Source of the DNA: Ramlibacter sp. PS4R-6
GTDB taxonomy: Bacteria > Pseudomonadota > Gammaproteobacteria > Burkholderiales > Burkholderiaceae_C
Direction of reading: 5' to 3'
Assembly: GCF_037572775.1 (NCBI RefSeq)
Contig: NZ_JBBHKA010000001.1
Coordinates: forward strand, 558,001 to 622,000
Length of the DNA stretch: 64,000 bases
The notes beneath the pieces are model-generated. The model was not told the origin of the DNA. It saw only the letters and a program-made list of their open reading frames with translations, and did not search any database. The position numbers were made by a program, and so were the translations under genes. This document shows, piece after piece, positions 1 through 64,000 of this stretch (position 1 is its first letter; each line of letters begins with the position of its first letter).

Positions 1-661
1 ACGGCACCACCTCGCCGCCGATCACCAGCACCCGCTTGTCGCCCTGCGCGATCTCGGGCACGTAGCGCTGCACCATCAGCGTGGTCGTGCCCTGCCGGTT
101 GAGCGTCTCGACGATGGAGCCCAGGTTCAGGCCGTCCTTGCCGACGCGGAAGATGCCCATGCCGCCCATGCCGTCCAGCGGCTTGAGGATGATGTCGCCA
201 TGGCGCTCGTGGAAGCGCTTCACCTCGGCCTCGTCGCGCGTCACTAGCGTGGGCGAGGTGTACTGCGCGAACTCCATGATCGCGAGCTTCTCGGGATGGT
301 CGCGCAGCGCGGCCGGCTTGTTGAAGACGCGCGCGCCCTCGCGCTCGGCCTGCTCCAGCAGGTGCGTGGCGTAGAAGTACTCGGAGTCGAAGGGCGGGTC
401 CTTGCGCATGAGCACGGCGCCGAACTGCTTGAGAGGGACGGCATGCGTGGCCGTGACCTCGAACCAGTCGTGCTCGCCGCCGGTCAGGCGGATCTCGCGC
501 ACGGTTGCGCTGACGGGCTTGCCGGACTCCCACACCAGGTGGCGCGGCTCGCAGGCGGCGATGCGGTGGCCGCGCCGCTGCGCCTCGCGCATCATCGAGA
601 AGGTGGTGTCCTTGTAGGTCTTGAAGACCTCGAGCGGGTCGGCGACAAAGAGGATGTCCAT
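1..661 (-). CDS. gshB: Glutathione synthetase (C-terminal part beyond left edge)
   Basis: Prokaryotic ATP-grasp glutathione synthetase, which joins gamma-glutamylcysteine and glycine in the cytoplasm. The 220 visible residues begin MDILFVADPLEVF and include the substrate-domain stretch MRKDPPFDSEYFYATHLLE and the ATP-grasp lysine/glycine segment ILKPLDGMGGMGIFRV, both typical of GshB. The family is about 315 residues, so roughly the last third lies outside the window. The ATG at 661 has no clear Shine-Dalgarno but fits the family N-terminus. gshA, the preceding enzyme of the pathway, lies 2.8 kb away on the same strand, with kup and a glutathione transferase between them. Confidence 0.93.
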   Translation of the reverse strand, partial: MDILFVADPLEVFKTYKDTTFSMMREAQRRGHRIAACEPRHLVWESGKPVSATVREIRLTGGEHDWFEVTATHAVPLKQFGAVLMRKDPPFDSEYFYATHLLEQAEREGARVFNKPAALRDHPEKLAIMEFAQYTSPTLVTRDEAEVKRFHERHGDIILKPLDGMGGMGIFRVGKDGLNLGSIVETLNRQGTTTLMVQRYVPEIAQGDKRVLVIGGEVVP

Positions 662-733
662 GGCAGCGCATCAATGTCGCACAAATTTCCCTGCCTTGCG
701 CGGGGCTTGCGCAATGCCCGGATACTTCGCCGC

Positions 734-1444
734 ATGACCGACCTCAGCACCTTCCCCATCACGAAGAAGTGGCCCGCGCAGCACCCCGACCGCCTGCAGC
801 TGTACTCGCTGCCCACGCCCAACGGCGTGAAGGTGTCGATCATGCTGGAGGAGACGGGCCTGCCCTACGAGCCGCACCTGGTGAACTTCGGCACCAACGA
901 CCAGATGACGCCCGAGTTCATCTCGCTGAACCCGAACAACAAGATCCCGGCCATCATCGACCCCAACGGGCCGGGCGGAAAGCCGCTGCCGCTCTTCGAA
1001 TCCGGGGCGATCCTCGTGTACCTCGCCGACAAGATCGGCCAGCTGATGCCGAAGGACGCGGCGCGGCGCTACGAGACGCTGCAGTGGCTGATGTTCCAGA
1101 TGGGCGGCATCGGCCCCTTCTTCGGGCAGGTCGGCTTCTTCGTGAAGTTCGCCGGCAAGGACTTCGAGGACAAGCGCCCGCGCGACCGCTACGTCAGCGA
1201 ATCGAAGCGGCTGCTGGGTGTGCTGGACAAGCACCTGGAGGGCAAGCAATGGATCATGGGGGACGAGTACACGGTGGCCGACATCGCGAGCTTCCCGTGG
1301 ATCCGCAACCTCGTGGGCTTCTACGGGGCGGGTGAGCTGGTGGGCTTCGACGAGTTCAGGAACGTGAAGCGCGTGCTCGATGCTTTCGTCGCACGGCCTG
1401 CCGTGCAGCGCGGGCTGAACATCCCCGCGCGCCCCGCCGCCTAA
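734..1444 (+). CDS. Glutathione S-transferase, YfcG/YghU (Nu-class) type
   Basis: A 236-residue protein with an N-terminal thioredoxin-fold GST domain (about residues 18-105) and a C-terminal helical domain (about 110-225). The segment [18 protein letters not shown] carries the TPNG motif of the YfcG-type Nu class, which acts mainly as a glutathione-disulfide reductase or peroxidase; this activity is inferred from the family. [12 protein letters not shown] is the usual glutathione-binding region. The ATG at 734 was chosen because an open frame further upstream has no family similarity. The gene is the only rightward one between gshB and kup. Its TAA (1442-1444) overlaps the kup TAG (1441-1443) on the opposite strand. 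Confidence 0.9.
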
Positions 1445-3312
1445 ATCTCGATCTTGGAACCGAGCTCCACCACCGAGTTGTTCGGCAGGTGGAGGAAGTC
1501 GGCGGCGTTGCTGGCGTTGTGGTGCATCTGCGCGAAGAGCTTCTCGCGCCACGGCGCCATGCCGCTGCCGATGGTGGGGATCACCGTGTCGCGCGACAGG
1601 AAGTAGCTGGTCTTCATGCGGTCCAGGTCGCAGCCCTGGCCGCGGATCTGCTCCAGCGCGCGCGGCACGTCGGGATCGTTCTTGAAGCCGTAGTGCAGGA
1701 TCACCTGCCAGCAGCTGTGGCCCAGCGGCTCCACCTCCACGCGCTTGTTGATGCCGATCCACGGCACCTCGTGGCTGCGCACGGTGACGAACAGGTTGTT
1801 CTCGTGCAGCACCTTGTTGTGCTTGAGGTTGTGCAGCATAGCGTTGGGCACGGTGCCCGGTTCCGCGGTGAGGAACACCGCCGTGCCTTCGACGCGCAGC
1901 GGCGGGCTGACGAACACGGCCTCGAGGAAGTCCTTGAGCGGGATCGCGTCGGACTTGAGCTTCTCGTTGAGGATGTTGCGGCCGCGCTTCCACGTCATCA
2001 TCAGCATGAAGATGCAGCCGCCGATGGCCAGCGGGAACCAGCCGCCTTCGGCCAGCTTGAGCAGGTTGGAGGCGAAGAACGTGAAGTCGACGATGAAGAA
2101 CCAGCCGGTGGCGGCGATGCACAGCGCCAGCGGGTACTTCCAGCCGTAGCGGATCACGAAGAACGTCAGCGTCGTCGTGATCAGCATGTCCATCGTCACT
2201 GCAATGCCGTAGGCCGCGCCCAGCGCCTCGGACGAGCGGAACAGCACCACGGCGAGCACGATCGCGACGAACAGGCCCCAGTTGACGAAGGCGATGTAGA
2301 TCTGCCCCGTGTCGCGCACGCTGGTGTGCTGCACGTTCAGCCGCGGCAGGTAGCCCAGCTGGATCACCTGCTTGGTCACCGAGAACGCGCCCGTGATCAG
2401 CGCCTGCGACGCGACCACCGTCGCGGCGGTGGCCAGCACCACCAGCGGCAGCAGCGCCCACTCGGGCGCCATCAGGTAGAAGGGGTTCTTGGCCGCCTCG
2501 GCCCCGCGCTGCAGCAGCAGTGCGCCCTGGCCGAAGTAGTTGAGCGTGAGCGCCGGCATCACCACGCTGAACCAGGCGATGCGGATCGGCCGCTTGCCGA
2601 AGTGGCCCAGGTCGGCATACAGCGCCTCCGCGCCCGTCACGCACAGGATCACCGCGCCGAGGATCACGAACGTCGTGCCCGGGTTGTGGAACATGAACAG
2701 CAGCGCATGGTGCGGGCTGAGCGCCCCGAGGATCTGCGGGTGGTGAACGATGTGCGAGATGCCCAGCGCGGCGATCACGAAGAACCACACCAGCGTGACC
2801 GGCCCGAAGAAGCGCCCGATGCCCGCCGTGCCGTGCTTCTGGAAGGCGAACAGCAGGAACAGCACGCCTAGCGTGAGCGGGATCACCGCCTCCTTGAAGT
2901 GCGGCGAGATCACCTCCAGGCCTTCGACCGCTGACAGCACCGAGATCGCCGGCGTGATCACCCCGTCGCCATAGAACAGCGACGTGCCGAAGATGCCGAT
3001 GCCCAACAGCCACTTGCGCAGCTCGGGCTTGTCCTTCACGGCCTGCGAGGCCAGGGCCAGCATCGCGATCAGCCCGCCTTCGCCGTTGTTGTCGGCACGC
3101 AGCACCAGCACGACGTACTTGATCGAGACGATGACCGTCAGCGTCCAGAAGAAGATGGACAGGACGCCGTAGACGTTGGGGATGGTGAAAGGCACGTGGC
3201 CCGTGCCGAACACGCTCTTGACGGCATACAGCACGCTGGTGCCGATGTCGCCGTAGACGACGCCGATGGCGCCGAGGGTCAGCGCCGCGAGCGAGGATTT
3301 CGAGTTCTGCAC
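1441..3312 (-). CDS. kup: Low-affinity potassium uptake protein Kup
   Basis: A 623-residue member of the KUP/HAK/KT family of proton-coupled K+ importers. The N-terminus [20 protein letters not shown] is the family signature, followed by about twelve hydrophobic segments to roughly residue 430 and a soluble C-terminal domain. Length matches the family (about 622 in E. coli). The start codon is GTG at 3312 and no strong ribosome-binding site is seen. It lies 121 bp downstream of gshA on the same strand. Its 3' end meets the GST gene convergently with overlapping stop codons, and no intrinsic terminator is visible there. Confidence 0.95.
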
Positions 3313-3433
3313 TGAACGACCCCGCTTCTTCGCGGCCTCCTCGGCCAGGGGCGGGGTTCCTATCCTTTGGGACCGCTATTGTGCGCCGCGGGAAGCCGGC
3401 CGGGCGGGCCGATTGTTGCGGCGCAGCAACGGC

Positions 3434-4720
3434 TCAGTCGTAGGTCTCCGCCTCGGGGTCGGTGGCCTCCAGCTCGTAGCTGGCGGCCAGCATGGCCAGG
3501 CGGCCGATCACCCCGTACATGTAGAAGCGGTTGGGCGCGCTGGCGCCCGGCCGTTCGCCCGGCTGGGGCAGGCGCGTGCTCTCGGCGAAGGCCAGGGGCA
3601 CGAAGCGCGAGCCCGGCGCGTTGAGGTTCTCGTCGGTTCCGCGCTCGGCATGGATGCGGTAGAAGCCGCCCACGACGTAGCGGTCCATCATGTACACCAC
3701 CGGCTCCGCGACGGCGTCGTTGATGCGCTCGGCGGTGAGCACGCCTTCCTGGATGATGACCTGGTGGACCTCCTGGCCGTCCTTGGTGACCGCCAACTTC
3801 TTGGTGCCCACCTGCTCGAGGTCCTTGACGTCGCGCACGGTCATGATGCCCATGCCCTGCGTGCCGTTGTCGGCCTTCACCACCACGAACGGCTTCTCGT
3901 TGATGCCGTACTCCTTGTACTTCTTGCGCACCTTGGTGAGCAGCGCATCGACGTTGGTCGTGAGGCAGTCCATGCCCGCGCCGTCGTTGAAATCGATCTC
4001 GCCGCAGATGTTGAACATCGGGTTGATCAGCCACGGGTCGATGCCGATCAGCTTGCCGAAGCGCTTGGAAACGTCCTCGTAGCTCTTGAAGTGGTTGCTC
4101 TTGCGGCGCACGGACCAGCCCGCATGCGGCGGCGGCAGCAGGTACTGCTCGTGGATGTCCTCGAGGATGCCCGGCGTGCCCGTGCTCAGGTCGTTGTTCA
4201 GCAGGATGGTGCAGGGGTCGAAATCCTTCAGGCCCATGCGGCGCCGGCTGCGCGCGACCGGCTCGATGGTGATCTTGTCGCCCATGGGCAGCGTGACCGT
4301 CCGCGGCTCCTTGAGCTCCGGGTCGATCGAGCCGATGCGCACGTTCAGCCCCGCCATGTGGAAGATGCGCTTGAGCTGCAGCAGGTTGGCCAGGTAGAAC
4401 GTGCTGCGCGTGTCGTTCTCGGCGATGACCAGCAGGTTGCGGGCGTCGGGGCAGATCTTCTCGATCGCCGCCATCGCCGCCTGCACCGCCAGCGGCAGCA
4501 TCTCGGGCGTCAGGTTGTTCCAGCCGCCCGGGAACAGGTTGGTGTCCACGGGCGCGAGCTTGAAGCCGGCATTGCGCAGGTCCACCGACGTGTAGAACGG
4601 CGGCGTGTGTTCCATCCATTCCAGGCGGAACCAGCGCTCGATGGCGGGCATGGACTCGAGCACGCGCTGTTCGAGCTCGTTGATGGGGCCGGTGAGGGCG
4701 GTGACGAGGTGGGGGACCAT
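3434..4720 (-). CDS. gshA: Glutamate-cysteine ligase (proteobacterial GshA, PF08886 type)
   Basis: First enzyme of glutathione synthesis, an ATP-dependent ligase of glutamate and cysteine. The 428-residue sequence belongs to the compact glutamate-cysteine ligase family common in beta-proteobacteria, not the E. coli type. Recognisable stretches are DTNLFPGGWNNLTPEM near the N-terminus, NNDLSTGTPGILEDIHEQYL in the middle and PFVVVKADNGTQGMGIMTV further on, the last resembling an ATP-grasp loop. The start at 4720 begins MVPHLVTALTGPINELEQR, the usual family N-terminus. The gene is 74 bp downstream of proA on the same strand and precedes kup. Confidence 0.93.
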   Translation of the reverse strand: MVPHLVTALTGPINELEQRVLESMPAIERWFRLEWMEHTPPFYTSVDLRNAGFKLAPVDTNLFPGGWNNLTPEMLPLAVQAAMAAIEKICPDARNLLVIAENDTRSTFYLANLLQLKRIFHMAGLNVRIGSIDPELKEPRTVTLPMGDKITIEPVARSRRRMGLKDFDPCTILLNNDLSTGTPGILEDIHEQYLLPPPHAGWSVRRKSNHFKSYEDVSKRFGKLIGIDPWLINPMFNICGEIDFNDGAGMDCLTTNVDALLTKVRKKYKEYGINEKPFVVVKADNGTQGMGIMTVRDVKDLEQVGTKKLAVTKDGQEVHQVIIQEGVLTAERINDAVAEPVVYMMDRYVVGGFYRIHAERGTDENLNAPGSRFVPLAFAESTRLPQPGERPGASAPNRFYMYGVIGRLAMLAASYELEATDPEAETYD

Positions 4721-4794
4721 GGGGCGGCGGCCTTCTATCCAAAGATTCTATGGATATAAGGCCGACCCGGGCTGGCACAAGCCTTAGCTGGACC

Positions 4795-6075
4795 TTAGGC
4801 GCGCAACTCGCCGTTCCCCAGCACCACCCACTTCAGCGACGTCAGCCCCTCGATCCCCACCGGCCCGCGGGCGTGGAACTTGTCGGTGCTGATGCCGATC
4901 TCCGCGCCCAGGCCGAACTCGAAACCGTCGGCAAAGCGCGGGCTGGCGTTGACCATCACGCTGGCCGAATCCACCTCGCGCAGGAAGCGCTGCGCGTGGA
5001 TATGGTCGGTGGTGACGATCGCGTCGGTGTGGTGGCTCGAGTAATGGTTGATGTGCGCGATGGCGGCATCCAGGTCGTCGACCACCTTCACGCTGATGAT
5101 GGGCGCGAGGTACTCCTCGTACCAGTCCTGCTCGGTGGCGGCCTTCACGTTGGCGCCTTGCACCTTCGCCAGGATCGCGCGGCCTTCCTCGTCGCAGCGC
5201 ATCTCGACCTTCTTCGCCGCAAAGATGGCGCCGATCTTCGGGAGGAACTCCGCCGCGACTTCGCGCGCCACGAGCAGCCCCTCGATCGCGTTGCAGGGGC
5301 TGTACTTCTGCGTCTTGGCGTTGTCGGCCACGCGCACGGCCATCTCGATGTCGCAGGGCGCGTCGACGTAGACGTGACAGTTGCCGTCCAGGTGCTTGAT
5401 CACCGGCACCTTGGCGTCGCGGCTGATGCGCTCGATCAGGCCCTTGCCGCCGCGCGGGATGATGACGTCGACGAACTGCGGCATCGCGATCAGCTGGCCG
5501 ACGGCCTCGCGGTCCGTCGTCTGCACCAGCTGCACCGCGTCCGCGGGCAGGCCGGCTTCCACCAGCGATTCCTGCACCAGCGCCGCGAGCACGCGGTTGG
5601 AATGGATGGCTTCGGAGCCGCCGCGCAGGATGCAGGCATTGCCGCTCTTGATCGACAGGCTCGCCGCCTCGATCGTCACGTTGGGCCGGCTCTCGTAAAT
5701 CATGCCGAAGACACCCAGCGGCACGCGCATGCGGCCCACGCGGATGCCCGAGGGCTGCTGCTGCATGCCGATGATCTCGCCGATCACGTCCGGCATCGCC
5801 GCCAGTTGCTCGCAGCCTTGCGCCACGGTCTCGACGATCTTCGGCGTGAGCTTGAGGCGATCGACCATAGTCGCCGACAGGCCTTCGGCATACGCATGGT
5901 CGACGTCGCGGCCGTTCTCGTGCGCCAGCCGCTCCAGGCTCGATCGCAGTTTCGCGGCGAGGTTGCGCAGCGCCTGGTTCCGGGCGGCCGTGTCGGCGCG
6001 CGCCATCGCCGCGGACGCCTCGCGTGCGCGGGCTCCCATGGTCTGCATGTACTCGGCGATGTTCAGGGCGTTCAC
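4795..6075 (-). CDS. proA: Gamma-glutamyl phosphate reductase
   Basis: NADPH-dependent reduction of glutamyl-5-phosphate to glutamate-5-semialdehyde in proline biosynthesis. The 426-residue protein has the aldehyde-dehydrogenase-like fold, with the catalytic cysteine in [12 protein letters not shown] and the family segment [19 protein letters not shown]. The start was placed at GTG 6075 because the product then begins (M)[10 protein letters not shown], the family N-terminus; an in-frame ATG lies 27 bp further in. The holA stop is 7 bp upstream. The enzyme shares its product, glutamate semialdehyde, with the ornithine aminotransferase domain encoded two genes upstream. Confidence 0.95.
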
Positions 6076-6082
6076 GCCGCAA

Positions 6083-7156
6083 TTATCGCGCGGCGGCGGA
6101 TTTCCCCTGCGGCACGGCACATTCCTGGCACAGGCTGAAGGCCAGGCGCTGCAACGCCTGCCAGCCGTCGGCCGGCCAGCCGGGCGCCTTCAGGCCCTTG
6201 ACGATGCCGTCGACCAGGTGCGCGCCATACAGCAGGTTGTCGAGCGCGGTGGACGACAGCCGCGGCAGCACTCGCTCGAAGAGGCGCTCCTTCACGCCCC
6301 ACACGCGCTGCTCGCGCAAGGCCATCGGCAGGGGGCGGCCGGCGTTCATCGCGTCCTTCACACGCTTCAAGGCCCGGATGTCCTCGGCCAGCGTGTAGTG
6401 CACCAGCACCTCGGCCTCGCCCTCGGCCTGCAGGCCTTCCAGCATGCGCTGCACGCGCGCGGCCTGGCCCGCCAGCACGGCTTCCGACAGCTTGAAGACG
6501 TCGTAGCGCGCCACGTTGAGCACGGCATTCTCGACCTGGTCGAAGCTTAACTCGCCTTGCGGGTACAGCAGCGCGAGCTTCTGGATTTCCTGGTGCGCCG
6601 CCAGCAGGTTGCCTTCCACACGGTCGGCGAAGAACTGCAGCGTGCGCTGGCCTTCGTCGCCGCTCTTCACGCGCAGGCCGACCGCGGCGAGGCGTTGGGC
6701 GATCCATTGAGGCAGCGCCGGGCGTTCGATGGGGTCGAACTGGATCGTGACGCCGTTGGCTTCGAGCGCGCCGAACCACGCGCCCTTCTTCGTCTGGAAG
6801 TCGAGCTTGGGCAACAGCACCAGGGTGAGCGTGCTGTCGCTGCCGGCGGCGTTCTCGGCCACCTGCTGCAGGGCGACGCTGCCTTCCTTGCCCGGCTTGC
6901 CGGAGGGGATGCGCACCTCGACGATCTGCTTGTCGGCAAAGAGGCTCAGCGAGCCGCCGGCGGCCAGCACCTCGCTCCAGTCGAAATGCTGGACGACGGT
7001 ATGGACGGTGCGCTCCGTGTAGCCCTGCGCGCGCGCCGTCTCGCGGATCGCGTCGGCGGCTTCCTGCACCAGCAGCGGCTCGTCGCCGTGCAATGTGTAA
7101 AGGGGCCGAAGCCCCTTTGAAAGATGCGGTGCGAGTTGCGCGGCAGCCAGCTGCAT
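6083..7156 (-). CDS. holA: DNA polymerase III delta subunit
   Basis: The delta subunit of the clamp loader, which opens the beta sliding clamp. The 357-residue protein begins [20 protein letters not shown] and carries the family stretch [19 protein letters not shown], followed by [20 protein letters not shown]. Length is close to the usual 340-350. In related genomes holA directly follows lptE. Here an lrp gene and the aminotransferase-hydrolase fusion intervene. The fusion stop is only 19 bp upstream, so holA may be read from the accessory pair as well as from the leuS-lptE promoter. Confidence 0.93.
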
Positions 7157-7175
7157 GCCGCGAGTCTACCCGCGA

Positions 7176-9371
7176 CTAGGCCGCCAGCTGCTCATCCCGC
7201 TTCGTGCGGCCCTTGTAGACGTTGTTCAGCGACAGCGTCAGGCAGTAGGCCGCCCCGCCGGAGCGGTTGAACGAGCCCAGCGGCACCACGTGCACGTGGT
7301 AGCCGCGCGCCCGCAGCTCGGCGCGCAGCGCGTCCGAGCAGTGGCAGGCCACCAGCACGCGGTCGATGCACACGCCGTTCACGCCCAGCGCGGCGGCGTC
7401 CTCCTCGGGCGCCTCGATCAGGTTGTCGCGGCCGACGATGGCGCGGATCTCGTCCCGGCCCTCCTCGGTGAAGGCGCCGGGGTAATACAGGACCTCGCCG
7501 CCGGACAGCAGGCAGAAGGCCGTGTCCAGGTGGTAGTAGCGCGGGTCGACCAGCTCCAGCGACACCGTCGGGATGCCGAAGACCTGCTCGATGGTGTGGT
7601 GCGCCGAGCGGCACGAACGCTGGCCGTATCCCATCCACATGATGCGGCGGTTGGCGTCGAAGACGGCGTCGCCGGCGCCCTCGAAGTACACGCCTTCGGG
7701 CGTGCGGTACACGGCGTCGACCAGGCCGCGCTGCTGCAGCTGCTCGAACATCTGGCGGCCGTGCGCCTCCTCGCCCGAGCGTTCGGCCTTCAGGTAGCGC
7801 GCCAGGATCGCCTTGCCATCCAGCACGACCGCGCAGTTGGCGGTGAAGACCAGGTCGGGGCAGCCGGCCACGGGCGGCTTCACCGTGACATCCACGCCGA
7901 GCTGCTCGTAGCTGGCCTTGAGCAGGTCCCAGCCTTGCGCGGCGTCACGCGCGAGGCGCTTGGCGTCCAGCTGCCACTCGCCCGGCTTCATCCACGGATT
8001 GATCGAGTAGGCCACCTCGAAGTGATCGGGTGGGCTCATGAGGAACTGGGGCGCATCGCCCCCGGTTGCACTGGCCTCGATCGAGCGCTCCACGCCCGCG
8101 CGACGGCCGGGCGCTACCGAAAATATAGCAAGCTCCTCGCATTTTTCAAGCACCACGTCGCGGAAGCGGTCCACGGCGTCGTCGATCAGGGCCTTGCTGA
8201 TGGTCAGGGGCGGCGCAAAACGGATCACCGTCTCGTGCGTTTCCTTCGACAGCACGCCCCGGTCGGCCAGGCGCTGCACCAGTTCGCGCGCTTCCGCGCG
8301 TGCCGGGTCGATGTCCACGCCGACCCACAGGCCGCGGCCGCGCACCTCGCGGATCAGGCCGCCGGCCTCGCGCATGACGGAGTTCAGGCGCTCGTGCAGG
8401 TGCGCGCCCAGCGCAGCGCTTCGGCCCACCAGGTTCTCGTCCTCCATCACTTTCAGCGCCTCGAGCGCCACGGCCGAAGCCAGCGCGTTGCCGCCGAAGG
8501 TGGAGCCGTGGCTGCCCGGCTCGAACACCGCGTCCATCACCTTCGCATCGGCGAGGAAGGCACTCACCGGCAACACGCCGCCGCCCAGCGCCTTGCCCAG
8601 CACCAGCGCGTCGGGGCGGATGCCCTCGTGCTCGAAGGCGAACCAGCGGCCGGTACGGCCCAGGCCCGATTGCACCTCGTCGAGGATCAACAGGATGTTG
8701 TGGCGATCGCACCAGGCGCGCAGTTCGGCGAAGAAGCCTTCGGGCGGCACGATGACGCCGGCCTCGCCCTGGATCGGCTCGACCAGCACGGCGCAGGTGT
8801 TGGCCGTGGTGGCGGCGCGCACGCTGGCCATGTCGCCGAAATCGAAGTGCGCGAAGCCGCTCGCCAGCGGGCCGAAGCCTTCGCGGTAATCGGGCTCGCT
8901 CGAGAAGCTGACGATGGTGCTGGTGCGGCCGTGGAAGTTGCCGCGCGCCACCAGGATCTCCTGCTCACCGTCGACCAGGCCCTTGACGCGCTGGCCCCAA
9001 CGGCGCGCGCACTTGATGGCGGTCTCCACCGCTTCGGCGCCGGTGTTCATCGGCAGCGCGCGCGAAAAGCCCGTCACCGCGCACAGCTTTTCGAGGAAGG
9101 GGCCGAGCGTGGTGCCGTGGTAGGCGCGGGAGGTGACAGCAACCTTCTTGACTTGCTCTTCGAGGGCCGCAACGACGCGCGGGTGCAGGTGGCCGTGCGA
9201 CACGGCCGAATACGCACTCATCATGTCGATGTACTCGCGCCCTTCGACGTCCCAGACCAGGCAGTCCTTCGCGCGGTCGATCACGACCGGCACCGGCGCG
9301 TAGTTGCGGGCGCCGTAGCGGTTCTCTTTCCGAATGAAATCGGCGGTGGTGAGGCGGTTCTTCGCATCCAT
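7176..9371 (-). CDS. Fusion: ornithine aminotransferase + arginine/citrulline hydrolase (ArgZ/CtlX/DDAH-like)
   Basis: One uninterrupted 731-residue frame encodes two enzymes. Residues about 1-410 are a class III PLP aminotransferase of the ornithine-oxo-acid type (RocD): GNFHGRT near 144, LILDEVQSGLGRTG 228-241 and the PLP lysine K260 in LVLGKALGGG. Residues about 441-731 are a guanidino-modifying hydrolase: FLMSPPDHFEVAYSINPWM 443-461, DLVFTANC 506-513, catalytic-type histidine H614 in YYHLDTAF and nucleophile C710 in GGAAYCLTL. Family knowledge allows arginine dihydrolase, citrulline ureidase (CtlX) or dimethylargininase activity; the first two would yield ornithine for the first domain. 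The ATG at 9371 has AGGGAG upstream. An lrp gene precedes it. The domain assignment is firm, the exact hydrolase substrate is not. Confidence 0.85.
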   Translation of the reverse strand: MDAKNRLTTADFIRKENRYGARNYAPVPVVIDRAKDCLVWDVEGREYIDMMSAYSAVSHGHLHPRVVAALEEQVKKVAVTSRAYHGTTLGPFLEKLCAVTGFSRALPMNTGAEAVETAIKCARRWGQRVKGLVDGEQEILVARGNFHGRTSTIVSFSSEPDYREGFGPLASGFAHFDFGDMASVRAATTANTCAVLVEPIQGEAGVIVPPEGFFAELRAWCDRHNILLILDEVQSGLGRTGRWFAFEHEGIRPDALVLGKALGGGVLPVSAFLADAKVMDAVFEPGSHGSTFGGNALASAVALEALKVMEDENLVGRSAALGAHLHERLNSVMREAGGLIREVRGRGLWVGVDIDPARAEARELVQRLADRGVLSKETHETVIRFAPPLTISKALIDDAVDRFRDVVLEKCEELAIFSVAPGRRAGVERSIEASATGGDAPQFLMSPPDHFEVAYSINPWMKPGEWQLDAKRLARDAAQGWDLLKASYEQLGVDVTVKPPVAGCPDLVFTANCAVVLDGKAILARYLKAERSGEEAHGRQMFEQLQQRGLVDAVYRTPEGVYFEGAGDAVFDANRRIMWMGYGQRSCRSAHHTIEQVFGIPTVSLELVDPRYYHLDTAFCLLSGGEVLYYPGAFTEEGRDEIRAIVGRDNLIEAPEEDAAALGVNGVCIDRVLVACHCSDALRAELRARGYHVHVVPLGSFNRSGGAAYCLTLSLNNVYKGRTKRDEQLAA
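8122..8149 (-). promoter_or_regulatory. Promoter-like sequence inside the fusion linker
   Basis: On the minus strand TTGAAA (8149-8144) and TATATT (8127-8122) are separated by 16 bases, a near-consensus sigma-70 pattern in very GC-rich DNA. It lies in the codons linking the aminotransferase and hydrolase domains. Transcription would begin near 8115, upstream of an in-frame GTG at 8093 and an ATG at 8039, either of which could start a free hydrolase domain. It may be a relic of the promoter of a once separate gene, or still active. No transcript evidence is available. Confidence 0.4.
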
Positions 9372-9447
9372 GGGGAAACTCCCTGTGATGCGGAAAGTGT
9401 AGGCGCGATGGCCCTGCCGAGGGGGTGAATCGGGTCGCACGGCGCTT

Positions 9448-9460
9448 CTGCCAATGGCAG
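9448..9460. promoter_or_regulatory. Candidate operator palindrome upstream of the fusion gene
   Basis: A perfect 13-base inverted repeat, CTGCCA-A-TGGCAG, lies between the lrp stop codon and the fusion gene, 77-89 bases before the fusion ATG. A weak -10-like TACACT lies downstream of it on the minus strand. Lrp/AsnC regulators bind short imperfect palindromes, and the adjacent gene encodes one, so this is a plausible binding site. That link is inference from position only. Confidence 0.35.
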
Positions 9461-9473
9461 TGCCGGGTATGGA

Positions 9474-9947
9474 TCACTTCCGATTCGGAAGCGGGAAGCC
9501 CGCGAACTCCTTGATCGTCTGCATCTCGATGTTGGTGACGATCTTCTCCACCCCCAGCGCCGCCTCGTCCAGCCAGCCATTGATGAGCCGGTGGTAGTGC
9601 GCCAGGTGCGGGCAGGCGATGCGCACCAGGTAGTCGTAGCGGCCGCTCACCACCCAGCAGCCGACGACCTCGGGCGTTTGCGCCATGCGCTTCTCGAACC
9701 GCTGCAGCGAGGCCTGCCGCTGGTCCTTGAGCGCGATCTCGGCGAAGGCGCACACCTGCTCGCCCAGCGCCGAGCGGCTCACCATCGCGCGGTAGCCCTC
9801 GATCACGCCTTCGGATTCGAGCTTGCGCACGCGGTTGAGCGTGGCGCGTGCCGACAGGTGGATGGCTTCCGAGAGCGCCTGCACCGTCGTCCGGCCGTCC
9901 TGCTGCAGCAGCTCCAGCAGCTTCAGGTCGGCGCGGTCCAGTTCCAT
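9474..9947 (-). CDS. Lrp/AsnC family transcriptional regulator
   Basis: A 157-residue protein with an N-terminal helix-turn-helix (about residues 5-60, DLKLLELLQQDGRTTVQALS then SARATLNRVRKLESEGVI) and a C-terminal RAM/AsnC ligand domain (about 70-145, VVGCWVVSGRYDYLVRIAC). Members sense amino acids and often control the neighbouring catabolic gene. It begins 4 bp after the lptE stop codon, so it is probably co-transcribed with leuS-lptE, and it precedes the fusion by 102 bp. Control of the fusion by arginine, citrulline or ornithine is an inference from adjacency. Confidence 0.9.
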   Translation of the reverse strand: MELDRADLKLLELLQQDGRTTVQALSEAIHLSARATLNRVRKLESEGVIEGYRAMVSRSALGEQVCAFAEIALKDQRQASLQRFEKRMAQTPEVVGCWVVSGRYDYLVRIACPHLAHYHRLINGWLDEAALGVEKIVTNIEMQTIKEFAGFPLPNRK

Positions 9948-9951
9948 GCGC

Positions 9952-10440
9952 TCAGACGGCCTTCACCGAGGACAGCCGGCGCATCACCTGCCGCACGATG
10001 TCGGCCTGCAGGCTGCGGTAGACCAGCTGCTCCTCGTCTTCCTTGGCCAGCGCCACGGTTTCGCTGTAGCTGATGTCCTGCTGGCGCACGATCTCGGCGT
10101 CGGGGATCAGCTCGCGGCCGTCACGCGAGCGCAGGCGGAAGCGCAGGCGCATGCGCAGCTCGAACTCGCGCACCTGGCCGACGGCGCCCAGGCCCACCAC
10201 GACCTTCTGGCGCTGCTCGTTCAGCACGTCCATCACCACTTCGGCCTCGGCGGGCGACTCGACGATGACGACCTTGCCGCCCGAGGCGATCGCGCGCTTG
10301 AGCTCGCGCCCGATCGGCGAGGTCGCGGCCACGCCGATGTAGATCGACCTGAAGGCGAAATCCGGCGCCTGCCGCAGCTGGAAGCCGCAGCCCGCGAGAA
10401 GCGCGGGCGCGGCGAAGGCGAGCAACGCGCGGCGGCGCAT
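9952..10440 (-). CDS. lptE: LPS-assembly lipoprotein LptE
   Basis: Outer-membrane lipoprotein that plugs LptD during lipopolysaccharide insertion. The 162-residue product has a short signal peptide ending in a lipobox, ALLAGCGF with the modified cysteine near residue 17. The body, GFQLRQAPDFAFRSIYIG and later YSETVALAKEDEEQLVYRSL, is typical of beta-proteobacterial LptE. Its ATG overlaps the leuS stop codon by one base (TGATG), indicating translational coupling. In relatives it is followed by holA. Here an lrp gene begins 4 bp downstream instead. Confidence 0.9.
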   Translation of the reverse strand: MRRRALLAFAAPALLAGCGFQLRQAPDFAFRSIYIGVAATSPIGRELKRAIASGGKVVIVESPAEAEVVMDVLNEQRQKVVVGLGAVGQVREFELRMRLRFRLRSRDGRELIPDAEIVRQQDISYSETVALAKEDEEQLVYRSLQADIVRQVMRRLSSVKAV

Positions 10441-13058
10441 CACACCACCACGTTCACGAGGCGGCCCGGCACGATGACGACCTTCTTCACCGGGTGGCCG
10501 CCGCCGTACTGTGCGAAGGCCTCGGTCTTGAGCGCGATCGCCTCGATGTCCTCGCGCGGCGCGCCGGCCGGCACGCGGATGGAGCCGCGGTGCTTGCCGT
10601 TCACCTGCAGCACGAGCTCGACCTCGTCCTGCACCAGCGCTTCCTCGTCCACCGTGGGCCACGGCGCATCGAGCAGCTCGCCCATGCGCTCGGCGAAGCC
10701 CAGCTCCTTCCACAGCGCATGCGCGATGTGCGGCGTCACGGGGTACAGCACGCGCAGCAGGATGCCGAAGCACTCGCGCACCGCGGCGTCCGAATTGGCC
10801 TCGGCGGCGCCCTTGAAATCCTCCAGCGCGTTGAGCAGCTTCATCGCGCCGGAGACGACCGTGTTGTATTGCATGCGCTGGTAGTCGTAATCGACCTGGC
10901 GCAGCACGGTGTGGATCTCGCGGCGCAGCGCCTTGCTCTGCGCCCCCACCGCCTTGTCGGCCGGCGCCGCGCTGCCGGGGCCCAGCTTGTGCCCGAAGGC
11001 CCACACGCGGCGCAGGAAGCGGAAGGAGCCTTCGAGCGCGGCGTCGTTCCATTCCAGCGTCGCCTCCGGCGGCGCCGTGAACATGGTGTACAGCCGCGCC
11101 GTGTCGGCGCCGTACTTCTCGATCAGGTCCTGCGGGTCCACGCCGTTGTTCTTGGACTTGGACATGGTGGTCCAGCCTTCGTACGTCACCGGCTGCCCGT
11201 CGGCCTTCGCCTTCGCGGAGATCACCTTCGCGTGCTCGTCGCGCTCGATGTCGAGCTCGTGCGCCCAGTAGTAGTGCTTGCCCGTGTCGATGCGGTAGAA
11301 CGCCTCGTTCAGCACCATGCCCTGCGTCAGCAGCTTGGTGAACGGCTCGTCGACCTTCACCAGGCCCATGTCGCGCATCACCTTGGTCCAGAAGCGCGCG
11401 TAGAGCAGGTGCAGGATGGCGTGTTCGATGCCGCCGATGTACTGGTCCATCGGCATCCAGTACTGCGCACCCTCGCCCACCATCGCGTCTTCCTTCGCGG
11501 GGTCGCAGTAGCGCATGTAGTACCACGAGCTGTCGACGAAGGTGTCCAGGGTGTCGGTCTCGCGCCGCGCGGGCTTGCCGCACACCGGGCACTTGCAGGC
11601 CAGGAAGTCCTCGCGCTTGTTCAGCGGGTTGCCGCTGCCGTCGGGCACGCAGTCCTGCGGCAGCACCACGGGCAGATCCTTCTCGGGCACCGGCACGGCG
11701 CCGTGCTGGTCGCAGTGAATGATCGGGATCGGCGTGCCCCAGTAGCGCTGGCGGCTCACGCCCCAGTCGCGCAGGCGCCAAGTGGTCTTCTTCTCGCCCA
11801 GGCCCTTCTGCTGCAGCGCGTGCGCCACCGCATCGACCGCCTCCTGGTAGCCGAAGCCGCTGAAGATGTCGGAGTTGACGGTGACGCCGCGCTCCTTGTC
11901 GGCGTACCACTCGTGCCACTGCTTGTAGTCGTAGGTCTCGCCGTCGACGTGCACGACCTCCATGATCGGCAGGCCGTACTTGAGCGCGAAGGCGAAGTCG
12001 CGTTCGTCGTGTCCCGGCACGCCCATGACGGCGCCGTCGCCGTAACCCATGAGCACGTAGTTGCCGACCCACACGTCGATCGGCTCGTTGGTGAGCGGGT
12101 GCATCACCTGCAGGCCCGTGGGCACGCCTTCCTTGTCGCGCAGCGCGAGCTCGGCCTCGGTGGTGCCGCCCTTCTTCGCATCCTCGATGAACCGCGCGAC
12201 CTTGGGGTTCGACTTCGCCGCGTGCGTGGCCAGCGGATGCTCGGGCGCGACCGCGACGAAGGTCACGCCCATGATGGTGTCGGCGCGCGTCGTGAAGACG
12301 TACATGCGCCCGTCCTGGATCAACTGGCCGTCGTCGCCCTTGATGTCGTGCGGGAAGGCGAAGCGCACGCCCTCGCTCTTGCCGATCCAGTTTTCCTGCA
12401 TCAGCTTCACGCGCTCGGGCCAGCCCGGCAGGCGGTTCTGCACGTGCTCGAGCAGTTCCTGCGCGTAGTCGGTGATCTTCAGGTAGTAGCCGGGGATCTC
12501 GCGCTTTTCCACGGGCGCGCCGGTGCGCCAGCCCTTGCCGTCGATCACCTGCTCGTTGGCCAGCACGGTCTGGTCGACCGGGTCCCAGTTCACCACCTGC
12601 GTCTTGCGGTACGCGATGCCCTTCTCGAGCATCTTCAGGAACAGCCACTGGTTCCACTTGTAGTAGCTGGGGTCGCAGGTGGCGACCTCGCGCGACCAGT
12701 CGATGGCCAGGCCCATGGCCTGCATCTGGCCCTTCATGTACGCGATGTTCTCGTACGTCCACTTCGCCGGCGGCACGTTGTTCTTCATCGCCGCGTTCTC
12801 GGCCGGCAGCCCGAACGCGTCCCAGCCCATGGGCATGAGGACGTTGTAGCCCTTCATGCGCAGGTAGCGCGTGAGCATGTCGTTGATGGTGTAGTTGCGC
12901 ACGTGCCCCATGTGCAGCTTGCCCGAGGGGTAGGGCAGCATGGAGCAGGCATAGAACTTCTTCTTGCGCGCATCCTCCGTCACGCGGTAGGCATCGCGTG
13001 ACGTCCAGTGCGACTGCGCGGCCTTCTCGACTTCGCCGGGGACGTATCTCTCTTGCAT
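10440..13058 (-). CDS. leuS: Leucyl-tRNA synthetase
   Basis: Class Ia aminoacyl-tRNA synthetase charging tRNA-Leu. The 872-residue length fits the bacterial enzyme. The HIGH motif appears as HMGH in [15 protein letters not shown] near residue 48, and the KMSKS loop as [12 protein letters not shown] in the C-terminal half. The CP1 editing domain stretch [21 protein letters not shown] is intact. It starts at ATG 13058, 43 bp after the exbD stop, and is coupled to lptE. Confidence 0.97.
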
Positions 13059-13101
13059 CCAGCGATTCTAGGGGCCGGGCCGCGCGGCCGCCCCCGGGCC
13101 G

Positions 13102-13524
13102 TCAGCGGCCGCCGGGCTCGGCCACGAAACCGATGCGGTGCAAGCCCGCCTTCTGCGCGGCGCCCATCACCTCCACCACGCGGCCGTAGGGCACGCCGGC
13201 ATCGGCGCGCAGCTGGATCTCGGTGTCGGGCCGGGCCTTGGCCGCCTGCGCCAGGCGCTGCGCCAGCTGCTCCTGGGTCAGGGGCTTGTCGTCGACGAAG
13301 GCCTGGCCGGACTTGTCCAGCACCACCGCCACGAAGGCCGGCGCGTCGCTGGGGCGCGCGGCGCCGCTTCGGGGCAGGTCCAGCCGCACCGAGCTGGCCA
13401 GCAGCGGCGCGGTGATGATGAGGATGACCACCAGCACCAGCATCACGTCCACCAGCGGCGTCATGTTGATGTCGCTCATCGGCTGCGGGCCGGGCGTGCG
13501 CTCCAGGCGGCCGAAAGCACTCAT
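13102..13524 (-). CDS. exbD: ExbD/TolR family biopolymer transport protein (first set)
   Basis: A 140-residue inner-membrane protein with one N-terminal transmembrane helix (about residues 22-42, LVDVMLVLVVILIITAPLLA) and a periplasmic domain. The motif MSDINMTPLVDVMLVLV includes the conserved membrane aspartate needed for proton-driven energy transfer. It works with the ExbB-like protein encoded just upstream; between the two genes lies an 88-bp spacer holding a palindromic element. Whether the pair serves TonB or a Tol-type system cannot be told from sequence. The location between dapB and leuS recurs in Burkholderiales. Confidence 0.88.
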   Translation of the reverse strand: MSAFGRLERTPGPQPMSDINMTPLVDVMLVLVVILIITAPLLASSVRLDLPRSGAARPSDAPAFVAVVLDKSGQAFVDDKPLTQEQLAQRLAQAAKARPDTEIQLRADAGVPYGRVVEVMGAAQKAGLHRIGFVAEPGGR

Positions 13525-13527
13525 CAG

Positions 13528-13605
13528 CCGCCGCCCGGCCGCCCGAAGGCGGCTGACGCCCCCTCGGGGGGCAGCGCACTACACGAAGTGAGAAGCGTGG
13601 GGGCC
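13528..13605. repeat. Palindromic intergenic element, Comamonadaceae type
   Basis: The spacer between exbB and exbD contains two hairpins: GCCGCC-cgaa-GGCGGC (13538-13553) and CCCCC-tc-GGGGG (13559-13570). These are followed by a CACGAAGTG-containing tail and a G-run. I recall this layout as a dispersed element in Comamonadaceae intergenic DNA, often inside operons. No second full copy was noticed in this window. It has no T-run, so it is not an obvious terminator. Confidence 0.55.
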
Positions 13606-13612
13606 AACATTT

Positions 13613-14263
13613 CTAGGGCTCCACGGCCGGGTGCGTGAGCAGCTCGCGCAGGTCGCGTGCGAAACCTTCGAGGTCGGCCTCGATGCGTCCGATGAAGCGA
13701 CCGAAGATGTTGTAGCCCAGCACCGCCGGGATCGCGACCGCGAGGCCCGCGGCCGTCATGATGAGCGACTCGCCCACGGGGCCCGCGACCTTGTCGATGG
13801 TGATCTGCCCCGCCGCGCCGATGGCGGTGAGCGCGTGGTAGATGCCCCAGACCGTGCCCAGCAGGCCGACGAAGGGCGCGGTGGAACCCACGGTGGCCAG
13901 CAGCACCTGGCCGAACTGCAACTTGTCGAGCACGCGGTGCAAGGCGTCGCGCAGCACGCGCGTGAGCTGCTGCGAGCGGTCGCCTGCGGCGGCGAGCGAG
14001 CCGGGCGCCGCCACCTGCGTCGCCTCGATCAGCGGCAGCACCAGCGACTCGCGGTCGAACGCCCCGACCCGCTGCCTGGCTTCGTTGATGGAGGGCGCCT
14101 GCCAGAAAGCCGCGGTGCTGCGGCCGACGTCGCCCGCCGCGCGCTTGAGCAGCCACGCCTTCCACAGGATCACCACCCAGCTGGCCACCGACATCGCCAG
14201 CAGCACGATGGCCACCAGCCGCGTGACCGCGTCGCCGCTGGCCAGCAGGTCGTACAGGCTCAT
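13613..14263 (-). CDS. exbB: ExbB/TolQ/MotA family proton channel (first set)
   Basis: A 216-residue inner-membrane protein with three predicted transmembrane segments (about 14-36, 108-135 and 150-178). The family core [20 protein letters not shown] followed by [20 protein letters not shown] is present. It partners with the ExbD protein downstream to harvest the proton gradient. Its ATG overlaps the dapB stop as ATGA, so translation is coupled to lysine biosynthesis, which is a positional rather than functional link. Confidence 0.9.
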
Positions 14264-15078
14264 CGCAGGGCCAGCACGTCGAACATGTCGAACAGGCCCT
14301 TTTTCTTGCCGGCCAGGAAGCGCACGGCGCGCAGGCTGCCGTCGGCGTACGTGGAGCGGCTCGCGGACCTGTGCGTGATCTCGATGCGCTCGCCCGTGCC
14401 GGCGAAGAGCACGGTGTGGTCGCCGACGATGTCGCCGCCGCGGATCGCGGAGAAGCCGATGGTGCCGGGCTTGCGCTCGCCGGTGACGCCTTCGCGGGCG
14501 AACACGCCGTCCTTCTTCAGGTCCTTGCCCAGCGCCTGCGCGATCACCTCGCCCATCTTCAGCGCCGTGCCCGAAGGCGCGTCGACCTTGTGGCGGTGGT
14601 GGGCTTCGATCACCTCGATGTCGAAGCCGGTGGCCAGCGACTTCGCCGCCATCTCCAGCAGCTTGAGCGTGACGTTCACGCCGACGCTCATGTTGGGCGA
14701 CATCACGATGGCGATGTCGCGCGCCGCGTCGCGGATCTGTTCCTTCTGGCTCTCGTTGAAGCCCGTGGTGCCGATCACGAGGTTGACCTTGTGCTCGCGG
14801 CACGCGGCCAGGTGCTTGAGCGTGCCTTCGGGGCGCGTGAAGTCGATGAGCACGTCGGCATCGGCGAGCGCCGCCGCGATGTCGGCGGACACGGCGACGC
14901 CGCTCGCCACGCCCAGGAACGCGGCCGCATCGTTGCCGATCGCGGGGCTGGCGGGCACGTCGGCGGCGCCGGCCAATTGGCAGTCGCCCGAGGCTCGGAT
15001 GGCCTCGATGAGCATGTGCCCCATGCGGCCGCTGGCACCGGCGACCGCCACCTTGTGGACCGTGGACGGCTGGGCCAT
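14260..15078 (-). CDS. dapB: 4-hydroxy-tetrahydrodipicolinate reductase
   Basis: Reduces 4-hydroxy-tetrahydrodipicolinate in the diaminopimelate/lysine pathway. The 272-residue protein has the nucleotide-binding start [17 protein letters not shown], the signature [17 protein letters not shown] with the catalytic histidine/lysine region, and [17 protein letters not shown]. The ATG at 15078 is 11 bp after the bamE stop. The gene overlaps the following exbB by four bases. Length is normal for the family. Confidence 0.96.
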
Positions 15079-15089
15079 GGGCTTGTCCT

Positions 15090-15635
15090 TCAGCGCGGCT
15101 CGAGCGGCGGGTAGGCGGTGGCCGCGGCCGGCGCCGGCGGCACGGCGGGCGCGGCCGGCTGCTTGTTCTCGGCGGCGAACTGGCGCAGCTTGTCCTCGCT
15201 CGCTTCCAGCGGCGGCACGGACGCGGACTTGCGCTTGCTGTCCAGCGTGGCGACGAACTCGGCCTCGGTCGGCATCTCGTCGCCGTCGAAGCGGTCCAGC
15301 GCATCGTCCTTGAAGAACAGCGCCAGGCGGCGCTGCTGCGGCTCCACGCCCTGGCGCTTGATGGTGAACACGTAGTCCCAGCGGTCCTTGTGGAACGCGT
15401 CGGCGAGGAGCGGCGTGCCGAGCAGGTCGCGCACCTGCGTGCGGCTCATGCCCGGGCGCAGCGCGGCCACCTGCTCCTTGGAGACGAAGTTGCCCTGCAC
15501 GACCTCGATCTTGTAGGGCGTGATGGCCCCGGCGATGCGCTCGCTGGTGCGGTCGAACGTGCCGCAGCCGGCGAGGGCCGCGAGCACGCACGCGGCAAGC
15601 GCGCTACGCGCGGCGGGGAAAGCAGGATGGCGCAT
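15090..15635 (-). CDS. bamE: Outer membrane assembly lipoprotein BamE
   Basis: Small lipoprotein of the BAM complex that folds outer-membrane proteins. The 181-residue product has a lipobox, [10 protein letters not shown], and the SmpA/OmlA fold region [20 protein letters not shown] followed by [13 protein letters not shown] proline/alanine-rich tail of about 30 residues ([14 protein letters not shown]) makes it longer than the E. coli protein (113 residues). It is divergent from fur with only 40 bp between start codons, an arrangement common in beta-proteobacteria. Confidence 0.9.
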
Positions 15636-15675
15636 GGCGGGGGCGGGGCGATATGATCGAAACGATTGTAGCGAC

Positions 15676-16119
15676 ATGGCCAACATCGACGACCTCAAGA
15701 GCACGGGCCTGAAGGCCACGGTGCCGCGCCTGAAGATCCTGGACGTCTTCCACAAGGGCGACCAGCGCCACATGACGGCCGAGGACGTGTTCCGCGTGCT
15801 GCTGACCGAGCACTCCGACATCGGCCTGGCCACCGTGTACCGCGTGCTCACGCAGTTCGAGCAGGCCGGCATCCTGACGCGCAGCCACTTCGAAAGCGGC
15901 AAGGCCGTCTACGAGCTGAACGAGGGCACGCACCACGACCACCTGGTGTGCCTGGACTGCGGGCGGGTGGAGGAGTTCTACGACGCCGAGATCGAGAAGC
16001 GCCAGCACGCAGTGGCCAAGATCAAGGGCTTCGACATCGCGGACCACGCGCTGAGCCTGTACGCGCACTGCACGAAGGCCGACTGCCCGCACCGCCCCAA
16101 GGGCAGGGGCCAGGCCTAG
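15676..16119 (+). CDS. fur: Ferric uptake regulator Fur
   Basis: Iron-responsive repressor of 147 residues with an N-terminal winged helix ([36 protein letters not shown]) and a metal-binding dimerisation domain. [16 protein letters not shown] supplies histidines and a CxxC pair, and [12 protein letters not shown] the C-terminal cysteines. The ATG at 15676 gives the usual start [18 protein letters not shown]. It is convergent with hprK (4 bp apart) and divergent from bamE. A Fiu-type receptor gene at 55.3 kb is a likely target by family knowledge. Confidence 0.97.
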
Positions 16120-16123
16120 CCGC

Positions 16124-17074
16124 TCAGGATCCGTTCTCCATCGCGCGGCGGTGCCGCTCGACGAACTCCTGGTAGGTGTCCACGCCGCGCAGCTGCAGGA
16201 TGGTGTTGCGCACGGCCGCTTCCACCAGCACGGCGATGTTGCGGCCGGCCACCACCTGGATCACGGCCTTGCGCACCGGCACGCCCAGCACGTCCTGCGT
16301 GAGCGGCTCGTAGGGCAGGCGCTCGTACTCGCGCTCGAGCGTCTCGCGCCGCACCAGGTGCACGATCAGCTTCAGCCGCATCTTCCGGCGCACGGCCGTC
16401 TCGCCGAAGATCGCGCGGATGTCCAAGAGGCCGATGCCGCGCACCTCCAGCAGGTTCTGCAACAGCTCCGGGCAGCGCCCCTCGATGGTGGTCTGGTTGA
16501 TGCGGTAGAAATCCACCGCGTCGTCGGCCACCAGGCCGTTGCCGCGCGAGATGAGTTCGAGGCCGAGCTCGCTCTTGCCCAGGCCCGACTCGCCGGTGAT
16601 CAGCACGCCCAGCCCCAGGATGTCCATGAACACGCCGTGCATCGACGTGCGCTCGGCGAAATGCTTGGACAGGTACGCGCGCATGACGTCGATGACGAAG
16701 GCCGAGGGCTCCTTCGTCGCGAACATCGGGATCTGCGCGCGCTCGCACATCTGCAGCAGCGCCTCGGGTGCGACCTGGCCGTCGGTCAGCACCAGCACCG
16801 GCGGCTCGAGCGTGACGATGCGCGCGATGCGGCGGGCGCAGTCTTCCTGCGTGGCGTTCGTGAGGTACGCGACCTCGCGCTCGCCCAGGATCTGCACGCG
16901 GTAGGGGTGGATGTAATTGAGGTAGCCGACGAGGTCGGCGCCCGAGCGCGCTGCGCGCACCGCCACTTCGTCGAAGCGGCGCTCGGAGGCGCCGAGGCCG
17001 GCGACCCATTCCCATTTCAGCTTGCCGCGGTGGTCCTCGAAGAGAACGTCGGCGCTGACGACTGAGGGTTTCAC
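16124..17074 (-). CDS. hprK: HPr kinase/phosphorylase
   Basis: Bifunctional enzyme phosphorylating HPr at its regulatory serine, part of the incomplete regulatory PTS of beta-proteobacteria. The 316-residue sequence has the Walker [14 protein letters not shown] (161-173) and the HPrK signature [20 protein letters not shown]. The start is a GTG at 17074. The ptsN stop ends one base upstream, so the two are surely co-transcribed. The order ptsN-hprK fits the rpoN-hpf-ptsN-hprK cluster of relatives. Confidence 0.95.
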
Positions 17075-17075
17075 T

Positions 17076-17543
17076 CTAGGCGGGCTGGGCCGACTGCCAG
17101 GTCGAGATCAGGCGGTGCAGTTCGGCCGCGTCGTTGCAGGACTTCATCTTCTCGCGCAGCGGCGCGTCGGACAGCAGTTCGGCGATCTCGGAGAGGATTT
17201 CCAGGTGCTTCTGCGTGGCCGCCTCGGGCACCAGCAGGAAGATCAGCAGCGACACCGGCTGCTCGTCGGGCGCGTCGAAACCGATGGGGCTGCCCAGCTG
17301 GAACAGCGCGGCCATGGGCGACTTCAGGCCCTTGATGCGGCCGTGCGGGATGGCCACGCCATGGCCCAGGCCCGTGGAGCCCAGGCGCTCGCGCGCGAAC
17401 AGGCTGTCGGTGATCAGGGCGCGCGACAGGCCGTGCAGGTTCTCGAACAGGAGGCCGGCCTCTTCGAACGCGCGCTTCTTGCTCGTGGCGTCGACGCTCA
17501 CCAGGACCTGGGTGGAGGGCAGGATGGACGCGAGGCGGTTCAT
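17076..17543 (-). CDS. ptsN: PTS nitrogen regulatory protein EIIA(Ntr)
   Basis: A 155-residue EIIA domain of the nitrogen PTS, which accepts phosphate from NPr/HPr and regulates potassium and other functions. The phospho-acceptor is H67 in [17 protein letters not shown]. The ATG at 17543 gives the family start MNRLASILP. It lies between hpf (121 bp spacer with a terminator) and hprK (1 bp). Note that kup, a potassium transporter, lies elsewhere in the window; a regulatory link is known for some PtsN proteins but is not shown here. Confidence 0.94.
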
Positions 17544-17619
17544 GGGTTTGCGGCTTGGGATTATGCACCGCAACACGAAATGGCAAGGCGGCCGGGGAAG
17601 CCGCGAAAGCGGCAAGCCC

Positions 17620-17650
17620 AAAAGGACGAGGCCCCGCGCAGGGGCCTCGT
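17620..17650 (-). terminator. Intrinsic terminator after hpf
   Basis: A perfect 10-base stem, ACGAGGCCCC / GGGGCCTCGT (17626-17635 and 17641-17650) with loop GCGCA, is followed on the minus strand by CCTTTT. It lies just after the hpf stop and would separate hpf from ptsN-hprK, at least in part. Confidence 0.7.
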
Positions 17651-17664
17651 TGGAAGTTGCCGGC

Positions 17665-17991
17665 TCACATGAGCCGTTTAACGCTGCACTGGTGGTCCTT
17701 GACCCGGTCCTTGTGCTTGCCGACCTGGCGGTCGAGCTTGTCGACCAGTTCGTCCAGGGCGGCGTACAGGTCCTCGTGCGAGCTCTCGGCGAACATGTCG
17801 TTGCCCTTCACGTGGATCTTGCACTCGGCCCTCTGTCGTCGTTCCTTCTCCTTCAGTTTCTCCACGGTGAGCAGCACTCGGACGTCGACGACCTGGTCAA
17901 AGTGGCGCGTGATTCGATCAAGCTTGCTGGTCACGTAGTTTCGAAGCGCGGGGGTGACTTCGAGATGGTGACCGCTGATCGTCAAGTTCAT
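17665..17991 (-). CDS. hpf: Ribosome hibernation promoting factor
   Basis: A 108-residue HPF/RaiA protein that binds the 30S subunit and inactivates ribosomes in stationary phase. The family start [20 protein letters not shown] and the RNA-binding lysine/arginine stretch [19 protein letters not shown] are present. Length matches short HPF. A strong AGGAGG precedes the ATG at 17991. In most Burkholderiales rpoN lies directly upstream. Here the upstream 303 bp hold only terminators and a repeat. A terminator hairpin sits 28-57 bases before the start codon. Confidence 0.93.
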
Positions 17992-18018
17992 GGGAAGAGC
18001 CTCCTGTTGCTACAGACG

Positions 18019-18048
18019 AAAAACCCCGCCTGTGGAGACCGGGCGGGG
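18019..18048 (-). terminator. Terminator-like hairpin in the hpf leader
   Basis: On the minus strand CCCCGCC (18048-18042) and GGCGGGG (18030-18024) form a 7-bp GC stem followed by TTTTT (18023-18019), a good intrinsic terminator. It ends only about 13 bases upstream of the hpf Shine-Dalgarno. It could end an unrecognised transcript or attenuate hpf. Together with the items at 18216-18273, it accounts for the otherwise empty stretch 17992-18294. Confidence 0.6.
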
Positions 18049-18215
18049 CGAACTTGGATTTCTCATGGGGTCGAACCACTATGCCGTGGCGGCCTGCCAA
18101 AAGCAATCGAATTCGGTCAACGGAAAGGCGCCCTTGAAACGCTTTGTCCCGGCTGGGCTCGCAAGTGCTTGCCGGGCATGGAAGAGCCGTTGAAGCGGCC
18201 AACAAAACGGGCGTG

Positions 18216-18268
18216 AAAAAGCCGCCCGCAGGCGTTTTCGCAGACATGCAAAAAGCCGCCCGCAGGCG
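18216..18268. repeat. 19-bp direct repeat (duplicated terminator arm)
   Basis: The same 19 bases, AAAAAGCCGCCCGCAGGCG, occur at 18216-18234 and 18250-18268, 34 bases apart. The second copy is part of the terminator at 18250-18273. The first forms a shorter hairpin (CGCC-tgcg-GGCG on the minus strand) that also runs into a T-tract, so this may be a tandem terminator. Confidence 0.65.
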
Positions 18269-18273
18269 GCTTT
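18250..18273 (-). terminator. Intrinsic terminator after the 57-residue small gene
   Basis: GCCGCC (18255-18260) and GGCGGC (18265-18270) with loop CGCA form a hairpin flanked by AAA and TTT on both sides. On the minus strand it is followed by TTTTT. It lies 21 bp after the stop codon of the small gene ending at 18295. Confidence 0.7.
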
Positions 18274-18294
18274 CCAGTGTGGCGCGGTCGGCTT

Positions 18295-18468
18295 TTAGTT
18301 GAGGCGCCAGGCGGCCGGGCCGGTGTAGTGGCTCCAGCCCTGCGCGGCGCGCGGATGCGCCTGGGCGCCGGGGCGCTCGAGGTTGGCGTGCTCCGTGCGT
18401 TCGGCGATGGGCTTGTCGCGCGGCGTGTCGACGAAGCGGTTGGGCATCTTGGGTTCCGTGGCGATCAT
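18295..18468 (-). CDS. Small uncharacterised protein, 57 residues
   Basis: An open frame of 57 residues starting MIATEPKMPNRFVDTPRDKP and ending WSHYTGPAAWRLN. Support comes from a strong AGAGGAAA ribosome-binding site (18483-18476) at good distance from the ATG at 18468 and from the terminator immediately downstream. The product is hydrophilic, without signal peptide or membrane segment, and I do not recognise it. A second small gene with an equally strong ribosome-binding site lies 25 bp upstream on the same strand. Confidence 0.6.
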   Translation of the reverse strand: MIATEPKMPNRFVDTPRDKPIAERTEHANLERPGAQAHPRAAQGWSHYTGPAAWRLN

Positions 18469-18493
18469 GGTCAAGTTTCCTCTGTGGGGCGCG

Positions 18494-18688
18494 TCAACTG
18501 CCGCTGTTGTCGTTGGCGGCGGGCTTGTCGGGGTTGTCCTGGCGCGCCGGCCGCGCCGAGTACGGGCTCAGGAATGGCCACGCATGGGCGCTGCGGGCCC
18601 GGCGTCCATCGCCATCCGGCTTGCCGTCGTTGGCGGCGGCTCGCGGGAAGGAACGGCTCGCATTGGGATCGTTCGCCAGCTGGATCAT
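18494..18688 (-). CDS. Small uncharacterised protein, 64 residues
   Basis: A 64-residue open frame starting MIQLANDPNASRSFPRAAAN and ending in an asparagine/aspartate-rich tail (KPAANDNSGS). An AAGGAG (18703-18698) lies 9 bases before the ATG at 18688. The protein is polar and probably disordered, with many Pro, Ala, Asn and Arg residues. No family is recognised. It is the first of two tandem small genes ending at a terminator, and it is divergent from the isochorismatase-like gene with 177 bp between. Confidence 0.6.
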   Translation of the reverse strand: MIQLANDPNASRSFPRAAANDGKPDGDGRRARSAHAWPFLSPYSARPARQDNPDKPAANDNSGS

Positions 18689-18865
18689 TTGGGACAACTC
18701 CTTGGGCCCCGGCGTGACTGCCTGCCGGGGAGACAAGGCAGACTCTAGGGTCCCCGGATGAGCGGCCCTGTCGGACGGCTCGGCCTCAGCTTGTAGGATT
18801 TGTCCTGCCTCAGCCGTCGGGTGTTGGCGCCCACCTCGGCCGCAGCCCGCGCCCAGAATGGCTCC

Positions 18866-19492
18866 ATGCCCCGTAGTACCCCCGACCCCGGCGCCGCCCT
18901 GGCGTCGCCGCGCCTGCCCCGCAGCCCCCGTGTCCTGTTGCTGGTGGATTTCATCAACCCGCTGAACTTCCCGGGCGCCGAGGACCTCGCCCCAGCCGCC
19001 GTCGAAGCCGCCCGGGCCACCGCGGCCCTGAAGGACAAGCTGGCCCGCGCCGGCGTGGCCACCATCTACGCCAACGACAACTACGGCGTGTGGCAGTCCG
19101 ACTTCCACAGCCTCGTCTCCACGTGCCTCGGCATGGAAGGCGCGCCCGGCGAGATCGCGAAGCTGCTGTACCCGCAGGCCGGGGACATCACCATGCTCAA
19201 GCCGCGCCATTCCGCGTTCTACGCCTCGCCGCTGGAGTTGCTGCTGACCGAGATGGAGGCGAAGGAACTCGTGATCTGCGGCCTGGCCAGCGACATGTGC
19301 GTGCAGCTCACGGCAGCCGAAGCCTTCCTGCGCGAGTACCCGTGCTGGGTGCCCGCCGATTGCCACGCGGCCGAGAGCGACGACGCGAAGGAGGCCGCGG
19401 TCGCCTACATGGCCGGCGTGCTCAAGTGCGACGTGCGGCCCTCGACCGCGCCCGCGCCGCGGCGCAAGTCGCGCGGGCGCCGCGACCTGTAG
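18866..19492 (+). CDS. Isochorismatase-family cysteine hydrolase
   Basis: A 208-residue alpha/beta hydrolase of the isochorismatase/nicotinamidase superfamily. The catalytic triad appears as D28 (LLLVDFIN), K112 (MLKPRHSAFY) and C145 (ASDMCVQLTA). Substrates in this family include isochorismate, nicotinamide and N-carbamoyl compounds; none can be chosen from sequence. An arginine-rich tail (PAPRRKSRGRRDL) follows the domain. A patatin-like gene follows 50 bp downstream on the same strand. Confidence 0.85.
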   Translation: MPRSTPDPGAALASPRLPRSPRVLLLVDFINPLNFPGAEDLAPAAVEAARATAALKDKLARAGVATIYANDNYGVWQSDFHSLVSTCLGMEGAPGEIAKLLYPQAGDITMLKPRHSAFYASPLELLLTEMEAKELVICGLASDMCVQLTAAEAFLREYPCWVPADCHAAESDDAKEAAVAYMAGVLKCDVRPSTAPAPRRKSRGRRDL

Positions 19493-19542
19493 CAAGCCCG
19501 CAGCTTCTGCTCTACCATGCCTCGCAGGAGACGAGGCTTGCA

Positions 19543-20748
19543 ATGAGCCTGGGGACCATCATCCATGCGGGCCTGGTGCGCCCGAAGCAGCCCACGCACG
19601 CCCTGGTGCTGATGGGCGGCGGCGCGCGCACGGCCTACCAGGTCGGCGTGCTGCAGGCGCTGGGCGCGATGCTGCAGCTGCAGGCGGGCGGCAGCCCCGC
19701 CTTCCCGTTCAAGGTGCTGGTCGGCACGTCCGCCGGCGCGCTCAACGTCGCCTACCTCGCCAGCACCGCCACGCACGGCCTCGAAGCCTTCGCCGAGCTG
19801 GCGAAGTTCTGGGGCCGCCTGCAGTGCGACGACGTCTATGCGCTCGACGTGCCGCCCTGGGTGCGCATCAGCCGCCTGATGACCGCGCTCACGCTGTGGC
19901 GGCGCACGCGCGGCCGCGGCGCGCTGCTGGACAACATGCCCCTGGTCGACACCTTGCACCACGCGATCTCGCTGTCGGGCATCGAGGAGTCGCTCACGTC
20001 GAAGGCGATCGACGCGGTGGCCGTCACGGCCTCCAGCTACACCAGCGGCGTGCACTGGACCTTCTGCCACACGGCGCGCGACTCGAAGCAGGAGGCGTGG
20101 ATGCGCCCCGGCCGCCGCGCCGAATTCCAGCCGCTCACCATCGAGCACCTGATGGCCTCCAGCGCCATCCCCTTCCTGTTCCCGTCCACGCCGCTGTGGG
20201 TCGACGGCCATCCCGAATACTTCGGCGACGGCTCGATGCGCCAGGTCTCGCCGCTGTCGCCCGCGATGCACCTGGGCGCGCACAAGATCCTGGTGGTGGG
20301 CGTCGGCCAGCCGCAGCGCTCGGGCCTGATCGCCGCGCCGGCCAACGGCGGCGGCCGCGGGCCCTCGCTGGGCGGCATCGCGGGCCATGCGATGGCCAGC
20401 GTCTTCCACGACACGCTGCAGGCCGACGTCGAGCAGGCGCAGCGCGTAACCAAGACCTTGCAGCAGCTGCCGCGCGAGGTGGCGGGCGTGCTGCCCTACC
20501 GCAGCGTCGAGGTGGTGTCGATCCAGCCGACGCAGTCGCTCGACGCGCTCGCGCAGCAGCATGCGCAGGACCTGCCGCGCTCGGTGCGGCGCGCCCTCGG
20601 CGGGCTGGGCGCGCTCAAGAGCGGCGGGGGCGGCGCGCTGGCCAGCTACCTCCTGTTCGAACCCGGTTTCGTGCAGGCCCTGGTCAGCCTCGGCGAGCAG
20701 GATGCGTACGCGCGAAAGAGCGAGCTGCTGGCCTTCTTCGCGGCATAA
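19543..20748 (+). CDS. Patatin-like phospholipase
   Basis: A 401-residue patatin-domain lipase with a Ser-Asp dyad. The oxyanion glycine loop is LMGGGARTAYQVG (23-35), the nucleophile S63 lies in VGTSAGALN, and the aspartate D229 in FGDGSMRQ, where the usual DGG/DGA is DGS. No signal peptide is seen, so it is probably cytoplasmic or membrane-peripheral. The ATG at 19543 is preceded by GGAGACGAGG. The second half continues beyond the patatin core with a helical region common in the long proteobacterial members. Confidence 0.88.
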   Translation: MSLGTIIHAGLVRPKQPTHALVLMGGGARTAYQVGVLQALGAMLQLQAGGSPAFPFKVLVGTSAGALNVAYLASTATHGLEAFAELAKFWGRLQCDDVYALDVPPWVRISRLMTALTLWRRTRGRGALLDNMPLVDTLHHAISLSGIEESLTSKAIDAVAVTASSYTSGVHWTFCHTARDSKQEAWMRPGRRAEFQPLTIEHLMASSAIPFLFPSTPLWVDGHPEYFGDGSMRQVSPLSPAMHLGAHKILVVGVGQPQRSGLIAAPANGGGRGPSLGGIAGHAMASVFHDTLQADVEQAQRVTKTLQQLPREVAGVLPYRSVEVVSIQPTQSLDALAQQHAQDLPRSVRRALGGLGALKSGGGGALASYLLFEPGFVQALVSLGEQDAYARKSELLAFFAA

Positions 20749-20881
20749 TCGCGGCCATCCCAACAGCGGAGAGCACTCCTTGGAAACCTACCCGAGTCGG
20801 TAGCTTTCAGCGCCCGTGAGCCGCGGCGTTGAAAGCACCTTGCCACCAACGCCACACCACTGAATCACGGAGCCCCAAAGG
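20749..20881 (+). promoter_or_regulatory. Structured 5' leader of corA
   Basis: The 133 bases between the patatin-like gene and corA can form two consecutive hairpins. CTACC/GGTAG (20788-20792, 20799-20803) is followed by a 12-bp stem, GCTTTCAGCGCC / GGCGTTGAAAGC (20803-20814, 20825-20836), with one G-U pair. This is far stronger than expected by chance and lies in the untranslated leader of a magnesium-type transporter. I cannot match it to a known riboswitch; the CACCTTGCC at 20836-20844 only vaguely recalls yybP-ykoY. Confidence 0.45.
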
Positions 20882-21871
20882 ATGCTCAACATCTTCACGC
20901 TCGCCAACGGCCGGCTCTTCCAGGAAGAGATCGAGTCGCTGGAGGAGCTCTCCAAGTTCCAGCCGATCTGGGTCGACCTCGAAGCGCCGACGCCGGAGGA
21001 GAAGCGCTGGGTCAAGCAGTACTTCGGCCTGTCCATCCCCGAAGACGCGATGGACGAGGACATCGAGGAGTCCGCCCGCTTCTACGAAGAGGACAACGGC
21101 GAGCTGCACATCCGCTCCGACTTCCTCATCGCCGACGACGCCGAGCCGCGCGCGGTGCGCGTGGCCTTCATCCTGAACCTGAAGAACGACGCGCTGCGCA
21201 GCAAGGGCGTGCTGTTCTCCATCCACGACGAGGACGTGCCCGTCTTCCGCCTGCTGCGCCTGCGCGCGCGCCGCGCCCCGGGCCTGATCGAGGACGCGAA
21301 GGACGTGCTGCTCAAGCTGTACGACGCCGACGCCGAGTACTCCGCCGACACCCTCGAGGGCATCTACGACGAGCTCGAGAAGGTGAGCAAGCAGGTGCTG
21401 TCGGCCACCGTCACCGACGAACTCGCCGGCGAGGTGCTGGGCGACATCGCGCGCCAGGAGGACCTGAACGGGCGCATCCGCCGCAACGTGATGGACACGC
21501 GCCGGGCCCTGTCGTTCATGATGCGCATCCGCATGCTGGACGCCGAGCAGTTCGAGGACGCGCGCCAGATCCTGCGCGACATCGAGTCGCTGGACAACCA
21601 CACGGCGTTCCTCTTCGACAAGATCAACTTCCTGATGGATGCGACCGTCGGTTTCATCAACATCAACCAGAACAAGATCATCAAGATCTTCTCGGTGGCC
21701 AGCGTGGCGCTGCTGCCGCCGACGCTGATAGCCAGCATCTACGGCATGAACCTGCAGTTCCCGGAGCTGCAGTTGCTCGGGCGCGCGGGCTACCCCTACG
21801 TCGTGCTGCTGATGATCGCCAGCGCGCTGGTGCCCATGTGGTACTTCCGCAAGCGCGGCTGGCTGCGCTGA
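20882..21871 (+). CDS. corA: CorA-family magnesium/cobalt transporter
   Basis: A 329-residue CorA homologue that forms pentameric channels for Mg2+. The GMN selectivity motif is at 288-290 (SIYGMNLQFP), between two C-terminal transmembrane helices (about 266-287 and 303-322). The cytoplasmic N-terminal domain is acidic (EDAMDEDIEES), as expected for divalent-ion sensing. Length is close to that of E. coli CorA (316). The start is the ATG at 20882, after the hairpin leader. It converges on the next gene with one base between the stop codons. Confidence 0.93.
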   Translation: MLNIFTLANGRLFQEEIESLEELSKFQPIWVDLEAPTPEEKRWVKQYFGLSIPEDAMDEDIEESARFYEEDNGELHIRSDFLIADDAEPRAVRVAFILNLKNDALRSKGVLFSIHDEDVPVFRLLRLRARRAPGLIEDAKDVLLKLYDADAEYSADTLEGIYDELEKVSKQVLSATVTDELAGEVLGDIARQEDLNGRIRRNVMDTRRALSFMMRIRMLDAEQFEDARQILRDIESLDNHTAFLFDKINFLMDATVGFININQNKIIKIFSVASVALLPPTLIASIYGMNLQFPELQLLGRAGYPYVVLLMIASALVPMWYFRKRGWLR

Positions 21872-21872
21872 G

Positions 21873-22532
21873 TCACTTGCGCTCGATGACGTAGGTGGCG
21901 CCGAGCGTCCACCAATGGCCGCGCGCGTCGCCGAAGCTGCGCGCGTGCGACACGTCGATGGAGAGCGACGGGTGGGGCTGCCAGCGCGCGCCGACGCGCG
22001 CCGCGCGGCCGGTCGCGTCGTTGAAGCGCTCGGCCACGAAACTCCACGCGCTTTGCGGTGTCCACTCGAGCGCCGCACCCGCGAGGTTGCGGCCCGCCGC
22101 GTGGTGCGGGATGTCGCGGCCGGCGTTGACGTGGACGGCCACCTGCGGATGGGCCTGCCACGTCACCGGCACGAGCGGCTGGAAACCGGCGTAGCGCCCG
22201 CCCTGCCAGGTCGCCGTGAGCACGATGCCCGCGGAGACAGCCGGCGCGATGTCCGTCGCCCACTTGCCCTGCGGCGAGAACGTGCGCTGCGCCGGCTCGC
22301 CCGGCAGGCCGGCGCGGTCGATGTTCACCCCCAGTTCCCAGGCGCCGACGCGGCAAGCCGGGCCCAGGTGCCACGAGGCTTGGCCGCCGCGGTACCCGTC
22401 GGCCCAGGCCTCGAACTGGCACTGGCCCCGCTCCATCAGGGCCGCGTCGTCGACCGCGTGGTGGCCGCCCGCCGCGAACGCGGGGCCGGCCATGTACAGC
22501 AGGGAAACGAGGGCGCGCGGAACGGAAGGCAT
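21873..22532 (-). CDS. Uncharacterised exported protein, possibly outer-membrane beta-barrel
   Basis: A 219-residue protein with a signal peptide (MPSVPRALVSLLYMAGPAFA, cleavage near 20-21). The mature part alternates short aromatic and polar stretches (GAWELGVNIDRAG, TATWQGGRYAGFQPLVPVTW, ARVGARWQPHPSLSIDVSHA) and ends GHWWTLGATYVIERK. That pattern suggests membrane beta-strands, but no named family is recognised. It is divergent from a two-component regulator gene, with 129 bp between starts, so it might be its target. Confidence 0.7.
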   Translation of the reverse strand: MPSVPRALVSLLYMAGPAFAAGGHHAVDDAALMERGQCQFEAWADGYRGGQASWHLGPACRVGAWELGVNIDRAGLPGEPAQRTFSPQGKWATDIAPAVSAGIVLTATWQGGRYAGFQPLVPVTWQAHPQVAVHVNAGRDIPHHAAGRNLAGAALEWTPQSAWSFVAERFNDATGRAARVGARWQPHPSLSIDVSHARSFGDARGHWWTLGATYVIERK

Positions 22533-22661
22533 GCCGCGTTTATAGCTTCCGCCCGTGGCGTATCCTTGTCGCGCGGCGGGCCCGAGGCTGACCTTGCGCT
22601 GACCGCGGCGCTTCGCAATACCCCGGACCGCGCGCGGCGCGCACCTTCGGACAATCGCACC

Positions 22662-23351
22662 ATGCGCATCCTCCTCGTTGAAGACGACGCCGTGCTGAAC
22701 GACCTGATGTCGCGCAGCCTCGCCGCCGCCGGCCACCGCGTCGACCTCGCCACGAACCTGGAGGACGCCGCGCACCGCTGGCGCGTCCAGGCTTTCGACG
22801 CCGTGCTGCTGGACCTGAACCTGCCGCATTCCGCGCACGAACGCAGCGGCCTGGGCAGCGGCCTCACTGTCCTGCGCGGCGCGCGCGCGCGCGGCGACCG
22901 CACACCGGTGCTGGTCCTCACCGCGCGCGATCGCACCGAGGAACGCATCGCCGGCCTCGACGCCGGCGCGGACGACTACCTGGGCAAGCCCTTCGACCTG
23001 GGCGAGGTCGAGGCGCGGCTGCGCGCGCTGGTGCGCCGCTCGCGCGGCACCGACGACCGCGTCGAGGTCGGCCAGCTAGTCTTGGACCGGCAGGCGCGCC
23101 GCTTCTTCCTCGCGAGCCAGCCCTGGGACCTGCCCGCGCGCGAATTCGAGGTGCTGCACGAGCTGATGACGCCGCCCGGCCGCGTCGTGAGCAAGCGCGA
23201 GCTGTCGCTCAAGCTCTCCGACGGCGAGGATGCGCTCGGCGACAACGCGCTGGAGGCCTTCATCTCGCGGCTGCGGCGCAAGCTCGCCGGCTCGGGCGCG
23301 GCCATCCGCACGCTGCGCGGCCTGGGCTACGTGCTCGAGGACGAGGGGTGA
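22662..23351 (+). CDS. OmpR-family response regulator
   Basis: A 229-residue regulator with an N-terminal receiver (acidic D8/D9, phospho-acceptor D51 in LLDLNLP, K109 in LGKPFD) and a C-terminal winged-helix DNA-binding domain (about 130-225, DNALEAFISRLRRKL then LRGLGYVLE). It is of the QseB/TctD type. The stop overlaps the GTG start of the sensor kinase (GTGA), so the two are translationally coupled. The signal sensed is unknown. Confidence 0.93.
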   Translation: MRILLVEDDAVLNDLMSRSLAAAGHRVDLATNLEDAAHRWRVQAFDAVLLDLNLPHSAHERSGLGSGLTVLRGARARGDRTPVLVLTARDRTEERIAGLDAGADDYLGKPFDLGEVEARLRALVRRSRGTDDRVEVGQLVLDRQARRFFLASQPWDLPAREFEVLHELMTPPGRVVSKRELSLKLSDGEDALGDNALEAFISRLRRKLAGSGAAIRTLRGLGYVLEDEG

Positions 23352-24727
23352 ACGGCGGCAAGCCCAGCCTGAGGCGCCGCATCGCGCAGCACGTGCTCGT
23401 GCCGCTGGTGGTGACCTGGGCGCTGGGCGCGGCGGTGGCGCTGGGCATCGCCGAGCACTTCGTCGGGCGCGCTTTCGACCGCGCGCTGCTGGACGATGCC
23501 TATGCGCTCGCGTCGCACGTGCGCGCGGCCGGCAACAACACCTCGCTGGTGCTGACGCGCGAGGAGATGAACACGCTGCTCTTCGACCAGAGCGAGGCCA
23601 TGTACTTCGCGGTCCGGCGCGCGGACGGCACCGTCGCCGCCGGCAACGCGCAGCTGCCCGCGGCGCAGCTCGCAGCCCCCGGCGAGCACGAGTTCGCAAA
23701 CATCGAGATCGACGGCCGGCGCGTCCGCGCCGTGAGCCTGCGCACGCACCAGCCCGAACCCTTCACCGTCGTCATCGGCCAGACCACGCGCAGCCGCACG
23801 CAGCTGCTGGCCCAGTTGCTCGCGTTCTCGGCACTGCCGCAGGCCGTGCTGCTGGCGCTGCTGGCGTGGTGGCTGCGCCGCCGCATCCAGGACGACATGG
23901 CGCCGCTCGCCACACTGCACGATGCGATCGAGCGGCGCGGGCCGGCCGACCTCGCGCCCCTGCCACCGGAGGCGAAGGGCGCCAGCACGCGCGACGTCGA
24001 GCGCATCGCGCAAGCCATCGACGCGCTGCTGCAGCGGGTGCAGCAGAGCCTGCAGGAACAGCGCGAGTTCGCGGGCAACGTCGCGCACGAGCTGCGCACG
24101 CCGCTCGCCGGCATCCGCGCGCAGGCCACCTTCGCGTTGGCGCAAGGCGATGCCGCCGTGTGGCGCGAGCAGCTCGAAGGCATCGCGCAGGCCGAGCAGC
24201 GCGCCAGCCGCCTCGTCGACCAGCTGCTGGCGCTGGCACGCGCCGGCGAAGGGCGTGAAGGCCTTGCGCTGGCGCCCATCGCACTGCAGGCACTGGTGCG
24301 CGAGGTGCTGCTGCGCTTCATGCCGCGCGCGCGCGCGGCGGGCGTGGACCTGGGCGGCGAAGGGCTGGACGACGAAGCCATCGTGAACGGGGACCGCGCG
24401 CTCATCGAGGGCCTGCTGGGCAACCTGATCGACAACGCGCTGCGCTACGGCAGCGGCGCCGCGCAGCCGCACATCACGGTCGCCGTCGGCACGCGCGCCG
24501 GCGGCATCGAGCTGTCGGTGGCGGACAACGGCGCGGGGCTGCCATCGACCGATGCCGAGCAGCTGAAGAAGCGCTGGGCGCAAGGCGACGGCGCGCGCCG
24601 CGTCGGCGAAGGCGCAGGCCTGGGGCTGTCGATCGTCGAGCGCTACGCCGAGCTGCTGGGCGCACGCTTCACGCTGGCCAACGGCGAAGGCGGCGGCGTG
24701 CGCGCGGCGGTGCTCTTCACCCGCTGA
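23348..24727 (+). CDS. Sensor histidine kinase (QseC/TctE-like, 2CSK_N type)
   Basis: A 459-residue membrane sensor. Transmembrane helices lie at about 14-38 and 152-177, flanking a periplasmic domain of about 110 residues that resembles the two-component sensor kinase N-terminal domain. The phospho-acceptor is H247 in NVAHELRTPLAGI. ATP-binding boxes are NLIDNALRYG, VADNGAGLP and GAGLGLSIVERY. The start is a GTG at 23348, overlapping the regulator stop. It is the partner of the response regulator upstream. Confidence 0.93.
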   Translation: MNGGKPSLRRRIAQHVLVPLVVTWALGAAVALGIAEHFVGRAFDRALLDDAYALASHVRAAGNNTSLVLTREEMNTLLFDQSEAMYFAVRRADGTVAAGNAQLPAAQLAAPGEHEFANIEIDGRRVRAVSLRTHQPEPFTVVIGQTTRSRTQLLAQLLAFSALPQAVLLALLAWWLRRRIQDDMAPLATLHDAIERRGPADLAPLPPEAKGASTRDVERIAQAIDALLQRVQQSLQEQREFAGNVAHELRTPLAGIRAQATFALAQGDAAVWREQLEGIAQAEQRASRLVDQLLALARAGEGREGLALAPIALQALVREVLLRFMPRARAAGVDLGGEGLDDEAIVNGDRALIEGLLGNLIDNALRYGSGAAQPHITVAVGTRAGGIELSVADNGAGLPSTDAEQLKKRWAQGDGARRVGEGAGLGLSIVERYAELLGARFTLANGEGGGVRAAVLFTR

Positions 24728-24729
24728 AG

Positions 24730-25425
24730 TCAGCGCGCCAGCAAGGCCTGCACGATCGCCGCCGAGTGGCGGCTGGCCACCTCGCGGATGAAGCTCACGA
24801 AGTCGCCGGCGGCCGCATCGCCGGCGCGGTCGGACACCGTGCGCACCGCCGCGAAAGGCACGCCGAAGTCGCGGCACACCTGCGCGATCGCCGCGCCCTC
24901 CATCTCCACCGCCAGCGCGTCGGGCAGGGCCTGTTGCAGGAGGCGGCTCTCGGCGCTGGTGGCGACGAAGCGGTCGCCGCTCACGACCAGCCCACGGTGC
25001 ACGCGCGTGCCCGGCAGCGCGCGGGCCACGGCGGCCGCGAGTTCGCCGGTGAGCGCGGCGTCGGTGGCGAAGCGGTCGGTACCGTACAGCGGCACTTCCC
25101 ACCGCGGGAAGATGGGCGAGGCGTCGAGGTCGTGCTGCAGGAAGGCGTCGGCGACCACCACGTCGCCGCGCTGCACCGCCGGTGCCAGCCCGCCGGCCAC
25201 GCCCGTGAACACGATGCGGTCGACGCGAAAGCGCTCGATGAGCAGCGTCGCCGTCGTCGCCGCGGCGACCTTGCCGATGCGCGACAGCACCGCGACGACT
25301 TCCCGGCCGTGCAGGTGCCCGTCGTAGAAATCGCGGCCCGCCACCGTGACCTTGTGCTCGTCGGGCAGGAGCGCGAGCACCGAGGCCAGCTCCTCGTGCA
25401 TCGCCGAGACGATGGCGGTGCGCAT
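24730..25425 (-). CDS. mtnN: 5'-methylthioadenosine/S-adenosylhomocysteine nucleosidase
   Basis: Cleaves adenine from MTA and SAH, recycling methionine-cycle by-products. The 231-residue sequence begins TAIVSAMHEELASVLALL with the catalytic acidic pair, has FTGVAGGLAPAVQRGDVVV, and carries the ligand glutamate in LAVEMEGAAIAQVC and the catalytic aspartate in RTVSDRAGD. Length is normal. It converges on the kinase gene (2 bp apart) and lies 5 bp after the PEP-mutase-family gene on the same strand. Confidence 0.93.
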   Translation of the reverse strand: MRTAIVSAMHEELASVLALLPDEHKVTVAGRDFYDGHLHGREVVAVLSRIGKVAAATTATLLIERFRVDRIVFTGVAGGLAPAVQRGDVVVADAFLQHDLDASPIFPRWEVPLYGTDRFATDAALTGELAAAVARALPGTRVHRGLVVSGDRFVATSAESRLLQQALPDALAVEMEGAAIAQVCRDFGVPFAAVRTVSDRAGDAAAGDFVSFIREVASRHSAAIVQALLAR

Positions 25426-25430
25426 GCGCG

Positions 25431-26261
25431 TCAGCCGCCGCGCATCAGCTGGTTGAGTTCGAGGCCGGACGCCGCCTGCGCGAAGCCGTCGAAGCGGCCT
25501 TCACCCGCGATCTGCTGCGCCGTGCGCATGAAGCCGCCCCAGGCCGAGCGCGCCAGCGCGCCGCCCACGCTGATGCGGCGCACGCCCAGCGCCTTCGCAT
25601 CGGCCAGCGTCAGCTCGGTGGGAAAGCCGATGAGCAGGTTGACGGGCTTGGGCGCGACGGCCTTCACCACGGCCTCGATCTGCTCGCGCGTCTTGACGCC
25701 CGGCGCGTAGAGGCAATCGGCGCCGGCCTCCGAATACGCTTTCAGGCGTGCGATGGCATCGTCGAGGTCGGGGCGGCCCACGATGAAGTTCTCGGCGCGG
25801 CCGACGAGCATCGTTTCGGTGCCGCTCTCGTCGATGGCGCGGCGCGCGGCGCGCATGCGCTGCACGCTGGTCGCGACATCGCGCAGCGGAGCGTTCGCAT
25901 CGCCCGTCGAATCCTCGATGGAGATGCCGGCCACGCCCGTATCGATGGCACGGCGGACATTGCGCGCCACGCCTTCCGCATCTTGGGCATGCCCGCCTTC
26001 GAAGTCCGCATTGACGGGCAGGTTCGTCGCTTCGGCCATCTCCCGCAGGTGCACCAGGACCTCATCGACCGTCATCTGCCCGTCGGCCTTGCCATGCCGC
26101 CACGCCACGCCCGAGCTTGTGGTGGCCAGCGCCTGGAACCCGAGCTTCTCGAGGTACTTGGCGCTGCCCACGTCCCACGGGTTCGGGATGACGAAGCAGC
26201 CGGTTTCGTGCAGTTGCCGGAATGCGCGCCGGCGCGCGGCGATGTCGGTGCTGGAGCTCAT
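25431..26261 (-). CDS. Isocitrate lyase/PEP mutase family protein
   Basis: A 276-residue TIM-barrel protein of the ICL/PEP-mutase superfamily. It begins with the usual GCFVIPNPWDVGSAKYLEK. Mg2+-binding acidic residues are in NADFEGGHAQ and ISIEDSTGD. The residues after GRAENFIVG fit the oxaloacetate decarboxylase/2-methylisocitrate lyase-like group, but the CxxC/KCGH motif of true isocitrate lyases is missing. The substrate cannot be assigned. The ATG at 26261 precedes MSSSTDIAARRRAFRQ. It probably shares a transcript with mtnN. Confidence 0.82.
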   Translation of the reverse strand: MSSSTDIAARRRAFRQLHETGCFVIPNPWDVGSAKYLEKLGFQALATTSSGVAWRHGKADGQMTVDEVLVHLREMAEATNLPVNADFEGGHAQDAEGVARNVRRAIDTGVAGISIEDSTGDANAPLRDVATSVQRMRAARRAIDESGTETMLVGRAENFIVGRPDLDDAIARLKAYSEAGADCLYAPGVKTREQIEAVVKAVAPKPVNLLIGFPTELTLADAKALGVRRISVGGALARSAWGGFMRTAQQIAGEGRFDGFAQAASGLELNQLMRGG

Positions 26262-26284
26262 GCACGCATTCTGCTCCGTCAATG

Positions 26285-26310
26285 AAAAAAGGCCGGCGAG
26301 GCCGGCCTTT
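26285..26310 (-). terminator. Intrinsic terminator after dppA
   Basis: GGCCGGC (26291-26297) and GCCGGCC (26301-26307) with loop GAG form a stem flanked by A-runs and T-runs. On the minus strand six Ts follow (26290-26285). It closes the fadD-dppBCDFA run. Confidence 0.8.
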
Positions 26311-26331
26311 CCTGCTGACACGACGTTCGCG

Positions 26332-27924
26332 TCACTCCTTGATGTCGACCCCGTAGAACACGTGGCGGCCGAAGGGCGACAGCTTGAAGTCGATGACTTC
26401 CTTGCGCACGGGCTTGAGCTGCACGGCGTGCGCGATGGTGAACCAGGGGGCCTGCTCCTTGAAGATCACCTGCGCCTGCTTGTAGAGCTTGTCGCGCTCG
26501 GCGGGCTTGGTCTCGATCTTGGCCTTCTGGATCAGGTCCTCGAAGGGCTGGTGGCACCACTTGGCGACGTTGCCGCCGTTGTTCTTGCTCGCGTCGCAGC
26601 CGAGCAGCACCGCGAGGAAGTTGTCCGGGTCGCCGTTGTCGCCGGTCCAGCCCAGCATGCCGGTCATGTGCTCGCCGGCCTGCATGCGCTTGCGGTACTC
26701 GCCCCACTCGAAGGTCTTGATCTCGGCCTTCACGCCGATCTTCGCCAGGTCCGACTGCATCAGCTCGGCGATGCGCTTGGCATTGGGGTTGTACGGTCGC
26801 TGTACCGGCATGGCCCACAGGTCGATCTCCATGCCGTTCGGATGGCCGGCGGTGGCCAGCAGCTTCTTCGCGCCTTCCGGATCGTAGGCGTCGTCCTTGA
26901 TCGCGTCGTTGTACGCCGACATCGAGGGCGGCAGCGGGTTCTTGGCGGCGATGCCGGTGCCCAGGTACACGGCGTCGAGGATGGCCTTCTTGTTGATGGC
27001 CATGTTGATCGCCTTGCGCACGCGCACGTCGTCGAAAGGCTTCTTCTGCGTGTTGTACGCGAGGTAGCCGACGTTCAGGCCCGGCTGCTCCAGCACCGTC
27101 GTGTTGGCGTCCTTCTTCATCGCCTCGAGGTCGGCCGGGTTCGGGTACGGCATGACGTGGCACTCGCCCTTCTGCAGCTTCGCCCAGCGCACCGAGTTGT
27201 CGGGCGTGATCGAGTAGACGAGGTCGTCGATCTTGGCCTTGCCGTTCCAGTACTGCGGCCAGGCCTTGTAGCGGATCACCGCGTCCTTCTGGTATTGCAC
27301 CAGCGAGAAGGGGCCGGTGCCGATCGGGTCCTGGTCGATGCGCTCCGGCGTGCCCGCCTTGAGCATCGCGTCGGCGTATTCCTTCGATTGCACGGACGCG
27401 TAGGGCATCGCGAGGTTCGACAGGAACGGCGCCTCGGCCTGGTTCAGCGTGATGACCACCGTGTAGTCGTCCTTCTTCTCGACCGACTTGAGCGTCTTCG
27501 CGAGGCCCATGTCGTTGAAGTAGGTGTGGTTGGAGCTGGTGACCTTGAAGAAGGGGTGCGTGTCCTTCCACTGGCGCTCGAACGTGAACAGGATGTCGTC
27601 CGCGTTCATGTTGCGCGTGGGCTTGAACGCGCGCGTGTCGTGCCACTTGACGTTCTTGCGCAGGTGGAAGGTGTAGGTCTTGCCGTCGGCGGAGATGTCC
27701 CACTTTTCGGCCAGGCCCGGCACCACGCGGGTGCCGCCGCGCTCGAATTCGACGAGGCGGTTGTAGATGGGCTCGGCGGCGTCGAACGACGTGCCCGTCG
27801 TGTTCACGCCGGGGTAGAAGTTCTCGGGGCTGCCTTCGGAGCAGTACACCAGCGTCTTGGCGCCGGCGCCGGCCGCGGCGGCCAGTGCGATGGCGGCAAC
27901 CGCGAAATAGCGAGTGGTTTTCAT
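26332..27924 (-). CDS. dppA: ABC transporter periplasmic dipeptide-binding protein
   Basis: A 530-residue SBP_bac_5 protein with a signal peptide (MKTTRYFAVAAIALAAAAGAGA) and a mature start KTLVYCSEGSPENFYPG, the DppA signature. Characteristic stretches are GTSFDAAEPIYNRLVEFERG and RQWKDTHPFFKV. It binds dipeptides, and heme in some species, for the membrane components encoded just upstream. The ATG at 27924 has GAGGAG in front. It is last in the run and followed by a strong terminator. Confidence 0.92.
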   Translation of the reverse strand: MKTTRYFAVAAIALAAAAGAGAKTLVYCSEGSPENFYPGVNTTGTSFDAAEPIYNRLVEFERGGTRVVPGLAEKWDISADGKTYTFHLRKNVKWHDTRAFKPTRNMNADDILFTFERQWKDTHPFFKVTSSNHTYFNDMGLAKTLKSVEKKDDYTVVITLNQAEAPFLSNLAMPYASVQSKEYADAMLKAGTPERIDQDPIGTGPFSLVQYQKDAVIRYKAWPQYWNGKAKIDDLVYSITPDNSVRWAKLQKGECHVMPYPNPADLEAMKKDANTTVLEQPGLNVGYLAYNTQKKPFDDVRVRKAINMAINKKAILDAVYLGTGIAAKNPLPPSMSAYNDAIKDDAYDPEGAKKLLATAGHPNGMEIDLWAMPVQRPYNPNAKRIAELMQSDLAKIGVKAEIKTFEWGEYRKRMQAGEHMTGMLGWTGDNGDPDNFLAVLLGCDASKNNGGNVAKWCHQPFEDLIQKAKIETKPAERDKLYKQAQVIFKEQAPWFTIAHAVQLKPVRKEVIDFKLSPFGRHVFYGVDIKE

Positions 27925-27957
27925 CAGGTTCTCCTCGTGGGATGACAAACGCGCCGG

Positions 27958-30022
<2,065 letters not shown>

Positions 30023-30023
<1 letters not shown>

Positions 30024-30928
30024 CAGCGTTTGAGTTTCGGGTCGAGCGCGTCGCGCAGGCCGTCGCCCATCAGGTTGAACGCAAGCACGGCGATGAGGAT
30101 CATCAGGCCGGGGAAGGTCACGACCCACCACGCGCGCAGCACGAACTCGCGCGCATCGGCGAGCATGGTGCCCCACTCGGGCGACGGCGGCTGCGCGCCC
30201 AGGCCGAGAAAGCCGAGAGCCGCCGCATCCAGGATGGCGGTGGAGATGCCCAGCGACGCCTGCACGATCAGCGGCGCGGCGCAGTTGGGCAGCACTTCGG
30301 AGAACATCAGGCGCAAGGTGCCCGCGCCACTCACGCGGGCGGCCGTCACGTAGTCCTTCGAGATTTCGGTGATCACCGCTCCGCGCGTGAGGCGCACGTA
30401 ATGCGGCAGCAGCACGATGGCCACGGCGAGCATCGCATTGACGAGGCCGGGGCCGAGGATGGCGACGATCACGATGGCCAGCAGCAGGCTGGGCAGCGTG
30501 AGCACGATGTCCATCAGCCGCATGATCGAGATCTCGACCACGCCACGCGCGAAGCCGGCGATGAGGCCCAGCGCGATGCCGGCGACGACTGAGATGGCGA
30601 CGACGCCCAGGCCGATGGACAGCGACAGGCGCGCGCCGTGGATCAGGCGCGACAGGATGTCGCGGCCCACGGCGTCGGTGCCCAGCAGGTATTTCGCCGA
30701 GCCGCCCGCCTGCCACACCGGCGGCTTGAGGAACGCGCTGGTGTCCTGCGTGTTGGGCGAATGCGGCGCCACCCAGGGTGCGAACAGCGCCAGCAAGAGC
30801 AGGATGACGACGATCACCATGCCGATGACGGCGCCGCGGTTGGCGGAGAACGAGATCCAGAACTCGCGCAGCGGCCCGGGCGGCGCGGCCTGCTTCGTGG
30901 CGGTCGATGCGGGAAGGACGGCGCTCAT
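30023..30928 (-). CDS. dppC: Dipeptide ABC transporter permease DppC
   Basis: A 301-residue BPD_transp_1 permease with an N-terminal OppC-type domain and about six transmembrane helices. The EAA-type cytoplasmic loop, [20 protein letters not shown] then [11 protein letters not shown], is clear, as is [18 protein letters not shown] near residue 85. Its ATG overlaps the dppB stop (ATGA). Confidence 0.92.
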
Positions 30929-31935
30929 CGGGACGTGCGGATGCGCGGGTTGATGATGCCGTAGGCCACATCGACCAGCAGGTTGACCACCATGACCACG
31001 ATGCCCAGCAGCAGCATGCCGCCTTGCAGCACCGGGTAGTCGCGGCGGTTGATCGCCTCGATCAGCCACTTGCCGACGCCGGGCCAGGAAAAGATGGTCT
31101 CGGTGAGGATGGCGCCGGTGAAGAGCACGCCGACCTGCAGGCCGATCACCGTGACGACGGGAATGAGCGCGTTACGCAGCGCATGGATGCCGACCACGCG
31201 CAGGCGCGACAGGCCCTTGGCGCGCGCCGTGCGGATGTAGTCCTCGCCCAGCACTTCGAGCATGGCGGAGCGCGTCATGCGCGCGATGACGGCGAGCGGG
31301 TTGGTGCCGAGCACGATGGTGGGAAGGATGAGGTGCTGCACGGCCGACTTGAACGCACCCTTTTCGCCGGACAGCCACGAGTCGATGAGCAGGAAGCCCG
31401 TCTTCGGCTCGATGTAGTACATGACCCCGAGGCGCCCCGACACCGGCGTCCACCCCAGTTGCACCGAGAACAGCAGGATCAGGAGCAGGCCCCACCAGAA
31501 GATCGGCATCGAATAGCCGGTGAGCGAGGTGGCCATCACGCCGTGGTCGAAGATGGAATTGCGCTTGACCGCCGCGATGATCCCGGCCGGGATGCCGAGC
31601 AGCAGCGCGAAGAGGATGCCGCACAGCGCGAGTTCGATCGTCGCGGGAAACAGCGCCGCGAATTCGCTGATCACCGGCGCCTGCGTGATGATCGACTTGC
31701 CCAGGTCGCCGTGCAGCACGCGGGTGATGTAGATGCCGTACTGCACCAGGATGGGCTTGTCGAAGCCGTATTCCTTGACGAGTGCGGCATGGCGCGCCTG
31801 GTCGATGCCGCGTTCGCCCGCCATCGTCTCGATGGGGTCGCCCGGCACCAGGCGCACCAGGAAGAACGCGAGCAGCGTCATCCCGATGAAGGTCGGGATG
31901 ACGAGCGAAATGCGGGTGAGGAGGAAGCGGAGCAT
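30925..31935 (-). CDS. dppB: Dipeptide ABC transporter permease DppB
   Basis: A 336-residue permease with the typical start [20 protein letters not shown] and about six transmembrane helices. The segment [18 protein letters not shown] follows the first helix, and the EAA loop is [20 protein letters not shown]. It is the first transporter gene of the run and begins 26 bp after the fadD stop, so co-transcription with fadD is likely. Confidence 0.92.
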
Positions 31936-31961
31936 CGCGGAAGGCCGCGATTATTTCCGAT

Positions 31962-33647
31962 TTACTTCTTGTCCCGGAGCTCTCGCCGGAGAATCTTTCC
32001 GACCGGCGTCTTCGGCAGGTCCGTGCGGAACTCGACCACCTTGGGCTGCTTGTAGCCGGTGAGGTTGGCGCGGCAGTAGTCGCGCACCTGCTGTTCCGTG
32101 AGGGCCGGGTCCTTCTTGACCACGACGAGCTTCACGGCCTCGCCGGTCTTGTCGTCGGGCACGCCGACCACGGCGCACTCCATCACGCCGGGCAGCTTGG
32201 CGACCACGTCCTCGACTTCGTTGGGATACACGTTGAAGCCCGAGACCAGCACCATGTCCTTCTTGCGGTCGACGATCTTGTAATAGCCGCGCTCATCGAC
32301 CGTGCCGATGTCGCCGGTCTTGAAGTAGCCGTCGCTCGTCATGACCTTGGCGGTCTCGTCGGGGCGCTGCCAGTAACCGGCCATCACCTGCGGGCCCTTG
32401 ATGGCGATCTCGCCCGGCTGGCCCATGGGCACTTCCTTGCCGTCGTCGTCGAGCAACTTGAAGTACGTGCTGGGCAGCGGCACGCCGATGGTTCCGGTGT
32501 ATTCGGTGCTGGTGGTCGGGTTGCAGCTGGCCGAGGGCGACGTCTCCGACAGGCCGTAGCCTTCGCAGATCGGGCAGCCGGTCTTGTCCAGCCACAGCTT
32601 GGCGACGGCGCCTTGCACCGCCATGCCGCCGCCGACGGAGACCTTGAGGTTGCTCCAGTTCACCTTGCCGAAGTCCGGGTGGTTCGCCAGGCCGTTGAAG
32701 AGCGTGTTCACCGCCGGGAAGCTGTGGAAGGTGTGCTTCGACAGTTCCTTGAGCACCGCCGGCAGGTCGCGCGGGTTGGGGATCAGGATCAGTTTGCCGC
32801 CCGTGCGCATCGACAGCATCATGCCGACCGTGAACGCGAAGATGTGGTACAGCGGCAGCGCGCACACGCTGGTGGACTGCTGGCCCTGCGGCACCTTGTC
32901 CATCACCGGCTTGTTGAACGCTTCGGACTGCAGCACGTTGGCGATGATGTTCTTGTGCAGCAGCACCGCGCCCTTGGACACGCCGGTGGTGCCGCCGGTG
33001 TACTGCAGCACGGCGACGTCGTCGCTCTTGATCTCGGGCTTGCGGAAGGCCGAACGGCGGCCCTGCGCGATGGCGTCGTTGAAGCGCACGGCGCCGGGCA
33101 GGTTGAACGCCGGCACCATCTTCTTCTTGTGCCGCACGACGTAGTTGACGATCGCGCCCTTGATGGTGCCCAGCATGTCACCCATCGCGGCCAGCACGAC
33201 GTGCTTGACCGGCGTGGCGGCGATGCACTGCTCCAGCGTGTTCGCGAAGTTCTCGATGATGACGATGGCCTTGGAGCCGGAGTCCTTCAGCTGGTGCTCG
33301 AGCTCGCGCGGCGTGTACAGCGGGTTCACGTTTACCACGACGAAGCCCGCGCGCAGGATGGCGGCGACGGCCACCGGGTACTGCGGCACGTTGGGCATCA
33401 TGATCGCGATGCGGTCGCCCTTGGCCAGGCCCAGGCCCTGCAGGTAGGCGGCGAAGGCGCCGGAGAGCGAATCGGTCTCGGCGAAGGAGACTTCGCGGCC
33501 CATGAAGCTGTACGCCGGGCGCTGCGCATACTTCTGGAAGCTCTCTTCCATCAGCTGCACCAGCGATACGTACTGCGACGGGTCGATGTCCGCCGGAACG
33601 CCGGGGGAATACGCCTTCAGCCATGGGCGTTCGCTCATGTCGCTCAT
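31962..33647 (-). CDS. fadD: Long-chain fatty acid-CoA ligase
   Basis: A 561-residue ANL-superfamily adenylating enzyme that activates fatty acids to acyl-CoA. The P-loop is YTGGTTGVSKGAVL, the A5-type motif EGYGLSETSP, the adenylate-binding aspartate is in YFKTGDIG and the hinge in DRKKDMVLVSGFNVYPNEVE. The C-terminal catalytic lysine is in LPKTPVGKILRREL. The ATG at 33647 has AGGAG upstream; a second ATG 9 bases later is possible. It precedes a peptide ABC importer. Confidence 0.9.
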   Translation of the reverse strand: MSDMSERPWLKAYSPGVPADIDPSQYVSLVQLMEESFQKYAQRPAYSFMGREVSFAETDSLSGAFAAYLQGLGLAKGDRIAIMMPNVPQYPVAVAAILRAGFVVVNVNPLYTPRELEHQLKDSGSKAIVIIENFANTLEQCIAATPVKHVVLAAMGDMLGTIKGAIVNYVVRHKKKMVPAFNLPGAVRFNDAIAQGRRSAFRKPEIKSDDVAVLQYTGGTTGVSKGAVLLHKNIIANVLQSEAFNKPVMDKVPQGQQSTSVCALPLYHIFAFTVGMMLSMRTGGKLILIPNPRDLPAVLKELSKHTFHSFPAVNTLFNGLANHPDFGKVNWSNLKVSVGGGMAVQGAVAKLWLDKTGCPICEGYGLSETSPSASCNPTTSTEYTGTIGVPLPSTYFKLLDDDGKEVPMGQPGEIAIKGPQVMAGYWQRPDETAKVMTSDGYFKTGDIGTVDERGYYKIVDRKKDMVLVSGFNVYPNEVEDVVAKLPGVMECAVVGVPDDKTGEAVKLVVVKKDPALTEQQVRDYCRANLTGYKQPKVVEFRTDLPKTPVGKILRRELRDKK

Positions 33648-33881
33648 CGTTCGGTCTCCTGTCCTCGTCCTGTGGGGCATGGCGATTGTGCGCTGCCCGC
33701 CCTCAGGGTTTCCCCTTGTTTACCCTAGAGGCCGCGGCGAATGGGGAGATCACTCCAGTCGTACCATCGGCCCCTCGCGCAGCCCGTCGCCCGATTCCGC
33801 AGTTCGTCGCAACCGGCTCGCGGCGCGCGCACTCGCTGCGTACAGTCGCCCGCCAGAGGCGACCCCCGGAGAAACTTGAAG

Positions 33882-36119
33882 ATGCATTCGATGTTGCGCC
33901 TGGCCGCGGCGGCCGTGACCCTGATCGCGGCCACTGCACAGGCCCAGAACGGAGAACCGCCGCCGGTGACGGCCGTGAAGCTCGCACCCGGCGAGGTCAT
34001 CCGCATGGACGGCTCGCTGTCAGATCCCGTGTGGCGGCGCGCGCCCGCGCACAAGGAGTTCATGCAGCGCGAGCCGAACTACGGCCAGCCCACACCTTAT
34101 GACACGTGGATGCAGGTGGCGTACGACGACCGTTACGTCTACGTCGGCATCACCGCGTTCGACCCCAAGCCCGAGCTCATCCGCGACCCGCCGGTGCGCC
34201 ACGACCTGGTGCTGCGCACGCAGGACCACGTGATCGTCTACATCGACCCCATCGGCAAGAAGCAGTCGGCGCAGTTCTTCCGCATCAGCGCCTCGGGGAG
34301 CACCGCCGACGGCATGCAGACCGCCAGCGACGACAGCGAGGACTTCGCGCCCGACTTCGACTTCGACGCCAAGGCGCAGCGCAACGAGAAGGGCTACACC
34401 TTCGTGCTGCGCGTCCCCTTCGCGTCGCTGCGCTACACCAACGACCAGAGCCGGCCGTGGCGCATCATGGCCGCACGGCGCGTGCCGCGCGACCAGTTCT
34501 ACTGGAACCCGTCGGTGCCGATCCCGCTCGACTCGCCCAACATCCTGGTGAACATGCAGGAGCTGCGCGGCATCGAGGTGCCGAAGGAGTCGAACTTCGT
34601 CACGCTGCGCCCGAGCGTCACGCTCAGCCGCACGCGCACGCAGGACGCGCCGTCGCCGGTGGAGAAGGAAAAAAAGCTCAAGCCCACGCTGGACTTCAAG
34701 TGGCGCGCCTCGCCCGAGCTGGTGGTCGACGGCACGATCAAGCCCGACTTCTCGCAGCTGGACCTGGACGTGCCGCAGCTGGGGGGCAACAGCCGCTTCG
34801 CGCTCTTCTACCCGGAAAAGCGCCCGTTCTTCTTCGAGGCCAGCGACGTGATGCGCTCGCCCACCGACGCGCTGTACACGCGCAGCTTCACCGAGCCCAA
34901 CTGGGGCCTGCGCGCCACCTGGCGCGGCACCACGCATGCCGGCACCGCGATGGCGGTGGACGACAAGGGCGGCGGCCTGGTGATGCTGCCGGGGCCGTAC
35001 GCGACCAACTACGCCGACCAGCCGGGCTCGCGCACGATCGCCGCGCGCGAACTGGCCGACGTCGGGCCGCTGCAGATCGGCGGCGTGCTCGCCGCCCGCC
35101 GTTACGAGAACGGCATCGGCGACAACATCGTCGCCGGCCCCGACCTGGCGTGGCAGGTGAACGACTCCCTGCGCATCCGCGCGCAATGGCTGCATTCGTC
35201 GACGACGGCGCAGCCCGACGCCGCCGGCGTGCTGCAGAAGGGCTCCACGACGCAGGGCAACCGCCTCTACCTCCGCGCCGTGAACCAGCGCGAGAACGAC
35301 GCCGTCGACGTGACCCTCTTCGACAACGGCGAGGGCTTCCGCCACGACACCGGTTTCGTGCCGCAGGTGGGCGTGCGCGGCTTCGAATCGCGCTTCGGCT
35401 TCGTCAAGCGCCAGTTCAGCGTGTTCAACGAGATGTGGTTCAACTTCCGCGCGAACTACACGCGCGACCGCGTGACCGGCGAGACCGTGAAGGCCGACCC
35501 GTTCGTGGACATCTATTTCAGCTCCACGCGCAACCAGCAGGCCACGCTGGAGCTGCACGGGTTCTCGAAGGTCCGCTCGGCTTCGGGCGCGCCGCTGTTG
35601 CACGAGAAATACATCTCCGGGACCTACTCGGTGACGCCGGTGACGTGGATCCCGCTGATCGACTCCAATTTCGCGATCGGGCGCCTGGGCGACATGTTCG
35701 CCAACGAGGTGCGGCCCGGCGCGCGCGGCAGCATCATGGTGCGCACGCGCCCGCTGAAGCAGCTGGAGATCGAGCCGCGCCTGTCGTCGGCCGTGCTCTA
35801 CAAGGATGGCAAGCAGACGTACCGCGAGACTGCGGCGACGCTCAACGCGATCTGGTTCTTCGACGCCAACCGCAGCATCCGCGCCATCCTGCAGCGCACG
35901 CTGCTGGACCGCCTGCCGGAGCCCGGCGTGTTCGAGGAGCACGACCGCGCCAAGGTGGCATCGGTCACCTACACCTGGCGCCGCTCCATGGGGACCGTGC
36001 TGTACGTCGGCGCGAGCGTGCAGAAGGGGCGGTTCCCGCTGCCCTCGCTGTCACGCGGCACCGAGGCGTTCGTGAAGCTGCAGGTGGACTACGACGAGCT
36101 CAAGCGCGGGTTGCTCTGA
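33882..36119 (+). CDS. DUF5916 protein with N-terminal CBM9-like domain, exported
   Basis: A 745-residue protein with a signal peptide (MHSMLRLAAAAVTLIAATAQA). Residues about 40-215 resemble the carbohydrate-binding family 9-like domain (IRMDGSLSDPVWRRAPAHKE; YDDRYVYVGITAFDP). Residues about 240-745 match the DUF5916 type (TIKPDFSQLDLDVPQLGGN, FYPEKRPFFFEASD), rich in alternating strands and likely an outer-membrane barrel. The role is unknown. A second ATG at 33891 would also retain the signal. It stands alone: 234 bp follow fadD on the other strand, and its stop touches pntB convergently. Confidence 0.82.
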   Translation: MHSMLRLAAAAVTLIAATAQAQNGEPPPVTAVKLAPGEVIRMDGSLSDPVWRRAPAHKEFMQREPNYGQPTPYDTWMQVAYDDRYVYVGITAFDPKPELIRDPPVRHDLVLRTQDHVIVYIDPIGKKQSAQFFRISASGSTADGMQTASDDSEDFAPDFDFDAKAQRNEKGYTFVLRVPFASLRYTNDQSRPWRIMAARRVPRDQFYWNPSVPIPLDSPNILVNMQELRGIEVPKESNFVTLRPSVTLSRTRTQDAPSPVEKEKKLKPTLDFKWRASPELVVDGTIKPDFSQLDLDVPQLGGNSRFALFYPEKRPFFFEASDVMRSPTDALYTRSFTEPNWGLRATWRGTTHAGTAMAVDDKGGGLVMLPGPYATNYADQPGSRTIAARELADVGPLQIGGVLAARRYENGIGDNIVAGPDLAWQVNDSLRIRAQWLHSSTTAQPDAAGVLQKGSTTQGNRLYLRAVNQRENDAVDVTLFDNGEGFRHDTGFVPQVGVRGFESRFGFVKRQFSVFNEMWFNFRANYTRDRVTGETVKADPFVDIYFSSTRNQQATLELHGFSKVRSASGAPLLHEKYISGTYSVTPVTWIPLIDSNFAIGRLGDMFANEVRPGARGSIMVRTRPLKQLEIEPRLSSAVLYKDGKQTYRETAATLNAIWFFDANRSIRAILQRTLLDRLPEPGVFEEHDRAKVASVTYTWRRSMGTVLYVGASVQKGRFPLPSLSRGTEAFVKLQVDYDELKRGLL

Positions 36120-37535
36120 TCAGGCCTTCAGCGCCGCCAGAACCTCGTCGAGCATCTTCTTCGCATCGCCGAACAGCATCCGGTTGTTCTCCTTGTAGAA
36201 CAGCGGGTTGTCGATGCCGGCGTAGCCCGAGGCCATGCTGCGCTTCATGACGATGGAGTGCTGCGCCTTCCACACCTCCAGCACCGGCATGCCGGCGATG
36301 GGGCTTTGCGGGTCTTCCTGCGCCGCCGGGTTCACGATGTCGTTGGCGCCGATCACCATGGACACGTCCGTCTGCGGGAAGTCCTCGTTGATCTCGTCCA
36401 TCTCCATCACGATGTCGTAGGGCACCTTGGCTTCGGCCAGCAGCACGTTCATGTGGCCGGGCATGCGGCCCGCCACCGGGTGGATGCCGAAGCGCACGTT
36501 GACGCCCTTCTCGCGCAGCAGCTTGGTGATCTCGTAGACCGTGTGCTGCGCCTGCGCCACTGCCATGCCGTAGCCGGGCACGATGATCACGTTCTTGGCT
36601 TCGCGCAGCATCTCCGCGGTTTCCACCGCGCTGACCGACGTCACCTCGCCCTGGGGTTGCGCGCCCCCCGCTGCGGCAGCGGGTGTACCGCCGCCGGTGC
36701 CGAAGCCGCCGGCAATGACGCTGATGAAGTTGCGGTTCATCGCGCGGCACATGATGTACGACAGGATCGCGCCGGACGAGCCGACCAGCGCACCGACGAC
36801 GATCAACAGGTCGTTGGACAGCATGAAGCCCGTGGCGGCCGCGGCCCAGCCCGAGTAGCTGTTGAGCATCGACACCACCACCGGCATGTCGGCGCCGCCG
36901 ATCGCCATCACCATGTGCACGCCGAAGAGCAGCGCGACCACGGTCATCACGATGAGCGGCAGCATGCCGGCCTGGATGGTCGGCGCATGCAGGAACTCGC
37001 GGCCGAACCAGATCACGATGAGCAGGCCCGCGAGGTTGATCCAGTGCCGGCCCGGCAGCAGCATCGGCTTGCCGCCGATGCGCGCCGACAGCTTGCCGAA
37101 GGCGATGATGGAACCGGAGAAGGTGATCGCGCCGATCAGGATGCCGACGTAGATCTCCATCTCGTGGATGTGCTTCTCGGCTTCGGTCGGGAACACCGTG
37201 GACGTGTCCACGTAGCTCGCGAAGCCGACGAGGCAGGCCGCCAGGCCCACCAGGCTGTGCATCAACGCAACCAGCTCGGGCATCTGCGTCATCTGCACCT
37301 TCTTCGCCGCGATGAGGCCGATGGCCCCGCCGACGACGAGCGCGCCGATGATCCACGCATAGCCGCCCGGCGTGACGCGCGGGCCCAGCACGGTGGCGAG
37401 GACGGCGATCGCCATGCCGATCATGCCGAAGGCGTTGCCGCGCCGCGCGGTCTCGGGGTTGGACAGGCCGCCGAGGCTGAGGATGAAGAGGATGGTGGCG
37501 CCAATGTAGGAGACGGTGGCCAGGCTCGAGGTCAT
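36120..37535 (-). CDS. pntB: NAD(P) transhydrogenase subunit beta
   Basis: The 471-residue membrane subunit with the NADP(H)-binding domain III. About nine hydrophobic segments precede the soluble domain, which starts near residue 305. The latter contains [17 protein letters not shown] and [19 protein letters not shown], conserved for NADP binding, then [10 protein letters not shown]. The enzyme uses the proton gradient to make NADPH. It lies 10 bp downstream of pntA, and its stop abuts the DUF5916 gene without a spacer. Confidence 0.95.
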
Positions 37536-37545
37536 GGTCGGCTCC

Positions 37546-39123
37546 TTACTTGCGGAACATCGCCAGCATGCGGCGGGTGACGGCGAATCCGCCGAACATG
37601 TTGATGGCGGTGAGCGCGAGCGCCAGCACCGCCATGCCGAGGATCAGCAGGTTGGGCCGGTCGGTGTTGCCGCCCACCAGCGGCGGCGCGATCTGGATCA
37701 GCGCGCCGATCGCGATGATCGAGGAGATCGCATTGGTCACGCTCATCAGCGGCGTGTGCAGCGAGGGCGTCACGTTCCAGATCACCATGTAGCCGACGAA
37801 GCAGGCCAGCACGAACACCGTGAAGTGCGACAGGAAGGACGCCGGCGCGTACATCCCGACCAGCAGGAACAGCAGCGCGCCGACGCCGAAGACGATGGCC
37901 AGCGACTGGCCCGACATCGGCTCGCTCGCGCCGTGGCCATGGCCCTTGGGCGCCGCGATGGGCGCGGCCGCGGGCTTGGGCGGCGCGGCCGGCATCTTGA
38001 TCGGCGGCGGCGGCCAGGTGACCGCGCCTTCCTTGATGACGGTGAGGCCGCGGATCGCGTCGTCGTCCATGTTGACGTCGATCACGCCGTCCTTCGTCTT
38101 GCACAGCTCCTCGGCCAGGCGCAGCAGGTTGTTCGAATAGAGCGTGGACGCCTGCTTGGCCAGGCGGCTGGCGAGGTCGGTGTAGCCGACGATGGTCACG
38201 CCGTGCTTCACCACGGCCTGGCCCGGCTCGGTGAGTTCGCAGTTGCCGCCCTGTTCGGCCGCCATGTCGACGATCACGCTGCCGGGCTTCATGCTGCGCA
38301 CCATCTCGGCGGTGATCAGCTTGGGCGCGGGCTTGCCGGGAATGAGAGCGGTCGTGATGATGATGTCGGCGTCCTTGGCCTGCGTCGCGTACATCTGGCG
38401 CTGCGCCTGCTGGAAGCCTTCGCTCATGACCTTGGCGTAGCCGCCGCCGCCCGAGCCTTCTTCCTCGTAATCGACCTTCACGAACTCGCCGCCCAGCGAC
38501 TTCACCTGGTCGGCCACTTCGGCACGCGTGTCGTTGGCGCGCACGATCGCACCGAGGTTGGCGGCCGTGCCGATGGCGGCCAGGCCCGCGACGCCGGCGC
38601 CGGCGATGAACACCTTGGCCGGCGGCACCTTGCCCGCGGCCGTCACCTGCCCGTTGAAGAAGCGGCCGAACGCATTCGCCGCCTCGATCACCGCGCGGTA
38701 GCCGCTGATGCCGGCCATCGACGTCAGCGCATCCATCTTCTGCGCGCGCGACAGCTGGCGCGGCAGCGAATCGATGGCGAGCACCGTCGCCTTGCGCGCG
38801 GCCAGCTGCTGCATCAGCTCGGGGTTTTGCGCCGGCCAGACGAAGCCGATGAGCGTTTGCCCCTCGCGCATCTGCGCGACTTCCTGCGCCGTCGGCGGGC
38901 GCACCTTGAAGACGATGTCGGACTTGCCCCAGATGTCGCCCGCGGTGGGCACGACCTGCGCGCCCGCGGCGCGGTAGGTGTCGTCGGCGAAGTTCGCCGC
39001 GTCGCCCGCGCCGCTTTGCACGGCCACCGAGAACCCCAGCTTGACCAGCTTCTCGACGACGTCGGGCACGGTGGCGACGCGCTTTTCGCCCGCCATCGTT
39101 TCGGCGGGAACGCCAATGAGCAT
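37546..39123 (-). CDS. pntA: NAD(P) transhydrogenase subunit alpha
   Basis: A 525-residue protein combining the soluble NAD(H)-binding domain I (about 1-375; [35 protein letters not shown]) with four C-terminal transmembrane helices (about 415-515). A Pro/Ala linker with GHGHGASEP joins them. This is the fused alpha form, as in E. coli, rather than the split PntAA/PntAB of some alpha-proteobacteria. It is the first gene of pntAB. Confidence 0.95.
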
Positions 39124-39223
39124 GGGGATTCTCCTCGTTGTAGGCCCGAAAGCTTACCCCAAGCGGGCACCGGCTCATCGTGGGCTCACTCTGGGTTCAC
39201 GGCCGTGGGGTAGCCTTGGTGAC

Positions 39224-40363
39224 ATGTCCGCGACCTTCGTCTTCGGCCTGTCCGCGCTGCTGCACTTCTACATCGGTGCGCGGCTGGTGCACGAGCTGCC
39301 TGCGCCCGCCTCGTGGCTGCTGGCCGGCTGGCTGGTCGTGTCCACCGTGCTGATGCCGATGGGCATGGCGGCGCGCCGCTTCCTGAGCGGCGCGCGGGCC
39401 GAACGTGTCGCCATCGCCGGGCTGCTGGCGATGGGCCTGTTCTCGTCGCTGCTGGTCGGCACCTTCCTGCGCGACGTGCTGCTCATCGGCTTCGGTGTCG
39501 TGCACACGTTCGCGCCCCTGGCGTTCCCGTTCTCCACGCTCGAGCGGCTGTCGGCGGAGTTGGTGCCCGCGGCCGCGCTCGCCGTCACCGTCATCGGTTT
39601 CGCCAACGCGCGCCGCATCGCCCGCGTGGTCGAGGTGCGTGTACCCATCGCGGGCCTGCCTGCCGGGCTGGACGGCTTCACCATCGCGCAGATCAGCGAC
39701 GTGCACGTCGGCCCGACGATCCGCCGCGAGTACGTGCAAGGCATCGTCGACGCGGTGAACCGGATCGACGCCGACATCATCGCCATCACCGGTGACCTGG
39801 TCGACGGCAGCGTGGCGCAATTGCGCGAGCATGTCGCGCCGCTGGCGCAACTGAAGGCGAGGCACGGTGTCTTCTTCGTCACCGGCAACCACGAGTACTA
39901 CTCGGGCGCGCTGCCGTGGATGGCGGAGCTGCGCCGCCTGGGCATCACGGTCCTGCACAACGGCCACGCCGTGCTCGAGCATGCGGGCGAGCAGCTGGTG
40001 GTGGCGGGCGTGCCCGACTACAGCGCGGGCCACTTCCACGACGACCATGCGAGCGACCCCGCACGGTCGCTGCAAGGCGCGCCGGCCCATGCGAAGAAGG
40101 TGCTGCTCGCGCACCAGCCGCGCACGGCGCCGGCCGCGGCGCGCGCGGGCTTCGACTTGCAGGTGTCGGGCCACACGCACGGCGGGCAGTTCTGGCCGTG
40201 GAACCACTTCGTGCGCCTGCAGCAGCCGTACACGGCCGGGCTGCACAAGCTGGACGGGTTGTGGGTCTATGTCAGCCGCGGCACCGGTTACTGGGGCCCG
40301 CCGAAACGCTTCGGCGCGCCGTCGGAAATCACGCGGTTGAGCTTGCGTCCAGCGTCCGCCTGA
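39224..40363 (+). CDS. Membrane-bound metallophosphoesterase (YkuE/YaeI-like)
   Basis: A 379-residue protein with four or five N-terminal hydrophobic helices (to about residue 130) and a C-terminal calcineurin-type phosphoesterase. Metal-binding motifs are ISDVHVGP, TGDLVDG, VTGNHEYYSG and SGHTHGGQFWP, in canonical order. Relatives act on phospholipid headgroups such as lipid A intermediates or membrane phosphodiesters; the substrate here is unknown. It is divergent from pntA and followed 65 bp later by an uncharacterised gene on the same strand. Confidence 0.87.
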   Translation: MSATFVFGLSALLHFYIGARLVHELPAPASWLLAGWLVVSTVLMPMGMAARRFLSGARAERVAIAGLLAMGLFSSLLVGTFLRDVLLIGFGVVHTFAPLAFPFSTLERLSAELVPAAALAVTVIGFANARRIARVVEVRVPIAGLPAGLDGFTIAQISDVHVGPTIRREYVQGIVDAVNRIDADIIAITGDLVDGSVAQLREHVAPLAQLKARHGVFFVTGNHEYYSGALPWMAELRRLGITVLHNGHAVLEHAGEQLVVAGVPDYSAGHFHDDHASDPARSLQGAPAHAKKVLLAHQPRTAPAAARAGFDLQVSGHTHGGQFWPWNHFVRLQQPYTAGLHKLDGLWVYVSRGTGYWGPPKRFGAPSEITRLSLRPASA

Positions 40364-40428
40364 TTCCTACAGGGCGGCGGGGCCGCATCCCACATGGCTG
40401 AGGTGGGGCGCCACCGAACACTCGTCGC

Positions 40429-41151
40429 ATGGCCCGCCTCGCTTCCCTCACCTACCCCCTGACCGGCGCGCGAGCCGGCAACGTGAATTACCTCGGTGCG
40501 GCGCGCTGCCGCCGCAAGTTCGAACTCTTCTACCCCGACGGCTTCGCCGACGAGACCTACCAGGTGGCCGAGCGCTCGTTCAAGGAGCGCGCCCACCTGG
40601 AATGGGACGCCGAGCTCGGCCCCGTCGAATTCCGCAAGCTGCTGGCGCGCGGCGAGTTCCGCCAGATCGCCGACGCCGCGATCCGCATCGAGTCGCGCAC
40701 CAACCTGCTGTTCTCGTTCGAGAAGATGGCGCTGCGCGACGCGCTGAAGTCGCAGGCCGGCGCGCGCCTGTTCGCCACCGAGCTGTATGCCTTCCTGTGG
40801 AGCCGCGGCTCGCCGCAGCGCAAGTTCGCCGACTGGGTGCAGGCCGTCTCCGAGCTGCCGCGGCGCGAGGCGCCGGTGCTCACCTGGCCGATCGTCACCG
40901 TGTTCGGCTTCCTCGCCCGGCCCGACAAGCACATGTTCCTGAAGCCGATGGTCACGCGCCGCGCGGCGCATGCCTACGGCTACGACTTCGGCTACGAAAC
41001 GCAGCCGCACTGGCGCGTCTACCAGTCGCTGCTGACCTTCGCAGCCATCATCCGCCGCGACCTCGAGCGCCGCCCGGGCTTCCAGGCGCGCGACATGATC
41101 GACCTGCAGTCCTTCATCTGGGTGCAGGGCTCGCCCGAGTACGAGACCTGA
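40429..41151 (+). CDS. Conserved protein of unknown function, 240 residues
   Basis: A soluble 240-residue protein beginning MARLASLTYPLTGARAGNVN. It contains FELFYPDGFADETYQVAERS and an aromatic-rich middle (FGFLARPDKHMFLKPMVTRR). It ends DLQSFIWVQGSPEYET. Its sequence has the look of a conserved proteobacterial hypothetical, but I recognise no named domain or catalytic motif. The last 38 bases overlap the 3' end of the membrane protein gene on the opposite strand. Confidence 0.75.
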   Translation: MARLASLTYPLTGARAGNVNYLGAARCRRKFELFYPDGFADETYQVAERSFKERAHLEWDAELGPVEFRKLLARGEFRQIADAAIRIESRTNLLFSFEKMALRDALKSQAGARLFATELYAFLWSRGSPQRKFADWVQAVSELPRREAPVLTWPIVTVFGFLARPDKHMFLKPMVTRRAAHAYGYDFGYETQPHWRVYQSLLTFAAIIRRDLERRPGFQARDMIDLQSFIWVQGSPEYET

Positions 41152-41647
41152 GGCACGACCAGGTCTCCTGCAAGAGCGGCAGCGCGTTGAAGAGCACGCT
41201 GGCCGCGGCGGCCACCAAGAGATAGTCCGGCGGCAGGGGCTCGGCCCGGGGCCGCAGCGACAGCTCGGGGCCGTGCGGCCACGCGATCACCGCCAGCAGC
41301 CCCAGCGACACCAGCGGCAGCAGCTCGAGGAAGCTGTGCACCATCTGCTCGAAGGGGCCGACGTCGCGCAGCACCGTGGTGTAGTCCAGGTCCCAGTACA
41401 CCGTGGCCTCGTGCACGAGGAACACTGCGAGCACGATCGCCAGCACGCCGGCGTTGGTCTCGAAGAAGGCGACGGCCACCATGCCCACGCCGATCTCCGC
41501 GTACATCAGCCAGTGCATCAGGCTTTCTTTGATGCCACTGGTGGTGGCGATGCCGGTCGCGCGGTGGCAGGCCCAGTCAGCCAGGCCCGCGAGCACCCAC
41601 AGCGGGTACACCACGTACATCAGCAGGAACAAGGGCGCGTCCGGCAC
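41114..41647 (-). CDS. Uncharacterised membrane protein, 177 residues
   Basis: A hydrophobic protein with about four transmembrane helices (about 5-24, 47-80, 107-127 and 145-162). An acidic-aromatic stretch, VHEATVYWDLDYTTVLRDVG, follows the second hydrophobic region and is a likely conserved core. The function is unknown. It ends within the last codons of the convergent gene (38-bp overlap). A perfect 18-bp inverted repeat lies just upstream of its start. Confidence 0.7.
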   Translation of the reverse strand: MPDAPLFLLMYVVYPLWVLAGLADWACHRATGIATTSGIKESLMHWLMYAEIGVGMVAVAFFETNAGVLAIVLAVFLVHEATVYWDLDYTTVLRDVGPFEQMVHSFLELLPLVSLGLLAVIAWPHGPELSLRPRAEPLPPDYLLVAAAASVLFNALPLLQETWSCLRSRTRASPAPR

Positions 41648-41667
41648 GCCGTCAGCGTAGCGCCTTT

Positions 41668-41711
41668 GGAGGCTGGGCGGCGCAGAAACGGGCCTGCGCC
41701 GCCCAGCCTCC
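41668..41711. repeat. Perfect 18-bp inverted repeat
   Basis: GGAGGCTGGGCGGCGCAG (41668-41685) and its exact complement (41694-41711) flank an 8-base loop. It lies between the second exbD stop codon, with which it shares one base, and the start of the membrane protein gene. No T-run follows on either strand, so it is not a classic terminator. It could stabilise the exbBDD transcript or stop it through another factor. Confidence 0.7.
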
Positions 41712-42133
41712 TAGCGCGCGAATTGTTCGGAGCCGACCAGGCCGATCTTCTGCAGGCCCAGCCGTTGCGCGCTGGCCAGCGCGGCCGCCACCGCCTCGTA
41801 CTTCGCGCGGGCGTCGGGGCGCAGGTGGATCTCCGGCTGGTCGGGCTGCGACGCCGCCTCGCGCAGGCGCGCATCCAGCTCGCCGCGATCGGCGACGAAT
41901 TCGCCGTTCCAGGTGAACGCGCCGTTGGGCGTGACGTCGAGCTGCACGATCTTCGGTTCGCCCGGCGGTTGCGGCGCGCCGGGGCTGGGCATCTCCAGGC
42001 TCACCGCATGCAGCTGGATGGGGATCGTGATGATGAGCATCACCAGCAGCACCAGCAGCACGTCCACCAGCGGCGTGGTGTTGATCTCCACCATCACCTC
42101 GGCGTCGCCTTCGTCGCTGCCCAGCGGGATCAT
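41711..42133 (-). CDS. exbD: ExbD/TolR family protein (second set, distal copy)
   Basis: A 140-residue ExbD homologue: a short acidic N-terminus, one transmembrane helix with NTTPLVDVLLVLLVMLIITI, and a periplasmic domain. The conserved membrane aspartate is present. Its ATG overlaps the stop of a second exbD gene (ATGA). The two copies differ strongly in the periplasmic part, so they are old duplicates, perhaps forming a mixed complex with one ExbB. Confidence 0.87.
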   Translation of the reverse strand: MIPLGSDEGDAEVMVEINTTPLVDVLLVLLVMLIITIPIQLHAVSLEMPSPGAPQPPGEPKIVQLDVTPNGAFTWNGEFVADRGELDARLREAASQPDQPEIHLRPDARAKYEAVAAALASAQRLGLQKIGLVGSEQFAR

Positions 42134-42555
42134 GGCGGCGGCTCCGTGAGGAAGCCGATCTTCGCGATGCCGGCCTGCTGCGCGGCATACACCACCTGCC
42201 CGATGGCCTGGTAGTCGGCGCGCGCGTCGGCGCGGATGTGCAGCTCGGGCTGCGGCTGGCGCACCGCCTCCTGCGCCAGCTGTTGCGCGAGACGCGGCGT
42301 GTTCGCCACCGGCGTGTCGAACCAGTACACCGCGCCCTGCGCGTCGACGGTGACGATGATGTCCTGCGGCTTTTCGTCGATGCCCTGCGTGCCCTCCCGC
42401 GGCAGGCTCACGGCGATGGAGCTGCTGAACACGGGCACGGCGATCAGGAAGATGATGAGCAGCACCAGCATCACGTCCACCAGCGGCGTGGTGTTGATGG
42501 TGGCCATCAGCCCGTCGTCCGGCTCGGGCATCTGGTGCGGGAAGCGCACGCCCAT
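42130..42555 (-). CDS. exbD: ExbD/TolR family protein (second set, proximal copy)
   Basis: A 141-residue ExbD homologue starting MGVRFPHQMPEPDDGLMATI, with the helix NTTPLVDVMLVLLIIFLIAV and a periplasmic domain ending GIAKIGFLTEPPP. The ATG at 42555 was preferred over codons upstream that overlap exbB more deeply. It follows exbB by 7 bp and overlaps the next exbD by 4 bases. Tandem exbD genes behind exbB recur in Xanthomonas-like and Burkholderiales iron systems. Confidence 0.87.
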   Translation of the reverse strand: MGVRFPHQMPEPDDGLMATINTTPLVDVMLVLLIIFLIAVPVFSSSIAVSLPREGTQGIDEKPQDIIVTVDAQGAVYWFDTPVANTPRLAQQLAQEAVRQPQPELHIRADARADYQAIGQVVYAAQQAGIAKIGFLTEPPP

Positions 42556-42562
42556 GGCGTCG

Positions 42563-43363
42563 TCAGCCGCGCTTGGCGGCGGCCGCAAGCAGCACGGTGT
42601 GCAGGTCGGAGCCGAAGGCGCGCACGTCGTCCATCGCCACGCGGTTGCGCCGCACCAGCCAGTTGTAGCCGAGCACCGCCGGCACCGCGACCGCGAGACC
42701 CAGCGCCGTCATGATCAGCGCCTCGCCCACCGGGCCCGCGACCTTGTCGATCGACGCCTGGCCCGAAGCGCCGATGCGCACGAGTGCGTTGTAGATGCCC
42801 CAGACCGTGCCGAACAGGCCGACGAAGGGCGCGGTGGAACCGACGGTGGCCAGCACCGCGAGCCCTTCCTGCGTGCGGCTGTGCACGGCGGCGATGGCGC
42901 GCTCGATGCTTTGCGCCACCCAGGTGTTCAGGTCCACCTGGCCGATCAGGCCGTCGTGCTTGCGCGTGGCTTCGAGCGCCGACTCGGCGATGAAGCGGTA
43001 GGGGCTGCCCTTTTGCAGCGCCTCGGTGCCCTGGCGCACGGTGTCCGCCTTCCAGAAGGTCGCGTTGGCCGCGCGGCCCTGCCCGCCCATGCGCGACTGC
43101 ACGATCAATTTGCGGATGAGGACGTACCAGCTGGCCAGCGACATGATCGCGAGGATCAGGATGGTGACGCGCGCCACCCAGTCGCCTTGCGCCCACATCG
43201 CCTGCAGGCCGTAGGGATTGGCGACGGCGGCGGGCGCCTTGATGGCGGGCAGAACCGGCTGCGAAGCCGCGGGCGCCGAAGCCTGCGCGAGCGCCAGTGC
43301 CGTGAAGGCGCTGGCGTACAGGGCGAAGGCACTGCGAAGGACGAAGGCGGGAATGGATCGCAT
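42563..43363 (-). CDS. exbB: ExbB/TolQ/MotA family proton channel (second set)
   Basis: A 266-residue protein with a cleavable-looking or first hydrophobic segment (ALYASAFTALALAQASAPAA) and then three transmembrane helices. The core [20 protein letters not shown] then [16 protein letters not shown] is typical. It is about 50 residues longer at the N-terminus than the first exbB in this window, like E. coli-type ExbB. The ATG at 43363 was chosen; one 27 bases upstream is possible. It heads an exbB-exbD-exbD operon and is divergent from the Nudix gene. Confidence 0.88.
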   Translation of the reverse strand: MRSIPAFVLRSAFALYASAFTALALAQASAPAASQPVLPAIKAPAAVANPYGLQAMWAQGDWVARVTILILAIMSLASWYVLIRKLIVQSRMGGQGRAANATFWKADTVRQGTEALQKGSPYRFIAESALEATRKHDGLIGQVDLNTWVAQSIERAIAAVHSRTQEGLAVLATVGSTAPFVGLFGTVWGIYNALVRIGASGQASIDKVAGPVGEALIMTALGLAVAVPAVLGYNWLVRRNRVAMDDVRAFGSDLHTVLLAAAAKRG

Positions 43364-43445
43364 GACGACGCGGGTGCGGGGACGGCCCATTGTGTCGCAT
43401 AAAGCGAGCGGCCCCGCCACGGGAAAGCCACGACCATAATCGCGC

Positions 43446-43955
43446 ATGCCCGCCTCCCGCTGGAACCCGCGCGTGACCGTGGCCGCCGTGATCGAGAAGG
43501 ACGGCCGCTTCCTCCTGATCGAGGAAGAGACGGCCCTCGGCCTGAAGTTGAACACCCCCGCCGGCCACCTCGAGCCCGGCGAGACGCCGGCGCAGGGCTG
43601 CGCGCGCGAGGTGCTGGAGGAAGCCGCGCACGACTTCACGCCCACCGCCTTCCTCGGCGTGTACCTGGCGCGCTCGCGCAAGAACACCACCGGCGAGGAC
43701 CAGACGTACCTGCGCCTGGCGTTCTGCGGCGAGCTCGGCGCGCACCATGCGGGCCGCGCGCTGGACGACGGCATCGTGCGCACGCTGTGGATGACGGCCG
43801 ACGAGGTGCGCAAGAGCGCCGCGCGCCACCGCAGCCCGCTGGTGCTGAAGTGCATCGAGGACTACATCGCCGGCGTGCGCCATCCGCTCAGTGCCGTGCA
43901 CAGCGACCCGAGCCTGCTGAAGGTGCCGGCGCCCGCGCGCGGCGAGCGCGAATAG
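43446..43955 (+). CDS. Nudix hydrolase (NudJ-like)
   Basis: A 169-residue pyrophosphohydrolase. The Nudix box spans residues 40-62 (GHLEPGETPAQGCAREVLEE), but the glycine after EE-x is alanine (EEAAH). The glutamates that bind Mg2+ remain. NudJ-type enzymes hydrolyse nucleoside or thiamine pyrophosphates. In relatives this gene usually lies directly before mnmA. Here two leftward genes, the hydrolase and the TonB-like gene, separate them. Its stop codon touches that of the convergent hydrolase gene. Confidence 0.88.
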   Translation: MPASRWNPRVTVAAVIEKDGRFLLIEEETALGLKLNTPAGHLEPGETPAQGCAREVLEEAAHDFTPTAFLGVYLARSRKNTTGEDQTYLRLAFCGELGAHHAGRALDDGIVRTLWMTADEVRKSAARHRSPLVLKCIEDYIAGVRHPLSAVHSDPSLLKVPAPARGERE

Positions 43956-45221
43956 CTACTTCAGCATCCGGCCCAGCGCGAGGAACTGCGGCAGCGTGAT
44001 CGGGTCGTTGGCCGAGCTCGCGGCCACCGGGTGCGATGCGAAGCGCGCGATCACCATCTCGGCCTTCGGCGCGACGTACAGGCGCTGGCCGTGGATGCCG
44101 CGGCCCTCGAACGCGTCCAGCTCGTTGTGCGTGACCCACCACATGTTGCGGTACGAGTAGCCGGGCAAGAGCGTGTAGCCGGCCTTCGCGAATTTCGCGG
44201 GGCTGTCGCCGCGCTGGGTGTCGTGCACGACGGCGGCAGGCACCACCTGCTTGCCGTGCCAGTCGCCTTCGCGCCGCATCAGCTCGCCGAAGCGCGCCAG
44301 GTCGCGCAGCGTGGCCGACAGGCCGCCTCCGCCCATCGGCGTGCCTGCCGGGTCAACGATGATGTAGCCGTCTTCCTCGCAGCCGAGCGGCGCCCACAGC
44401 CGCTCGTGCAGCAGCTGCACCAGCGAGCGGCCGGTGACGCGCGCCATCACCCAGCTCATGACCTCGGTGTTGACGGTCTTGTACGCGAAGGCCTGGCCGT
44501 GCTCGCCCTGCTTGCGCAATTTGGGCAGGTAGTCGGTGACGAAGGTGGCGCCGGCGTATCCCGGCGGGCGCGGGCGCAGGCCCGCCGCGCGCGCGTACTC
44601 CCAGATGCTGGACGTGCGGTCGGCGTACACCTCCGTGTAGTCCAGGCCCGTCTGCATGTCCATCACGAGGCGCAGCGGCGCGTCGCCGAACGCGGAGCCG
44701 CCCATCTCGGGCAGGTAATGCGGGATGGTCTTGTCCGCGTCTAGCACGCCCTCGTGCACGAGCGCGGCGCACAGCGTCGCGGCGTACGACTTGGTGATCG
44801 AGAAGCAGCTGTGCGGCACATGGTCCTGCAGTTCGCCGAAGTAGCGCTCGTAGACGATGCGGCCACGGTGCAGCACCACGATGCCGTCGGTGTAGGTGTC
44901 GTACAGCGCCTCGTCGAAGCGCCGCTGCGTGCCGTTCAGGTCGCTGAAGGCGAGCGCGTCCACGTCGCCCTTCGCCTCGGCGCGCTCCAGGCGCGAGGGC
45001 GTGCCGTTGCCGCGCCAGATGGAAGCGGTCGGCGCGATCTCGCGCGCGTGCGACAGCGTCCAGCGGATCTGCGGGAAGTCGTAGAAGGCGTCGCTCTCGA
45101 AGGTGATGCGCTTGTCGGCCGGCGGCGGTGCGCCGCGCATCCAGCCCAGGTCGCGCGGCTCCGAGGCGCGCCCGCCGGCGTAGCGCTTGCCGTCGAACTC
45201 CTGCCATTGCGATTCGGCCAT
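43956..45221 (-). CDS. Serine hydrolase, class C beta-lactamase fold (NylB-like)
   Basis: A 421-residue protein of the beta-lactamase/6-aminohexanoate-dimer hydrolase family. The active-site S141-x-x-K144 is in CFSITKSYAATL, and a tyrosine motif follows in MQTGLDYTEVYADRTSS. There is no signal peptide, so it is probably cytoplasmic. The substrate may be an ester, D-amino peptide or oligoamide; none is indicated. The ATG at 45221 follows the TonB-like gene stop by 11 bp, with a GGAG in the gap, so the two are co-transcribed. Confidence 0.82.
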   Translation of the reverse strand: MAESQWQEFDGKRYAGGRASEPRDLGWMRGAPPPADKRITFESDAFYDFPQIRWTLSHAREIAPTASIWRGNGTPSRLERAEAKGDVDALAFSDLNGTQRRFDEALYDTYTDGIVVLHRGRIVYERYFGELQDHVPHSCFSITKSYAATLCAALVHEGVLDADKTIPHYLPEMGGSAFGDAPLRLVMDMQTGLDYTEVYADRTSSIWEYARAAGLRPRPPGYAGATFVTDYLPKLRKQGEHGQAFAYKTVNTEVMSWVMARVTGRSLVQLLHERLWAPLGCEEDGYIIVDPAGTPMGGGGLSATLRDLARFGELMRREGDWHGKQVVPAAVVHDTQRGDSPAKFAKAGYTLLPGYSYRNMWWVTHNELDAFEGRGIHGQRLYVAPKAEMVIARFASHPVAASSANDPITLPQFLALGRMLK

Positions 45222-45232
45222 GGTCGTCTCCT

Positions 45233-46357
45233 TCACTTCGGGCATTTGTCGGTGAGCGCCTTCATCGCCAGGATGGGCGCGTTGAGCAGGCCGTAGTTGG
45301 CCTCGCCTTCCTTCGGCGCGTGCAGGCAGTCGCCGCGGCTGGCCGCCTCGACGCCTTGCGCGAGCGGGTCCTTGCGGTCGCGCCGCAGCTGCTGGTTGGC
45401 CATCTCCGACAGGCTGCGCTGCGGCGGCGTGCGGTAAGGCCCGGGCAGCGACGGAATGGCGGGCGCCGTGAGCACGGGTGGCGGCGGCAGCGCGGGGCGC
45501 GGCGCAGCGGGCACGGGCGTTGCGGGCCCGCCCCAGCCCGGCGGTGCGGGTATGGCGATCGGCGTCGCGGTGCCGGCGCCGGGTGTGCCGGGCTGCACGG
45601 GCACGTCGACCACCGGGCCTTGCAGGCGTGGCGAAGGCGCGGGCACTGCGGGTGCGGGAACAGGAGCAGCCTGGATCGGCGCGGGAGGCGCGGGAACCGG
45701 CGCCGGTGCAGGCGGTGCCGGCACGGGTTCGGGGGCCGGTGGCGCGGGCGGCGTCGGTGCGGGCGCCGGTGGTGCTGGCAGCGCCGGTGCGGGAACGGGG
45801 ACCGGCGCAGGCGCCGGCGCGGGCTCCGGCACGACCGGTTGCGGGATCGGCACCGGCGCGGGTGCGGGCGCGGGAATCTCGGGCGGCACCGGCGCAGGCG
45901 CCGGCGGCGGCTGGGGCAGCGGCAACGGCGGCACGGGCACCGGCACGGCGGGCGCGACGTCGGGCGGCGCGGGCACCGACGGCTGGGGCTTCGCGGCTTC
46001 GCGCACCGGCTCTGGTTCGGGCTGGGGCGGCAGCGGCGCGGGCTCGCGCGCCTGGAGCGTTTCGGGCAACTGCCGAGTCGCCTTCATCGGCACGCTCGAC
46101 TCCGGCACGTTGGAGAAGATCGCCATGTCGCTGCTGGGTGTGGCGTTGCGCTGGGGCAGCGTGATGGCGCGGCTGGCGTTGGCGGATGGGCTCAACGGCC
46201 GCACGTACTGGTACACGACGTAACGCACGGTGGGCACCAGCGGCGAGTACTGCAGCAGCAGCCACAGGATGCCCGCATGGATGGCCGTGGTGGTCGCCAG
46301 CGCCGACGGCGACATGCGGTCGCGCGGGAACGGCGGTGTGGCAGGCCGATAGAGCAT
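45233..46357 (-). CDS. Proline-rich TonB-like protein lacking a TonB C-terminal domain
   Basis: A 374-residue protein with one N-terminal membrane helix (about 17-36, ALATTTAIHAGILWLLLQ), a long Pro/Ala/Val-rich periplasm-spanning region (about 90-310, runs of PAPAPVP), and a short tail ending MKALTDKCPK with two cysteines. The layout is that of TonB, and the exbB-exbD-exbD operon lies 1.9 kb away, but the tail does not match the TonB C-terminal fold. It could span the periplasm to another partner. The ATG at 46357 was chosen; one at 46315 would trim the N-terminus. Confidence 0.65.
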   Translation of the reverse strand: MLYRPATPPFPRDRMSPSALATTTAIHAGILWLLLQYSPLVPTVRYVVYQYVRPLSPSANASRAITLPQRNATPSSDMAIFSNVPESSVPMKATRQLPETLQAREPAPLPPQPEPEPVREAAKPQPSVPAPPDVAPAVPVPVPPLPLPQPPPAPAPVPPEIPAPAPAPVPIPQPVVPEPAPAPAPVPVPAPALPAPPAPAPTPPAPPAPEPVPAPPAPAPVPAPPAPIQAAPVPAPAVPAPSPRLQGPVVDVPVQPGTPGAGTATPIAIPAPPGWGGPATPVPAAPRPALPPPPVLTAPAIPSLPGPYRTPPQRSLSEMANQQLRRDRKDPLAQGVEAASRGDCLHAPKEGEANYGLLNAPILAMKALTDKCPK

Positions 46358-46389
46358 AAGGATTTGATGCCCTTGGGATAATCGCACAA

Positions 46390-47526
46390 ATGAAAGCGAA
46401 GTCGCGTGTCGTCGTGGGCTTGAGCGGAGGCGTGGACTCCGCGGTGAGCGCGCACCTGCTCAAGGCGCAGGGCTACGAGGTCGTCGCGATCTTCATGAAG
46501 AACTGGGAAGACGACGACGATGACGAGTACTGCTCGTCACGCCAGGACTTCCTCGACGCCGCCTCGGTCGCCGACGTGCTGGGCATCGAGATCGAGCATG
46601 TCAACTTCGCCGCCGAGTACAAGGACCGTGTGTTCGCCGAGTTCCTGCGCGAGTACCAGGCTGGCCGCACGCCCAACCCCGACGTGCTGTGCAATGCCGA
46701 GATCAAGTTCAAGGCCTTCCTCGACCATGCGATGCGCCTCGGCGCCGAGAAGATCGCGACGGGCCATTACGCCCGCGTGCGCGAGAACGAAGGCCGCTTC
46801 GAATTGCTCAAGGGCCTAGACGACACCAAGGACCAGAGCTACTTCCTGCACCGCCTGACGCAGCAGCAGCTGTCGAAGACGCTCTTTCCCGTCGGCGAGC
46901 TGCGCAAGAGCGAGGTGCGCCGCATCGCGGCCGAGATCGGCCTGCCCAATGCGAAGAAGAAGGATTCGACGGGCATCTGCTTCATCGGCGAGCGGCCCTT
47001 CCGCGAGTTCCTCAACCGCTACATCGTCAAGGAGCCGGGCCCGATCAAGGACGAGAACGGCCGCACGATCGGCCAGCACCAGGGCCTGTCGTTCTACACG
47101 CTGGGGCAGCGCCAGGGCCTGGGCATCGGCGGCGTGAAGCGGAAAGGGCGCGAGAACAGCGAGTCGACGCGCGACCGCGCGTCGAGCGGCAGCGGCGATC
47201 ACGAGCCGTGGTACGTCGCGCGGAAGGACCTCGAGAAGAACACACTGTGGGTCGTGCAAGGCCACGACCATCCCTGGCTGCAATCGCTGGCGCTCGACGC
47301 CGACGACGCGAGCTGGGTCGCGGGCGCTGCGCCGCGCGAAGGCGAATACGGGTCGAAGACGCGCTACCGCCAGGCCGATGCGCCCTGCGTGCTCGCGCGC
47401 GACGCCAACGGCGCGTTCCACCTCGACTTTCCGCAGCCGCAGTGGGCGGTGACGCCGGGCCAGTCGGCGGTGCTGTACGACGGCGACGTGTGCCTGGGCG
47501 GCGGCGTCATCAGCGCGAAGGCATGA
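46390..47526 (+). CDS. mnmA: tRNA-specific 2-thiouridylase
   Basis: Thiolates U34 of tRNA-Lys, -Glu and -Gln. The 378-residue protein has the PP-loop GLSGGVDSA (10-18), catalytic cysteines C101 ([10 protein letters not shown]) and C197 ([11 protein letters not shown]), and the C-terminal barrel. Residues about 250-271 form an extra hydrophilic loop ([19 protein letters not shown]) before [11 protein letters not shown]. The ATG at 46390 lies only 32 bp from the start of the divergent TonB-like gene, and a -10-like GATAAT (46376-46381) ends 8 bases before it. Confidence 0.95.
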
Positions 47527-48008
47527 TGGATCCCTCGATCGGCTGGCTCCTCAGCATCGTGCTCATCGCCGTGGGCTTCGCGGGCATCGTGCTGCCCGCG
47601 CTGCCGGGGACGATCCTGATCCTCGCCGGCATCTTCGCTGGCGCGTGGGCCGACGGCTTCGCGCGCATCGGCTGGGTCGCGCTCACCGTGTGCACGGTGC
47701 TCGCGCTGCTGTCGTGGGTGCTCGACTACGCCGCGGCGGTGCTGGGCGCCAAGCGCGCCGGCGCCAGCAAGCTCGCGCTGTGGGGCGCGGCGATCGGCAC
47801 GGTGGTGGGCATCTTCATGGGCTTCGTCGGCATCTTCTTCATGCCACTGGTCGGCGCGGCTATCGGCGAGCTCATCGCGCGCCGCAACCACGGGCAGGCG
47901 CTGCGCGTGGGCATCGCCACCTGGATCGGCCTGCTCGCGGGGATGCTGGGCAAGCTGCTGCTCGCCCTGGTGATGGTCGGGATCTACGTCGTCGCGCTCT
48001 TCGTCTAG
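47523..48008 (+). CDS. DUF456 family membrane protein
   Basis: A 161-residue hydrophobic protein with four or five transmembrane helices and the glycine-rich DUF456 pattern ([40 protein letters not shown]). The function is unknown. Its ATG overlaps the mnmA stop (ATGA), a coupling found widely in Burkholderiales. It converges on ssb with 10 bp between the genes. Confidence 0.88.
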
Positions 48009-48018
48009 CGCGGCGGGG

Positions 48019-48492
48019 TCAGAACGGGATGTCGTCGTCCATGTCGTCGAAGCCCGTGGACTTCGACGCGGGCTTGCCCGCCGCGGGTTGCTGGCGCGAC
48101 GGCGGCGCGGCGCGGCGGCTGGCGCCGTCGTCGTCGCCCGAGGGGCTGCCCATGCCCTGGCGGCTGCCCAGCAGCTGCAGCGTGTCGGCGCGCACCTCGG
48201 TGATGCTGCGCTCGTTGCCGTCCTTGTCGGTGTACTTGCGCGTGCGCAGGCTGCCCTCGACATAGGCCTGCGAGCCCTTGCGCAGGTACTCGCCGGCGAT
48301 CTCCGCCAGCCGGCCGTTGAAGACCACGCGGTGCCACTCCGTGTGTTCCTTCATCTCGCCGGACGTCTTGTCCTTCCACTTGTCGGTGGTGGCGATGGTG
48401 ACGTTGGCGACGCGGTCGCCGCTGGGGAAGGTGCGCACCTCGGGGTCGCGCCCGAGGTTGCCGACGATGATGATCTTGTTGACCGAAGCCAT
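48019..48492 (-). CDS. ssb: Single-stranded DNA-binding protein
   Basis: A 157-residue SSB with an N-terminal OB fold ([40 protein letters not shown]) and a disordered tail. It ends in the acidic tip DDDIPF that recruits partner proteins. It lies 22 bp downstream of an MFS transporter gene on the same strand, the usual uvrA/MFS/ssb order, although uvrA is now 2.5 kb further away because of inserted genes. Confidence 0.96.
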
Positions 48493-48514
48493 GGTGCCTC
48501 CTGCAATCTGACGA

Positions 48515-49768
48515 TTATGTAGCCTGCGCGTCGGCGTCGTCCGCGAGCACTTCCTCGACGGAATTCCGCGGCGCGGGCGCCTGCATGGGCCAGGCCACGA
48601 CGAGCCACAGCAGCATCAGCGCCGCGCACGTCGCGAACAGGCCTGAGTAACCAACGTTCTTCGCCAGCCATCCGCCGACCGCGCCCCCCGCGAAGAAGCC
48701 CACCGATTGGAGGGTGTTGTAGACACCGAGCGCGGCGCCGCGCGCATGCGGCGGCGCGATGCGCGAGGCCATGCTGGGCTGGCTGGCCTCCAGCACGTTG
48801 AAGCCGCAGAAGAACACGAACAGCAGCAGCGCCAGCGACACGACGCCGGGCGCGCTCGCCACCCACAGCAGGCCCAGCTGCACCAGCGCGACCACGCCGA
48901 CCGACGCGAGGAACACCGCGCGCAGGTGGCCGCGGCGCTCCAGCGGGAACAGCGTGAGCGACATGACGACGAAGGACGCCAGCACCGCCGGCAGGTAGAC
49001 CCACCAGTGATGCTGCTTTTCCAGGCCCGCCTGCACCAGCAGCGCCGGGATCGCGACCCACATCGCCAGCTGCACCGCGTGCAGGATGAACACACCCGCG
49101 TCCAGGCGCAGCAGGCCGGCGTGCGAGAGCACTTCCGACAACTTGCCGCGCGGGGTGTTGCGATGCTGCACCGGCTCCGGCGGCGTCCACCACGCGATCA
49201 CGGCGATGCACGCCAGCGCCAGCACGCCGGTCAGGGCGAAGAGGCCCGCCAGGCCGATGCCCGCCGCGAGCACCGGCGCAGCGACGAGCGACAGCGCGAA
49301 CATCAGCCCGATGCTCGCGCCCACCATCGCCATCGCCTTGGTGCGCACCTCGTCGCGCGTCTGGTCGGCCAGCAGCGCGGTCACCGCCGCCGACACCGCG
49401 CCCATGCCTTGCAGCGCGCGGCCGAAGATGAGCCCTTCCAGGCTCGAAGCCATCGCCGCGGCGAAACTGCCGGCCGCGAACACGAGCAGCCCGAAGGCGA
49501 TCACGCGCTTGCGGCCCAGCCGGTCGGACGCGAAGCCGAAGGGGATCTGCAGCACGCCCTGCGTCAGGCCGTAGATGCCCATCGCGAGGCCGACGCGCGC
49601 GGGGTCGTCCCCGCCCGGGTAGCGCGCCGCTTCGAGCGCGAACACCGGCAGCACGAGGAAGAGCCCGAGCATGCGGGCGGCGAAGATCATCGCGAGCGAC
49701 GCGCTGGCGCGCCGCTCGCCGGCGGTCATGCGGGATGAAGGATCGCTGGGAACGGAGGCTGCGGTCAC
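48515..49768 (-). CDS. Major facilitator superfamily transporter
   Basis: A 417-residue MFS protein with about twelve helices. The motif between helices 2 and 3, [20 protein letters not shown], and [14 protein letters not shown] are typical of drug-resistance or YajR-like permeases. The substrate is unknown. The GTG at 49768 was chosen because it overlaps the upstream queA-like stop as GTGA; an ATG at 49729 is the alternative. The uvrA-MFS-ssb neighbourhood is common in Burkholderiales. Confidence 0.88.
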
Positions 49769-50856
49769 GGGGCGGAGAGTGCAGGAACCGTACCGCTGGC
49801 AGCGGCCGGAAACCTGCGATTCTCCGCGAAGTGTTCGATCCACACCGAATCGCCGAACTCGTGCGTCAGGTAGCCATGGGCTTCGAGCTCGGCGCTGGCC
49901 GCGCGCAGCACGCCGTCCGGTGCGAAGGCGCGCAGCAGCTCGTAGTGGCTGGTGCCCGGCTCGTGCGTGCCGCTGACGATGGCATCAACGACGGCCAGTC
50001 GCGTGTGCGGCCCGATCTTCTGGTTGGCCAGGCCAGGGCCGGGATGCAGGACGCCCCGCGCAGCCGCGTGTTCGAGCGCGCGCACGACCGTCGTGCCGAG
50101 CGCCACCACGCGGCCGCCCTGCTCTTTCGCATCGCGGATCGCGCGCACGGTCGCGGCAGGGATCAGGTAGGGCTCGTCCAGCGGCAGGCGCGCGTCCAAC
50201 CCCGCATCGCCGGTGGACGACAGGCCGGCCGCATGCGTCAGCGTCGCGAACACCACGCCCTTGCGCCGCATCGCGGCCAACAGCGACCAGTCGAGCACGA
50301 AACCCGCCGAGGGCGGCTCGAAGGCCACCGGCAGCGCGGCCACGCGCGTCCACACGTCCCACAGCTTCAGCGGCTCGTGCATGTGCGCGTACTGCACGGG
50401 CTTGCCGTGGCGCGCGAGGCCGGCCCAGATCGCATCGGGCTCGCCGGTGAAGCGGACCTGCACCAAGCGAGGGTGGCCGAGCAACGCCAGCACAGCCGCG
50501 CGAAGCGGGCCCAGCGCCAGCACGTCGCCGGCTTCGAGCGCGGGCGGCATCGGCCGCAGCTCGGTCGGCGTGCGGTGGTCGCCTTCGCCGAAGACGACGG
50601 CCGTGAACTCGCGCACGTCGTCCACGTCCAGCGACTTGCGCGCGGCCAGGCGAATCTCGATCTCGCGGCCCGTGCGCACGTCGGTGCCGTGCAGGCTCGC
50701 GGGCAAGGTCGCCGCGTCGTTTGCGACGAGCACGTCGCCGGGCTGCAGCAGTTCGGCGAGCTGCGAACGGTCCATGTGGCGGATCGCGCCCGCCGCATCG
50801 ACGGCGAGCAGCTTCGCGCCGCGGGGGCGCTGCTCGGGCCGGTGCGCGGCCTTCAT
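49765..50856 (-). CDS. Divergent QueA-family protein (SAM:tRNA ribosyltransferase-isomerase-like)
   Basis: A 363-residue QueA homologue. It retains LLQPGDVLVANDAATLPASL and GGRVVALGTTVVRALEHAA, which match QueA well. Segments lining the QueA active site are changed: the usual APTAGLHFT is EPPSAGFVLDW and TNFHLPKSTL is SGTHEPGTSHYELL. It is therefore probably a paralogue with a different substrate rather than the queuosine enzyme. It overlaps the SDR gene upstream (ATGA) and the MFS gene downstream (GTGA). Confidence 0.8.
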   Translation of the reverse strand: MKAAHRPEQRPRGAKLLAVDAAGAIRHMDRSQLAELLQPGDVLVANDAATLPASLHGTDVRTGREIEIRLAARKSLDVDDVREFTAVVFGEGDHRTPTELRPMPPALEAGDVLALGPLRAAVLALLGHPRLVQVRFTGEPDAIWAGLARHGKPVQYAHMHEPLKLWDVWTRVAALPVAFEPPSAGFVLDWSLLAAMRRKGVVFATLTHAAGLSSTGDAGLDARLPLDEPYLIPAATVRAIRDAKEQGGRVVALGTTVVRALEHAAARGVLHPGPGLANQKIGPHTRLAVVDAIVSGTHEPGTSHYELLRAFAPDGVLRAASAELEAHGYLTHEFGDSVWIEHFAENRRFPAAASGTVPALSAP

Positions 50857-51560
50857 GCGGTCACCTGCTGGGCTTCGCCCACCAGCTGCGCGACGCGCAC
50901 GAGCAGCTCGCGCGCCGATTGTTCCGGGCGTTTGAGCGAGGAGCGGTCGGCATCGGGCAGCGCGAGCGCATGCATGGGCGTGTCCATGTCGCCCGGCTCG
51001 TGCTCGATCACGCGGATGCCGTGCTCCTTCAGCTCCTCGTCCCAGATGCGGCTCATGTGCGCGACGGCCGCCTTGCTCGCGCCGTAGGCGCCCCAGTTCG
51101 CATAGGCATTCACGCCGGCGTCGCTGGAGATGTTGACGACGATGGCCGGGCGGCCTTCGCGTGCCGACGCGGCCAGCGCGCCGAGCAGCGCCTTCGTCAG
51201 GCGGAACGGCCCGAGCAGGTTGGCCTGCAGCGCCGCCTCGAAGTCCTCGCATTCGGTGTCGGCCAGCGGCGCGAGCGGAACCGGCCCCAGCACCGAGGCG
51301 TTGTTGATGAGGATGTCCAGGCCGCCCAGCGCCGTGCCCACCTGCATCGCCAGCGCGTGGATGGTTTCCTTCCGGGCCACGTCGCCCGCGATGCCGTGCG
51401 TGCCGGGGCGCCGCAGCGCGACGGCGCTGACGCGGTGCGCGTCACGGGCGACGAACGCGACTTGCGCGCCGGCGCGATGCAGCTGGTCGACCAGCGCGAG
51501 GCCCAGGCCCGAAGTCCCGCCGGTGATGGCGACCCGCAATCCCTTGAAAGTGCTGTCCAT
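50853..51560 (-). CDS. Short-chain dehydrogenase/reductase
   Basis: A 235-residue classical SDR. The cofactor motif is TGGTSGLGLALV near residue 14, NNASVLG follows, and catalytic residues are S in VVNISSDAG and the YxxxK pair in YGASKAAVAHM. The substrate is unknown. It heads an operon with the queA-like and MFS genes and is divergent from an XRE-cupin regulator, 105 bp between starts, which probably controls it. Confidence 0.88.
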   Translation of the reverse strand: MDSTFKGLRVAITGGTSGLGLALVDQLHRAGAQVAFVARDAHRVSAVALRRPGTHGIAGDVARKETIHALAMQVGTALGGLDILINNASVLGPVPLAPLADTECEDFEAALQANLLGPFRLTKALLGALAASAREGRPAIVVNISSDAGVNAYANWGAYGASKAAVAHMSRIWDEELKEHGIRVIEHEPGDMDTPMHALALPDADRSSLKRPEQSARELLVRVAQLVGEAQQVTA

Positions 51561-51665
51561 GTCCTTGTCCTTTCGTGTGGCTCCAACGATAGGCAACGGC
51601 GGGCGAATCCCCGAGCGCGATGTCCAACGGATTGGCGGATCGTTTTTCCGTCGCACAATCCGCGC

Positions 51666-52241
51666 ATGGAAGAGGCATCCGGCAGCCCCGCCGCGTCCCA
51701 CCTCGCGCGCAACCTGGTCAACCTGCGCCGCACGCGCGGCCTGACGCAGGACATGCTGGCGCGCGAGTCGGGCGTGCCGCGCTCGACCATCGCCAACCTC
51801 GAATCGGGCGAGGGCAACCCGTCGTTGGCGGTGCTGGTGAAGGTGGCGCAGGCGCTGGCGGTGCCGATCGACGAGCTGCTGGCGTCGCCGCGCGCGATGG
51901 TGCGGCACTGGGCCGCCGACGAAGTCGCCCTGCGCACCAAGGGCCGCGGCGTGGACATCCGGCCGCTGGTGCCCGAGCCCGTGCCCGATTCGCAGATGGA
52001 GGTGATGGATTTCGCGCCTGGCGCCCTCATGGGCGGCACGCCGCACCTGCCGGGCACGCGCGAGTTCTTCACCTGCCTCGCCGGCCGCGTGAAGATCACC
52101 GTGGCCGGCGACGCGTTCGAGGTCGGCACGGGCGAGGTGCTGGCGTTTCCCGGCAACCTGCCGCACTCCTACCAGAACCTCGACGGCGTGGCGACCGCGC
52201 GCGGCGTGTCGGTCGTGATCCTCGCCAAGGCCGGCGTCTAG
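51666..52241 (+). CDS. XRE-family regulator with C-terminal cupin
   Basis: A 191-residue regulator with an N-terminal helix-turn-helix (about 14-68, [35 protein letters not shown]) and a C-terminal cupin barrel (about 110-185, [34 protein letters not shown]) that would bind a small ligand. It is divergent from the SDR-queA-like-MFS operon and is its likely local regulator. uvrA begins 62 bp downstream on the same strand. Confidence 0.88.
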
Positions 52242-52303
52242 CCGATGTAGCGCCGGGAAGCTCCGCGCATTTATCATGTCGGGTTCCCCTCGCGAGCCCG
52301 GCA

Positions 52304-55228
52304 TTGAACTCTTCCACCGACGGCAAATACCTCGGCAGCATCGCCGCCGCCCAGCGGATCAGCATCCGCGGGGCGCGCACGCACAACCTGAAGAACGTCG
52401 ACCTCGACATCCCGCGCAACCAGCTGGTGGTGATCACGGGCCTGTCGGGTTCGGGCAAGTCCTCGCTCGCCTTCGACACGCTCTACGCGGAAGGCCAGCG
52501 ACGTTACGTCGAGAGCCTGTCGGCGTATGCACGCCAGTTCCTGCAGCTGATGGACAAGCCCGAGGTCGACATGATCGAGGGCCTGTCGCCCGCGATCTCG
52601 ATCGAGCAGAAGGCCACCTCGCACAACCCGCGCTCCACCGTGGGCACGGTCACCGAGATCCACGACTACCTGCGCCTGCTCTTCGCGCGCGCCGGCACGC
52701 CGCACTGCCCGCTGCATGACATCCCGCTCAGTTCGCAGACCGTGTCGCAGATGGTCGATGCCGTGCTGGCGCTGCCCGAGGACACACGGCTGATGATCGT
52801 CGCGCCCGTCGCGCGTGACCGCAAGGGCGAGTTCACGGAGCTCTTCGCCGAGATGCAGGGCCAGGGCTACGTGCGCTTCCGCGTCGGCGGCCAGCTGTAC
52901 GAGTACGAGTCGCTGCCCAAGCTGAAGAAGGCCGAGAAGCACGACATCGACGTGGTGATCGACCGCGTCAAGGTGCGGCCAGAGATCCAGCAACGCTTGG
53001 CCGAAAGCTTCGAGGCCGCGCTGCGCCTGGCCGATTCGCGCGCCATCGCGGTCGAGATGGACGGCGGCCAGGAGCACTGGTTCAACGCGAAGTTCGCCTG
53101 TCCCATCTGCAACTACTCGATCGCCGAGCTGGAGCCGCGCCTGTTCTCCTTCAATTCGCCGGTGGGCGCGTGCCCGTCGTGCGACGGCCTCGGCTGCATG
53201 GAGTTCTTCGATCCGCTGCGCGTGGTGGCGTTTCCGTCGGTGTCGCTGGCGGGCGGCGCGATCAAGGGCTGGGACCGGCGCAACCCCTATTACTTCTCGA
53301 TGGTCGAGGCGCTGGCCAAGCACTACAAGTTCGACGTCGACACGCCCTTTGAGGAACTCGACCTGACGGTGCAGCACGCGCTGCTGCACGGCTCGGGCGA
53401 AGAGGAGATCAGGTTCAACTACACCTTCGAGTCGGGTCAGGCGGCCGGCAAGCGCACGACGAAGAAGCACCCGTGGGAAGGCGTGATCCCGAACATGGCA
53501 CGCCGCTACCGCGAGACCGATTCGGTCGCCGTGCGCGAGGAGCTCGCGCGCTACCGCAGCATGCAGCCCTGTCCCGAGTGCGGCGGCACGCGCCTGCGCA
53601 GCGAGGCCCGGCACGTCAAGCTGGGTGAAGGCCCGCAGGCGCGCACCATCTACGACATCAGCCATGTCACCCTGCGCGAGAGCCACGACTACTTCCAGCA
53701 ATTGAAGATGCACGGCGCGAAGGCCGAGATCGCCGAGAAGGTGGTGCGCGAGATCGGCCTGCGGCTGAAGTTCCTCAACGACGTGGGCCTCAACTACCTG
53801 ACGCTGGACCGCAGCGCCGAGACGCTGTCGGGCGGCGAGGCGCAGCGCATCCGCCTGGCGTCGCAGATCGGCTCGGGCCTGACGGGCGTGATGTACGTAT
53901 TGGACGAGCCCAGCATCGGCCTGCACCAGCGCGACAACGACCGCCTGATCTCCACGCTGCGCCATTTGCGCGACATCGGCAACAGCGTGATCGTGGTGGA
54001 GCACGACGAGGACATGATCCGCGCCGCCGACCACCTGATCGACATGGGCCCGGGCGCCGGCATCCACGGCGGCGAGGTGATGGCGCAAGGCTCCTTCGAG
54101 GACGTCTGCAACACCGAGGCCTCGCTCACCGGCCAGTTCCTCTCGCACAAGAAATCGATCGCCGTGCCCAAGCGCCGCACGCCGTGGCTGCCGGCGCCGC
54201 CGCCGGCGCTGGCCAACCAGGTGCAGGAGATCCGCGTGATCGGCGCGCGCGGCAACAACCTGAAAGGCGTGACGGTGTCCTTCCCCGTGGGCCTGTTCAC
54301 CTGCGTGACGGGCGTGTCGGGCTCGGGCAAGTCGACGCTGGTCAACGACACGCTGTATGCCGCGGTGTCGCGCACGCTGTACCGCTCGCACGAGGAGCCG
54401 GCGGCCCACGAGGAGATCGAGGGCATCGAGTACTTCGACAAGGTGATCGCGGTGGACCAGTCGCCGATCGGCCGCACGCCGCGCAGCAACCCGGCCACCT
54501 ACACCGGCCTGTTCACGCCGATCCGCGAGTTGATGGCCGAGACGCAGGTCGCGAAGGAACGCGGTTACGGGCCCGGCCGCTTCTCCTTCAACGTCGCGGG
54601 CGGGCGCTGCGAAGCTTGCCAGGGCGACGGCGTGGTGAAGGTGGAGATGCACTTCCTGCCCGACGTGTACGTGGCCTGCGACGTGTGCAAGGGCGCGCGC
54701 TACAACCGCGAAACGCTCGAGGTGCAGTGGAAGGGCCGCAACATCGCGCAGATCCTGGACATGACGGTGGAGGACGCGCACGAGTTTCTCAAGCCGGTGC
54801 CGGCCATCGCGCGCAAATTGCAGACGCTGCTCGACGTGGGCCTGTCGTACATCAAGCTGGGCCAGTCGGCGACGACGCTGTCCGGTGGTGAAGCGCAACG
54901 CGTGAAGCTCGCGCTGGAGCTGTCCAAGCGCGAGACCGGGCGCACGCTCTACATCCTGGACGAGCCGACCACCGGCCTGCACTTCGCCGACATCGACATG
55001 CTGCTGAAGGTCTTGCACCAGCTGCGCGACGCCGGCAACACCATCGTCGTGATCGAGCACAACCTGGACGTCATCAAGACGGCCGACTGGATCATCGACA
55101 TGGGCCCCGAAGGCGGCGCGGGCGGCGGCGAGGTGGTGGGCGTGGGCACGCCCGAAGCCATCGCGGCCAATGCCGCGAGCCACACCGGCCGCTACCTGAA
55201 ACGCCTGCTCGAACACAAACAAGAATAA
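52304..55228 (+). CDS. uvrA: Excinuclease ABC subunit A
   Basis: Damage-recognition ATPase of nucleotide excision repair, 974 residues. Two ABC modules are visible: Walker [10 protein letters not shown] (about 46-54) and [13 protein letters not shown], with signatures [15 protein letters not shown] and [15 protein letters not shown]. Zinc-finger cysteines are in CPICNYS with CPSCDGLGC, and in CEACQGDG with [10 protein letters not shown]. No ATG lies in frame at the family N-terminus, so TTG at 52304 is taken as the start. No LexA-type palindrome was found upstream. Confidence 0.96.
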
Positions 55229-55231
55229 TTC

Positions 55232-55250
55232 GCATTTAGATATAGAATGC
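55232..55250 (+). promoter_or_regulatory. AT-rich inverted repeat and promoter candidate before the siderophore receptor
   Basis: GCATT (55232-55236) and AATGC (55246-55250) flank nine AT-rich bases. The 30 bases around it form the only AT-rich island in this GC-rich stretch. TATAGA (55241-55246) could serve as a -10 element. A Fur-controlled promoter is expected for this gene family, but the match to the Fur consensus is poor, so this is only a candidate. Confidence 0.35.
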
Positions 55251-55285
55251 GCTCCACGCCCCGCCACGAGGGCTCGGAGAACCCC

Positions 55286-57439
55286 TTGCACCAAGAAAAA
55301 GACGGGCCGCGCGGCGGCCCGGGAAGAACGCTGTTGCCGCTGGGCGCGATGCTGCTCGCCGCCGGCCCCGCCCTGGCGCAGACCACCGAGGTCGCGCAGG
55401 TCAACCTGAAGCGCGTCGAGATCACGGAGAAGGCGCCGCGCTACCAGCCGGAGGTGACCAGCACCGTGCGCGCGCCGGTCGCGCCGAAGGACGTGCCGCA
55501 GTCGCTGACCATCGTCAACGACGAACTGATCAAGGACCAGGGCGTGGACACGTTGCGCGGCGCGCTGCGCAACGTTCCCGGCATCACCTTCGAAGCCGGC
55601 GAAGGCGGGCGCATCGGCGACTCGATCCGCCTGCGCGGCTTCTCGGTGTCGGGCGACATCTACCTGGACGGCATGCGCGACATCGCGCAGTACAACCGCG
55701 ACACCTTCAACGACGAGCGCATCGAGGTGCTGCGCGGCTCGGCGTCGATGCTGTTCGGCCGCGGCTCCACCGGCGGCGTGGTCAACCAGGTGAGCAAGAC
55801 GCCGCGCCTGAACAAGGGCAGCGAAGTCGACGTCACCGCCGGCGACGGCAACTACGTGCGCACCACCGGCGACTTCAACATCGCCACGGGCGAGTCGTCG
55901 GCGCTGCGCCTGAACACCATGACGACCGACTGGGACGGCCGCGCCGGCAAGGCCGCCACGCACCGCCGCGGCCTCGCGGGCTCGTACCGCTGGAACATCG
56001 GCAACCCCGACGAGTTCACCGTCGGCTTCTACCACCTGGACTACCGCGACAAGCCCGACCTGGGCGGTCGCTGGCTGCAGGGCAAGCCCGCGCCCTTCCC
56101 GCGCGACAAGTGGTACGGCTTCGACTCGGACGACCAGAAGGACAGCGCCAACATGCTGACCTTCTCGCACACGCACTCCTTCGAGGACGGCAGCAGCCTG
56201 ACCACGCGCGTGCGCGACGGCCAGTTCCGCCGCGACCTGTGGGCCACGCAGGTCAATGCGCTGCCGGCGGGCACGACCTTCGACAACTTCGGCGCGGGCA
56301 CGGTGGTGAACCGCGGCACGCAGACGCGCGCCGGCAAGGAGCACCACACCTTCGTGCAGACCGACTACACCACGCGCAAGCAGTGGGCCGGCATGTGGCA
56401 CGACTGGCTGGCGGGCGTGGACCTGGCGCGCGAACGCTCGGAGCGCTCGAACTACCTCAACGTACCCGCGCGGCCCGCGACCACCGTCGGCGCCGCCGAC
56501 AACACGCCGCTGGTGGACACGCGCATCCCCAACCTGCTCACGAAGTTCGAGGCCAAGTCGGTCGGCATCTTCCTGCAGGACACCGTCAGCTTCACCGAGC
56601 ACTGGAAGCTGCTGGCGGGCCTGCGCTACGACCGCTTCTCCGGCAACTACGACCGCTCGGGCAACCCCGCGCCCAACAACACGCCGCTGTCGCGCACCGA
56701 CGGCGTGTGGAGCAAGCGCCTGGGCCTGATGTTCCAGCCGAACGATCGCTCGAACTACTACGTGTCGTATGGCACCTCGTTCAACACCTCGGGCGACCTC
56801 TACCAGTTCGACAACAACTCGGCCAACACGCCGCCCGAGAGCAGCCGCAACATCGAGGTCGGCGCGAAGTGGGAGCTGCTCGACGGCGAGCTCTCCCTGC
56901 GCACGGCCGTCGCGCGAACCGACAAGTACAACGAGCGCAACACCGACGTGAACCAGGAATCCGGGGCGTTCCTGCTCTCCGGCGCGCGCCACACCGACTC
57001 GTTCGAGTTCGAGCTGAGCGGCCGCCTCACGCCGCAGTGGGAGATCTTCGGCGGCTTCGCCCTGATGAACGCGCGCATCGACAAGGCCGGCTCGTCGCCC
57101 GCCGCGCAAGCGACGGTGGGCATGAACCCGGGCCTCACGCCGCGCCGTCAGGGCAACCTGTGGACCGCGTACACGATCGAGCGCTGGCGCATCGGCGGCG
57201 GCGTCACCGCCATCAGCTCGCAAGGGCCGACGTCCGCGAGCGCCGTCAACCTCGCCAACCGCGCACCCGGCTACGCGAAATGGGACGCCATGGTGGAATA
57301 CGCCCTGACGCAAAACCAGATGCTGCGCCTGAACGTGGACAACCTGACCGACAAGCTCTACTACGCCCAGCTGTACCAGGCGTGGCCGACACCCGCGGTC
57401 GGGCGCACGGTGCGCGTGACCTGGTCGGGGCGCTTCTAG
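55286..57439 (+). CDS. fiu: TonB-dependent catecholate siderophore receptor (Fiu type)
   Basis: An outer-membrane receptor of 717 residues from TTG 55286, which has GGAG six bases upstream. An ATG at 55247 would add 13 residues but lacks a ribosome-binding site and lies on the promoter-like sequence. A signal peptide ends PALAQ. The plug domain ([53 protein letters not shown]) and the 22-strand barrel ending in VRVTWSGRF, with the C-terminal phenylalanine, are complete. The following piuC gene supports a Fiu/PiuA role in iron-catecholate uptake. ExbB/ExbD sets occur elsewhere in the window. Confidence 0.9.
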
Positions 57440-57446
57440 GACCCGC

Positions 57447-58130
57447 ATGCTGCTTCGCATCACCGCCGCGCTCAACGCCGACGAACTGGCGCACGTGCGT
57501 GCGCTCCTCGCGCGCGCGCCGTGGGCCGACGGCAAGGTGACGGCCGGCGACCAGAGCGGCCCGGTCAAGAACAACACGCAGGTGCCGGAGTCGGCGCCGG
57601 AGGCGGAACAGGCTCGCCTCATCGTCTCGACTGCCCTCGCGCGCAACCCGATGTTCGTCACCGGCGCGCTGCCGAAGAAGGTCTACCCGCCGCTCTTCAA
57701 CCGCTACGGCGGCGCGGCCAACGCCTTTGGCGACCACATCGACAACGCGGTGCGCACGCACGCCGCCACGGCGCGCCATGTGCGCACCGACATCTCGTGC
57801 ACACTGTTCCTGTCGGACCCCGCGAGCTACGACGGCGGCGAGCTGGTGGTGCAGGACACCTACGGCGAGCAGCGCGTGAAGTTCGACGCCGGCGACCTGG
57901 TGCTGTACCCGGGCACCTCGGTGCACCGCGTCGAGCCGGTGACGCGCGGCGAGCGGCTGGCGTCCTTCTTCTGGATCGAGAGCATGGTGCGGCGCGACGA
58001 CCAGCGCCGCCTGCTCTATGACCTGGACATGGCGATCCTGGCGCTGCGGGGCGAGCATGGCGACAACGCGCAGACGGTGCAGCTCACGGGCTGCTACCAC
58101 AACCTGCTGCGCATGTGGGCCGATACCTGA
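57447..58130 (+). CDS. piuC: PKHD-type hydroxylase PiuC
   Basis: A 227-residue Fe(II)/2-oxoglutarate dioxygenase. The metal triad is H97-x-D99 (GDHIDNAV) and H160 (TSVHRVEPV), with the 2-oxoglutarate arginine R170. PiuC genes typically follow Fiu/PiuA receptors and respond to iron. The gene starts 7 bp after the receptor stop, so they form an operon. Its own substrate is not known in the family. It converges on the quinone reductase gene with one base between the stops. Confidence 0.93.
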
Positions 58131-58131
58131 G

Positions 58132-59118
58132 CTAGGCCACCTTCAGCACGACGTTGCCGCCGGCCGCGCCGCCCGCCACGAGCTGGTGCGCCTTCGCGAT
58201 TTCCTCCAGCGGCAGGCGCTGCGCGATGTTGTGCTTCACCACGCCTTTCTCCAGCAACTTGCGCAAGGTGTTGATGGCCCGCGCGCGCTGCTCGAGGTCG
58301 AGGTTGTAGACGATGAAGAAGCGCAGCTCCACGTTCTTCACGATCAGCGGAAAGAAATCCAGCTCGAACTTGCCGGCGCCGCTGCCGTAGACGACCACCT
58401 CGCCGCCCGCACGCACGCAGGCGAGGTCCGCCGCCGCATTCGCCGCGACGTCCACTTCGACGATCCGGTCCACGCCCTTGCCGCCGGTCGCTTTCATCAC
58501 AGCCGCGGCCACGTCCTCGCGCTTGTAGTCGATCACGCCATCCGCGCCCGCGTCGCGCGCGAGTTGCGCGTTGCGCTCGTTGCCCACGGTGGCGAGCACC
58601 TGCGACGCGCCCAGCAGCTTCGCGAACTGCACGGCGTAGTGCCCGACCGCGCCGGCACCGCCTTGCACCAGCACCGACTTGCCGGCCACGCCGCCAGCCA
58701 TCAGCACGGCATGCATCGCGGTGAGCGCCGGGATGCCGAAGCACGCGCCCGCCTCGTCGGGCGTGCCCTCGGGCATGGGCACTGCCTGCGCGGCGGGCAG
58801 CGTCACGTATTGCGCGGCCGTGCCGAAGGCGCGGCCCCAGGCGCCGTTCCACACCCACACGCGTTCCCCGACACGCGTCGCATCCACGCCCGCGCCGACG
58901 GCATCGATCACGCCCATGCCGTCGCTGTGCGGCACGATGCGCGGAAAGGCCAGCTTGCTGCTGCGCAGGCCGGCGCGCGACTTCACGTCGGAAGGGTTCA
59001 CGCCGCTCCACAGCAGCTTCACGCGCACCTCGCCGGCGGCCGGCTGCGGGTCGGGCATCTCGCCCAGCTGCAGGACCTCGTCGGCAGGGCCGGTTCTCTC
59101 GTAGTAGGCGACGCGCAA
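58132..59118 (-). CDS. NADPH:quinone reductase / zinc-independent MDR-type oxidoreductase
   Basis: A 328-residue medium-chain dehydrogenase. VLVQGGAGAVGHYAVQFAKL is the nucleotide-binding segment, and NPSDVKSRAG and VWVWNGAWGRAFGTAAQYV are typical of the QOR family. No structural zinc cysteines are seen. The start was placed at TTG 59118, which has AAGGAG six bases upstream and yields the usual MRVAYYERTG; an ATG at 59142 is possible. Physiological substrate unknown. Confidence 0.87.
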   Translation of the reverse strand: MRVAYYERTGPADEVLQLGEMPDPQPAAGEVRVKLLWSGVNPSDVKSRAGLRSSKLAFPRIVPHSDGMGVIDAVGAGVDATRVGERVWVWNGAWGRAFGTAAQYVTLPAAQAVPMPEGTPDEAGACFGIPALTAMHAVLMAGGVAGKSVLVQGGAGAVGHYAVQFAKLLGASQVLATVGNERNAQLARDAGADGVIDYKREDVAAAVMKATGGKGVDRIVEVDVAANAAADLACVRAGGEVVVYGSGAGKFELDFFPLIVKNVELRFFIVYNLDLEQRARAINTLRKLLEKGVVKHNIAQRLPLEEIAKAHQLVAGGAAGGNVVLKVA

Positions 59119-59149
59119 GGCGGGCTCCTTTCGGGCCGCCATCGTACGG

Positions 59150-59815
59150 TCAGCGCGAAATCCCTGCCAGCACGCGGGACACGATGCGGTCGCAGCGCTC
59201 ACCGTCGAAGCCGAAGAGCTCCTGCTCGGCCAGGTCCATCTCGCGCGCCAGCGATTCGCGCAACAGGCTGCGCGCGCGGAAATGGCGCGAGCGCACCGTC
59301 GCCTCGGGGATGGCGAGCAGGCGCGCCGTCTCCTCCACGCTCAGCTCCTCGACGGCGCGCAGCATGAACACCGTGCGGAACAGCTCGGGCAGCTCGTCGA
59401 CCTTGCGCTCGAGCAGTGCGCGCAATTGCGTGCGCACCAGCGCGCGGTCCGGTGCCTCGCTGTCGTCGCCGAGCTGGTCGAAGGTGTCCTGCACCACGAA
59501 GGGCACGATGTTGTCGCGCCGCAATTGGCGCCGCCGCCGCGCGATGCAGTGGTTCAGCACCAGCCGCGACAGCCAGGTGGCCAGCGACGCGTCGCCGCGG
59601 AAGGCGCCGATCGCGCGGTAGGCGGCGATGTAGGCCTCCTGCAGCGCGTCCTCGGCGTCCGCGTCGTCGCGCAGCACCGAGCGCGCGATGCGGAAGAGGC
59701 GCCGGTTGTAGCGTCGCATCACCAGCTCGAAGGCCGCGCCGTCGCCCGCCGCCACGCGCGCGGCCAGCGCCGTGTCCGCGATGCCTTCGGGAACGGCCGC
59801 GGGGACTGCGCTCAT
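59150..59815 (-). CDS. ECF-type RNA polymerase sigma factor
   Basis: A 221-residue sigma-70 family protein with region 2 (FELVMRRYNRRLFRIARSVL; DAEDALQEAYIAAYRAIGAF) and region 4 (PELFRTVFMLRAVEELSVEE; RSRHFRARSLLRE). A C-terminal tail of about 30 residues follows. No anti-sigma gene is adjacent. The ATG overlaps the cupredoxin stop (ATGA), so the sigma factor is coupled to the cupredoxin and DUF4142 genes. Confidence 0.9.
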   Translation of the reverse strand: MSAVPAAVPEGIADTALAARVAAGDGAAFELVMRRYNRRLFRIARSVLRDDADAEDALQEAYIAAYRAIGAFRGDASLATWLSRLVLNHCIARRRRQLRRDNIVPFVVQDTFDQLGDDSEAPDRALVRTQLRALLERKVDELPELFRTVFMLRAVEELSVEETARLLAIPEATVRSRHFRARSLLRESLAREMDLAEQELFGFDGERCDRIVSRVLAGISR

Positions 59816-60126
59816 TTGACGACGACCTTGCCTTTCATGCCGGGGTGGTAGCTGCAGATGTAGTCGAACTCGCCTGGCTGTTCCATCTTGCGGCTGAACG
59901 ACTGCCCCGGCGCGATGTTGCCGGAATCGAATGCCCCTCGCGCCGTCGCGGTGTGCGGCACCGGGTCCTTGTTGGTCCAGGTGAGCGTGTCGCCGCGCGC
60001 GACGTTGACGCTGCCCGGCTTGAACTGCATGCCCTCGATGGCGACCGGGTGCGGCGCTGCGGCCGCCAGCGCCGCCGCAATGCCGAACGCCGCGAGCGGC
60101 AGCGCTAGGAAGGTGCGCAGCTTCAC
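59812..60126 (-). CDS. Periplasmic cupredoxin
   Basis: A 104-residue small blue-copper-type protein with a signal peptide (MKLRTFLALPLAAFGIAAAL, then AAAAPHP). The copper ligands are H58 (PVPHTAT), C91, H94 and M97 (ICSYHPGMKG), the pseudoazurin/amicyanin-like pattern. It starts with GTG at 60126, overlapping the DUF4142 stop (GTGA), and overlaps the sigma factor start. An electron-transfer or copper-carrier role is inferred. Confidence 0.88.
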   Translation of the reverse strand: MKLRTFLALPLAAFGIAAALAAAAPHPVAIEGMQFKPGSVNVARGDTLTWTNKDPVPHTATARGAFDSGNIAPGQSFSRKMEQPGEFDYICSYHPGMKGKVVVK

Positions 60127-60644
60127 GACTTGCCCAACTGCGCTTGCAGGTGCTTGGCATGCTCCAGGTGCGCGGCGATCGCGGGGCGCACCTTGACGAT
60201 CAGGGCCTTGAGTTCTTCGTTCTTCGCCGACGGCACCAGCGTCTTGTCGATCGCGTCCAGCACGGCCTGGTGGTAAGTCACCTCCTGGTCGACGTAGGCC
60301 TTGTCGAAGGCCTTGCCCTTCAGGCCCTTGAGCTTGGCGACGTTGGCATCGCCCCCTTTCTTCAGGCTCTCGCTGGTCGGGTTGGCTTCGGGCGTGACCT
60401 TCAGCTTGCCGGCCAACGCCGCGGCCTGCTTGTTGACGGCCGTGTGGTCCGTCACCATCTGCTGCGCGAAGGCCCTCACGTCCTTGTTCTTCGTGAGACC
60501 TTTGGCGAACTTGCCGGCGTCGATGTCGACCTGGTTGGCGGTGACGACGATGTGGGCGATCTGCGGGTCGGTGGGGCCGGCGCCCTGGGCGAAGGCCAGG
60601 AAAGGCGCGGCGGCGAGGGCTGCGGCGAGCAGTCGGATGGTCAT
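60123..60644 (-). CDS. DUF4142 protein, exported
   Basis: A 173-residue secreted helical protein with a signal peptide (MTIRLLAAALAAAPFLAFAQ). The DUF4142 (ferritin-like helix bundle) core is visible in QIAHIVVTANQVDIDAGKFA, VRAFAQQMVTDHTAVNKQA and AYVDQEVTYHQAVLDAIDKT. Histidines within the helices suggest metal binding, but a function has not been established. It is the first gene of a three-gene run with the cupredoxin and sigma factor. Confidence 0.85.
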   Translation of the reverse strand: MTIRLLAAALAAAPFLAFAQGAGPTDPQIAHIVVTANQVDIDAGKFAKGLTKNKDVRAFAQQMVTDHTAVNKQAAALAGKLKVTPEANPTSESLKKGGDANVAKLKGLKGKAFDKAYVDQEVTYHQAVLDAIDKTLVPSAKNEELKALIVKVRPAIAAHLEHAKHLQAQLGKS

Positions 60645-60755
60645 GGCGGGGTTCTCCTGGTTGGGACGCTGCCATGGACGCCACGAGAGTCCCCCGCGTT
60701 CCCGGCCCCTGGCGCGCCGTGCCATGATCGCGGCATGGAACACCGGAGACATGCC

Positions 60756-61355
60756 ATGGAAGAGCACGACGAAGACAAGGAAAGCGCGCCCACCACCGCC
60801 GAGCCGCGCAACGCCTTCCTCGAGGAAAAGGCCTTCAAGTCGCGCACGGTGCTGCTGTTCGGCGACATCTCGGACCGCTCGGCGGCCGACGTGATCCGCC
60901 GCCTGGTGGCGCTGGACGCGGACTCGAACATGCCCATCGACATGCTGGTGAGCTCGCCGGGCGGCCACCTGGAATCGGGCGACGCCATCCACGACATCCT
61001 GCGCTTCATCACCGCGCCGGTGAACATGATCGGCACGGGCTGGGTGGGCAGCGCCGCCACGCACATGTACCTCGCGGTGCCGAAGGAGCGGCGCTTCTGC
61101 ACGCCCAACACGCGCTTCCTGATCCACCAGCCGAGCGGCGGCGCCGGCGGGCAGGCCACCGACATCGCCATCCACGCCAAGGAAATCATCAAGGCGCGCG
61201 AACGCGTGGCCGCGGTGATCGCGCGCGAGACCGGCAAGCCGCTGGACACCGTGCTGCAGGACATCGAGCGCGACCGCTGGATGTCGCCCGAGGAAGCGAT
61301 CGACTACGGGCTGGTCGGGCGCATCGTCCAGAGCAAGACCGACGTGCACAAGTGA
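60756..61355 (+). CDS. ClpP-like serine protease (stand-alone)
   Basis: A 199-residue ClpP homologue. The catalytic triad is S99 (GTGWVGSAATH), H124 (FLIHQPSGG) and D173 (ERDRWMSPEEAIDYG). The overall core aligns with ClpP from LLFGDISDRSAADVIRRL to the C-terminus. The ATG at 60756 follows GGAG; one 21 bases upstream lacks this. No clpX or other ATPase gene is nearby, so this is likely a secondary ClpP or a ClpP-like protease for a special process rather than the housekeeping enzyme. Confidence 0.85.
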   Translation: MEEHDEDKESAPTTAEPRNAFLEEKAFKSRTVLLFGDISDRSAADVIRRLVALDADSNMPIDMLVSSPGGHLESGDAIHDILRFITAPVNMIGTGWVGSAATHMYLAVPKERRFCTPNTRFLIHQPSGGAGGQATDIAIHAKEIIKARERVAAVIARETGKPLDTVLQDIERDRWMSPEEAIDYGLVGRIVQSKTDVHK

Positions 61356-61396
61356 CCGCCGCGTAGCGGCGGTGATCCCTGCGCAGGCCGGGATCC
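61356..61396. repeat. REP-like palindromic element, possible terminator
   Basis: Two inverted repeats lie between convergent genes: CCGCCGC-gta-GCGGCGG (61356-61372) and GATCCC...GGGATC (61374-61379, 61390-61395). The second resembles the dispersed CCCGCGCAGGCGGG-type element of Burkholderiales and Xanthomonads. It could end transcription of both neighbours. No T-run is present. Confidence 0.5.
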
Positions 61397-61404
61397 AGCG
61401 TCTT

Positions 61405-61872
61405 TCAGGCGCGCTCGATGCGCGCCGCGTAGCACCCCCGCTTGGCGTAGTGCGCGTGCACGTACGCCGCCTGCGGATGGGCCAGCAGCTTCTCGATCAA
61501 TGGCTCGACCTCGCGTCCGTCGACGACGTCGGCATCGACCATCGTGCCCTGCGCATCGAAGGCGCGCAGCGACAGCAGGCGCCGCCGCATCACGTCCGGC
61601 ACCTCGTTGACCGCGTCGAAGGTGCGCTGCTCGCCCTCGATGACGTAGATCGCGTGGCGCGAGCGGTACGGCGAGTCGGCCGGCTGGTGCTCGTAGTTGA
61701 GCAACAGGACCGTCTCGCCCGGGTCGGCGTCGCGCAGCGAGATGCGGTCGGGCGCCGAATGCGGCGCCGTGATGCGCGTGCGCCGGATGCCCAGCTCGCC
61801 CAGTCTTTGTTCGGGCAATCCCGCGAGATGGGCGAACTTGGCGGCCGGCAGGCCGGTGATGCGAAAGTCCAT
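61405..61872 (-). CDS. DUF1203 family protein
   Basis: A 155-residue cytoplasmic protein starting MDFRITGLPAAKFAHLAGLP. It contains the DUF1203 stretch DPGETVLLLNYEHQPADSPY followed by RSRHAIYVIEGEQR, and ends in HAHYAKRGCYAARIERA. Function unknown. The ATG at 61872 has GGAG upstream. It stands alone between the convergent ClpP-like gene and pyrF on its own strand. Confidence 0.82.
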   Translation of the reverse strand: MDFRITGLPAAKFAHLAGLPEQRLGELGIRRTRITAPHSAPDRISLRDADPGETVLLLNYEHQPADSPYRSRHAIYVIEGEQRTFDAVNEVPDVMRRRLLSLRAFDAQGTMVDADVVDGREVEPLIEKLLAHPQAAYVHAHYAKRGCYAARIERA

Positions 61873-61952
61873 GGAAGCCTCCAGTGCGAATGGAGGCAGT
61901 GTGGCGGGGCACGCCCGCGGCGGCTCGCCGTTTCCGGACGCGCGATTGGCGC

Positions 61953-62777
61953 CTAGGCTTTCGCCGCCTCCAGCAGCTCGCGCGTCTTCTGCGCCTCGCG
62001 CCGTGCCGCGTCGGCAAAGTCGGCGCCGGACGATGCGTAGAGGATGGCGCGCGACGAATTGACGACGATGGGCGCGTCGCTGCGCCAGCCCGCCTTGACC
62101 GTGGCCACCGCGTCGCCGCCCTGCGCACCGACGCCGGGGATCAGCAACGGCAGCTTCGGCGCCACCGCGCGCACGCGCTCGATCTCGGCGGGGTAAGTCG
62201 CGCCGACCACCAGGCCGAGTTGCCCGTTCGTGTTCCACGGCCCTTGCGCGAGGCGCGCGATGTGTTCGTACAGCAGCGGCTGGCCGTCCACCGACGCGAG
62301 CCTCTGCGCCTGGAAGTCGTCACCACCCGGGTTGGAGGTGCGGCACAACAGGAACGCGCCCTTGCCTTCGTGCTTCAGGTAGGGCTGCACCGAATCGAAG
62401 CCCATGAAAGGCGACAGCGTCACCGCGTCGGCGCCGTAGCGCTCGAAGGCTTCCTTCGCGTACTGCTCCGCGGTGGAGCCGATGTCGCCGCGCTTGGCGT
62501 CCAGGATCACCGGCACGTGCGGCGCATTGCGGCGCAGGTGCTCCATCAGCTGCTCGAGCTGGCGCTCGGCGCCATGCGCCGCGAAGTACGCGATCTGCGG
62601 CTTGAAGGCGATGGCGAGGTCGGCGGTCGCATCCGCGATGCGCGCGCAGAAGTCGTAGATGCGCCCGGCATCGCCCTTGAGGGCGGCGGGGAAACGGGCG
62701 GGATCGGGGTCGAGGCCGATGCACAGCATCGACCGGTTGCGCTGCTGCGCGTCCAGCAGGCGGGAGAGGAAGGTCAT
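61953..62777 (-). CDS. pyrF: Orotidine 5'-phosphate decarboxylase (type 2)
   Basis: Last step of UMP synthesis. The 274-residue length and the motif [20 protein letters not shown] mark the type 2 (long) family. [13 protein letters not shown] at the N-terminus and [17 protein letters not shown] near the C-terminus bind the phosphate. It follows the M48 protease gene by 34 bp on the same strand. Confidence 0.96.
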
Positions 62778-62811
62778 GAGCCGCCATTCTAAGGCGGCGG
62801 TGTCTCCTGGC

Positions 62812-63651
62812 TCAGCGCTTGCCGCTGGCCTGCAGGTACAGCCCGCGCACGCGCGGCACGTTCTCGCGCAGGCGCTCGATGCGGTCGGTGCCGCTCGGGT
62901 GCGTCGATAGCCACGCCGGCGCGCCCCCCTTCTTCTGCACGCTGCCCATCTTCTGCCACAGGGTGACCGCCGCTTCGGGGTCGTAGCCGGCGCGCGCGGC
63001 CAGTTCCAGGCCGACCAGGTCGGCGTCGATCTCGTCGGTGCGCGAGAACTTCAGCGTGATCAGCTGCGTGCCGACGTTCGCCGCGAGGTCGCCGATGTGC
63101 CCCAGCCCCAGCAGCTGCGCGCCCAGCGACAGCGCCAGGCCCGTACCCTGCGTCTTGGCGATGCGGGCGCGCGCATGTTCGCGCAGCGCGTGCGCCATCT
63201 CGTGCCCGATCACCATCGCCGCCTCGTCGTCGGTGAGCTTGAGCTGGTCGACGAGCCCGGTGAACACGGCGATCTTGCCGCCCGGCATGCAGAAGGCGTT
63301 GACCATCTTGCTGCCGATCAGGTTCACTTCCCAGTTCCACTTGGCGGCGCGTTCGTTGAAGCGGGCGCTGTGCGCGATGAGGCGTGCGGAGATCTCGCGC
63401 AGGCGCTTGAGCTGCGGATGGTCGGGCGGCGCCAGCGCGCGCTTGTCGCGGGCCTGCGCGATCAGCGCCGCGTATTGCTGGTTCGCCGCCGATTCGAGCT
63501 GCCCCGCCGGCACCAGGCTGCGCAGCCGCGACGCCTCGCCCACATCGACCTGCGCGAGCGCGGGCGTGGCTGCGGCGGCACAGGCGAGAAGAAACGCGGC
63601 GAAGGCGCGGCACAGCCACATGCGGCCCATCATAATCACGCAGCTTTTCAT
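62812..63651 (-). CDS. M48 family metalloprotease, exported
   Basis: A 279-residue zinc protease with a signal sequence ([21 protein letters not shown]). The zinc motif is H150-E-x-x-H154 ([11 protein letters not shown]), with the third ligand in [20 protein letters not shown]. Relatives (LoiP, YggG) degrade outer-membrane proteins. The ATG at 63651 is only 2 bp from the divergent ampG-like start; ATGs at 63633, 63630 and 63621 would give shorter signal peptides. No ribosome-binding site decides. Confidence 0.88.
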
Positions 63652-63653
63652 CC

Positions 63654-64000
63654 ATGTCGGATACCGCCGCGTCCACCCCGTCTCCCGCCAAGCGCCGCTC
63701 CGCGTGGGGCCTGCTGCGCGAGCTGCGCCAGCCCAAGGTGGCGGTGATGCTCGCGTTGGGCTTCTCGTCCGGCCTGCCCTTCCTGCTCACCGCCAACACC
63801 TTCGGTTACTGGCTGCGCGACGACGGCACCAGCCTGATCGCGATCGGCTTCATCTCGTGGGTGGGCTTCGCATATGCCTTCAAGGTGTACTGGTCGCCGC
63901 TGGTGGACCGCGTCGACGTGCCGCTGCTGGGCCGGCTCGGCCGCCGTCGCGGCTGGATGCTGCTGTGCCAGATCCTCGTGGTGCTGGGCGTGCTGGGCAT
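63654..64000 (+). CDS. ampG: AmpG-like MFS muropeptide permease (C-terminal part beyond right edge)
   Basis: The first 115 residues of an MFS protein: a polar start (MSDTAASTPSPAKRRSAWGL) followed by KVAVMLALGFSSGLPFLLTA and KVYWSPLVDRVDVPLLGRLG, typical of AmpG, which imports anhydro-muropeptides for cell-wall recycling. The frame is open at the right edge. A CATAAT (63631-63636) could be its -10 element. Confidence 0.85.
   Translation, partial: MSDTAASTPSPAKRRSAWGLLRELRQPKVAVMLALGFSSGLPFLLTANTFGYWLRDDGTSLIAIGFISWVGFAYAFKVYWSPLVDRVDVPLLGRLGRRRGWMLLCQILVVLGVLG

Follow-up and report, generated by a model that had tools for sequence, protein, structure and literature searches.

A gene joining an ornithine aminotransferase to an arginine-dihydrolase-like domain in Ramlibacter and other Burkholderiales, probably a bifunctional enzyme of arginine catabolism

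The window, by which we mean the whole 64,000-nucleotide stretch of Ramlibacter sp. PS4R-6 DNA analysed here, contains a gene that joins an ornithine aminotransferase (OAT) domain, in one reading frame, to an arginine-dihydrolase-like domain (HY). We consider it probable that this gene encodes a bifunctional arginine-catabolic enzyme, with HY acting from arginine to ornithine and OAT from ornithine to glutamate semialdehyde, and that the fusion arose once. The features concerned are the following:

7176–9371, minus strand: fusion gene in the order OAT, linker, HY; 731 codons plus stop (open reading frame)
9379–9384, minus strand: AGGGAG, Shine-Dalgarno-like, 7 nt ahead of the ATG (sequence inspection)
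9474–9947, minus strand: Lrp/AsnC-family regulator, directly upstream (Pfam PF01037, PF13412, PF13404)
8145–9341, minus strand: OAT domain, residues 11–409 (TIGR01885, 480.6 bits, cut-off 378.4)
8592–8594, minus strand: K260, presumed PLP lysine (alignment with PDB ornithine aminotransferases)
8049–8141, minus strand: linker, residues 411–441, variable among relatives (alignment of relatives; predicted model)
8113–8129, minus strand: palindrome GCTATATTTTCGGTAGC in the linker, GCTAT-N7-(A/G)TAGC (pattern search; some related genomes carry similar ones at dispersed sites)
7188–8048, minus strand: HY domain, residues about 442–728 (NF052232, NF052231; ArgZ/AgrE in PDB)
7836–7838, minus strand: N512 (FTAN), opposite AgrE N71 (alignment)
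7530–7532, minus strand: H614, opposite AgrE H168 (alignment)
7242–7244, minus strand: C710, opposite AgrE C264 (alignment)

The frame runs from an ATG at 9371 to a stop at 7176–7178, with a product of 79.6 kDa. This bears out the single continuous 731-codon frame with both domains that a preliminary description of this DNA had read, without giving a strand. The plus strand over the same gene holds an open frame of 757 amino acids, presumably what a GC-rich gene leaves on its other strand. The fusion is real: codon-position GC is coding-like in the OAT domain and in the HY domain, and a search for proteins with both domains in this order, as the preliminary description had proposed, returned in-frame fusions at 19 further distinct loci, so that we do not regard the gene as a frameshift artefact. 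A frameshift near 8110–8150, a possibility raised in the preliminary description, likewise finds no support, since the 19 other loci keep one frame. The OAT frame was found to span HY in L008, L017, L018, L095 and L097; in one relative, L027, OAT and HY lie in different frames, which is what an artefact of sequencing or assembly would lead one to expect, and against the frame conserved at the 19 other fused loci we give that explanation a negligible chance. In L027 itself (7300–7312) the end of OAT forms a GTGA overlap with the hydrolase in another frame, either a natural split or an assembly indel.

The aminotransferase domain, matched over residues 11–407, lies above the curated cut-off of TIGR01885 (E = 3e-144) and below that of the stricter PRK04073 model (506 bits, cut-off 656), and it is matched by PDB entries named ornithine aminotransferase with E values of 1e-101 to 1e-120. 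Residues Y55, Y85 and R180 of human OAT align with Y24, Y54 and R149 of the fusion, which we take to hold the corresponding functional roles, as we take K260 to be the PLP lysine. K260, H614 and C710 were found by alignment and sequence position exactly where they had first been placed. In a fold search with the model of the whole fusion, the 50 matches listed are ornithine-type aminotransferases and their relatives, and the search is uninformative on the hydrolase because all listed rows are of the aminotransferase type.

The hydrolase domain resembles arginine dihydrolases far beyond chance, though under the curated cut-offs (E about 1e-67 against the ArgZ models). It reaches 229.4 bits against the arginine dihydrolase model NF052232 (cut-off 450) and 231 bits against the bifunctional ArgZ/AgrE model NF052231 (cut-off 1025), the latter match covering profile positions 6–282 of 696, with the C-terminal ornithine cyclodeaminase part absent. 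Because it stays below these cut-offs and lacks the cyclodeaminase part, we do not file the fusion as ArgZ, and the score of 229 against 450 counts against the arginine dihydrolase reading. The six best PDB sequence matches of HY are AgrE (Alr4995) and ArgZ (Sll1336), with E values of 4e-53 to 2e-55. AgrE residues N22, N71, E118, H168, D170 and C264, which we take to be catalytic, align with N458, N512, E564, H614, D616 and C710, and these six are kept in all 47 aligned HY rows (46 of them different; the window and two PDB dihydrolases are included). Presumably Cys710 is the nucleophile and His614 the general acid/base, with N458, N512, E564 and D616 in the same site.

A different reading would make HY a dimethylargininase or an arginine deiminase that yields citrulline, its link to ornithine being indirect. 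Such a reading could draw on the Pfam class of the domain (PF19420, DDAH_eukar, 46.9 bits), on the dimethylargininase model of the Mycobacterium tuberculosis type (NF045659, 209.6 bits, cut-off 300), almost as close as NF052232, and on the annotation of Rv2323c in that sense in PMC4569260. The nearest solved proteins nevertheless are ArgZ and AgrE, whereas dimethylargininases in PDB match HY with E = 0.007 or worse; the arginine deiminase family PF02274 has no match in the fusion up to E = 0.001. The motifs of HY are FTAN and HLD, with FTAN in place of the FTRD that, together with HLD, is quoted for guanidino enzymes such as deiminases in PMC9007349. Together with the gene content of fused genomes given below, this leads us to consider a citrulline-yielding hydrolase improbable.

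The preliminary description had left the ornithine-forming hydrolase as either ArgZ-like, acting on arginine, or CtlX-like, acting on citrulline. The first option stands, with the nearest PDB proteins and the six residues behind it, and the second falls. CtlX, in the same paper a putative citrullinase with the motifs FPNN and HTN whose gene is often beside ornithine cyclodeaminase (PMC9007349), is a distantly related hydrolase, but neither motifs nor score fit: HY has FTAN and HLD, and the weak match to the CtlX model NF046062 (24.5 bits), the one point in favour of a citrullinase that turns citrulline into ornithine, is far under the cut-off of 334. We reject a CtlX identity on score and motif and see very little chance for a citrullinase of this kind. 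By sequence comparison, the closest resemblance of HY is to ArgZ/AgrE and not to CtlX.

Relatives differ in how long the linker is and in its sequence. An AlphaFold2 model built from 29 aligned sequences has a mean pLDDT of 86.7 and a pTM of 0.60, with pLDDT below 50 at residues 418–438, and therefore describes two mostly confident parts with a loose linker and uncertain relative orientation. Channelling between the two sites, raised as a possibility in the preliminary description, gains no support from a linker so variable, from its low mid-linker pLDDT or from a pTM of only 0.60. The palindrome within the linker, in the form GCTATNNANTCGRTAGC, has 4–19 copies in each of six fused genomes and at most one in each of the other ten genomes searched (the reversed control gave 0); the window's own genome has one copy, elsewhere than in the linker, and fused G069 and G318 have none.

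A TTGAAA-16-TATATT string also lies in the linker region (8149–8122). In a comparison of 63 sequences, exactly that place holds the best promoter-like pair, with 9 or 10 of 12 positions matched in 13 of the 21 HY loci that form the Comamonadaceae set; of control stretches drawn from that OAT gene, 0–4% score as high. We claim no promoter here, because the pair is found in OAT-only L023 and L030 as well, is missing in 8 of the 21 HY loci, and has a −10 half that overlaps the dispersed palindrome. The linkers of L015, L016, L090 and L093 contain CAGGAG-N6-GCCATG or a close form, that is, a Shine-Dalgarno-like string and an in-frame ATG; unfused HY genes start behind comparable signals (AAAGGAG with ATGACC in L203, AAAGGAG with ATGACG in L056). 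These linker strings look like an old HY start that has been retained, and could work as a separate start for the hydrolase.

A scan of genome contigs gave 80 loci, with OAT and HY in one frame in 14 (L008–L020, L062). A search of 399 genomes from the same family as the window gave a full-length match in 13, the window's own genome included, and in G109 a piece of HY where a contig begins. With HY as query, 20 of 399 genomes of the order matched, those with at least 70% identity being the window's own genome and G070. Among 1,965 matching plasmid records, two reach a query coverage of 80% or more, in both cases split over two pieces.

The usual gene order is leuS-lptE-lrp-OAT(-HY)-holA-proA. 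At the 19 other fused loci lrp is always directly before OAT, and lptE is found at 18, leuS at 16, holA at 16 and proA at 13; some missing neighbours reflect contig or locus ends, L012 is without holA in the 3.6 kb after HY, and L013 and L019 have no proA in the stretch of over 4 kb that follows holA. The 32 OAT-only syntenic tree rows share this site (holA in 32, lrp in 17), with holA mostly tens to a few hundred bases past the OAT stop. OAT-only tails of L023, L030 and L067 resemble the start of the linker, and L023 (1956–2174) retains, past its OAT stop, some 50 nt of a degenerate beginning of HY, a trace of HY loss. Such remnants were sought in 13 OAT-only gaps, and L023 alone has a clear one.

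The 20 fused rows (the window included, duplicates between collections such as L014/L091 dropped) group with the split L027 in a single clade of the HY tree (support 99/96), which makes a single fusion origin the simplest reading. On the OAT tree of 84 rows, which leaves out L065 with its broken frame, the HY/no-HY label needs at least 10 changes, 6 of them forced by starred branches, a count that cannot prove direction; repeated loss of HY is likely. Within the Ramlibacter/Caenimonas OAT clade (support 94, not starred), 31 of 36 rows are without HY and are interspersed with fused ones. The likeliest history is one fusion origin followed by repeated HY loss in Ramlibacter: neighbouring OAT and HY genes would most likely have become one frame once, and the hydrolase part would later have been lost in many arginase-bearing Ramlibacter lineages.

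With respect to arginase, 32 of the 399 family genomes were chosen: every full-fusion genome (13), 5 that are OAT-only, 2 that lack such an OAT, and 12 from about 25 with another OAT arrangement (G109 lies outside the sample). PF00491 was found in 24 of the 32, and 40 of its 43 matches were fetched and clustered (left out were two of G388 and one of fused G069); 10 of the 40 were typed by NCBIfam, and the other 30 were assigned from the clusters. Each of the 19 genomes without HY contributes one member to the rocF cluster, as does the window's genome. No member was found in the 12 other fused family genomes: PF00491 is absent in 8 and represented only by agmatinase types in 3, one of which, G069, has an additional weak, untyped match (23.7 bits), and G318 has a 71-residue piece nearest to these agmatinases. 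Arginine deiminase (ADI, PF02274) and AstB (PF04996) have no match in any of the 13 fused genomes, the window's own included, and PF19420 matches nothing there other than the fusion itself, in 11 of 13 (it is missed in 2). That rocF, ADI and AstB are not found in 12 of these 13 genomes, and that their sole PF19420 matches are the fusion, speaks further against a hydrolase that yields citrulline. Urease does not differ along with the arginase pattern, being present in 30 of the 32 genomes.

A second set comprised the 50 genomes behind the scan loci, several of the same species as in the first. Among its 14 fused genomes rocF is over the cut-off in two (L008, L010) and cut by a contig end in L009, which we count as having arginase; L016 has a divergent arginase-like gene (L198; its 163 bits fall short of the rocF cut-off), carried by a 4.5-kb MAG contig, and in the other 10 rocF is absent or reaches only 41–71 bits. 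The split L027 has rocF, as do 30 of the 31 OAT-only genomes over the cut-off, the remaining one (L035) being cut by a contig end. At the unfused HY loci there is no rocF in L051 and about 80 bits only in L056, L075 and L069.

Across 66 rows of the OAT tree, 19 have HY without arginase (15 fused, 4 adjacent), 42 have arginase without HY, 5 have both (the window, L008, L009, L010 and the split L027) and none has neither; 18 of the 84 rows were dropped from this count (L016 for its divergent arginase, L035 for its contig end, the rest as outside the arginase search). The association is strong when kinship is ignored (Fisher, P = 2.5e-12); with kinship taken into account there are 5 independent pairs on starred branches, 2 or 3 of them informative and all of these complementary, and the sign test is not significant. 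The arginase pattern and the neighbouring genes together point to ornithine as the product. Since the window's genome, L008, L010, L027 and in part L009 have an arginase, the replacement argument fails there; most fused relatives outside Ramlibacter/Caenimonas would carry the fusion in place of arginase plus RocD. We lean, with some reserve, towards a wider view in which the fusion places a urea-free arginase pathway on one polypeptide and has taken the place of arginase in a group of Burkholderiales, L015, L016, L090 and L093 maybe producing both the full fusion and, from the ribosome-binding site and ATG in the linker, a stand-alone hydrolase.

In the window's genome the fusion may, given the arginase there, be redundant or a second route. 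Taken further, HY would be redundant and in the process of being lost, like that of most Ramlibacter, with OAT alone mattering. That most Ramlibacter/Caenimonas rows lack HY and that L023 keeps a decayed HY start would fit this, as would pN/pS between the window and L008, which is higher for HY (0.45) than for OAT (0.36). However, the six aligned active-site residues are intact and dN/dS for the same pair is well under 1 (about 0.37 for HY and 0.29 for OAT), and both domains look to be under purifying selection; we hold a redundant HY in the course of loss to be rather unlikely. In this genome the arginase gene and a PutA-type gene are a few kb apart (G000:C1:433000-445000, L201).

The domain matches support the earlier suggestion of one polypeptide with two plausible consecutive steps. 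For the preferred bifunctional reading we infer that HY would hydrolyse L-arginine as ArgZ/AgrE does, giving L-ornithine, CO2 and two NH3, and that OAT would use ornithine and 2-oxoglutarate to form glutamate-5-semialdehyde by PLP-dependent transamination. The PutA-type enzyme of the same genome, with its proline dehydrogenase and aldehyde dehydrogenase parts, could carry glutamate semialdehyde on to glutamate, and the adjacent Lrp/AsnC-type regulator probably controls the fusion gene. The net route, arginine to glutamate semialdehyde, would be that of RocF arginase plus RocD; arginase releases urea and has a fold unrelated to HY. Cyanobacterial ArgZ/AgrE (arginine dihydrolase-ornithine cyclodeaminase; PDB 6juy, 6lrf) has the same kind of hydrolase with the six aligned residues, likewise fused to an ornithine-using enzyme. 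Here, in contrast, that enzyme is a PLP aminotransferase and is N-terminal, and it would yield glutamate semialdehyde in place of proline. The component domains are known; joined as OAT and HY in this order, they make a new variation on the ArgZ/AgrE theme. No description of the fusion is among the matches listed in an open-literature search, a weak negative. If the proposal holds, this would be, beside ArgZ/AgrE, a second natural fusion that moves arginine into central metabolism without arginase or urea. The environmental fused proteins offer test material for the uncertain chemistry of hydrolases often named dimethylargininase, and the with/without pattern at one syntenic site offers a natural experiment on the gain and loss of a fused domain.

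The two activities also occur as separate neighbouring genes, which the preliminary description had placed in Burkholderiales and which we find in other families and classes. HY genes that do not belong to the fused clade adjoin OAT in L051, L056, L075, L069–L072, L182 and L184/L203; in L203, which covers more sequence around L184, the OAT stop and HY start overlap as ATGA after AAAGGAG, and in L202 HY is followed by an ornithine cyclodeaminase (PF02423, 354 bits). Most other order-level HY loci have no OAT within 1.5 kb on either side. Family f23 (L183, L185–L189) consists of stand-alone hydrolase relatives with about 39–40% identity. L204, the one wider context analysed for this family, around L186, has a stand-alone relative whose neighbours are unrelated to ornithine; this counts against an ornithine-linked role, and the role of the f23 proteins may therefore differ.

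The Roc cluster of M. tuberculosis, as described in PMC4569260, is similar in that hydrolase and OAT genes are adjacent and accompanied by a regulator, and differs in that they are separate genes there and one frame here. According to this paper, Rv2323c, rocD and rocE are induced by arginine and lie beside the regulator Rv2324, proline made from labelled arginine shows a 13C excess of 6.4% in an Rv2323c knockout vs 49.8%, rocD has a frameshift, and the authors leave the reaction of Rv2323c unassigned (PMC4569260). This large drop in the flow of arginine carbon into proline counts in favour of the bifunctional reading. Rv2323c is a probable relative of HY, a kinship suggested by the M. tuberculosis-type NCBIfam model, which HY matches below its cut-off. 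On the Mycobacterium ulcerans plasmid NZ_CP083743.1, genes annotated as rocD and ddaH are adjacent, an unfused form of the same pair.
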